Shown here in pieces: positions 1 through 35,572 of a stretch of DNA of 35,572 nt (position 1 is its first letter; each line of letters starts with the position of its first letter). A model generated the notes under the pieces. That model was given only the letters and a program-made list of their open reading frames with translations, searched no databases and was not told the origin of the DNA. The position numbers and the translations under genes were made by a program. The DNA is taken from the NCBI GenBank assembly GCA_903889425.1, contig CAISXI010000192.1, positions 1 through 35,572 of the forward strand. Direction: 5' to 3'. This DNA comes from an uncultured Roseiflexaceae bacterium (GTDB lineage: Bacteria > Chloroflexota > Chloroflexia > Chloroflexales > Roseiflexaceae).

Positions 1-288
1 CGGATTTTCTGGGCGAATATTTTGCCCGTGATTGCACCTGCATTAGGTGCATTGGCGATTTTGACGTTCATGGGTAAATGGAACGAATTCCAGTTCCCAT
101 TGCTCATCCTCAAAGATCAGTTTACCTATACCCTTCCAGTGGCACTCAGCACGTTGCGTTCATTGCGTGGTACTGAAATCGGTGTACAAATCCTCGGATC
201 GAGCATTGCCATTGTCCCAATTTTGACGGTGTTTGTGATGGCCTCACGCCAATTCATGTCTGGCTTAACTGCAGGTGCAGTAAAGTAA
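1..288 (+). CDS. Carbohydrate-type ABC transporter permease, C-terminal part (5' end outside window)
   Basis: This is the last 95 residues of a MalG/UgpE-like inner-membrane permease. The frame is open from base 1 and stops with TAA at 286-288. The visible part starts just after the usual cytoplasmic EAA loop, with the tail ILPVIAPALG. A hydrophobic segment with GKWNEFQFPLLIL follows; a W-N/D-x-F-x-x-P-L pattern is typical of MalG-type sugar permeases. The last membrane helix is GSSIAIVPILTVFVMASRQF, and the end GLTAGAVK resembles the conserved G-x-x-x-GAVKG end of this family. Such proteins pair with a MalF-like partner, an ATPase and a binding protein, which would lie upstream of the window. 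The substrate cannot be told. The next gene begins 5 bases after the stop, so co-transcription is likely. Confidence 0.88.
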   Translation, partial: RIFWANILPVIAPALGALAILTFMGKWNEFQFPLLILKDQFTYTLPVALSTLRSLRGTEIGVQILGSSIAIVPILTVFVMASRQFMSGLTAGAVK

Positions 289-293
289 CTTTT

Positions 294-1946
294 ATGGCAC
301 ACCAAACACTCATTCCGGTGGTATTCTGCGCATCACTACTGCTTATGGCATGTAGTGGTGCGCAGAATGGTGCAATCTCCCCAGCTGCCCCTGTGGCAAC
401 AACCACATCCAATTCTGTCCCATTTAGCGACCAAGCAACACCCTGCGGCACCAATTTCATTCGCCACGAACTCCCCCATATCACCACCGGAGATTCCGCC
501 GGCACCTACGTCTATGCCAGCAATGGCAGCGGGCTCGCTGTCGGAGATGTCAATGGTGATGGGAATGACGATGTTATTTTCGGGAATATTGCCGGCACCG
601 TGACGCTTTTCCTCAATGATGGTCAAATGCACTTTACGCCTATCTCGACTGATTTACAAGACGTCCGAGCCTTGGCGATCGTCGATACCGATGGTGATGG
701 CAAACCCGAAGTAGTGGCAACCCAACGCTTTCGCCGGCCAGTCATTGGCGAATTCAACGATGGCGTCCTCACCTTCCAAGACATGCCTGACGTCTATTCG
801 GCGTTTTATGCCATGAATTGGCATGACCTCAATGGCGATGGCACACTCGATGTGGTATTTGGCACCTACGATACTGAGCAACTCCAAAACCAAGGCTTGA
901 TTTTCAATGAGCGTGGTGGCGGTGGTGTATTTGTGTATTATCGTGATGGGGCAGGGTATCGTGCAGAACGCCTCAATGAACAGGCCGACGCCTTAGCTAT
1001 TGCATTCCCTGACATCAACCACGACGGTGTCAGCGACATCTTGGTAGGAAATGACTTTAACCGCCGTGATATGGCGTGGCTTGCGTCACCCACCGGCTGG
1101 CAGAGTATCGAACCATTTGGCCAAACCACCGAAAACACCATGAGTATTGACGTGGCCGATGTATTTAATACCGGCACGAATACGATTTTTGCCACCGACA
1201 TGAAGCCCTACAACCAAGACGTCAAAACCATGGCAAGTTGGCTCCCCGCCATGAAAAAACTCTCACGGCCACTCACTGCCGATGACCCACAATATCCCGA
1301 AAACACCTTGCAGGTCTGGCAGAATGGGCAATGGCAAAATCAAGCCTATAGTCTGCAAATTGATGCTAGTGGCTGGAGTTGGTCAGGCAAGTTTGGTGAC
1401 CTCGATAACGATGGCTGGCAAGATTTGTATGTGGTCAATGGCATGGTTGCCAAAGATTTGCTTGGTTATTTACCCAAAAACCAAATCGATGAACCGGACA
1501 TGTTGTTTGTCAATAACGCCGGTCAATCATTCACCCGCGCCGATTGGGGACTGAGCGATAGTGGCAGCGGCCGCTCTATGACCATGGTGGATTTGAATCA
1601 TGATGGTCGGCTCGATGTGGTTGTTAATCCGATGGATGGCCATGCGGTGATTTACGAAAATCAACGTTGTGCCGGCAATAGCATCGAGTTACGCTTGGTA
1701 CAACCCCGCACCGCCAACCACACCGCGATTGGGGCAACCATTCGCATTCGAGCCGGTACACAACGCATGCTGCGCACCGTGCGGGAGTCAGCAGGCTATC
1801 TGTCTAGTGAAAGTCAAATCATTCATTTTGGGATTGGTGAGGTCGATGCGGCCACCGATATCGAAATTACATGGCCAGATGGATCAATTTCGCATATTGA
1901 TACCATCCCAAGTAATACGTTAACCACAGTTACACGAACGGAGTAG
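294..1946 (+). CDS. Exported FG-GAP/VCBS-repeat lipoprotein with C-terminal ASPIC/UnbV domain
   Basis: This is a 550-residue predicted lipoprotein. The N-terminus has a hydrophobic stretch ending in lipobox LMAC, so Cys20 would be lipidated and the rest would lie outside the membrane. At least six calcium-loop motifs of the FG-GAP/VCBS beta-propeller type are visible: DVNGDGNDD (about 85), DTDGDGKPE (131), DLNGDGTLD (178), DINHDGVSD (240), DLDNDGWQD (369) and DLNHDGRLD (433). The last 70 residues match the ASPIC/UnbV domain (GATIRIRAG ... ITWPDGS) that usually closes CRTAC1-like propellers. These proteins are thought to bind ligands or partners at the surface, but no enzyme activity is established. 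The start ATG lies 5 bases after the permease stop and has a poor ribosome site, which suggests translational coupling. The next gene begins 3 bases after its stop. Confidence 0.9.
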   Translation: MAHQTLIPVVFCASLLLMACSGAQNGAISPAAPVATTTSNSVPFSDQATPCGTNFIRHELPHITTGDSAGTYVYASNGSGLAVGDVNGDGNDDVIFGNIAGTVTLFLNDGQMHFTPISTDLQDVRALAIVDTDGDGKPEVVATQRFRRPVIGEFNDGVLTFQDMPDVYSAFYAMNWHDLNGDGTLDVVFGTYDTEQLQNQGLIFNERGGGGVFVYYRDGAGYRAERLNEQADALAIAFPDINHDGVSDILVGNDFNRRDMAWLASPTGWQSIEPFGQTTENTMSIDVADVFNTGTNTIFATDMKPYNQDVKTMASWLPAMKKLSRPLTADDPQYPENTLQVWQNGQWQNQAYSLQIDASGWSWSGKFGDLDNDGWQDLYVVNGMVAKDLLGYLPKNQIDEPDMLFVNNAGQSFTRADWGLSDSGSGRSMTMVDLNHDGRLDVVVNPMDGHAVIYENQRCAGNSIELRLVQPRTANHTAIGATIRIRAGTQRMLRTVRESAGYLSSESQIIHFGIGEVDAATDIEITWPDGSISHIDTIPSNTLTTVTRTE

Positions 1947-1949
1947 ACG

Positions 1950-2780
1950 ATGAATGGTGCATTTGTCGAAGTGATTATTGAGTATTTCAATCAATTATTT
2001 AGTGCCCGCCGGACACAATTTGCGACCACCCATGGCGGGATCGCACCGATGCGCCTGCGAACGATTTTCGACTTACGCGCCGAATGGATATTGGTGATAG
2101 TAGGGGTAATTGTTGGTGGGTTATTTGGGTATTTAGCACTCATCAACAAATACCCTGCATGGATCCAAGCAGCCTGTGTGATTGCAGGACTCCTGCCTGC
2201 CTATAGCCGGCACGTGGTTGTTATTTATGTCAAACATGGCTGGTGGAGCGCCACATTGACCATGCTCGTAGCAGCCCAAAGCTTCCATGGCGTCGAACAT
2301 TTAGTCCAATGGGTGCAATATCACATCTTGCGCTGGCCTTTTTTCAAAGCCAGTGGGATTATTTCAGCAGCAAATGCCGAATGGGTGCATTTTGGGTGGA
2401 ATTGGATGGTACTTATCATTATGATCGTCTTGGTAGTCGGGGGATTACGCAACCCGTTTGCCTATCTGATGATTGCCTGGACGGTTGCCCATACCGCCGA
2501 GCACACCTACTTGATGTGGCGCTATTTACAAGCCCTCCAAGAACTAGCCGCCCTTGGCATGCCAGAGGTATCGGCCCAAGGCTTGCCAGGTTTTTTTGGG
2601 CGTGATGGCTGGATTGCCACGAGTGATGCCACGCGCAATTCGTTTGTCTGTCGCTTACCTGGATTTACCACTGCAGTCCGACTTGATGTCCATTTTTGGT
2701 GGAACGTGGGTGAAACCATATTGCTGATACTTGCCACCAATGTGACGTTGCGCCAACGTAATCGCCCCAGCACCAATTAA
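1950..2780 (+). CDS. Polytopic membrane protein with a duplicated HxxEH / HFxWN motif, function unknown
   Basis: This 276-residue protein belongs to no family I recognise. It has about six hydrophobic segments (roughly 45-65, 70-92, 100-122, 150-165, 168-190 and 252-265). Two copies of a motif pair are visible. Copy one is HGVEH (His113, Glu116, His117) followed by Trp121 and then HFGWN (147-151). Copy two is HTAEH (His181, Glu184, His185) followed by Trp190 and then HFWWN (248-252). A loop of about 35 residues (200-235) separates the halves of copy two. The arrangement suggests an ancient duplication and intramembrane His/Glu sites that could bind a metal or haem; that is inference. The ATG is preceded by GGAG at good spacing, only 3 bases after the FG-GAP lipoprotein stop, so the two probably act together at the cell surface. 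Confidence 0.75.
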   Translation: MNGAFVEVIIEYFNQLFSARRTQFATTHGGIAPMRLRTIFDLRAEWILVIVGVIVGGLFGYLALINKYPAWIQAACVIAGLLPAYSRHVVVIYVKHGWWSATLTMLVAAQSFHGVEHLVQWVQYHILRWPFFKASGIISAANAEWVHFGWNWMVLIIMIVLVVGGLRNPFAYLMIAWTVAHTAEHTYLMWRYLQALQELAALGMPEVSAQGLPGFFGRDGWIATSDATRNSFVCRLPGFTTAVRLDVHFWWNVGETILLILATNVTLRQRNRPSTN

Positions 2781-2820
2781 TTATCGGTGGTAGTTTGGTA
2801 TAATAAAGCACACCGATAAT
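2780..2820. promoter_or_regulatory. Extended -10 promoter enclosed by a perfect 10-bp inverted repeat
   Basis: TGGTATAAT (2796-2804) is an extended -10 element 29 bases before the ATG at 2834, with no convincing -35. It sits inside a perfect inverted repeat: ATTATCGGTG at 2780-2789 and CACCGATAAT at 2811-2820. The repeat could be an operator covering the promoter, or a hairpin in the 3' end of the preceding transcript. It has no T-run, so it is a weak terminator candidate. Confidence 0.6.
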
Positions 2821-2833
2821 CAAAGGTACTGCA

Positions 2834-4840
2834 ATGGGATTGGCATATTCACAACGCAAAAATTGGCTGTGGCAACGCTTCGACCGTGAAGACATATTGA
2901 GCAAATTTGTCATGAGCTGGTTGATTATCGTTGCGACATTTGCACCGATTTTAATTTTCTATGATGGCTATCAACACGGATTTGCCTGGGGAATCTTGGC
3001 AATTGCCCTCGGAAGCAGTGCTGGGTGCGCTTATTTCGTTCGCCAAATCATCCAAAACAACCCAGCGCCGTTTTTTGTGGGATTAACCACCCTTGCACTA
3101 TCCTATTGGCTAATTGCCATGCTGAGTTGGGGTATCGAACCCGTGGCTGGTGCCTATTGGCCTGCGTTTTTTGCAGGAACTGCAGCTGTGGGGCTAATAA
3201 TTGTTATCACCATTGTTTGGATACCCCGTCACGAAAACGGCGAAAATGCCGCGTCACTTACCCCCCTCGAAATACTCGGCGTCGTACTGTTAGCGATTGC
3301 CGCATTAGCGGTACGGGTATATGCGATCGAACAAATCCCTGTAGCCCGCAATATCGAAGCAAGCTACAGCCTAGAAGCGCTTCGTGCATTGGCCGGAGGC
3401 TTCAATAATCCTGCCGCGCTTGGTCTTGGTGATACAGCGCTGTTGTACAGTATCCTCCAAGGTGCCTGTATGCAGATTTTCGGGACCAATCTTGCAGGTG
3501 GCCGCATCATTACGGCACTTATGGGCAGTGGCACGATTGTCATGCTCTATTTTGCCACCCGACTCTTTTTTGATCGCCGTACCGCCTGGCTCACTGCATT
3601 AGCCTTACTCGCCATGGGAGTCCATCTCGAATTCAGTCGCACCGGTATCGGATATCTCTTGGACAGTTTACTGCTCTGTAGTGTCCTCGCCATGCTGGCC
3701 TATGGCTGGGAAACCGGCAAACGTCGGTTTTATGCATGTGCCGGTGTCGCACTTGGACTATGTCAATATTCATACCATACTGGCAAAATCATCCCCGTAA
3801 TATTTGCGCTTTGGCTGGTACTGGTAGCAATCCAAGATTGGGACTTGATTCAAAGTCGGTTATCACAACTCACATTAATGTGGTGTATTGGCTTACTGAT
3901 TGCATTACCGATGTGGTGGAATATTGCCCTCCATTGGGAGCAACTATCGAGTGCCATTATGCAGGTAAGTGTGTTTGCTGTAGCCAATGGCGAATCAGCA
4001 CGCTGGATTGATTTGATTGCGGACAATGCCAAGCAACCTTTATGGATGCAACTCTTAATCCAATTCCGTGATGCAGCCGCGGCATTTGTGGTGGTGCCAC
4101 TGCGTGATGGCTACGACACCGGTAGTCCACTCTTGATGTTGCCAAGTGCGGTATTGTTTATCGTCGGTGTATTGTTGATGCTCCGCGAATACCGCGACCC
4201 ACGCTATTGGTTGCTCTTTATTGGGTTGTGTAGTGCTGTAACCGTTGTCGCACTAACCATTGACACCCCTGCAGCCCAACGAATCGTCTATATCACCCCC
4301 TTTGTGGCAATTGTAATTGGGATTGGGTTGGCGGAATCAGGCAAGTGGTTCCGCTTGGAATGGATTCAGAGTGACTGGAGCATTCCCCCAATCGTGGTAC
4401 AAATCCTGAGCATCGTGGTGGCGATTGCGATTGCAGGATATGATGGCTATTCCTATCTGCAACACAACAGTATGCGGAATGATTCACTAGCCGACCAAAG
4501 TGCCGCCCAAGTCAGTACGCATATTCATGATTACCCAGCTGGAGCCAAAGTATACTTGTTTACACAACCAATGCTTCGCTATGATCAAAGTGCATTAATC
4601 ACACTACAAGCACCTCAAGTCAGCGGTAGCGATGTCTATCCGCCATTACAGACACCACCAACATGGGTCCTTGATGCGCCAATGAATAGTTTTATTTTTA
4701 GTCCAGATCGGGTTGCAGAATTAGCATTCATCAGACAACAATATCCAGGTGGCAAAGAAACGCGGGCATATCGTGATAACGGTGAAATATTACTGATATT
4801 CTATGATGTTCCCGGTGTTTCCACACTTTCGGCACCATAA
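2834..4840 (+). CDS. GT-C fold membrane glycosyltransferase (GT39/ArnT-like), putative
   Basis: This 668-residue protein is almost wholly hydrophobic, with about a dozen likely helices followed by a soluble tail (about 540-668). The central part (about 140-400) resembles PMT/ArnT-like GT-C enzymes, which transfer a sugar from a polyprenyl-phosphate donor on the outer face of the membrane. It also resembles the protein encoded at 18485-20455: both have a first-loop acceptor region, an R-I-I/L-x-A-x-x-G segment (about 220) and an HxEFSRT / HVHFSRT segment (about 265). The first extracytoplasmic loop reads ARNIEASY (171-178), whereas GT39 enzymes normally carry Asp-Glu there; only the Glu is kept, so activity is uncertain. 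The ATG has AAAGGT at good spacing. The GT2 enzyme downstream could supply its lipid-linked sugar. Confidence 0.78.
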   Translation: MGLAYSQRKNWLWQRFDREDILSKFVMSWLIIVATFAPILIFYDGYQHGFAWGILAIALGSSAGCAYFVRQIIQNNPAPFFVGLTTLALSYWLIAMLSWGIEPVAGAYWPAFFAGTAAVGLIIVITIVWIPRHENGENAASLTPLEILGVVLLAIAALAVRVYAIEQIPVARNIEASYSLEALRALAGGFNNPAALGLGDTALLYSILQGACMQIFGTNLAGGRIITALMGSGTIVMLYFATRLFFDRRTAWLTALALLAMGVHLEFSRTGIGYLLDSLLLCSVLAMLAYGWETGKRRFYACAGVALGLCQYSYHTGKIIPVIFALWLVLVAIQDWDLIQSRLSQLTLMWCIGLLIALPMWWNIALHWEQLSSAIMQVSVFAVANGESARWIDLIADNAKQPLWMQLLIQFRDAAAAFVVVPLRDGYDTGSPLLMLPSAVLFIVGVLLMLREYRDPRYWLLFIGLCSAVTVVALTIDTPAAQRIVYITPFVAIVIGIGLAESGKWFRLEWIQSDWSIPPIVVQILSIVVAIAIAGYDGYSYLQHNSMRNDSLADQSAAQVSTHIHDYPAGAKVYLFTQPMLRYDQSALITLQAPQVSGSDVYPPLQTPPTWVLDAPMNSFIFSPDRVAELAFIRQQYPGGKETRAYRDNGEILLIFYDVPGVSTLSAP

Positions 4841-4845
4841 GCGTA

Positions 4846-4854
4846 TGCTACAAT
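4846..4854 (+). promoter_or_regulatory. Candidate extended -10 element for the GT2-hflX operon
   Basis: TGCTACAAT lies 67 bases before the ATG at 4922, in the 81-base gap after the GT-C gene. It matches the TGN-TATAAT pattern except for one base. No clear -35 is visible. Confidence 0.35.
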
Positions 4855-4921
4855 GCCTACAAGGATTCACACAGAAATCGTGAAGTTCTTGTAAATATAC
4901 GCATGTCAAAGAGGATATTGT

Positions 4922-5878
4922 ATGGCGACGCAATCACAACCAATGCTGTCAATTGTAGCACCGGTCTACGACGAAGAAATTCTCCTGCCGGAGTTTTATC
5001 GGCGCATGGTTGCCGCCATAGAACCCCTTAATATCCCATTCGAGCTAATATTGGTCAATGATGGCTCACACGATAGTTCTGGGCAAATCATGGACCAATT
5101 ACATGCCCAAGACCCCCGAGTCAAAGTAATCCATTTCTCACGCAACTTTGGTCATCAAATCGCCATCACTGCGGGTACCGACCATGCGACCGGCAAATCG
5201 GTGGCGGTGATTGATTCTGATCTGCAAGACCCCCCCGAAGTCATCCCTGAGATGTACAAACAATGGCTCGCAGGGTATCAAGTGATTTATGGTGTCCGTT
5301 CCGAACGTGAGGGTGAAACTGCATTCAAACGCTTCACAGCAAGTCTTTTTTATCGCTTGATTCGGCGAATTACCAACATAAATTTACCACTCGACACCGG
5401 TGATTTCCGCTTGATGGATGAACGTGTCATCGCTGCCATGAAGTCGATGCGTGAACATCATCGCTTTATGCGTGGATTGTCGGTATGGGTGGGCTTCAAG
5501 CAGACTGGCGTACCGTATCGCCGCGATGCCCGCAAGGCAGGTGTCACCAAATATCCCTTGCGCAAAATGGTACGATTTGCCCTCGACGCAATTACGAGTT
5601 TTTCGTACTTGCCGTTGCAACTCGCTACCTACAGTGGATTCGTAATTGCCGGATTCAGTGTTGTTGCAATTATAATTGCGATTGTTTTGCGGTTGACTGG
5701 CAGTGCGATTGCCGGACAAGCAACAACCTTGGTCAGTGTATTGTTCCTTGGTGGTATTCAACTGATATTTCTCGGAATAATGGGTGAATATCTGGGCCGG
5801 ATTTATGACGAAGTGAAACGGCGACCACTGTATATCGTTGCCGAACGACACGGATTAGAGGCACCCCACTTTGAGTGA
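4922..5878 (+). CDS. Family 2 glycosyltransferase, polyprenyl-phosphate sugar transferase type (GtrB/DPM1-like)
   Basis: This 318-residue enzyme has the GT-A nucleotide-sugar fold. The start region [10 protein letters not shown], the VNDGSHDSS segment, and DSDLQDPPE (metal/nucleotide DXD-type site, about residues 98-106) are diagnostic of the DPM1/GtrB/ArnC group. The last 90 residues contain two membrane helices (about 238-262 and 270-295), as in GtrB. The family moves a sugar from a nucleotide donor to undecaprenyl phosphate on the cytoplasmic face; the lipid-linked sugar is then used by GT-C enzymes such as the one encoded just upstream. AGAGGA precedes the ATG. The 3' end overlaps hflX by 8 bases, so they are probably co-translated. 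The sugar cannot be deduced. Confidence 0.9.
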
Positions 5879-7238
5879 AATCCCCAAAGAGGCGACATAC
5901 GGCTCGATTGAAACGACCCGTGGCACCAAACTACACACCACCAAACCACCCCGCGAAAAAGCCTTCCTCGTCGGCGCCGAACTTACCGGCGGGCGAAGCG
6001 CGTGGTCAGCCGAAGATTCGTTGGCCGAATTAGCCTTGCTGGTTGACACCGCCGATATCGATGTCGTCGGCCAGATTCACCAACGCCTCAAACATACATT
6101 TGCGCAATATTACATCGGACCAGGCAAAGTCGCAGAAATCGCTGCACTCAAAGAATCACTCGAATTCGATTTGGTGGTGTTTGACGAAGAACTCACCCCT
6201 GGACAAACCCGTAACCTCGAAGAAACCCTCGATGTGCGCGTCGTCGATCGCACCACCATCATCCTCGATATTTTTGCCCGGCATGCCCGCACCCGCGAAG
6301 GGCGCATTCAAGTCGAATTAGCCCAATACAAATACCTCCTGCCCCGTTTGCGCCGGCAATGGACCCACCTCGAGCGCCAAGCTGGTGGTGGTGGTGGCTC
6401 TGCCGGTGGCGTGGTCGGTTTGCGTGGTCCCGGTGAAACCCAGCTCGAAGTCGACCGCCGGTTGGTCAACAAACGAATTACCGTACTCGAGCAACACATC
6501 AAAGAAATCCACACCCAACGCGAAGTCTACCGCGAGCGCCGGCGTGATACCGGCATCCAAGTCGTGGCCATCGTCGGCTACACCAATGCCGGTAAATCGA
6601 CACTGCTCAACGCCATGGCCAATGCCACCGTGCGAGCCGAAGACCGCTTGTTTGCCACCCTCGACCCGACCACCCGTCAAGTCACGACCCCCGGTGGTAC
6701 ACATTATTTACTGACTGATACCGTCGGCTTCATCCAAAAACTCCCTACGGAACTCGTCGTGGCGTTCCGCGCCACCCTCGAAGAAATCGCCGACGCTGAT
6801 TTGATTCTGCATGTACTCGACATCACCCACACCAATGCCGAACAGCAAACCCAAACCGTCAACGAAACACTCAAGCAACTCGAGGTAGGCAACACACCAG
6901 TGTTGACGGTGCTCAACAAAATCGATAAATTAACCGGCGTCGACCAAAGTGAAGTCGCTGGCATGGCCGAAGCGCTCGGATTACCTGATGACTTTGTGGC
7001 GGTTTCGGCCCAAAACGGCTGGGGAATCGAAGTACTGGCTGGTCGTATCGAACAAATGCTCAAACAAGAAATGGTCGAACTCCGTGCCTACATCCCCTAC
7101 CGACGCACAGATTTGATGCATCTCTGGCGGCAACGGGGGGTGATTAGTAGCGAAGAATACGATGGCGATGGTGCGATTGTCGAAGGCCGCATCCCGCAGG
7201 CACTCATCCACATCATACGGAGTGCAACCAAATCGTGA
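5871..7238 (+). CDS. hflX: GTPase HflX, ribosome-associated
   Basis: This is a 455-residue TRAFAC GTPase. The N-terminal HflX domain (about 30-200) has YIGPGKVAE (81-89) and a glycine-rich linker with [15 protein letters not shown] (183-197), both family signatures. The G domain has G1 GYTNAGKS (236-243), G3 DTVGF (283-287), G4 NKID (349-352) and G5 SAQNG (379-383). HflX splits stalled 70S ribosomes, notably under heat stress. The start chosen is TTG at 5871, with AGAGG eight bases upstream, inside the end of the GT2 gene. The 3' end overlaps the following MFS gene by 4 bases. Length and motifs are complete. Confidence 0.97.
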
Positions 7239-8524
7239 ACGAACACGGCGAACTTCCTATTGCGGTGAAACGCAGCAATTATCTCAAAGGTGTGCTCAAC
7301 GGCACCATTTTCACACTCGGTGAAGCCGCCAGCAATCCGGGGTTGGTCTTGACATTGCTCATCCGCCAGCTTGGTGGCTCACTGACACTGATTAGTTTAT
7401 TGCCGGTCATCCAAAGTACCGGGTATCTGCTCCCTCAAATCATTGTGGGAGGATATGTCCAAGCGCTCCCCTACAAATTACCCACGTACCGTTTATTTGC
7501 GGTATTACGCCTGGTTGCCCAATTTGCACTGATTGTGGCCTGCTACACCGCCGGTATGATTGACCCAAGCATTGGAATCATGGCAATTCTGATAAGCTAT
7601 GCCTTGTTTTGTATTGGTGGCGGTGTCACAACCCTGAGCTTCCAAGATGTCGTCGCCAAAATCGTCCAACCCAATCAGCGTGGACGGTTTTTTGGGTTGC
7701 GCCAACTATCGGGAGGACTGTTGGCATTTGCGGTGGGTGGCACGTTTGTGCGCTGGATGTTGAGCGACAATTCACCGATTGCCTTCCCGATGAATTTCGC
7801 AGCAATTAGCCTGTTTAGTTTTATCTGTTACGCCACCGCGATGGGGATTTTTGCGACCGTCAAAGAGCCCATAGCCAACCAAACTGTACCGGCCTTACGG
7901 CTGCGTGATGCGCTCAAAGCCGCTCCAGCCATGCTCCGTGGCCATACCAATTATCGGCGCTTTATTTGGGCGCGGTTGTGTTTGTTGGTGGGGCGCTTAG
8001 CAGAGCCGTTTTATATTATTTATGTCACCGAACAACTCGGCTTCCCCAAAAGCACCGCTGGCTTGTTTATTGCGATAGCAGCAGTCACTGCTGCCGTATC
8101 TAATTTGGTCTGGGGGCGGCTTGGCGATAAACATGGCATGCACTGGCTGTTACGCTTGACCGGTGGGCTATCTGTAGCACCACCACTAATGATGCTCGTT
8201 GCACCATTGCTCATGCCATTTGGGAGCACCGTAGTACTCGGCTGGTTGTTGTTGCTCTATTTAATGTCTGGGGTATCGAGTGATGGCATCGGTATCGCCG
8301 GCATGACCTATTTGCTTGAAGTCGTCCCTGGCCCACAACGGCCTATTTATATGGGACTGGCAAATACTATTTTGGGGGTGGGTGCGTTAGTGCCCATTAT
8401 TGGCGGGATACTCGTCAATCAAGTGGGGTATGCGGGGACCTATATCGTCGCCGCCTTGTTTTGTATTGCGGGTGTCGTGATTGCAACTCAGCTTCGCGCA
8501 ACACCACGCCTAACGGAGGTGTAG
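7235..8524 (+). CDS. Major facilitator superfamily transporter
   Basis: This 429-residue polytopic protein has about twelve predicted helices in two halves. The loop after helix 4-5 reads VQPNQRGRFFGLRQ (about 145-158), a pattern seen in MFS proteins where a charged R-G-R loop follows a Gly-rich helix. WGRLGDKHG (about 290-298) is a good motif-A equivalent (G-x-L-x-D-R-x-G) opening the second half. The substrate is unknown; the family covers drugs, sugars and metabolites. It starts with GTG at 7235, overlapping the hflX stop by 4 bases, so it is probably translationally coupled. The alpha/beta hydrolase gene begins 2 bases after its stop. Confidence 0.88.
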   Translation: MNEHGELPIAVKRSNYLKGVLNGTIFTLGEAASNPGLVLTLLIRQLGGSLTLISLLPVIQSTGYLLPQIIVGGYVQALPYKLPTYRLFAVLRLVAQFALIVACYTAGMIDPSIGIMAILISYALFCIGGGVTTLSFQDVVAKIVQPNQRGRFFGLRQLSGGLLAFAVGGTFVRWMLSDNSPIAFPMNFAAISLFSFICYATAMGIFATVKEPIANQTVPALRLRDALKAAPAMLRGHTNYRRFIWARLCLLVGRLAEPFYIIYVTEQLGFPKSTAGLFIAIAAVTAAVSNLVWGRLGDKHGMHWLLRLTGGLSVAPPLMMLVAPLLMPFGSTVVLGWLLLLYLMSGVSSDGIGIAGMTYLLEVVPGPQRPIYMGLANTILGVGALVPIIGGILVNQVGYAGTYIVAALFCIAGVVIATQLRATPRLTEV

Positions 8525-8526
8525 CA

Positions 8527-9435
8527 ATGTGGGGAATAATCATCCTCATCCTTTTGTGTGGTGCACCATTTGTATTGATACGCTGGCGTGAAACAAGCAC
8601 AATCCAACAATTGCTCGGTACCCAAGGACGCCACATTATTATCAACGGCAACCACGTCGCCGTATATGACCAAGGCAGCGGTCCGGCAATAGTCATGCTC
8701 CACGGCTTTGGTGGCTGGCAGGCGACATGGGGACGGGTACAACCGGCGTTGCAGGCAACTGGGTACCGTACGATCGGCATCGATGCAATTGGCGCTGGGG
8801 CATCAAGCCGCTCACCACACAAACACGACTACACCACTGAAGCACAAGCCCGCAACGTGATTGCAGTCCTTGATGCGTTAGGGATTGATAATGCCACCAT
8901 ACTTGGCCATTCGTACGGTGGCCGCATTGCATTGCAAACTGCGATTCTCGCACCCGAACGAGTAAACCGCATCATTGCACTCGCTCCAGAATCACTCGCC
9001 AAAGCGCGTCCCCCTATCGCAAAAATCGTCACCATTCCGGTATTTGGGTATGCCTTGGCGTTTTGGTCAACTGCACCCTCATTGACCGGTGCCGGGCTCA
9101 AGGCAGTGTCGAAACGGCCGGATTGGGTTGTTACCCAGCAACACGAATATGCCCGTTCAGTGCGGGTGCAAGGGCACCTGGCAGGGCAAATTTGTCAGTC
9201 ATCGGCCCCTAAAGATGGCATCAAACCAGTGCCCGAATTTTACAAAACAATTACTTGTCCGGTCTTTTTGATTTGGGGAGACAGAGATCCAGTCTTTGCG
9301 ATTAGTACCGGCACAACACTCGTACAAAATATGCCCGATGCACACCTCGCGGTCATCCCCAATACCGGCCATGTCCCCCACGAAGAGTCATTTGCTGAAA
9401 CAATGGCGTTTATCAATCAGGCGTTGACCCAATAG
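8527..9435 (+). CDS. Alpha/beta-fold hydrolase, membrane-anchored or exported
   Basis: This 302-residue hydrolase has an N-terminal hydrophobic helix (residues 2-19), then the alpha/beta core. The oxyanion motif is HGFG (59-62). The nucleophile elbow is GHSYGG with Ser129, the acid is Asp252 in WGDRDP, and the base is His282 in TGHVPHEE, so the catalytic triad is complete. Substrates in this family range from esters to haloalkanes and cannot be assigned. I chose ATG 8527 because GGAGGTG stands at ideal spacing before it; an in-frame ATG further upstream lies inside the MFS gene. It probably ends the GT2-hflX-MFS operon. Its last 23 bases overlap the convergent acpS gene. Confidence 0.9.
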   Translation: MWGIIILILLCGAPFVLIRWRETSTIQQLLGTQGRHIIINGNHVAVYDQGSGPAIVMLHGFGGWQATWGRVQPALQATGYRTIGIDAIGAGASSRSPHKHDYTTEAQARNVIAVLDALGIDNATILGHSYGGRIALQTAILAPERVNRIIALAPESLAKARPPIAKIVTIPVFGYALAFWSTAPSLTGAGLKAVSKRPDWVVTQQHEYARSVRVQGHLAGQICQSSAPKDGIKPVPEFYKTITCPVFLIWGDRDPVFAISTGTTLVQNMPDAHLAVIPNTGHVPHEESFAETMAFINQALTQ

Positions 9436-9817
9436 CCACGGCACTGGCGATGGCATACTCACCATCGTGACTGATACTTATGTCAAATGAGCACAACCCT
9501 TGCGCCGCCGCACTTGTGGCGGCGTATCGGTGCAGACAAATCAGCGGTTTACCAGCTGCGTCGCGTTGGATTTCGATGTCGTGCCACGGGATGGCGGCGG
9601 TCCCACTCGCCAAACCACGAATACCAACCCCCAACATTTTGGCGATGGCTTCTTTGGCAGCCCAACGGGCTGCAATCGCCGAGACACGGCCCGCACAAAT
9701 ATCGATTTCACCAGCCGTCAATACCCGCGCCACAAAACGTTGTCCATAGCGCTCCACCACCGTAGCGATGCGCGTAATTTTGACCATATCGACGCCAGTA
9801 CGGACAATGAGCGCCAT
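9413..9817 (-). CDS. acpS: Holo-[acyl-carrier-protein] synthase
   Basis: This 134-residue enzyme transfers 4'-phosphopantetheine from CoA to the serine of ACP, activating fatty acid synthesis. It has the two AcpS signatures: GVDMVKITRI with the Mg-binding Asp10, and RWAAKEAIAK with Lys55-Glu56. The end SISHDGEYAIASA is also typical. The length is normal. The ATG overlaps the stop of the upstream gene (TAATG), so it is the last and translationally coupled gene of the minus-strand operon that begins near 15348. Its 3' end overlaps the convergent hydrolase gene. Confidence 0.95.
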   Translation of the reverse strand: MALIVRTGVDMVKITRIATVVERYGQRFVARVLTAGEIDICAGRVSAIAARWAAKEAIAKMLGVGIRGLASGTAAIPWHDIEIQRDAAGKPLICLHRYAATSAAAQGLCSFDISISHDGEYAIASAVAIGSTPD

Positions 9818-11238
9818 TACTGTCGCCCGATCAACGCAACGTCGGTTATTTCTGACAAATAGTCATGGCCACGCGCCTCGATACGGATTGATTGGAGATA
9901 GCGCGCATATCGCAAAAATTCATCTTCGCGCAAATCGACATCGAGGCGGTACCATTGGAATGGGGGCAAGGCGCGATATCGGATATCACCAGAGTCTTGG
10001 ACCAATGATTCACTTGATTTAAACGCATACAGACAAAACGTCCGCTCTTGTTGTTTGTCGGTGGGGCTGATAGTTTTGAAGGTCAACTGAAACATGACAG
10101 GGCACTCAGAGCCCGCAATCCCTGCAAGTGGTACGGTCTGGGTGAGTACGCGCACCCAGGCAGTCAGACGCAACGACGTATATTCAGATACATCGGCATC
10201 GAGGGTTTGGTCGATACCCACCGCAAATGGTCGAATCTGATTGCCATCACGCCGGAAGCGCAATATACGCACTTGGTCGTCAGCAGAACAGAAATCTGGA
10301 CGTTCGGGACGGCAACCAAGTGACACTTCAAGGCGTCCGTTTTTTTCGGCACTACTGAGATTTGGGGCATCAGCACGCTGAAACTCGCGCCAATTATAGC
10401 GGTCATCATCGCGCAATTCACGCACCACTGTTTGCCATTGTGGGTCGCGAATAAGTTGCCATGTCGCAATGCGCGCTTTGTGAATCTGATTGTCATCGCT
10501 TACTTCGACGATTTCGCCCGCAGACACCCCTTCGGTCACCGCCCCACGTTGCACCGTTGCAGTACCACTACGCACGGCCACTTCAAATTGAATCGGGTTA
10601 TTGAGAGCCGCATCATCGGGAATCACGTTGATACTATAGCTCCCCCCTGGCGACATCCACACAGTCACTTGATTGGCTAACGTGACGCTATATTCGACAC
10701 TATCGAACGGCTGGTATTGGGCAATGTCATAGCGGGCATAGCCGGCGTTTTGGACGAGGTTCACCACTTGGCGACGATGTGACCAGCGTGACACTTGATT
10801 GGTACGATAGACGATATCGCTCCCCGTGCCTTGGGCCCACAACTGAATATGGGTCGTGTCGGGTAATACCAATGAGGCAACAGGTCCATACCCCGCCGCC
10901 GGCAATGTTTTGATTCGATCGCCAATGGTCAATGGCGCACAAATATCACTTTGGTTTTGACAAGGATCAACCGCAGCCGGCAGGCGTTCGATGGTACGGC
11001 TGGTCAGGCTGCGTGGCTCTTGGAGCAAAATGCCCGAAACCACATGCCCGCGCAATATCGCGCCATCTTGGCTCCACATTGCCCCCACATACCCATGCCA
11101 CGCCAATTGCACTAACCACACAAGCAACACTAATGACGCCACAAAAAAAGTCGTCAAAATCAGCCATGCACTTTGTTCTGGCGTAATGCGGGCTACAGGT
11201 GGTGGGTTGATTGGTATTTGTGATAATGGTTGTGTCAT
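9817..11238 (-). CDS. Single-pass membrane protein with large extracytoplasmic region, function unknown
   Basis: This is a 473-residue protein. Residues 1-23 are polar, 24-48 form one hydrophobic helix, and about 425 residues follow that should lie outside the membrane. Around 225-245, GTATVQRGAVTEGVSAGEIV looks like a FecR-type segment (sequence of Val/Gly-rich strands), but the match is short. Six Cys residues (93, 100, 308, 316, 378, 402) are spread through the outer part and could pair. The last 130 residues look like a beta-sandwich with no family I can name. The start is ATG at 11238, 47 bases after glnA on the same strand. It is coupled by a one-base overlap to acpS. Function is unknown; sensing or envelope assembly is a guess. 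Confidence 0.7.
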   Translation of the reverse strand: MTQPLSQIPINPPPVARITPEQSAWLILTTFFVASLVLLVWLVQLAWHGYVGAMWSQDGAILRGHVVSGILLQEPRSLTSRTIERLPAAVDPCQNQSDICAPLTIGDRIKTLPAAGYGPVASLVLPDTTHIQLWAQGTGSDIVYRTNQVSRWSHRRQVVNLVQNAGYARYDIAQYQPFDSVEYSVTLANQVTVWMSPGGSYSINVIPDDAALNNPIQFEVAVRSGTATVQRGAVTEGVSAGEIVEVSDDNQIHKARIATWQLIRDPQWQTVVRELRDDDRYNWREFQRADAPNLSSAEKNGRLEVSLGCRPERPDFCSADDQVRILRFRRDGNQIRPFAVGIDQTLDADVSEYTSLRLTAWVRVLTQTVPLAGIAGSECPVMFQLTFKTISPTDKQQERTFCLYAFKSSESLVQDSGDIRYRALPPFQWYRLDVDLREDEFLRYARYLQSIRIEARGHDYLSEITDVALIGRQ

Positions 11239-11285
11239 GACGTAGCGTTTATTCCATCACAGCGATACGTTGGTGGTATCAGCTA

Positions 11286-12632
11286 CTAATAAATTGGTAG
11301 GTAGCGATCGATTTCCCAATTACTGACGTGTTGGCGGTATTCTTCCCATTCACGTTGGCGAGACTCCACAAATCGTTGGTAAATCAGTGGGCCAAGCGTA
11401 TCAGCAATCACCTCGTCACGTTGCAACTCCGTTACTGCTTCGCCCAATGTCATCGGCAATAATGGGTGAATTCGGGAACGGGCATTCATGGTGACCAAAT
11501 CTTCTTCGGCAGCGGGAGGCAACGGCAATTCACGGCGAATCCCATCGAGTCCTGCTTGGAGCATAACCGCATAGGCTAGGTAGGGATTACAGGCCGGGTC
11601 GGGGCTACGCAATTCAATCCGTGTGGTTTGCGGGCGATCCGGTAAAATCCGCGGCACCCGTACCAATGCGCCCCGATTCGTACGCCCCCAACTCACGTAA
11701 GCGGGAGCTTCATAGCCAGGCACCAACCGTTTATACGAATTCACGAGTGGCGCAAGTACCGCCAGCATCCCAGGGGCATGGGCGAGTAAACCCGCCATGA
11801 AGTGTTTGGCAACTGGTGATAACCCATAACTGTCATTTTGATCAATAAATACATTTACGCCGGTAACCGCATCAGCAAGACTTTGATGGACATGCATCCC
11901 GCTGCCATTGATACCCATCATTGGTTTGGGCATAAACGAGGCAAATAATCCCTGCTGTAATGCCATCGAGCGTAATACTTGGCGCAACGTCATCACGGCA
12001 TCTGCGGCAGCCATGCCTGATTCGATTTGCAAATCGATTTCGTGTTGACCGACGGCACCTTCGTGGTGGGTGGCATTGACATTGATATTAAACGCCCCGA
12101 GTGCTTTGACCACATGGCGCCGAAAGCGCGTAAACGAATCATTGGTGGCATCGAAATAGCCCACGGAGTCATTGGGAATCAACACCGGACGGGTGTCACT
12201 ATCGGTTTTAAATAAAAAAAACTCTACTTCGGCACTGAGCCGATAAATAAACCCCATCGCTTGCGCATCAGCCACTGCCCGCCGAAACACCCGCCGTGGA
12301 TCGCCTGCATATGGGCGCCCGTCAGGGGAATAGACATCACAAATAAACCGGGCAGTTACGACTCCAGTTGCATCATCCCACGGCATAACGGCAAATGTGG
12401 CGATATCAGGCACGAGATACATGTCGGTTTCGGCGACTCGCGCGGGACCTTCGAGGGCCGAGCCATCAAACCACACTCCGTGATCGAGACAATCAGCCAA
12501 CATCGCCACTGGGATCGTAACGTTTTTGAGCATGCCTGCAATATCCGTAAACTGCAAGCTTATAAATTCGACTTGCTGTTGTTGGGCGCGTTGCATGATG
12601 TCGTTCACCGTTGCGGTCACCGTACACCTCAT
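11286..12632 (-). CDS. glnA: Glutamine synthetase, type I (GSI-alpha-like)
   Basis: This 448-residue cytoplasmic enzyme makes glutamine from glutamate, ammonia and ATP and normally forms a dodecamer. The active-site segments are intact: the Asp latch region FDGSALEGPARV (55-66), metal ligands in AEVEFFLF (134-141) and HHEGAVGQHEID (189-200), NGSGMHVH (242-249), and the Arg/Glu flap KRLVPGYEAP (301-310). Length and spacing match the shorter GSI-alpha group (Bacillus, Thermotoga), which lacks the adenylylation loop. Arg65 corresponds to the Arg that gives glutamine feedback inhibition in that group. The ATG at 12632 has a weak ribosome site; GTG at 12620, with GAGGTG four bases before it, is an equally good start. 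It lies 3 bases after the preceding gene. Confidence 0.94.
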   Translation of the reverse strand: MRCTVTATVNDIMQRAQQQQVEFISLQFTDIAGMLKNVTIPVAMLADCLDHGVWFDGSALEGPARVAETDMYLVPDIATFAVMPWDDATGVVTARFICDVYSPDGRPYAGDPRRVFRRAVADAQAMGFIYRLSAEVEFFLFKTDSDTRPVLIPNDSVGYFDATNDSFTRFRRHVVKALGAFNINVNATHHEGAVGQHEIDLQIESGMAAADAVMTLRQVLRSMALQQGLFASFMPKPMMGINGSGMHVHQSLADAVTGVNVFIDQNDSYGLSPVAKHFMAGLLAHAPGMLAVLAPLVNSYKRLVPGYEAPAYVSWGRTNRGALVRVPRILPDRPQTTRIELRSPDPACNPYLAYAVMLQAGLDGIRRELPLPPAAEEDLVTMNARSRIHPLLPMTLGEAVTELQRDEVIADTLGPLIYQRFVESRQREWEEYRQHVSNWEIDRYLPIY

Positions 12633-12635
12633 TCT

Positions 12636-13064
12636 TTACTGATTAGCAATAGTATACAACCATACTTGATATTCTCCACCACGCGCATCATAACTATTTT
12701 CGTGTATTACGAGCTGGCCCAAGCCATCACTCGTCACCTCAGCAGTCAAGGCGTTCACGTGATTTGGATAGACATGGAGTACATGCGGCAGGTCTATCGG
12801 CAGCGACGGGATTGTCAATCGCAAGTGACCAGTCACAAGCCGAGCTTGGATTGCGATGCGATAACGGGTATTGGGCGTCATCCCTGACAATACCCGTTGG
12901 GTATCACCGTTAGACCCGACAAACGACACCGCCCAAGCCCAGGTATCGGCTGCTGGGCGGATTGCAGCGAACTGGGCACCTGACTGAATGGCACATGCAC
13001 TACAGCACCACAGTAGCACCATACTGCATATCCATTGCTTAACCGTATGATTCAGGACGCGCAT
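12636..13064 (-). CDS. Small exported protein, unknown function
   Basis: This 142-residue protein is not a family I recognise. Residues 10-25 form a hydrophobic signal-like stretch ending WCCSACAIQ; the Cys before AIQ resembles a lipoprotein cleavage site, but the residue at -3 is Cys rather than Leu, so lipidation is uncertain. The rest is rich in beta-type alternation, with a segment like a carbohydrate-binding or fibronectin-like sandwich (LSGMTPNTRYRIAIQARL, about 59-76, resembles a G-x-x-Y-x-x-x-x-x-x fibronectin-like strand). The start at 13064 overlaps the end of the zinc-ribbon gene by 26 bases; a later ATG at 13022 would avoid the overlap but would cut the signal. glnA follows 3 bases after the stop. 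Confidence 0.6.
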   Translation of the reverse strand: MRVLNHTVKQWICSMVLLWCCSACAIQSGAQFAAIRPAADTWAWAVSFVGSNGDTQRVLSGMTPNTRYRIAIQARLVTGHLRLTIPSLPIDLPHVLHVYPNHVNALTAEVTSDGLGQLVIHENSYDARGGEYQVWLYTIANQ

Positions 13065-13236
13065 CTACGTTGTAGGTTTCGTCAATAGTAACCTGAATAA
13101 TCTTGATTGGTTTGACACTTACGATTTTGAGGTTGGTCTCGCAATCGGCACACACCAACATGGTCTCCACGGGCACATACGCTTGGATGGCGAGTTTTTG
13201 TTTACAGACGGGGCAAGCAACAATCATTACTGACAT
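13039..13236 (-). CDS. LysW-like zinc-ribbon protein lacking the C-terminal EDWGE tail
   Basis: This is a 65-residue protein. CPVC (Cys8, Cys11) and CADC (Cys29, Cys32) form a zinc ribbon, followed by the strand LKIVSVKPIKI. The pattern CPxC ... CxxC then L-x-I/V-V-S-x-x-P matches the LysW/ArgW family, whose members carry amino-adipate or glutamate on a C-terminal Glu in EDWGE. Here the tail is PESYG, so the carrier Glu appears absent and a carrier role is doubtful. The start is the ATG at 13236, because GAGGAG stands at good spacing and lies across the ftsY stop; longer forms would run into ftsY. It probably belongs to the same transcript as ftsY and glnA. No LysX-type ligase gene is in the window. 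Confidence 0.78.
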   Translation of the reverse strand: MSVMIVACPVCKQKLAIQAYVPVETMLVCADCETNLKIVSVKPIKIIQVTIDETYNVDARPESYG

Positions 13237-13246
13237 AGGGACTCCT

Positions 13247-14224
13247 CTATGCATCTCGTGCAAATAACGCATCAACAAAGGTCGTGGCATCAAATAACGC
13301 CAAATCAGTCATCCGTTCACCCGTACCGACGTAGCGTACGGGGCGTTGGATTTCACGGGCGATGGCAAATGCGATCCCACCCTTGGCCGTACCATCCAAC
13401 TTGGTTATCACGACACCCGTCACATCCGATGCAGCGGCAAAGGCTTTGGCTTGGAGCACGCCGTTTTGTCCGGTGGTACCATCGATTACCAACAACACTT
13501 CGTGTGGGGCATCGGGAATTTTGCGGCGAATAATATTGCGGAGCTTGGTCAATTCCTGCATCAAGTTAACTTTGGCATGCAAGCGCCCAGCAGTATCGAT
13601 AATCAACACATCACAATCACTTGTAGTGGCGGCTTCTACTGCATCATACACCACTGCACCGGGGTCAGCACCTTGGCCACGGGTAATTACTGGCACCCCT
13701 ACCCGTTCGGCCCAGGTTTCGAGTTGCTCCGTGGCAGCAGCCCGAAAGGTATCGCCGGCTGCAAGCAGGACTTTTTTGCCATGGAGCAAATAACGATGGG
13801 CTAATTTGGCAATCAAGGTAGTTTTGCCGGCACCATTGACACCCACTACCAAAATCACATAGGGACGGGCGGTATCGTCATCAGGGCGCACTTGATCTTG
13901 GAGTACTTGCACCATTTCGGCATGCAAAATAGCCTGCACTTCTTGGGGTTCAACCACACCCGTGCGCTTGACGCGTTCTTTGGTGCGCTTGACCAAATAC
14001 GTCGCCGTGGGCACCCCTACGTCGGCTTGGACGAGTAACGCTTCAAGGTCATCCCACAATTCATTACTGATTTGCGACACGCCAAACAAGCTGGCGATTT
14101 GTGAAAAAAACCCACGCCGCGTGCGTTCGGTCGCGGTTGCGATTTGAGTCGCTTCTACTGCCGCCTCGGCTTCATCGCGCGGGGCATCACCACCACGACC
14201 AAATAGTCGTCGAAATAACGACAT
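13247..14224 (-). CDS. ftsY: Signal recognition particle receptor FtsY
   Basis: This is a 325-residue SRP GTPase that docks ribosome-SRP complexes at the membrane. The N-terminal helices begin MSLFRRLFGR (a membrane-binding amphipathic start). The N domain spans about 38-115. The G domain carries GVNGAGKT (128-135), DTFRAAA (158-164), DTAGR (210-214) and TKLDGTAKGG (274-283), which together are specific for FtsY/Ffh. The acidic A domain of the E. coli protein is short, as in many other phyla. AAGAGGAG lies at good spacing before the ATG. The gene is 11 bases after the aminotransferase gene, and the downstream zinc-ribbon start follows within 10 bases. Confidence 0.97.
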   Translation of the reverse strand: MSLFRRLFGRGGDAPRDEAEAAVEATQIATATERTRRGFFSQIASLFGVSQISNELWDDLEALLVQADVGVPTATYLVKRTKERVKRTGVVEPQEVQAILHAEMVQVLQDQVRPDDDTARPYVILVVGVNGAGKTTLIAKLAHRYLLHGKKVLLAAGDTFRAAATEQLETWAERVGVPVITRGQGADPGAVVYDAVEAATTSDCDVLIIDTAGRLHAKVNLMQELTKLRNIIRRKIPDAPHEVLLVIDGTTGQNGVLQAKAFAAASDVTGVVITKLDGTAKGGIAFAIAREIQRPVRYVGTGERMTDLALFDATTFVDALFARDA

Positions 14225-14235
14225 AGCGCTCCTCT

Positions 14236-15348
14236 TTAGGCGGGCAATGCACGCACGGCTTGCCGTACGACCTGCACCACTTGCGCCACTTCGGCATTGG
14301 TTAATTCAGGAAAGTTGGGCAACGAAAGGGCTTGATTTGCCAAACAATTCGTCACCGGTAATGCCCACACCGGCGTATATTGCGTATAAATCGGCTGTTT
14401 GTGCGTAGGCAATGGGTAATGAATATCACAGCCAATCCCACGTTCTTTGAGCTGTGCGAGTAGGGCATCGCGGTGGGGCGTTTGAATCACATACAAATGA
14501 TGCACCACCCGATTGGTATCAGGAATAAGGGGTAATTGAATCGGTAAATCAGCAAATTGATGATTGTACTCACGCGCAATCTGATTGCGACGATCGGTCG
14601 CTGCATCGAGATGGGTCAGCCTCACATCAAGAATCACCGCTTGGAGCTCATCAAGGCGTGAATTCAAACCATTAGGCTCGGTCGAAAAATACTTGCGTTC
14701 CCAACCATATTGGCGCAAGCGTTGCATCTTGACAGCGATATCTTCGCGGTTAGTGGTAATCGCACCACCATCACCGATAGCGCCGAGGTTTTTGGATGGG
14801 TAAAAACTAAATGCCGCCACATCACCCCAACTGCCAGCTACTCGCCCGTCGATACTCGCACCATGTGCTTGGGCACAATCTTCGACGACGGGGATGTTGT
14901 GGGCCTGTGCCACCATCAGAATCGCCGGCATATCAGCCATCAATCCATACAAATGCACCGGCATAATTGCCTTGGTGCGTGGGGTAATCGCTGCCGCAAT
15001 CAGCGCCGGGTCCATGTTGTAGGTGGTGGGATCTACGTCGACAAAAACTGGAATCGCCCCTAGTGCCACAATTGCGGCAGTGCCAGGGACACCGGTGTTG
15101 GCCACGGTGATGACTTCATCACCGACCCCAACGCCCAAGGCGACCAATGCAATTTGAATCGCGTCTGTGCCATTGGCAACACCTATACAATACTGTGCCT
15201 GACAATACCGCGCAAAATTTGCCTCGAAGCGACGGACTTCAGGACCGAGAATATATGCACCACTATCTAATACCCGCGCAATTGCGTCATTCAATTCTGC
15301 CCGAATCGGCGCTATTTGTCGCTTAAAATCACCAAAAGGCACTTGCAT
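14236..15348 (-). CDS. DegT/DnrJ/EryC1/StrS-family sugar aminotransferase
   Basis: This is a 370-residue PLP enzyme of the family that aminates keto-sugar nucleotides. The PLP lysine is Lys186 in FYPSKNLGAIGDGG; Asp157 in VVEDCAQAHGA binds the pyridine nitrogen; NGTDAIQIAL (59-68) forms the phosphate-binding region. The whole length fits the family (about 370-390). A typical product would be an amino-deoxy sugar for surface polysaccharide, which agrees with the glycosyltransferases in the window, but the substrate is unknown. I chose ATG 15348 because GGAGGT stands 8 bases upstream; a GTG at 15363 would overlap that site. It is the first gene of the minus-strand operon toward acpS. Confidence 0.93.
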   Translation of the reverse strand: MQVPFGDFKRQIAPIRAELNDAIARVLDSGAYILGPEVRRFEANFARYCQAQYCIGVANGTDAIQIALVALGVGVGDEVITVANTGVPGTAAIVALGAIPVFVDVDPTTYNMDPALIAAAITPRTKAIMPVHLYGLMADMPAILMVAQAHNIPVVEDCAQAHGASIDGRVAGSWGDVAAFSFYPSKNLGAIGDGGAITTNREDIAVKMQRLRQYGWERKYFSTEPNGLNSRLDELQAVILDVRLTHLDAATDRRNQIAREYNHQFADLPIQLPLIPDTNRVVHHLYVIQTPHRDALLAQLKERGIGCDIHYPLPTHKQPIYTQYTPVWALPVTNCLANQALSLPNFPELTNAEVAQVVQVVRQAVRALPA

Positions 15349-15384
15349 GTTCCATACCTCCACTCAAGTGGATAATTACGACCA

Positions 15385-15393
15385 ATTATAGCA
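15385..15393 (-). promoter_or_regulatory. Extended -10 promoter of the aminotransferase-ftsY-glnA-acpS operon
   Basis: On the minus strand TGCTATAAT ends 36 bases before the ATG at 15348. It is a full extended -10 (TGN-TATAAT). No good -35 is seen at 16-18 bases. The position fits a short leader carrying the GGAGGT site. Confidence 0.6.
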
Positions 15394-15438
15394 GATTCTT
15401 ATGCTACTACTATTTCCAAAACTGTTTATTCACCCTAT

Positions 15439-15478
15439 CGGTGGTACCCAAAAACGTCGCAACTGAGGAATACCACCG
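15439..15478. repeat. 8-bp inverted repeat sharing an 11-base motif with the 2780-2820 promoter region
   Basis: CGGTGGTA (15439-15446) and TACCACCG (15471-15478) are perfect inverted arms, 24 bases apart, in the gap between the aminotransferase promoter and the kinase 3' end. TATCGGTGGTA at 15436-15446 is identical to 2782-2792 upstream of the GT-C gene. A common regulator site is possible. Confidence 0.4.
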
Positions 15479-15524
15479 CTGGCGGCATATATTCACCACC
15501 TGCGCCGTATTTTTTTACAAAAAA

Positions 15525-18488
15525 TTACGCCAATGATGCGCTATATACAAGGCGATAGCCAATCCCGCGGACGTTTTCGATGATAAAGTGCGTGATATTG
15601 GCGGCCTGCAACTTGCGCCGGACATGCGACATATGCACCCATAAATACTGATTTTCTTGGTCATAGCGCTCACCCCATACCCCTTGCAGAATCTGTTCGT
15701 GTGACAAAATTTGTCCGACATGACGCATCAGATAGCGCAACATCCGATATTCAATTGGGGTGACATCGATTTTTTGGCCATTAATCGTGAGTTGTTTATC
15801 GGCAAACGAAATCTGTAAATCACCGATAGCGACTGTGGCTTCTTTGGCATCAAATCCCTGATTACGCCGACAGAGCGATTGGACCCGCAACACAAATTCT
15901 TCGTAATTGAATGGCTTGACCATGTAATCATCAACACCGGCACGCAGCCCAGTCAACACGTCTTGCTCGCTTCCCCGTGCCGTGACCACCAAAATCGGCA
16001 CATCTAACCACATGCGTACTTCACGCACAAAATCCAACCCTGACCCATCAGGCAACATGACATCAACAATCAACAAATCAAATTGCCCACGGGTGATTTT
16101 TTCGTGCGCATGAAACACCGTACTCACCGCCACAACATCAAACTGCTGTGACTGCAACATTTGGAACATGATGTGTTGCATGGCATTGTCGTCTTCGACG
16201 AGCAATACCCGGTGTATCGCCGTCGTATCAAACAACACCGGGCGCTGAGCGGCTTCGGCAAACGGTAGCGTAAACTCGACCTCAGTTCCGTCTTGATTGG
16301 GGCTAGCGTGCATACGAATAGTACCACCGTGTGCTTCTACAAAATATTTACAAATCGCTAAGCCTAAACCCACTCCACCTTGGGTAGTACGGTGTTGACC
16401 TTGATAAAAACGATCGAATACGCGTTGATAGTCGCTATCACTTAACGAAATGCCATAATCGCGCACCACACACGTTACCAGCGCAGGCGTGGAGGGGCGT
16501 ACGTTCAACGAAATTTCTATTTCACCATGGGGGGCATATTTTTCGGCATTATCAAGAATATTGTGGAGCACCTGTTCGATGCGCGCACTATCAACCCACA
16601 CATTGGGGATAGCGCCCTTGGTGGTGATGCGCACACGGCGCTTGACGTGCTGACTATTCCCCACGATCCGACGCACTAATGTCAATGGATCAACGACTTC
16701 ACGCTGCAAACGCACACCCTCACGATCAATCCGGGCGAGATTCAAGATGTCTTCGATCAGGGTTTGTAAGCGTTGTCCTTGGGATTGGATCAACAACAAC
16801 ATATCTTGCTGTACATCACGTGTGGGGATACCACCCGTAGCCACAAGCATCGTGGTTGCACCAACAATAGCGGCGAGGGGCGTGCGCAACTCATGACTCA
16901 CCATACTAACAAAATCAGCTTTGAGTCGATCTAATTCGTAGGCTACACGCAAATCTTCAAGCACCAACACATACCCGCTTGGTGTATCATCATCATAAAT
17001 CCCTACTACTTGGTGACGGATTGGCACACGCACACCTGCTAATTCATGCATGATATCGTGAGTACCCACAGTCGCCTGTGTCAATGCCACGACTAACGGC
17101 AATTCAACCGTAGGCAGGATGTAGCCACCCATCCCATAAAACGTCGTCGTCGCAAATATTTGCTGAGAATCAGTCATAGTCGCTAATTGCGGAATAAACT
17201 GTTTGGCCTGTTGATTGGTTAATAATACATTTCCTTGCACATCAACTAACACAAACCCCAGTGGCACCACATCAAACAATACCTGCAACCGTTGTTGTTC
17301 GTGTTGTAATTGATGAAAAAGACGAAAATTATCGACTAACATCGTTATCTGCTGCAACATCAAACTGTCTATATCACCTGCTACGGATAATAACATCCCT
17401 AACACACCAACATTATGTCCATTTGTAACGAGTGGATATAACACCAACTCATGCGTGTCGCTCCATGCGATACGTTGTGATGATCCAATTGCCGTTACCA
17501 TAAATAATTCATTCAGTACGGTATACGAAACACGAGCAGGAAGCTGTAGTAGGCTATCACTGACATCATTTGCACCATAGACAATCGCTGGATAGGTCAC
17601 CGTATCGGCATCATGCCACAACACCACCATTGGCAGTTGTAACGTTTGTTGGATTGTTTGCACAATCCGTTGCATGTGATAGGGATGGCGGCCAATTTGC
17701 ATCGCGCGGGTCATAATCAATTGAGCCGTTGCCATGCGTTCGTTTTGGAGGTGCAATTCGTCAAGGCGCATCGATAACGCAATTGTCAATTGTTGTGATT
17801 CAGAACGTGCCGATTGCAAGGCATGTAACAATCGTGTCTGTCTAATCACCCCAAGGAGCACAATCACCAATGCAGCCAACGCCAAGCCTGTCAAAATAGT
17901 GTTGACTAATGAGGTTGCCGATTGCACTTGTAATGTTTCGGCTTGGACTGCGCGTAATTCATTTTTGGCAATCGTACGCAATGGAATCAATGTTCTACGA
18001 ATATTATCAAATGACTGCTGTTTAGTACTCAAACTAAAATCTTGCTCAGCACCCGCAATATCACCGGCATCGACCAACGCAACTTGATGATCGAGATGCA
18101 AGATACGCCAATCATCAATATAACGACCAAGTGTACTTATTTCGTTTGGATGCACCAAATCATTTATCAAAAACGCATCTTGCATCAAGCGTTCGATACT
18201 ACTATTTTGGCGCGTGCTTGCATCAATGTATTGCTGACTAAAAAAACTGTTTTGCGAGATGATATACCCACGGGCGGCCAAACGCATGTCTTGGAGTGCC
18301 ACTTCGAGTTCGTTGCTATCATCAATAAATTTACTAATATTGAGCGTACGTTCACGCAAATTTGCAATCGTCGTGTTTTGCCAGCTCGGGATAATCAACA
18401 ACGCAATAAGTACCCCAATCACCCCCATCACGCTAACCCAAGCGCGGTCAATTTGTGGTTTCATTACCCAGCGCGCCAATCGATTCAT
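15525..18488 (-). CDS. Membrane hybrid histidine kinase: CHASE3-GAF-PAS-HisKA-HATPase-REC-OmpR-type DNA-binding
   Basis: This is a 987-residue single-chain signalling protein. TM1 is about 17-37; a CHASE3-like sensor follows (about 38-190, with MRLAARGYIISQ); TM2 is about 195-216. Then come a GAF-like region (about 260-395), a PAS (about 400-510), and HisKA with phospho-acceptor His532 in SHELRTP. The HATPase domain has an N box with Asn643 and Asn647, FDRFYQ (691-696) and GGVGLGL (704-710). The G1 box reads DYGISLS, with the second Gly of DxGxG replaced. The receiver has Asp809 in VDVMLPDG, Thr836 and Lys858. The C-terminus is an OmpR/PhoB winged helix (about 885-983, ending NVRGIGYRL). Putting the DNA-binding output on a membrane-bound kinase is unusual. 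Start ATGA overlaps the stop of the GT-C gene. Confidence 0.93.
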   Translation of the reverse strand: MNRLARWVMKPQIDRAWVSVMGVIGVLIALLIIPSWQNTTIANLRERTLNISKFIDDSNELEVALQDMRLAARGYIISQNSFFSQQYIDASTRQNSSIERLMQDAFLINDLVHPNEISTLGRYIDDWRILHLDHQVALVDAGDIAGAEQDFSLSTKQQSFDNIRRTLIPLRTIAKNELRAVQAETLQVQSATSLVNTILTGLALAALVIVLLGVIRQTRLLHALQSARSESQQLTIALSMRLDELHLQNERMATAQLIMTRAMQIGRHPYHMQRIVQTIQQTLQLPMVVLWHDADTVTYPAIVYGANDVSDSLLQLPARVSYTVLNELFMVTAIGSSQRIAWSDTHELVLYPLVTNGHNVGVLGMLLSVAGDIDSLMLQQITMLVDNFRLFHQLQHEQQRLQVLFDVVPLGFVLVDVQGNVLLTNQQAKQFIPQLATMTDSQQIFATTTFYGMGGYILPTVELPLVVALTQATVGTHDIMHELAGVRVPIRHQVVGIYDDDTPSGYVLVLEDLRVAYELDRLKADFVSMVSHELRTPLAAIVGATTMLVATGGIPTRDVQQDMLLLIQSQGQRLQTLIEDILNLARIDREGVRLQREVVDPLTLVRRIVGNSQHVKRRVRITTKGAIPNVWVDSARIEQVLHNILDNAEKYAPHGEIEISLNVRPSTPALVTCVVRDYGISLSDSDYQRVFDRFYQGQHRTTQGGVGLGLAICKYFVEAHGGTIRMHASPNQDGTEVEFTLPFAEAAQRPVLFDTTAIHRVLLVEDDNAMQHIMFQMLQSQQFDVVAVSTVFHAHEKITRGQFDLLIVDVMLPDGSGLDFVREVRMWLDVPILVVTARGSEQDVLTGLRAGVDDYMVKPFNYEEFVLRVQSLCRRNQGFDAKEATVAIGDLQISFADKQLTINGQKIDVTPIEYRMLRYLMRHVGQILSHEQILQGVWGERYDQENQYLWVHMSHVRRKLQAANITHFIIENVRGIGYRLVYSASLA

Positions 18489-20455
18489 GGAGTCATAACC
18501 CTCATAATGTACAACACATCCTCACCACACTGCGTAATGGCAGCAATAGACTGAAGCGGTGTACTCGTTGTTTGTAATGCGTCGAGCTCAGTACGGCGTT
18601 GCGGGATAGTCACCGCATATATGGGCAATTTGGCATCCATGGACATCACATCAATTGCATCTTCACTATTATGAAATTCCAATTGCGGATTCAAAAACGT
18701 CAATGACCGCCATGGACCAAAATAAAACCCATTTGGATCGCCATATATATAAACTATACCACCTTGCAACTTCATTCGATACAGATAATCAGCCAATGCC
18801 CCCGCTTGCTTGGTTTGCATATCGCCGCCATGACTACATACCGTCGCTAATTGTGTCTGGTAAATTGCATGATTTTGCCATGAAATCCCCGCCAATACCA
18901 AGCCCAAAAGCACATTTGCCCCAGTCAATCCAATGCGCGGAAGCAGACGTTCGATGAGCCCAGCCCCCCATTCCAATGCCACTGCCACACACACATATAC
19001 CACGGGTAATACGACCAACAACCGATAATGATATGTACTAAGCGGAATCGTAAACACCGCCAAGGCCGTAACCCCACCCCAAAACCATCCTAGTACCAAC
19101 AACATGCGCCGCGTATGCAAGCGATTGTGTACCAGCACCAAACCAATTACAAACAACACTGCCGACACAATATCAAGGGTTGGTACATTTGCATGATAAA
19201 AATCGACGAACGGGATACTAATAAATGTCGCGAGGGCATATTGATACATTTCCAAAATTTGTTGGAAACTGCTAATCCCTTTGCTTGCGGCCTCACGCGC
19301 CACCCAGCCAGTAATCACTGAACCATCCGTACTTAAGCGTGCCATAAAATCAGCTGGATTATAGACACCCCAGAGCATCATCGGTGCTAAGCCGAGCACC
19401 ATTAATCCCAGCATCACTGCGAGTTGCCGCCAGGCAGCAATCACTGGCTCGCGATCAACAATCAACCATGCTACGATAATCAACAGCACCAATACCGCCC
19501 AGGCCCAGCCATCCACATACAAATTAACTTGAAGCGCCAATGCCAGGGCAGCCACAACCGCTGGCCAGCGTTGGCGGGTCTGCACCACCTGCCAGATACC
19601 CCACAATATCACGGGCACTAATGCCGTCGCATAGGTATACGACACCGCCACCGTGCGACTAAAATGTACGTGGACATGGGCAAATGTCAATAACACCGCC
19701 AAGATGGTGGCTGTCCGTTGCCCAAACAATGCCCGCGTAAACAGGTAATTTGTACCAATCGCCAACACCCCAAACACAGCGGGTATTAGGCGTACAGTCA
19801 GTGCGTTCTGCCCAAAAAGCTGAAATAGCCCCGACATCACATACAAGTAATTAGTCCCAACCCCATCCATGTTTGCAAATACCAGCCCGAGGGTACCAAT
19901 TTGGGTCATAAGTTGACTCGCCCACGTACCAATTAACCCTTCGTCACCATTGATAATTGTTGGGACAACGCCTAAATCAACCCAGCGTAACAGTGCGGCC
20001 ACCACAATTATCCCTGTGACAATTGCCCATTCACGCCAATGTTGACGTGCCAGCATAACCACGGGCCACGCAGGAATGGTCGCAACAAGCAAATAGCTCC
20101 AGCCACACACCCACACGACTAATTGCGATGTTGCATAGCGAAACAACGATTGGTCGTTCGCATAAAACGCCTCGGTAATGCCTTCATTAAAATATGCCAA
20201 TTGTACCCATTGCCGGATGAATACAATTGCAAGCACCGATATTCCAGCCACAAGTAATGGCAATTGCACATCAGCTGACGTTGGTCGGTATCGGGCGTAA
20301 ATCAATGCCCACAGGCTTACCACTACGACAAATAACCATACGGCACTGTCATATATATAGGCAGAGTCAATTGCCTGACCAGAAAATCCCCATAGCAGCC
20401 CACATACACTCATACCAATTCCCAAAACTACGTCGTTTTTTGTTATCGCACGCAT
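18485..20455 (-). CDS. GT-C fold membrane glycosyltransferase (GT39/ArnT-like)
   Basis: This is a 656-residue polytopic protein with more than ten hydrophobic segments and a soluble C-terminal part (about 545-656). The first large outer loop has NGDEG with Asp171-Glu172, the acidic pair expected in GT39 enzymes that use polyprenyl-phosphate sugars. Next come RLIPAVFG and FSRTVAVSY, shared with the related protein at 2834-4840. I chose ATG 20455, with a GGGGGA ribosome site, over TTG at 20470, which overlaps that site. The last bases overlap the start of the hybrid kinase (ATGA), so both are made from one message. The acceptor (lipid, protein or polysaccharide) is unknown. Confidence 0.85.
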   Translation of the reverse strand: MRAITKNDVVLGIGMSVCGLLWGFSGQAIDSAYIYDSAVWLFVVVVSLWALIYARYRPTSADVQLPLLVAGISVLAIVFIRQWVQLAYFNEGITEAFYANDQSLFRYATSQLVVWVCGWSYLLVATIPAWPVVMLARQHWREWAIVTGIIVVAALLRWVDLGVVPTIINGDEGLIGTWASQLMTQIGTLGLVFANMDGVGTNYLYVMSGLFQLFGQNALTVRLIPAVFGVLAIGTNYLFTRALFGQRTATILAVLLTFAHVHVHFSRTVAVSYTYATALVPVILWGIWQVVQTRQRWPAVVAALALALQVNLYVDGWAWAVLVLLIIVAWLIVDREPVIAAWRQLAVMLGLMVLGLAPMMLWGVYNPADFMARLSTDGSVITGWVAREAASKGISSFQQILEMYQYALATFISIPFVDFYHANVPTLDIVSAVLFVIGLVLVHNRLHTRRMLLVLGWFWGGVTALAVFTIPLSTYHYRLLVVLPVVYVCVAVALEWGAGLIERLLPRIGLTGANVLLGLVLAGISWQNHAIYQTQLATVCSHGGDMQTKQAGALADYLYRMKLQGGIVYIYGDPNGFYFGPWRSLTFLNPQLEFHNSEDAIDVMSMDAKLPIYAVTIPQRRTELDALQTTSTPLQSIAAITQCGEDVLYIMRVMTP

Positions 20456-20477
20456 GTATATTTCCCCCAAAAAAGGT

Positions 20478-20483
20478 TATATA
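20478..20483 (-). promoter_or_regulatory. Candidate -10 for the GT-C/hybrid-kinase operon
   Basis: TATATA on the minus strand lies 22 bases before the ATG at 20455, preceded by GTG. No clear -35 is seen. The direct repeats at 20514-20543 lie upstream of it, in a position suited to an activator. Confidence 0.35.
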
Positions 20484-20513
20484 CACACTATGCAGTTCAT
20501 TCCTTGCCATCTC

Positions 20514-20543
20514 CCTAAAGGTTTACAACCATTCCTAAAGGTT
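20514..20543. promoter_or_regulatory. Paired direct repeats CCTAAAGGTT, candidate operator
   Basis: CCTAAAGGTT occurs at 20514-20523 and again at 20534-20543, exactly 20 bases apart (two helical turns), between divergent genes. Paired direct repeats on one face of DNA are typical for OmpR-type winged helices, and the operon to the left encodes such a domain. Autoregulation is inference. Confidence 0.45.
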
Positions 20544-20590
20544 ACCTAAATGTTTTACTTTCCCATGCCCCATGCCCCATGGACGAATAG

Positions 20591-20701
20591 CGGCGAATAA
20601 ATTCGCCGACATGATTCGCCCTACGTCCTGCCCATGGGGTCATGAACGGCGAATAAATTCGCCGACATGATTCGCCCCTACGTCCTGCCCATGGGGTCAT
20701 G
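20591..20701. repeat. Two tandem copies of a ~55-base palindrome-containing intergenic repeat
   Basis: Unit one is 20591-20646 and unit two is 20647-20701; they differ by one C (CCC against CCCC) apart from the ends. Each unit opens with a perfect palindromic stem (CGGCGAAT, AA, ATTCGCCG) and has CCCATGGGG near its end. Short CATGCCCC repeats precede it at 20563-20579. It lies between divergent genes. It carries no coding sequence; it may be a dispersed non-autonomous repeat family or a structured RNA/DNA element. Confidence 0.8.
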
Positions 20702-20750
20702 TTATGATATGCACGTCACCTGATTTATGTTGTAACCACAAGGGAATACG

Positions 20751-22070
20751 ATGAAGCCTGTAGAATTTGTATTGGTAGGAGCCGGCTCGCGCGGTGCCCA
20801 CGCCTATGCCCCATATGCAGTCAACAATCCCAACGACGCCCGGATTGTGGCAGTGGCTGAACCCGACCCCGTGCGCCGCGCGGCCATCGCCGATGCCCAC
20901 GACATCGCCGACGAATACTGCTTCACCTCTTATGAAGCCCTGTTTGCCAAAGGCCAACTAGCCGAAGCCGCCATCATTACCACCCAAGACGCCATGCATG
21001 TCGAACCAACCCTACTCGCCCTCGCCCAAGGCTATCATGTGCTCCTCGAAAAACCGATGGCGCCCGACCCGCTCGAATGCACGCGCTTAACCCTCGCCGC
21101 CGAAAAAGCCGGCCGGCATTTGGTAATCGGGCACGTCTTGCGCTACACGGACTTTTTTTCGACCCTCCATGACCTACTCCAAGCCGGCAAAATCGGCGAT
21201 ATTGTCACGGTAGCCCACCGCGAAAACGTCGCCCATTGGCATATGGCGCATAGCTTTGTGCGGGGTAGTTGGCGCAATAAAGCCGAATCAACCCCCATGA
21301 TCCTCGCCAAATGCTGCCACGACCTCGATATCATGGTGTGGAACTTGGGACGCGAATGCACGCGAATTTCTTCGGTGGGCAATCTCAATTTTTATCAAAA
21401 AAAGAATGCCCCTGCTGGGTCAACCAGCCGTTGTCTCGATGGGTGTGCAGTGGTAGACACTTGCCCGTGGTCGGCTAAACGCATCTACCTCGACCTCGAG
21501 CCATGGCCAGAAGCTGCCGCCGTTGCTCAACAGACCGGCGAAGCCCCCAATGTATGGCCATTCAATGTACTCAGCAATGACCGCAGTTATGCCGGGCGTG
21601 TCGCAGCCCTGCAAGACAGCCCCTATGGGCGCTGTGTGTTTCACTGCGACAACGACGTGGTCGACCATCAAATCGTCACCATGGAGTTTGCTGGCGGGAT
21701 TAGTGCGTCGCTCACCATGCATGGCCTCAGCAACGACGAAGACCGTAGTATGCGCTATGACGGCACCACTGGCACCCTCCATGGCTACTTCAATGCCCAG
21801 GGCGGTCGCATCGAAATCCGCCCTCATCGTGGCACCCCCGAAGTCTATGAAGTCGATGGCCGCAGTGGTCACGGCGGTGGCGATACCGGCATCATGCAGA
21901 GCTTCATCGCCGCAGTCCGTGGCACCGCCGCCCCCAAAAGTAGCGCCCGCGAATCACTCGAATCACATTTGCTGGCCTTTGCCGCCGAAGAAGCCCGCCT
22001 CGCCCACAATGTCATCGAAATGGCTGACTACAAAGCCGCATTACGTGCCCAAGCCGATCAATTAGTATAG
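20751..22070 (+). CDS. Gfo/Idh/MocA-family oxidoreductase with a Cys-rich insert
   Basis: This is a 439-residue NAD(P)-dependent oxidoreductase that would act on a sugar or inositol-like substrate. The Rossmann motif is GAGSRG (10-15). The family EKP motif is Glu100-Lys101-Pro102. The C-terminal domain has HDLDIMVW (190-197), with the catalytic-type Asp/His region. An insert at about 225-300 holds Cys228, Cys232, Cys238, Cys295 and Cys299 (CLDGCAVVDTC and CVFHC), which might bind zinc or an iron-sulfur centre; this is inference. AAGGGAA precedes the ATG, with TATGAT at 20703-20708 as a possible -10. The next gene (RidA) starts 9 bases after the stop, so they form a two-gene operon. Confidence 0.92.
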   Translation: MKPVEFVLVGAGSRGAHAYAPYAVNNPNDARIVAVAEPDPVRRAAIADAHDIADEYCFTSYEALFAKGQLAEAAIITTQDAMHVEPTLLALAQGYHVLLEKPMAPDPLECTRLTLAAEKAGRHLVIGHVLRYTDFFSTLHDLLQAGKIGDIVTVAHRENVAHWHMAHSFVRGSWRNKAESTPMILAKCCHDLDIMVWNLGRECTRISSVGNLNFYQKKNAPAGSTSRCLDGCAVVDTCPWSAKRIYLDLEPWPEAAAVAQQTGEAPNVWPFNVLSNDRSYAGRVAALQDSPYGRCVFHCDNDVVDHQIVTMEFAGGISASLTMHGLSNDEDRSMRYDGTTGTLHGYFNAQGGRIEIRPHRGTPEVYEVDGRSGHGGGDTGIMQSFIAAVRGTAAPKSSARESLESHLLAFAAEEARLAHNVIEMADYKAALRAQADQLV

Positions 22071-22079
22071 GAATCAACC

Positions 22080-22529
22080 ATGTCATACCTGCAAAAACTC
22101 CAATCAATGGGCTATACCCTCCAAAGCGTGCCACTCAATACGGGGCGCTTCCAGCTAGCCGTACAATCTGGTAATTTGGTCTATAGCTCAGGCAGCGTGT
22201 CCCGCTTTGGCGAAGAAGAAATCAAGGGTCTCGTCGGTGCCGACCTCACGGTCGAGCAAGGCTACCACGCCGCCCAACTCAGTACCCTCAATGCATTGCA
22301 AGCCATCCATTCCTTAGTTGGCATCGACAACGTGGTGCGGATTTTCAAGGTGCTTGGCATGGTCAATGTGGCCCCAGGCTTCAACAACACCACCGGCGTC
22401 GTGCATGGCTGTAGCGAATTACTGCTTGAGGTGTTTGGCGAACAAGGCCAGCATGCCCGTAGCGCCGTGGGCATGGTCATCCCGTTTAATTACGCCACCG
22501 AAGTAGAACTAATCGCCGAAGTACGCTAA
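22080..22529 (+). CDS. RidA/YjgF-family protein
   Basis: This 149-residue protein belongs to the RidA/YjgF/UK114 superfamily, longer than classic RidA (about 128) and closer to the TdcF-like/atu1953 group. SGNLVYSSGSVS (30-41) and GQHARSAVGM with Arg (about 126-135) are family signatures; the Arg binds the carboxylate of imine or enamine substrates in RidA. Family members hydrolyse reactive enamines/imines. It lies 9 bases after the oxidoreductase gene with AGGAA before the ATG, so it could clear a reactive product of that enzyme; that is inference. Confidence 0.9.
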   Translation: MSYLQKLQSMGYTLQSVPLNTGRFQLAVQSGNLVYSSGSVSRFGEEEIKGLVGADLTVEQGYHAAQLSTLNALQAIHSLVGIDNVVRIFKVLGMVNVAPGFNNTTGVVHGCSELLLEVFGEQGQHARSAVGMVIPFNYATEVELIAEVR

Positions 22530-22535
22530 TATATG

Positions 22536-22581
22536 CCAAAAACCGGACATGCACTCGCTTGAGTGCATGTCCGGTTTTTGG
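22536..22581. terminator. Perfect 21-bp hairpin, bidirectional terminator
   Basis: The arms 22536-22556 and 22561-22581 are perfectly complementary with a GCTT loop. The top strand ends in TTTTT before GG, and the bottom strand likewise. It lies between the convergent RidA and DUF2828 genes and should stop both. Confidence 0.9.
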
Positions 22582-22584
22582 TGG

Positions 22585-23991
22585 TTAATCAGCCAACACT
22601 ACATCATAGCGTGGGTCCATGATGACCGACAGCATTAAACTAAGTGGGGTCAACGACTGCACATCAGCAGCCAGTACCCCTTTGAGAATCGCCGGCGAAA
22701 AGCCACTCACGAGCACCGCTCCACTCGTGTGTTGATCCACGGGCGCATTGCCGTAGCTAGCGATATTCCAAAATATCACCGCGGGCATAGCATAGCCCGC
22801 TGCTGCATATTGGCGCGCCATCAGCTGCATGGCATTGTCGTCGTGCGCGACACACGCGTCAAACTGCATGTCCGACAATATCAACAGGTAGCGAGGCATC
22901 TGTTGCGCGGGTACTTGCTGCTCCTGCGCCACTCGCAAGATCTCACGCATGGCAGCATGCAGATTCGTGTTCATTTCCCAATCACTCTTGACCATCTGGT
23001 CTAACTTTTGCACCACATTGCCCTTGAGGTGCAAGAGTTGGGGTTGCGCCGAAAACGTCACAAAGGCGTCTTTGAAGGCACCCTGGTTCTTGTCGGCGAG
23101 GTACAACCCGAGCGACACGGCCACGTCGAGGGCAGTCAGGGCAGGAGTACACTGCGACGTCATCGAGTCCGACACATCGACGAGCGGCAAGATACGGGCA
23201 TCACCTACATAATTGGGCAAGGCATTCCATTGTGCCACCACAAAGTCATGCTCGACGGCATCATACGCGATGTCCGCGCCAATCAACCCCTTCAACACGT
23301 CGTAAGGATAGACTGCACCGGCATTTACCTGCGCTTGGCCTTTTTTGGCCAAAGCCACATAATCGGCATACAGTGGGGTATGGCGATTAAACGCACGTTT
23401 GTAGCGCGCCGCCGCCAATGAAGGCACCTTGGCAAACTCAATGCTATCCCACATACGGGCACACATCTTGGTTTCGACCACTGCGGTCAACTCCACCAAC
23501 AATTTGCGATAGCGCTTGGGACTCAACCCCAAGAAATTACGTAACTTGACCGCCATTTCGCCTTGGCGGGGCATCCATTTGGCACACAAGCCATTGCGCG
23601 CGACCAAGGCTTGGGCAATCAGCCCAAACGCCAATGATTGGAGCGGTCCTGCGACCACCAGCAGGTCATCCCAGCGCCCGACTTCGGGGATTTTGGCGAT
23701 GACAGCCCGCGCAGCCTGGGGATCGTGCACCACAAGGTAGCGCACAATATCGCGAAAAATCTGGCGCTCGCCGGCCCCACCCCGCACGTCACGGGCCCAC
23801 AACGCCACCCGCAACGCCCATTCGCGCTGGGTCGCCAATGCCGCCACAAAACCAGGGATGACGTCTCGCCCCCGTGATGCCCCAATCTGATAAAACAAAT
23901 CGAGTACCGCATGCCCCGAAGATGCCCGTGCCTGCATCCCATTGACCGTACGTGTCGTACGATTGATGACTGCCTGCGTGAAAGTCGTCAT
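22585..23991 (-). CDS. DUF2828-family protein, alpha-helical N-terminus plus vWA (MIDAS) domain
   Basis: This is a 468-residue cytoplasmic-type protein. The N-terminal half is helical and has ARDVRGGAGERQIFRD (66-81) and KWMPR (138-142). The C-terminal half is a von Willebrand A fold with a complete metal site: Asp272-Ser274-Ser276 (DVSDS), Thr342 (NTNLH) and Asp374 (SDMQFD). Segments IFWNIAS and VLVSGFSP (about 407-432) are typical of DUF2828. The overall plan resembles the Ro60/Rsr (TROVE) RNA-binding ring, which also joins helical repeats to a vWA, but the families are different and RNA binding here is inference. The ATG at 23991 has AAAGGAG before it; longer forms would start in the leader. 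A hairpin (24011-24028) lies just upstream. Confidence 0.9.
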   Translation of the reverse strand: MTTFTQAVINRTTRTVNGMQARASSGHAVLDLFYQIGASRGRDVIPGFVAALATQREWALRVALWARDVRGGAGERQIFRDIVRYLVVHDPQAARAVIAKIPEVGRWDDLLVVAGPLQSLAFGLIAQALVARNGLCAKWMPRQGEMAVKLRNFLGLSPKRYRKLLVELTAVVETKMCARMWDSIEFAKVPSLAAARYKRAFNRHTPLYADYVALAKKGQAQVNAGAVYPYDVLKGLIGADIAYDAVEHDFVVAQWNALPNYVGDARILPLVDVSDSMTSQCTPALTALDVAVSLGLYLADKNQGAFKDAFVTFSAQPQLLHLKGNVVQKLDQMVKSDWEMNTNLHAAMREILRVAQEQQVPAQQMPRYLLILSDMQFDACVAHDDNAMQLMARQYAAAGYAMPAVIFWNIASYGNAPVDQHTSGAVLVSGFSPAILKGVLAADVQSLTPLSLMLSVIMDPRYDVVLAD

Positions 23992-24010
23992 TTTTTCTCC
24001 TTTATAAACT

Positions 24011-24028
24011 GCGTGATTGATTACACGC
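24011..24028 (-). promoter_or_regulatory. Small hairpin in the DUF2828 leader
   Basis: GCGTG (24011-24015) and CACGC (24024-24028) pair around an 8-base loop, ending about 20 bases before the start codon at 23991. It may affect access to the ribosome site AAAGGAG. Confidence 0.3.
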
Positions 24029-24132
24029 ATCATCACTTATTGGTGCTAACTGTGGTTTTGCCCGAAAGCAACCTACAATCATGCCAAAAACATATTTCGT
24101 GCCCGACCAAATCGCTGGTGCCCCGCACACAG

Positions 24133-24300
24133 AAAAAAGCACCCATATGTTGGTTTTTTGTTATCATGACTGCGCCGGAGGCGCTCCTATTGTGGATGCT
24201 GTCAATGACCCCAAAATCCCAACATATGGGCTATGGATTTGTCCTACAGGTTACGGAGTGGTAGTTGCAAATGCACATTATAATTTGCTGCACGTAACCT
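24133..24300. ncRNA. Candidate structured RNA: two nested stem-loops next to the DUF2828 gene
   Basis: Stem A pairs CCCATATGTTGG (24142-24153) with CCAACATATGGG (24219-24230), a perfect 12-bp match, with a nested GCGCC/GGCGC hairpin (24172-24184). Stem B pairs AGGTTACG (24248-24255) with CGTAACCT (24293-24300) and holds a nested GCAAAT/ATTTGC hairpin (24267-24288). On the minus strand a T-run (complement of 24133-24138) follows stem A after a few bases, as in a terminator, so an RNA reading toward the DUF2828 gene and ending here is a fair guess. No known RNA family is recognised. Transcription is not shown by the sequence. Confidence 0.4.
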
Positions 24301-24405
24301 AACCATGCGAACGACTATTACCAATTACCAAACGCACCACCGTGATGATGATAATGACCAAAAAATGACCAAAACACCGCATTTCCACACAACGCTAGGG
24401 GTTAC

Positions 24406-24590
24406 AGGTTAAGATGAAATTTCTTCACTTGGTCACCCGCACCAGTGCGCAAACACCAACACAGACACCCCAAGCGGAAATCCATTCACTTGTCCAAAAA
24501 GAGTTCATAACAGACAGGAGCTTTGTCTCGACTACCACAAGGATGCGGTAGTAAACCAGTTTAATTGTTATTAGTTGCGGCACTTAACCT
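24406..24590. ncRNA. Candidate structured RNA closed by an 8-bp helix
   Basis: AGGTTAAG (24406-24413) and CTTAACCT (24583-24590) are perfectly complementary across 169 bases. Inside are AGACA/TGTCT (24512-24528) and ACTACC/GGTAGT (24531-24552) hairpins. The arrangement looks like a multi-branched RNA, but 5- to 8-bp arms also occur by chance. The strand is undecided. Confidence 0.25.
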
Positions 24591-24640
24591 CATTACCAAC
24601 CCTCAGCGTCATGCGGGCAGTGACTACCCCCTGTAGCATA

Positions 24641-24800
24641 AGTGTGTGGTCACACTACTTCCCGCTCGCATCTATTCAATTGTAAAGGTACGTGGCTTAC
24701 GCCATGGGTGCTACCACTTTGCGCACGCAAAGGGCTCGTCCACGAGCAACGCAACAACCAAACCAACCGCTGTCCCACAACCAAAGTGCGCACACGCACT
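24641..24800. repeat. Cluster of four short perfect hairpins
   Basis: AGTGTG/CACACT (24641-24656), CTTTGC/GCAAAG (24717-24732), GCTCG/CGAGC (24734-24747) and AGTGCG/CGCACT (24785-24800) each have a 4-base loop. Four such hairpins in 160 bases without a gene suggest structured RNA or protein-binding sites. Confidence 0.35.
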
Positions 24801-25223
24801 CACTGTCACTGCCAACAAATGCCGACAGGAGCAACAGCGTATCTATCGTGGCGAACCTACGGAAATCAACGCGGACGAACAAAAGAGATTTTTTAATAGC
24901 AGATTTACTAAACTACAACCAACAACATGCATAAGTATATAGAGCATACGTAAGTTTGTCAAGAGTCTATATTATGAAATTTTGATGAGTAGTGCCATAT
25001 CGATATTTTGCCGTATCAATAACTTATATGTTTGTTGTTTATCTCATATATTATTTTATTTTTTGTTATTTTCTACAAAAAAATACCCCCGCGGTGGTGA
25101 ATATACAACCCGAAATCACTGCACGCGTCCCAGCATACAAATGCAGTGGCGTGGCGTCCTATGGAGCACAAGAAGGAACTATACCGTGCCGCTACGGGTA
25201 GGTCTACTAGCGTACACCGACAA

Positions 25224-25232
25224 TGGTATAAT
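25224..25232 (+). promoter_or_regulatory. Extended -10 promoter of gltX
   Basis: TGGTATAAT ends 38 bases before the ATG at 25271. It is identical to the elements at 2796-2804 and, on the minus strand, 29416-29424. There is no clear -35. Confidence 0.65.
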
Positions 25233-25270
25233 TTGGCATAGGAATTGGCATAGTGTGACGAGATGGAACC

Positions 25271-26773
25271 ATGACAGAAATCAAAGGACCGGTGCGCGTG
25301 CGTTTTGCACCCAGCCCGACGGGTTATTTGCATATCGGCGGTGTCCGTACCGCCTTGTTTAATTGGTTGTTTGCTCGGCATTACGGTGGGCAGTTTTTGC
25401 TCCGTATCGAAGACACCGACGAGAAACGCTTCGTCGAAGGTGCCGCCAACGACTTGATGACCTCGATGCGCTGGGTGGGGATTGATTGGGACGAAGGCCC
25501 CGACATCGGCGGCCCCTGTGGCCCCTATGTGCAATCCGAGCGTCACGCCCAAGGCGTCTATCAGCCCTACGCCCAACAATTGCTCGAGGCGGGGTTAGCC
25601 TATATGTCGTTTACCACCGAAGAAGAGCTAGCCGAAATGAAGGCCGTGGCCGAAGCCCGGGGCATCAAAGCATTCCGCTTCCGTGGTCCCGAACGTGATT
25701 GGCCCCTCGCCAAACAACAAGAGCTCGCCGCTACTGGCAAACCGCACACCATCCGCCTCAAGACCCCCACCGATGGCAGCACCCACTTCCACGACATCGT
25801 GCGCGGCGGCGACGACGGGATTCGCATCAACAATGCCGAATTGTACGACATCGTCCTGCTCAAAAAAACCACCATGCCTGTCTATCACATGGCCCATTTG
25901 GTCGACGATCATTTGATGGGCATCACCCATGTGTTGCGGAGCGATGAATGGGTGTCGTCGACACCGTATCACGTGCTCCTGTACCAATACTTTGGCTGGG
26001 AAGCGCCAGCATTCGCCCATTTGCCGCCGATTTTGCGGGCTGACGGCCACGGCAAATTGTCCAAACGCAAAGACGACGTCTCGGCCAATCGTTTTTGGGA
26101 ACGCGGTTATCTGGCCGATGCCATGTTTAATTATTTGACCTTGCAGGGCTGGAGTTTCGACGATCATACCGAGATTATGACCCGTGCCGAAGTAGTCGAA
26201 CGCTTCACCATTGACCGCGTGTTGTCGTCACCTGCCCGTTGGAATCCGGCCAAACTGCTCGACATGAACGGCATCTACATCCGGGCTATGGCGGGTGCCG
26301 ATGTGGCGACGGCAATTACACCGTTTTTGCAAAAAGCAAATCTCGTCCCCACACCCAACGATGACCAGAGTGCCGCCTATGTGGCACGCCTGACGCCGCT
26401 CATCCATGAGCGCCTCAAGGAACTCGGCGAAGCGCCCGAATTACTCGACTTTTTGTTGGCTGATATCGAAACCCCCAGCGCTGAAGCGCTCATCCCCAAA
26501 AAAATGGACGCCGCAAGTACGCATACCGCACTGATCGCAGTCCATGCGTCACTCAGTGCCATCAGCGATTGGGACGGTCAAGAAGCCCAGCTCGAAGCAG
26601 CCCTACGGGCCTTGTGCGAACAATTCGAACTCAAGCCAGGCCAATTGTTTGGTGCCGTGCGGGTCGCGATTAGTAATCGCACCGTAGCCCCACCGTTGTT
26701 CGAGACCCTCACTGCCCTCGGGCGTACCCGGAGCCTCGACCGAATTGCTGTAGCGATTACCGTCGTCGCGTAA
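25271..26773 (+). CDS. gltX: Glutamyl-tRNA synthetase
   Basis: This is a 500-residue class I aminoacyl-tRNA synthetase that charges tRNA-Glu. The ATP-binding HIGH variant is HIGG (21-24) in APSPTGYLHIGG, and the KMSKS loop is KLSKR (262-266). The region 90-130 lacks the Cys residues that hold zinc in the E. coli enzyme (the position reads YMSFTTEEEL), as in several other bacteria. The C-terminal anticodon-binding helical domain spans about 330-495. Length is standard. The ATG follows a short leader from an extended -10. The gene is single, with a strong hairpin terminator behind it. Whether it also charges tRNA-Gln depends on gatCAB elsewhere. Confidence 0.97.
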   Translation: MTEIKGPVRVRFAPSPTGYLHIGGVRTALFNWLFARHYGGQFLLRIEDTDEKRFVEGAANDLMTSMRWVGIDWDEGPDIGGPCGPYVQSERHAQGVYQPYAQQLLEAGLAYMSFTTEEELAEMKAVAEARGIKAFRFRGPERDWPLAKQQELAATGKPHTIRLKTPTDGSTHFHDIVRGGDDGIRINNAELYDIVLLKKTTMPVYHMAHLVDDHLMGITHVLRSDEWVSSTPYHVLLYQYFGWEAPAFAHLPPILRADGHGKLSKRKDDVSANRFWERGYLADAMFNYLTLQGWSFDDHTEIMTRAEVVERFTIDRVLSSPARWNPAKLLDMNGIYIRAMAGADVATAITPFLQKANLVPTPNDDQSAAYVARLTPLIHERLKELGEAPELLDFLLADIETPSAEALIPKKMDAASTHTALIAVHASLSAISDWDGQEAQLEAALRALCEQFELKPGQLFGAVRVAISNRTVAPPLFETLTALGRTRSLDRIAVAITVVA

Positions 26774-26788
26774 TTATGTCTACTTGAA

Positions 26789-26830
26789 AAAACCACCTAC
26801 GTTGGTGATGATACCAACGTAGGTGGTTTT
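26789..26830. terminator. Perfect 18-bp hairpin, bidirectional terminator
   Basis: Arms 26789-26806 and 26813-26830 pair perfectly with loop GATGAT. The top strand ends with TTTT, and the bottom strand ends with a run of six T (complement of the A-run at 26787-26792). It separates convergent gltX and the DUF58 gene. Confidence 0.9.
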
Positions 26831-26831
26831 G

Positions 26832-27977
26832 TTATGCCTCCACTACCGTTGTAGTGATTTGGGCATGGTGAAGCGCCTGAATCACAGCGGGTGGTGCGTC
26901 CCCCTGTGCAGTCAACAACACCGCCAAGCGCTCTGATTGCGCTGGAGTAGCATACCCAAACATGGCAACCCAATCAGGCTGACAATCATGCGTAATCACA
27001 CAAATAGTCAGCTGGCGTTGACCATGCCAATCAATCTGTGCGATGACGCGGGCAAGTGGTGTGGCACCCTCACACACAAGCATTGCGAGCGCGTCCAATA
27101 TCAGCATGCGTTGGGCGGCACCACGCGCCGGAGGCAATACAGTTGGTTGGGCACCATATACGACCAACCCCACCGCATGACCAGCCGCCAACCATTGGTG
27201 CGCCCGCGTGGCCGCAATTGCAATCCCCCGTTCGTGCAACATTGCCGTTTGATGAGGCAATAGCGTTGCATCATAGATTATCCAAATCTGCGCACCAGGT
27301 TCATGGGTCTGCTCTTTGATCATCGGGATACCCCGTTTAGCGGTAGTACGCCAATGAATCCGGTTACGCGCATCGCCAGTGCGGTATTCACGCACAGCCA
27401 TGATGGTGGTGGCCTGTGGTGAGCGTTGACGACCAGCTTGTTGCCTGCCCCATTCGAGGCTCCGTCCTACATGGAGTGGTGCCATCGGGAAAAACGCTGG
27501 ATGTACAATTACATGGTGCATTGGTGCAATTTGACGTTCAAACCGAAACAGCCCGAATGGGTCACTCACTATCAGCCGACTCGGTCCTAACCCAAAATAA
27601 CCACGTTGGGTAGGGATGCTGTACCATTCGCGGCAGACGGGAAGACGGGTGAGTGTCGTCACAAAACCGTTGCTCAGATGCGCAACCGGCGCATCGTCAC
27701 AAAACTCGATTACGCTCCATGGCACTGTCGACGATATGTTTATCAGCTCGCTAATACGCTCACCCACCGCTACCCGGGGTGTATGGAGTTCGCGGGTGAG
27801 GTGTACACGTACCGCACCAAGCCAGGCCCACGCTAGCGACAATCCCAATACGGCAAGTAACAAATAGCCTATCCGCGCAAACAAACTACTGCCGATTCCT
27901 TGGGCAGCCACCAAACAGAAAAGGGCTATCAGCACAATCAACCACGGGCGTTGGCGCGACGACGTCAGCCGCAGCAT
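26832..27977 (-). CDS. DUF58-domain membrane protein
   Basis: This is a 381-residue protein. Two hydrophobic helices (about 9-27 and 34-55) are followed by a soluble region. The diagnostic DUF58 segment is MAVREYRTGDARNRIHWRTT with KRG following (about 190-215), matching the R-E-Y-x-x-G-D-x-x-R-x-I-H-W family pattern. The region after it (about 230-360) is an alpha/beta fold like the vWA-type part of DUF58 proteins. DUF58 proteins often work with MoxR ATPases and transglutaminases; neither is near here. I chose ATG 27977; a TTG at 28007 gives ten more residues, and neither has a strong ribosome site. It follows mnmE by 60 bases and is probably co-transcribed. Confidence 0.86.
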   Translation of the reverse strand: MLRLTSSRQRPWLIVLIALFCLVAAQGIGSSLFARIGYLLLAVLGLSLAWAWLGAVRVHLTRELHTPRVAVGERISELINISSTVPWSVIEFCDDAPVAHLSNGFVTTLTRLPVCREWYSIPTQRGYFGLGPSRLIVSDPFGLFRFERQIAPMHHVIVHPAFFPMAPLHVGRSLEWGRQQAGRQRSPQATTIMAVREYRTGDARNRIHWRTTAKRGIPMIKEQTHEPGAQIWIIYDATLLPHQTAMLHERGIAIAATRAHQWLAAGHAVGLVVYGAQPTVLPPARGAAQRMLILDALAMLVCEGATPLARVIAQIDWHGQRQLTICVITHDCQPDWVAMFGYATPAQSERLAVLLTAQGDAPPAVIQALHHAQITTTVVEA

Positions 27978-28037
27978 TACCGGCACCACACAATGTACTG
28001 ACAACAACGTATTGATTTTCTTTGGATGTCTGTCATA

Positions 28038-29408
28038 TTATTTTCCAATACAAAAGCGCGCAAACACCGTATCGAGTAGCGCTTCGCTCACATCAGCACC
28101 GGTAATTTCGGCCAAGGCAGCCACGGCCGCTTGGAGATCAACTGCCACCAAATCGGCAGTGTAGTGCGCCTGCAATGCGCGCAATGCGTCTTGGATATGG
28201 CTGTGACAGCGTTGTAGGGCATCGACATGGCGACTATTACTCACGCGCAAATCATGGGCGGGGGCATGGTCGAGCAGGTGGTCAGCCATCGTCTGTTGGA
28301 GCGTATCGATACCATGCCCCGACATATTCGAAATCTGGACACTCGCAACAAATGGGGCGACACGTAATAGTGGTGCATCACGTAATGTCTCATCACACAG
28401 CGTCAAATCAGCTTTGGTGAGCACCAGGATTGCGGGTAAATCACCACGAGCAGCCAATGCCACGTGGTCTTGCGGGGTCAAGGGTTGTGATGCATCAATC
28501 AATACCAGCGCAAGGTCTGCATGTGCCGCAGCAGTGCGGCTCCGTGCCACGCCTAATTGCTCAACCACATCGGTACTGTCGTCGGTAATCCCGGCAGTAT
28601 CGATGAAGCGCACGGGAACCCCTAGGATATCGGCAGATTCTTCGAGTGTGTCACGGGTGGTACCGGCAATCGGCGATACAATCGCACGGTCATGGCGCAA
28701 CAATCTGTTGAGCAGGCTTGATTTGCCCACATTGGGTCGCCCCATCAGCACCACCCGCGCGCCATCACGCAACACCATGCCAGTGCGGGCACCAGCGAGT
28801 AATGTATCGATAGATGTCATCAGCTGAACAAGGGCATGCGTATCAACGGCGGTTTCGGCGACTTCATCGGGGAAGTCGATGCGCGCCACCACTGCCGCTA
28901 ATTCATAATTAATCGTTGCGATGAATTGCGTCACTTGTTGCCCCAACCACCCTTGGAGTTGGGCTTGGGCTTGGCCGAGGGCTTGGCTGGTTTGGGCTTG
29001 GATGACGTCCATCACTGCTTCGGCTTGACTCAGATCGATGCGCCCTGCCACATAGGCCCGCATCGTGAATTCACCGGCGTTGGCCATCCGGGCACCACAC
29101 ATCAAAATACGTTGGAGCACAGATTCAAGGGCGATGCGGCCACCATGGCACGAGATTTCGACCACATCTTCGCCCGTATAACTACGGGGCGCCCGCATCC
29201 AGACTGCTAATACTTCATCGATGATTTGGTCAGTAATAGTCAACACATGCCCATAACGCATGACATGCGGGCGCCATGCAGCAACCCGGCGCGGGCGGTA
29301 GATTTTTTGCAGAATCGCCAAGGCATCAGTCCCACTGATACGTATGATACCGATGGCTCCTTGACCGGGAGGGGTGGCGATCGCCACAATCGTGTCGTCG
29401 TATTTCAT
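28038..29408 (-). CDS. mnmE: tRNA modification GTPase MnmE
   Basis: This is a 456-residue GTPase that, with MnmG, makes the 5-carboxymethylaminomethyl group on U34 of tRNAs. The N-terminal folate-binding domain starts with DTIVAIATPPGQGAIGIIRI-like residues (5-24). The G domain is inserted in the helical domain: G1 GRPNVGKS (223-230), DTAGI (270-274) and TKAD (331-334). The C-terminal CIGK (453-456), with the reactive Cys, is present. The ATG lies only 7 bases beyond an extended -10, so the message is probably leaderless. mnmG is not in the window. Confidence 0.97.
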   Translation of the reverse strand: MKYDDTIVAIATPPGQGAIGIIRISGTDALAILQKIYRPRRVAAWRPHVMRYGHVLTITDQIIDEVLAVWMRAPRSYTGEDVVEISCHGGRIALESVLQRILMCGARMANAGEFTMRAYVAGRIDLSQAEAVMDVIQAQTSQALGQAQAQLQGWLGQQVTQFIATINYELAAVVARIDFPDEVAETAVDTHALVQLMTSIDTLLAGARTGMVLRDGARVVLMGRPNVGKSSLLNRLLRHDRAIVSPIAGTTRDTLEESADILGVPVRFIDTAGITDDSTDVVEQLGVARSRTAAAHADLALVLIDASQPLTPQDHVALAARGDLPAILVLTKADLTLCDETLRDAPLLRVAPFVASVQISNMSGHGIDTLQQTMADHLLDHAPAHDLRVSNSRHVDALQRCHSHIQDALRALQAHYTADLVAVDLQAAVAALAEITGADVSEALLDTVFARFCIGK

Positions 29409-29620
29409 ATTAGGTATTATACCAACCCCTTACCCCAATCGACACGATATCTCCGCACACAACGGCAACGTACGCAAATCAACACGCCAATATTTCGCCC
29501 ATTATATTTACAATACATACACAAATAATACACAACGCCGTTTCGTTGCATCAAGATAGCGCATCTAAAAAAGAGTGTGCTATTATGAAAAAAATGTACC
29601 CTACAGACCAAGGAGTACCC
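29409..29620. other. Divergent intergenic region between mnmE and pucC-like gene
   Basis: This 212-base gap holds the mnmE promoter at its left end. Toward pucC the sequence TATTAT (29581-29586) may be a -10. I saw no good TGT-N12-ACA (PpsR/CrtJ-type) site and no strong hairpin. Confidence 0.4.
29416..29424 (-). promoter_or_regulatory. Extended -10 promoter of mnmE, leaderless arrangement
   Basis: On the minus strand TGGTATAAT ends at 29416, 7 bases before the ATG at 29408. Initiation about 7 bases downstream of the -10 would start the RNA at, or within a base or two of, the AUG. No ribosome site is seen. Confidence 0.6.
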
Positions 29621-31054
29621 ATGGCGACGAAACGCGATTCAATCCGCAGTGTATGGCAAACATCGCGAGCCGAAACTAATGCATGGTTATTGGCCCGCCC
29701 CAACATCCATTGGTGGGTCAAAGTCTTGCGCTTGGGGTTATTTCAATTTGGGGTAGGGGTGTCGTTAGCACCGATTACCGGCACATTAAATCGGGTCTTG
29801 ATTAATGAGTTTGCTTTGTCCGCCGGATTTGTGGCGTTATTGATGTCAATTCATTATTTTATTTCGCCCATCCGCACCATTATTGGGCATGCATCTGACC
29901 GCAAACGTATCGAAGGTCGCTGGCGTACACCATATATTATTTTGGGGACCATGCTTACCTTTGGCGGCTTAACAACAGCACCTTTTTCATTAGTGTTATT
30001 TAGCCCCGAAAGTCTACTCAAAGGCAATATCGTCTATGTAATTTGTATTGCTATTTTTGTGGTGTATGGTGTAGGGGTCAACATCGTTGAGACCACCTAT
30101 CTCGCACTTGTGGGTGATATCACGACCGACGAGGATCGCGGCAAAATCCTCGCAGTGCTCTGGTTGATGTTAGTAAGTGGAACAGTTGTGGGGGCTTTTT
30201 TTACAGGATTATCATTGATATCGTACACGCATACGCGCTTAATCGGCGTCATGCAGGGCAGTGCCGTCGTATTTATTGTCTGTACGATTTTGTCATTATA
30301 TGATCAGGAGCGGTTACGCCCTGATGGCACCCTTGTTAATGACATTGCACGCAAGGTACGTTATACCCTCAAGGAATCATTGATCCGTGTATGGGCATCA
30401 CCCACCTTGCGCAGTTTGTTTTTTGTTTTTTTTATTGCAACTTTAGGATTCGGCACGCACGATATTTTGCTTGAGCCGTATGGTGCCGAAATTCTGAATA
30501 TGAGTGTGACCGCCACCACCTTTTTGACGGCACTCTGGGGCGTCGCGATGATTTTTGCCATTGTCATTGCCGGATTATGGTTGTGGCGGGGCGGGAGCAG
30601 TGCGCGACTAATCATCGCCGGTGGTATTGCCGGGATGCTCGGATTTGGGCTCGTATCTGCGAGTGGCTATGTCGGCATTGTCGGTGGATTCCAAATCGGC
30701 GTGGCAACTATTGGTATTGGTCGTGGACTGTTTATCGTGGGGAGTATCGCCACGGTCATGAGTCTGGCAGACCGTGACCATACCGGGCTTTTTTTGGGGA
30801 TATGGGGGGTGGTACAATCTCTTGCCCAAGGCTTTGGTACAATTGGTGGGGGTGTTGCCCGTGATGTCATCAAAGCCCGTACCAACGATGCCTTGTTAGG
30901 GTATGTCAGTGTTTATAGCACTGCAGGGGTCTTGTTAATTATCATGATTATTTATATGTTCATTAGTCGTATCGGTCGCAAACTCGAAAATGGCGATATC
31001 CGTTCGCCATGGAGCGGGTTACAAGATATTCCTGCCGATCAATTATTGTATTAA
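29621..31054 (+). CDS. pucC: PucC/LhaA-family (bacterio)chlorophyll transporter or pigment-protein assembly factor
   Basis: This is a 477-residue protein with about twelve membrane helices. The first helix region LRLGLFQFGVGVSLAPITG is followed by TLNRVLINEF, and then SPIRTIIGHASDRK. These match the PucC signature RLGLFQ ... GTLNRV.I.E ... P.R..IGH.SD. PucC-type proteins assist assembly of light-harvesting complexes or export bacteriochlorophyll-type pigments; they form the BCH branch of the MFS. It is strong evidence that the organism is phototrophic or recently was. The ATG at 29621 has AAGGAG upstream, better than the earlier in-frame starts at 29546 or 29588. The next gene starts 10 bases after the stop. 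Confidence 0.9.
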   Translation: MATKRDSIRSVWQTSRAETNAWLLARPNIHWWVKVLRLGLFQFGVGVSLAPITGTLNRVLINEFALSAGFVALLMSIHYFISPIRTIIGHASDRKRIEGRWRTPYIILGTMLTFGGLTTAPFSLVLFSPESLLKGNIVYVICIAIFVVYGVGVNIVETTYLALVGDITTDEDRGKILAVLWLMLVSGTVVGAFFTGLSLISYTHTRLIGVMQGSAVVFIVCTILSLYDQERLRPDGTLVNDIARKVRYTLKESLIRVWASPTLRSLFFVFFIATLGFGTHDILLEPYGAEILNMSVTATTFLTALWGVAMIFAIVIAGLWLWRGGSSARLIIAGGIAGMLGFGLVSASGYVGIVGGFQIGVATIGIGRGLFIVGSIATVMSLADRDHTGLFLGIWGVVQSLAQGFGTIGGGVARDVIKARTNDALLGYVSVYSTAGVLLIIMIIYMFISRIGRKLENGDIRSPWSGLQDIPADQLLY

Positions 31055-31064
31055 GGGGGGCGGA

Positions 31065-31844
31065 ATGGGCTATCTATCGGCCATCGGTTATGCCCTCGTG
31101 CTCTGGTGGGTGAGTACTGGTGTAATTATCGTACTCTATCGTCAGCCCCGTTGGACCTACGATGCGACGTTTGGGATGCTCACCGTAATGGCTGCTGGTT
31201 GTGCGACACTGTTATTTCTGATACGGAACGACACCAGTACCACCGCAACCTATCTATCATTTAGTGCGGGTACATTGGTATGGGGCTGGAATTTAGCGAG
31301 CTATTATACGGGTACGATTAGCGGTCCGACTACCGTAATCCCAGCCGAACCCCTCAACGCAAATCAGCGCTTTCGGTTGGCAGTACGCAGTGGGTTGTAC
31401 CATGAAATCGTATCGCTGGGCATGGTAATCATCGCACTTTGGTGGTGCATCGGGGCACCCAATACCAGTGGGCAATTAACCATTGTGTTGTTTTATGTGA
31501 TGCACCAATTATCAAAATTAAATATTTACTTTGGCGCACGCAACTTTAGTGGCGAGTGGTTACCGGAGCATTTGCGCTACATCATGGTTTTTTTTGGTCC
31601 TACCCGCAATCATTGGTTTTTTGGGGTAACCATTAGTGTCGCACTTGGCATTACGCTATGGACGATTGTCGCAGCCCAGGCGGCCATTGATGATGCAACC
31701 CAAATTCGCATGACGTTTTTGGCATTACTTTCGGGAGCGGCTGTATTAGAGATTTTTGTGTTAATGATTCCACCAGCATATTTACATCGTAGTTTGGCAT
31801 TTCTCACGCATTTATCTGTTGCGGCAAATACCAAACCACGCTAA
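31065..31844 (+). CDS. puhE: DUF3623 photosynthetic complex assembly protein 2 (PuhE-like)
   Basis: This is a 259-residue membrane protein with about seven helices. The match to the DUF3623/PuhE family is seen in YALVLWWVSTG (near the N-terminus), LVWGWNLASYYTG-ISGP (about 65-82), RSGLYHEI (about 108-115), GAPNTSGQLT, LSKLNIYFGARNF (about 150-162) and LPEHLRYI (about 167-174). In Proteobacteria puhE lies in the reaction-centre H-subunit cluster and affects reaction centre and light-harvesting levels; the mechanism is unsettled. Here it follows pucC by 10 bases, with GGGGGG before the ATG, and no H subunit gene is seen. The symbol is by similarity and the role is inferred. Confidence 0.85.
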   Translation: MGYLSAIGYALVLWWVSTGVIIVLYRQPRWTYDATFGMLTVMAAGCATLLFLIRNDTSTTATYLSFSAGTLVWGWNLASYYTGTISGPTTVIPAEPLNANQRFRLAVRSGLYHEIVSLGMVIIALWWCIGAPNTSGQLTIVLFYVMHQLSKLNIYFGARNFSGEWLPEHLRYIMVFFGPTRNHWFFGVTISVALGITLWTIVAAQAAIDDATQIRMTFLALLSGAAVLEIFVLMIPPAYLHRSLAFLTHLSVAANTKPR

Positions 31845-31894
31845 ATTAGGCTATACTATGGGGAGTACCCATAGTGATAATTGGTGGAGTTTAT

Positions 31895-33244
31895 ATGGCA
31901 GTAATTTTGGCAATCGACGAAGATGTCGTGCTCACAATGAGTTTGGATCTCCAACTCGGACATGTTGGACACATCGTGCGTCGTGCGAATACACTCGCCC
32001 TGGCCACCCAGTATATTTCAGAACAACAACCAACCCTCATCGTCATCGATCCCAGCGTCGATAATCACACGGGTTGGCAAATTATAGAGCAGTGGGCACG
32101 TAAACTCCCCGTAATTGTGATTAGCCACGATCCTACGCCTGCGACTGCCAATCGAGCTCAAGCCCTCGGAATCCAAGGATTCATGGCAAAGCCGTTTTTG
32201 ATGCGTGATTTGGTCGAAATACTCACCCCGTTTATTCAACCAGTTACCACACCCGTCATCGAAAAATCAATTGACGCAAACGAAGACACCAAACCCAAGC
32301 GCAATAGCCGCAAAAAAAACCAAAGCACCGATAGCCAAAAAACCATCCCCGCAACGGATGCGCAAAAAGATGTGTTGGGCTTGAGCATGAGCGATGCCGA
32401 TGAGTTGTTATTGGCAGGATTGCCGACAACCATCGCATCTGACGCACATACACAACCCAAAAAAGAATCATTGGGTAGCCGTTTACGTGCCGAACGCACC
32501 AAACGCAATATCCCATTAACCCAAATCGATTTGGCCATTGGCGTGCATATGACCTATGTCCAAGCCATGGAAGAAGATCGTTTTTCGCATTTGCCACGGG
32601 GGCGGATGGCCGAAGAAATGATTACCAAATATGTAAGTTATTTGGGTCTCGACGTCCAAAATGCGCTCGATGAATACCGCGGATTCCATTATTCTGAGGC
32701 GGTCGAACCAATTACGGCTTATGGTGCCGATAAATTGCAATTATTTTCGTATGGTCGATTTATCCGGGTAGCATTGGCGCTGCTTGTGCTCACCGGTATC
32801 GGGTATGGCATCTACATTGTCGACCGTAACAGAGTCAATACCGTGAGTGGCGGTGTCATCAAATTTATCTTCCCTGATACTGCCACCCCTACCGCCACCG
32901 CCACCCTCACGCCAAGTCGTACCGCCACCCCTACCGCAACAATCACACTCAGTGCGACACCCTCAATGACATTCACGCCATCACTATCTGCCACCAAAAC
33001 CCAAACTTCCACGTACACTGCAACAGCGTCACGCACGCCGCGACCATCACGGACCCCGAGCATCACCCGGACACCACGACCGTCACGGACACCGAGCATC
33101 ACCCGGACACTACGACCGTCACGTACACCCAGCGCTACGCAAACGACATCGCCGTCACGCACGGTGAGCGCCACACAGACAGCGAGTCGCACACCGGTCG
33201 GCGAAAAAACCAGCCCAACTGCGACGGCCACACGCACACCATAA
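31895..33244 (+). CDS. Receiver domain fused to RodZ-type HTH, one TM helix and a Ser/Thr/Pro-rich tail
   Basis: This is a 449-residue protein. Residues 1-112 are a response-regulator receiver: acidic pocket Asp8-Glu9-Asp10, phospho-acceptor candidate Asp52 in VIDPS, and Lys99 in AKPF. Residues 118-190 are a Lys/Asp-rich linker. Residues 191-262 match the RodZ/HTH_25 fold (GSRLRAERTKRNIPLTQI ... VSYLGLD). A single TM lies at about 288-309. The tail (330-449) is almost all Thr, Ser, Pro, Ala and Arg, with three RPSRTPSITRTP-like 12-mers. RodZ links MreB to the membrane in rod-shaped cells; a receiver on it would allow phospho-control of shape or division, which is inference. The ATG has GGTGGAG before it. 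It lies 50 bases after puhE; TATACT at 31853-31858 may be its own -10. Confidence 0.85.
   Translation: MAVILAIDEDVVLTMSLDLQLGHVGHIVRRANTLALATQYISEQQPTLIVIDPSVDNHTGWQIIEQWARKLPVIVISHDPTPATANRAQALGIQGFMAKPFLMRDLVEILTPFIQPVTTPVIEKSIDANEDTKPKRNSRKKNQSTDSQKTIPATDAQKDVLGLSMSDADELLLAGLPTTIASDAHTQPKKESLGSRLRAERTKRNIPLTQIDLAIGVHMTYVQAMEEDRFSHLPRGRMAEEMITKYVSYLGLDVQNALDEYRGFHYSEAVEPITAYGADKLQLFSYGRFIRVALALLVLTGIGYGIYIVDRNRVNTVSGGVIKFIFPDTATPTATATLTPSRTATPTATITLSATPSMTFTPSLSATKTQTSTYTATASRTPRPSRTPSITRTPRPSRTPSITRTLRPSRTPSATQTTSPSRTVSATQTASRTPVGEKTSPTATATRTP
33041..33148 (+). repeat. Three tandem 36-base coding repeats in the Ser/Thr-rich tail
   Basis: Units are 33041-33076, 33077-33112 and 33113-33148. 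The first two differ at only a few bases, the third more. They encode RPSRTPSITRTP, RPSRTPSITRTL and RPSRTPSATQTT. The region is a low-complexity stalk and probably varies in copy number. Confidence 0.85.
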
Positions 33245-33250
33245 CCCTAA

Positions 33251-33973
33251 TTACGGCCAGTATTGCCACAACTCAGCCACCGTCGGCATTATATAGCTGG
33301 CATATGGTTGTAGATCTGATACGTCACTTAACCCCGAGGTAACCCCGATTTGGGCCATGACACCAGCGTTGTGGCCCATTAGCATGTCTGCGGGGGTATC
33401 ACCCAACATGATGGCATCGTGCGGGGCTACCCCCAGCGCACGACACACAGCAAATATTTTGTCGGGGGCAGGTTTGGGGGCGATACCCGCATCATCGGCG
33501 CAGGCCACTACCCCCACCAAATGAGCCACACCGAGGTGCGCCAACGTGGCAAGAGTGGGTGCCCGGTCGTCGGCGGTAGCAACGGCGATTTGCGCACCCT
33601 TGGCGCGAATCGCCGTAAACAAGGCCAACACATCGACCAACGGTACCGCATCACGGGCGGGGTCAGGCGTTTGCCAGGCCTGTTGCACCAGCACATAGGC
33701 AGCACCAACGGTAATCCCATATGGCACCACGATTTGGACGGCAACTTGTTGCATATGAGCCATGCTGGCAATCGCAAGTCGCCCCGTGGGATCGATATGC
33801 GCAGTCACCAGGTCATACCCATAAGCCTCCGCAAAAAATGCCCGCACATCGTGCCCGATTGCGACACTCATGCGCTCGGCAAAGCCGATGGCCCAGCGCC
33901 CCCACATTTGTTGAAAATCGATGAGGGTGCCGTCTTTATCAAAAATCACTAATTGGGGAGCACGTGGGAACAT
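33251..33973 (-). CDS. HAD-superfamily phosphatase
   Basis: This is a 240-residue HAD hydrolase. Motif I is FDKDGT with nucleophile Asp12 and acid Asp14; motif II is VATADD (Thr133); motif III Lys167 is in KPAPDK; motif IV is GDTPAD (Asp192, Asp196). A helical cap of subtype I lies between motifs I and II (about 20-110). It resembles phosphoglycolate phosphatases and related sugar-phosphate phosphatases, but the substrate is open. I chose ATG 33973, with GAGG six bases upstream, over GTG at 33994. It follows the ABC ATPase gene by 32 bases and is probably co-transcribed; a phosphate release from an imported phospho-compound is possible. Its end comes 6 bases from the convergent stalk-protein gene. 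Confidence 0.9.
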   Translation of the reverse strand: MFPRAPQLVIFDKDGTLIDFQQMWGRWAIGFAERMSVAIGHDVRAFFAEAYGYDLVTAHIDPTGRLAIASMAHMQQVAVQIVVPYGITVGAAYVLVQQAWQTPDPARDAVPLVDVLALFTAIRAKGAQIAVATADDRAPTLATLAHLGVAHLVGVVACADDAGIAPKPAPDKIFAVCRALGVAPHDAIMLGDTPADMLMGHNAGVMAQIGVTSGLSDVSDLQPYASYIMPTVAELWQYWP

Positions 33974-34005
33974 CGCTAGCCTCGCTTTTTGCACAAAGAT
34001 AAGAA

Positions 34006-35055
34006 TTATTCAGCTAACACCAATACCGTACGCGGATCACATCCCACCGTCATCGTCGTATTGATTTGTGGAATAGCATGCGTGGCATCGTTAAACAAAT
34101 CAACCAACACCCGTTGCCCTTGCGCCAACAACGTCACCCGTACCGTTGCGCCGAGGAAGACGACATCTTGAACCACACCCGTCAACTGATTCGCCAATTC
34201 TGGCGTCGCCGCCCGTAACAATTCAGGGCGCACTGCACATTCTACGCTACTTCCAATCGGTTGCACAATCGCCTCAGCCACCTGCCACACTGATTCACCA
34301 ACCCGCACATGATGGGCATCAACCACTGTCGCTACGAGGATATTGAGCGTGCCGACAAACGATGCCACAAAGCGCGTCCGGGGCGTATTGTAGATTTCGT
34401 GGGGGGCACCCACTTGGGCCACCCGACCATGGCTCATCACCACAATTCGGTCTGACAGCGCCATTGCTTCTTGTTGATCGTGGGTGACATAGATAGTGGT
34501 GATTCCGAGACGGCGTTGAATTTCGCGGATTTCTTGGCGCAAATTATCGCGGATTTGGGCATCGAGCGCCGACAACGGTTCATCGAGCAACAATACCTGT
34601 GGTTGCAACGCCAATGCCCGCGCCAATGCCACCCGCTGTTGCTGACCACCCGATAGTTGATACGGGTAGCGCCCAGTGTATTCGGGCATGGCGATGAGGT
34701 CGAGCATTTCGCCGACACGGGCATGGATTTCGGCTTTGGGACGACCAGCAACCATCAAACCAAATCCAATATTATCAGCCACCGTCATATTGGGGAACAA
34801 GGCATAGGATTGAAACACCATACCGATATTGCGTTTGTTGGGGGGAGTCGCACTAATGTCGACGCCATCGAGAATGATGTTGCCAGCAGTAAGTTGCTCA
34901 AACCCCGCCACCATACGCAATGTGGTCGTTTTGCCACAACCACTCGGACCAAGAAACGATACAAACTCACCACGGGCGATTTCTAAATCAAATTGGGCAA
35001 CCGCAACGGTGGTGCCAAATTGTTTGCGAACGCCTTGTAACACTAAAAAACTCAT
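34006..35055 (-). CDS. ABC transporter ATP-binding protein (PotA/FbpC/UgpC type)
   Basis: This is a 349-residue ATPase that powers import. Walker A is GPSGCGKT (36-43), the Q-loop is MVFQSYALFP, the signature is LSGGQQQR, Walker B is VLLLDEP with SALDA following, and the switch His is in VTHDQ. The last 110 residues form TOBE-type beta structure. This layout fits the Fe(III)/polyamine/phosphonate (PotA, FbpC, PhnT) group. The ATG at 35055 has AAGGAA before it; longer forms read back into the permease gap. It lies 43 bases after the permease stop. No substrate-binding protein gene is visible; it may lie beyond the right edge. Confidence 0.95.
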   Translation of the reverse strand: MSFLVLQGVRKQFGTTVAVAQFDLEIARGEFVSFLGPSGCGKTTTLRMVAGFEQLTAGNIILDGVDISATPPNKRNIGMVFQSYALFPNMTVADNIGFGLMVAGRPKAEIHARVGEMLDLIAMPEYTGRYPYQLSGGQQQRVALARALALQPQVLLLDEPLSALDAQIRDNLRQEIREIQRRLGITTIYVTHDQQEAMALSDRIVVMSHGRVAQVGAPHEIYNTPRTRFVASFVGTLNILVATVVDAHHVRVGESVWQVAEAIVQPIGSSVECAVRPELLRAATPELANQLTGVVQDVVFLGATVRVTLLAQGQRVLVDLFNDATHAIPQINTTMTVGCDPRTVLVLAE

Positions 35056-35098
35056 ATTGGATTCCTTGTTGACACTAGTAATAGTGGAAATAACACGC

Positions 35099-35572
35099 TT
35101 ATCGTGGACCCGCAATAGTAGTGGAGGTATTGCGCCCAAGGAGTTGCAAAATCATTACGATACCCCAGGTCATCAACAAACTCAACACGGTAATTGCGGC
35201 GGGTTCATAGGCGCGCGCCCGGCCGATTTCGGCCAGATAGGGCGCAAACGCCACGGCATTCCCCAACATAAATCGGGCCAATGTCAGTTCACCGATAACG
35301 ATTGCAAATGTCACAAACGAACCATTGAGCAGGGCCACACGAATATTGGGGAATATCACGCGCACAAAAATCGTCATCCAGCTGGCACCGAGGCTTTGCG
35401 ACGCCTCTACCAACGTACGCAAATCGATGGTGCGGAGCCCGGCATCGATCGAGCGATACATGTAGGGCATCGACAACACCATGTAGCCAGCAAGGAGCAA
35501 CCCATAAGTGCCGAGGGTGGTGTTGGTCAACGACAAGGGTGGCCGGGCAAATACGCGCAAATAGCCAAATAC
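35099..35572 (-). CDS. ABC transporter permease (PotC/FbpB type), N-terminus outside window
   Basis: The frame is open to the right edge of the window, and 157 residues of the C-terminal part are visible. It has four or so hydrophobic segments. The cytoplasmic EAA loop EASQSLGASWMTIFVRVIFP contacts the ATPase. After it come FVTFAIVIGELTLARFML, typical of polyamine, iron or phosphonate permeases. It stops at 35099, 43 bases before the ATPase gene on the same strand. The substrate cannot be decided without the binding protein. Confidence 0.88.
   Translation of the reverse strand, partial: VFGYLRVFARPPLSLTNTTLGTYGLLLAGYMVLSMPYMYRSIDAGLRTIDLRTLVEASQSLGASWMTIFVRVIFPNIRVALLNGSFVTFAIVIGELTLARFMLGNAVAFAPYLAEIGRARAYEPAAITVLSLLMTWGIVMILQLLGRNTSTTIAGPR

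What the first reader, a model, noticed from the sequence alone, without database searches (positions are those of the whole stretch)
22585..25270. DUF2828 (vWA) gene beside a 1.3-kb gene-free tract rich in nested inverted repeats: possible RNA-protein system
The DUF2828 protein has a full MIDAS site (Asp272, Ser274, Ser276, Thr342, Asp374) and a helical N-half, an overall plan like Ro60/Rsr. Bacterial Rsr genes often sit next to their Y RNA genes (established for the TROVE family, not for DUF2828). Here the upstream flank has no credible gene but shows a perfect 12-bp stem (24142-24153 with 24219-24230) with a nested hairpin, an 8-bp stem with a nested 6-bp stem (24248-24300), and more. That the RNA exists and binds the protein is inference.
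Basis: partly seen in the sequence, partly recalled or inferred. Interest (0 to 1): 0.62.

Follow-up and report, generated by a model that had tools for sequence, protein, structure and literature searches.

The report
Ro60-like protein with its RNA partners
Beside a bacterial gene for a Ro60-like RNA-binding protein lies a conserved non-coding stretch carrying the same small RNA stem motif that many phages keep next to their copies of this gene and among their tRNA genes, so gene and RNA look like one protein-RNA machine, probably acting on tRNAs.

Summary
The DUF2828 protein (22585-23991, minus) folds like Ro60/Rsr/TROVE: the ten best PDB hits are all of that family. The upstream tract is conserved at about 68% nucleotide identity over 1.2 kb in two congeners. 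It has a near-consensus sigma-70 promoter on the minus strand, and a third congener has lost gene, tract and promoter together by one clean deletion. More than 570 viral contigs encode DUF2828 homologues, mostly beside tRNA arrays. Upstream of these genes and between the tRNAs sits a repeated RNA module: a 6-8 bp covarying stem followed by NNCAGCAA on the 5' side and CUGU on the 3' side. A covariance model built only from phage modules finds 24302-24242 (minus) at E=8e-6 in the window and nothing else in 11 congeneric genomes except the same site in two relatives. A second module lies at 24589-24407. In phages the modules often carry anticodon-arm-like or permuted tRNA T/D-arm inserts. Best reading: a Ro60/Y-RNA-like particle with its own RNA motif, probably captured from a phage. 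Transcription here and binding remain unshown. New variant of a known kind.

The parts
22585..23991 (-). DUF2828/DUF7788 gene: Ro60-like protein of 468 aa (helical N-half, vWA C-half with full MIDAS)
   Evidence: PHROG 850 'RNA-binding protein' E=4e-133
24934..24962 (-). sigma-70 promoter TTGACA-N17-TATACT reading toward DUF2828; about 950 nt upstream of the ATG
   Evidence: direct sequence, positions; TTGACA and TATACT identical in two congeners; start site inferred
24404..24592 (-). long DUF2828-linked RNA module: stem GGTTAAG (24589-24583) with CTTAACC (24413-24407), TGCCGCA after the 5' strand, CTGT after the 3' strand
   Evidence: R1 gives a weak 5'-part match of 14.7 bits; stem conserved in congeners; its insert does not match the phage long-module model R2
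24242..24302 (-). short DUF2828-linked RNA module: stem GGTTACG (24299-24293) with CGTAACC (24255-24249), TGCAGCA and CTGT
   Evidence: phage-only covariance model R1: 32.4 bits, E=7.9e-6 in the window, sole hit in the 3.6-Mb genome
   Evidence: five pairs kept through changes on both sides among three species; terminator role inferred
24048..24081 (-). conserved hairpin GATTGTAGGTTGC/GCAAAACCACAGT just upstream of the DUF2828 ribosome-binding site; possible autoregulatory element
   Evidence: conserved in three species; role inferred
22618..25058 (.). unit missing as one block in congener G008: DUF2828 (all but its last 30 nt), tract and promoter
   Evidence: flanks align at 77-80% identity with one clean gap

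Best explanation
DUF2828 is a Ro60-like ring protein, and the tract encodes its cognate non-coding RNA. A transcript starts near 24927 on the minus strand. It carries at least two copies of a module (stem, NNCAGCAA on the 5' side, CUGU on the 3' side) plus further conserved hairpins, and it ends at the hairpin 24230-24133 or runs on into the DUF2828 mRNA. The protein binds the module stem, as Ro60 binds the stem of Y RNAs, and the inserts between the stem strands act as presented domains. In phages those inserts mimic parts of tRNA, so the particle most likely serves tRNA-related RNA surveillance or repair. The Roseiflexaceae cassette was probably acquired from a phage. Shown by computation: homology of fold, conservation, joint loss, motif identity and covariation. 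Inferred: transcription in this organism, binding, function, and direction of transfer.
For: Fold: the top ten PDB matches are all Ro60/TROVE (Foldseek E=1.5e-8; VIA Z 17.2-12.8), above the next group at Z 11; hhalign against TROVE E=1.2e-5, probability 81%, colinear. RNA: modules upstream of 56 of 69 viral DUF2828 genes, against 0 of 69 on the reverse strand, 0 of 69 in the gene and 4 of 1380 shuffles. Unbiased pairing test: 25 of 54 distinct arm pairs fully complementary, against a mean of 2.2 and maximum of 7 when shuffled. Phage-only model R1: 146 hits in 77 phage loci, all on the DUF2828 strand; hits at the window (E=8e-6), Endomicrobium, Spirochaetia and Paludibacteraceae DUF2828 genes; in 11 congeneric genomes only the three tract sites. 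Gene, tract and promoter lost as one block in G008. Modules lie between tRNAs in whole phage genomes even where DUF2828 is far away. In Listeria phage CKA15, transcriptomics found very abundant unannotated RNAs within 2 kb upstream of its DUF2828 gene CKA15_055, and the authors suggested Y RNAs (PMC12282133); R1 finds three modules in that gene's leader.
Against: No RNA-seq was available for this organism and no binding data were found for any DUF2828 protein. The short-module stem is invariant in the three Roseiflexaceae, so covariation evidence for it comes from phages. The window inserts show no recognisable tRNA part and no Rfam match. G003's DUF2828 has a frameshift and only a degenerate module. 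Four of 14 cultured phages gave no R1 hit genome-wide, though two of these show looser copies near the gene or tRNAs. The viral loci are partly redundant.
Confidence: 0.8

Rival explanations
1. The modules are mainly cis-acting leader elements: the protein binds its own 5' UTR and represses its translation, and no free RNA particle exists.
For: In window and phages the last module or hairpin ends shortly before the ribosome-binding site; the promoter reads through into the gene.
Against: In phages such as Serratia BF, Citrobacter Ci1 and wV8 modules lie inside tRNA arrays away from the DUF2828 leader, so they can act in trans. The window hairpin followed by T6 could end an independent RNA. Autoregulation and a free RNA can coexist.
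Confidence: 0.25
2. The modules are decoys: the Ro-like protein displays anticodon-arm and permuted T/D-arm mimics that soak up host anticodon nucleases or sense damaged tRNA, as a phage counter-defence, and the bacterial copy is a captured version. (A special case of the best explanation.)
For: 23 of 51 short phage modules hold an anticodon-arm-like hairpin (7-nt YU-NNN-R-N loop), against a shuffle mean of 0.6 and maximum of 4; 16 of 38 mid-length modules hold a T-loop motif; YrlA-like Rfam matches in L122 and L060; RtcB and RNA ligase genes nearby in Listeria and Serratia phages. Competitive inhibition of an anticodon nuclease was proposed, untested, for YrlA (PMC7790460).
Against: No nuclease was tested; the window inserts show no anticodon arm or T arm; the mimicry could instead recruit tRNA enzymes or PNPase.
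Confidence: 0.3
3. The tract is a structured RNA or regulatory region of gltX or of unknown use, unrelated to DUF2828.
For: It lies between DUF2828 and gltX; most of it has ordinary folding energy.
Against: gltX keeps its own promoter and about 200 nt of leader in G008 without the tract; the same module occurs at DUF2828 genes in unrelated phages and phyla.
Confidence: 0.04
4. The inverted repeats are chance or a mobile-element remnant.
For: Short inverted repeats are common; many of those listed are weak.
Against: No other copy of the tract in the genome; conservation in congeners, compensatory changes and phage-derived model hits.
Confidence: 0.02

Closest known systems
Ro60/Rsr (TROVE) ribonucleoprotein with bacterial Y RNAs (YrlA)
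   Same: Protein fold of helical repeats plus a MIDAS vWA domain; RNA genes beside the protein gene; stem motif at the base of each RNA; permuted tRNA-like domain in some phage RNAs; RNA ligase neighbours in some phages.
   Different: Different Pfam families (DUF2828/DUF7788, no TROVE match at E up to 10). The stem motif CAGCA/CUGU is absent beside TROVE genes of Chloroflexota. Modules are mostly shorter, occur in tandem and are scattered through tRNA arrays; many show anticodon arms rather than T/D arms. The window RNAs have no visible tRNA part.
Phage 'Ro-like RNA binding protein' (PHROG 850)
   Same: Same protein family; annotated under this name in mycobacteriophages.
   Different: In the records seen it is annotated without any RNA partner; the module family described here was not found in the papers held.
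Putative Y RNAs of Listeria phage CKA15 (PMC12282133)
   Same: Abundant RNAs upstream of a DUF2828 gene, proposed by the authors to be Y RNAs.
   Different: No motif or structure is given in the passages read. The most active region (26236-26727) lacks the module; three modules lie in the gene's own leader.
Large ornate RNAs (GOLLD, ROOL, OLE)
   Same: Long structured non-coding RNAs, some near tRNA arrays or in phages (PMC12286853, seen as a search result).
   Different: No Rfam match in the window.

Membership tests
Ro60/Rsr (TROVE) proteins | Overall Ro60 fold | tested here: met
   AlphaFold model, pLDDT 80; ten best PDB matches all Ro60/TROVE, Z 12.8-17.2 over 378-406 residues
Ro60/Rsr (TROVE) proteins | Match to the Pfam TROVE family PF05731 | tested here: not met
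   no PF05731 match at E up to 10 in six DUF2828 proteins; PF05731 finds nothing in G000
Ro60/Rsr (TROVE) proteins | vWA domain with MIDAS | tested here: met
   D272, S274, S276, T342, D374 invariant; DUF7788 match over the vWA region
Ro60/Rsr (TROVE) proteins | Binds Y RNA on the outer surface and misfolded RNA ends in the ring | not testable with these tools
   needs binding or structure work
Bacterial Y RNA / YrlA (RF02553) | Rfam covariance match | tested here: not met
   no match in the window tract at E up to 5; sub-threshold matches in phage relatives L122 (45.1 bits) and L060 (36.5 bits; cut-off 69)
Bacterial Y RNA / YrlA (RF02553) | RNA encoded beside a Ro60-like gene | tested here: met
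   tract abuts DUF2828; gene and tract lost together in G008
Bacterial Y RNA / YrlA (RF02553) | tRNA-like domain | tested here: inconclusive
   none visible in the window; permuted T/D arms in some phage modules
DUF2828-linked RNA module (defined here) | Stem of 6-8 bp, NNCNGCA on the 5' side, CUGU on the 3' side | tested here: met
   two in the window and no others; phage-only model R1 E=7.9e-6
DUF2828-linked RNA module (defined here) | Covarying stem | tested here: met
   67 of 179 pair cells changed on both sides and 99% paired in the phage alignment (rows were selected for pairing); unbiased test

The most novel reading that the evidence does not exclude
Phages and a few bacteria encode a Ro60-like ring protein with a large, unnamed family of modular RNAs. 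All share one docking stem, and each module displays a different piece of tRNA (anticodon arm, permuted T/D arms and acceptor) or another folded domain. The particle would be an exchangeable display of tRNA parts that senses, decoys or repairs damage by tRNA-cleaving defence enzymes, which would explain why the modules are woven through phage tRNA arrays. The window is a chromosomal copy taken from this world.
Probability: 0.3. Interest if true: 0.92.

Novelty: new variant of a known kind. Interest (0 to 1): 0.8.

Why it matters
DUF2828/DUF7788 proteins are encoded by 681 of the phage records searched, including laboratory-friendly coliphages, and are filed as domains of unknown function. Giving the protein an RNA partner with a clear, searchable motif makes its function directly testable and links the old question of why phages carry tRNA arrays to Ro60/Y-RNA biology. 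It also suggests that RNAs other than the tRNAs in such arrays are conserved cargo. For the bacterium it shows a gene and a non-coding RNA kept and lost as one unit.

Tried and rejected
Folding energy alone: only 24000-24300 stands out, so it was not used as proof. Rfam on the window: nothing, even at E 5. A covariance model of the phage 'long' module (R2) does not match the insert of the window long module and only re-finds the docking stem. TROVE-linked loci of Chloroflexota were searched for the module: none. A strict permuted T-then-D-arm pattern found only 2 modules because the D-arm pattern was too narrow; the T-loop count is the better measure. The idea that the tract is a repeat or mobile element was rejected. 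Chen et al. 2014 (Y RNAs near Ro60 in over 250 bacterial and phage species, from memory) could not be read, so overlap of its phage Y RNAs with these modules is unknown.

Full report
Observation. The DUF2828 gene is 22585-23991 on the minus strand; the first-listed GTG start at 24036 is less likely than the ATG at 23991 with GGAG before it. Pfam gives DUF7788 (9e-42) and DUF2828 (8e-20), and the MIDAS residues are as stated. The perfect 12-bp stem and the 8-bp stem are present. Folding of 24110-24310 beats shuffled controls on both strands (z -3.4, -3.7), but the tract as a whole does not.

Conservation and unit. The window lies in a 540-contig genome; its congeners G009 and G002 correspond to records named Roseiflexaceae. 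Both carry DUF2828 at the same place (81-87% protein identity) with the tract at about 68% nucleotide identity. Indels are frequent and not in threes, as for non-coding DNA (inference). On the minus strand both share a promoter TTGACA-N17-TATACT (24962-24934 in the window). A three-sequence consensus fold of the whole tract has 248 pairs, 25 with both-sided changes and 48 broken in at least one species, so only parts of that fold are well supported. The best are the main hairpin (five both-sided changes) and the long-module region (nine). Congener G008 lacks window 22618-25058 exactly: it keeps the last 30 nt of the gene and the gltX promoter region. Gene, tract and promoter were therefore lost as one block. 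G003 has a frameshifted DUF2828 elsewhere, with a degenerate module.

Phage world. Over 570 IMG/VR contigs encode DUF2828 relatives; the 80 best are 55-61% identical, and 681 cultured-phage records have one. Only 8 loci were found in genome contigs, and the family is rare in Chloroflexota (3 of 400 genomes). In the 80 viral loci, 634 tRNAs lie within the fetched sequence (67 of 80 loci have at least one), all on the DUF2828 strand. Between the last tRNA and the gene lies a strong promoter and a 250-500 nt leader in many loci.

Module. These leaders contain one to several modules: AG-stem of 6-8 bp, then NNCAGCAA, an insert of about 30 to 250 nt, then the complementary strand and CTGT. Of 69 loci with at least 500 nt upstream, 56 have at least one, against 0 of 69 reverse complements, 0 of 69 gene starts and 4 of 1380 shuffles. 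Taking the nearest CTGT[TA] without asking for pairing, 25 of 54 distinct arm pairs are fully complementary, against at most 7 in 1000 shuffles. In the 30-sequence alignment four of six pairs covary (these rows were chosen for pairing, so one search is the fair test). Scanning the whole 35.6-kb window on both strands finds exactly two, both on the minus strand inside the tract.

Independent test. Model R1, built only from phage modules, finds 24302-24242 at 32.4 bits, E=7.9e-6 in the window. Among 11 congeneric whole genomes it finds only this site (E=8e-4 for the genome) and its counterparts in G009 and G002. It also finds modules at DUF2828 genes of Endomicrobium, Spirochaetia and Paludibacteraceae, but none at 13 TROVE loci. 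In phages, 146 hits in 77 loci all lie on the DUF2828 strand. In 14 whole cultured-phage genomes, 10 have hits. Serratia BF has them in a tRNA-bearing region about 200 kb from DUF2828. Citrobacter Ci1 has them between tRNAs 10 kb away. wV8 has at least four between tRNAs just downstream. The modules can therefore be free RNAs rather than only leader elements.

Inserts. 23 of 51 short modules contain a hairpin like a tRNA anticodon arm (shuffle maximum 4). 16 of 38 mid-length ones contain a T-loop motif, in several cases followed by acceptor- and D-arm-like sequence, a permuted tRNA as in YrlA. Rfam YrlA matches two phage modules below its cut-off. Longer modules have their own conserved domains. 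The window inserts do not resemble these.

Protein. The model (pLDDT 80) matches only Ro60/TROVE structures at the top, including Ro60 of Thermus phage phiLo (Z 16.3) and Deinococcus Rsr (Z 12.8), over nearly the full length. Profile comparison with TROVE gives probability 81%, E=1.2e-5. It is nevertheless outside the Pfam TROVE family. In the tree the three Roseiflexaceae proteins form one clade nested among viral sequences, with modest support for the exact position; bacterial rows are scattered among phage rows. Capture from phages is the simplest reading, but the direction is inferred.

Expression elsewhere. In Listeria phage CKA15, very abundant RNAs come from regions within 2 kb upstream of its DUF2828 gene, and the authors proposed Y RNAs (PMC12282133). 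R1 finds three modules in that gene's leader. The most active region of that paper does not hold the module, so the match between their RNAs and the module is partial and unproven. The protein itself was found in purified particles of that phage.

Mechanism. Best supported: a Ro60-like protein docks on the module stem, and the inserts present or scaffold other RNAs or enzymes. Given the tRNA arrays, tRNA-like inserts and RNA ligases nearby, tRNA surveillance, repair or decoy is the likeliest purpose. Autoregulation through the leader is possible in addition. None of the binding or function steps is shown.

Caveats. Viral loci were chosen by similarity to the Chloroflexota protein and include near-duplicates. 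R1 E-values are rough. The stem of the short module is invariant in the three Roseiflexaceae, so its covariation support comes from phages.

Noticed in passing
L115 (Escherichia phage wV8) 4716-5400: At least four DUF2828-linked modules sit between the tRNA genes of this Felix-O1-like phage (AGACC-stems with CAGCAA and CTGG).
   Followed up: partly
L160 (Serratia phage BF 302-307 kb), L161 (Citrobacter phage Ci1 65 kb): Modules lie among tRNA genes far from the DUF2828 gene of the same phage.
   Followed up: partly
L043, L033, L061, L110 and others upstream of DUF2828: Longer phage modules (145-185 nt) share a conserved folded domain (TGGAGC..TTGAAGGT), and a second type (200-260 nt) carries GAACCGATATACTGGGGATGGGG; function unknown.
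   Followed up: partly
L162 (Listeria phage CKA15) record 26236-26727: The most transcribed region of this phage was annotated as three short genes without homologues; it has no DUF2828 module and may be yet another structured RNA.
   Followed up: partly
L128, L129: TROVE genes of other Chloroflexota also sit beside tRNA genes (L129 has many), with a weak YrlA-like match in L128, without the CAGCA/CTGT module.
   Followed up: partly
L019 746-2146: In congener G003 the DUF2828 gene is at another place and has a frameshift, as if decaying; its upstream module is degenerate.
   Followed up: partly
window 22536-22583: A strong inverted repeat between yjgF and DUF2828, probably a shared bidirectional terminator.
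   Followed up: no
L113 (G145) 4282-4458: A distant Chloroflexota genome has DUF2828 with two modules right upstream; possibly a prophage, not checked.
   Followed up: no
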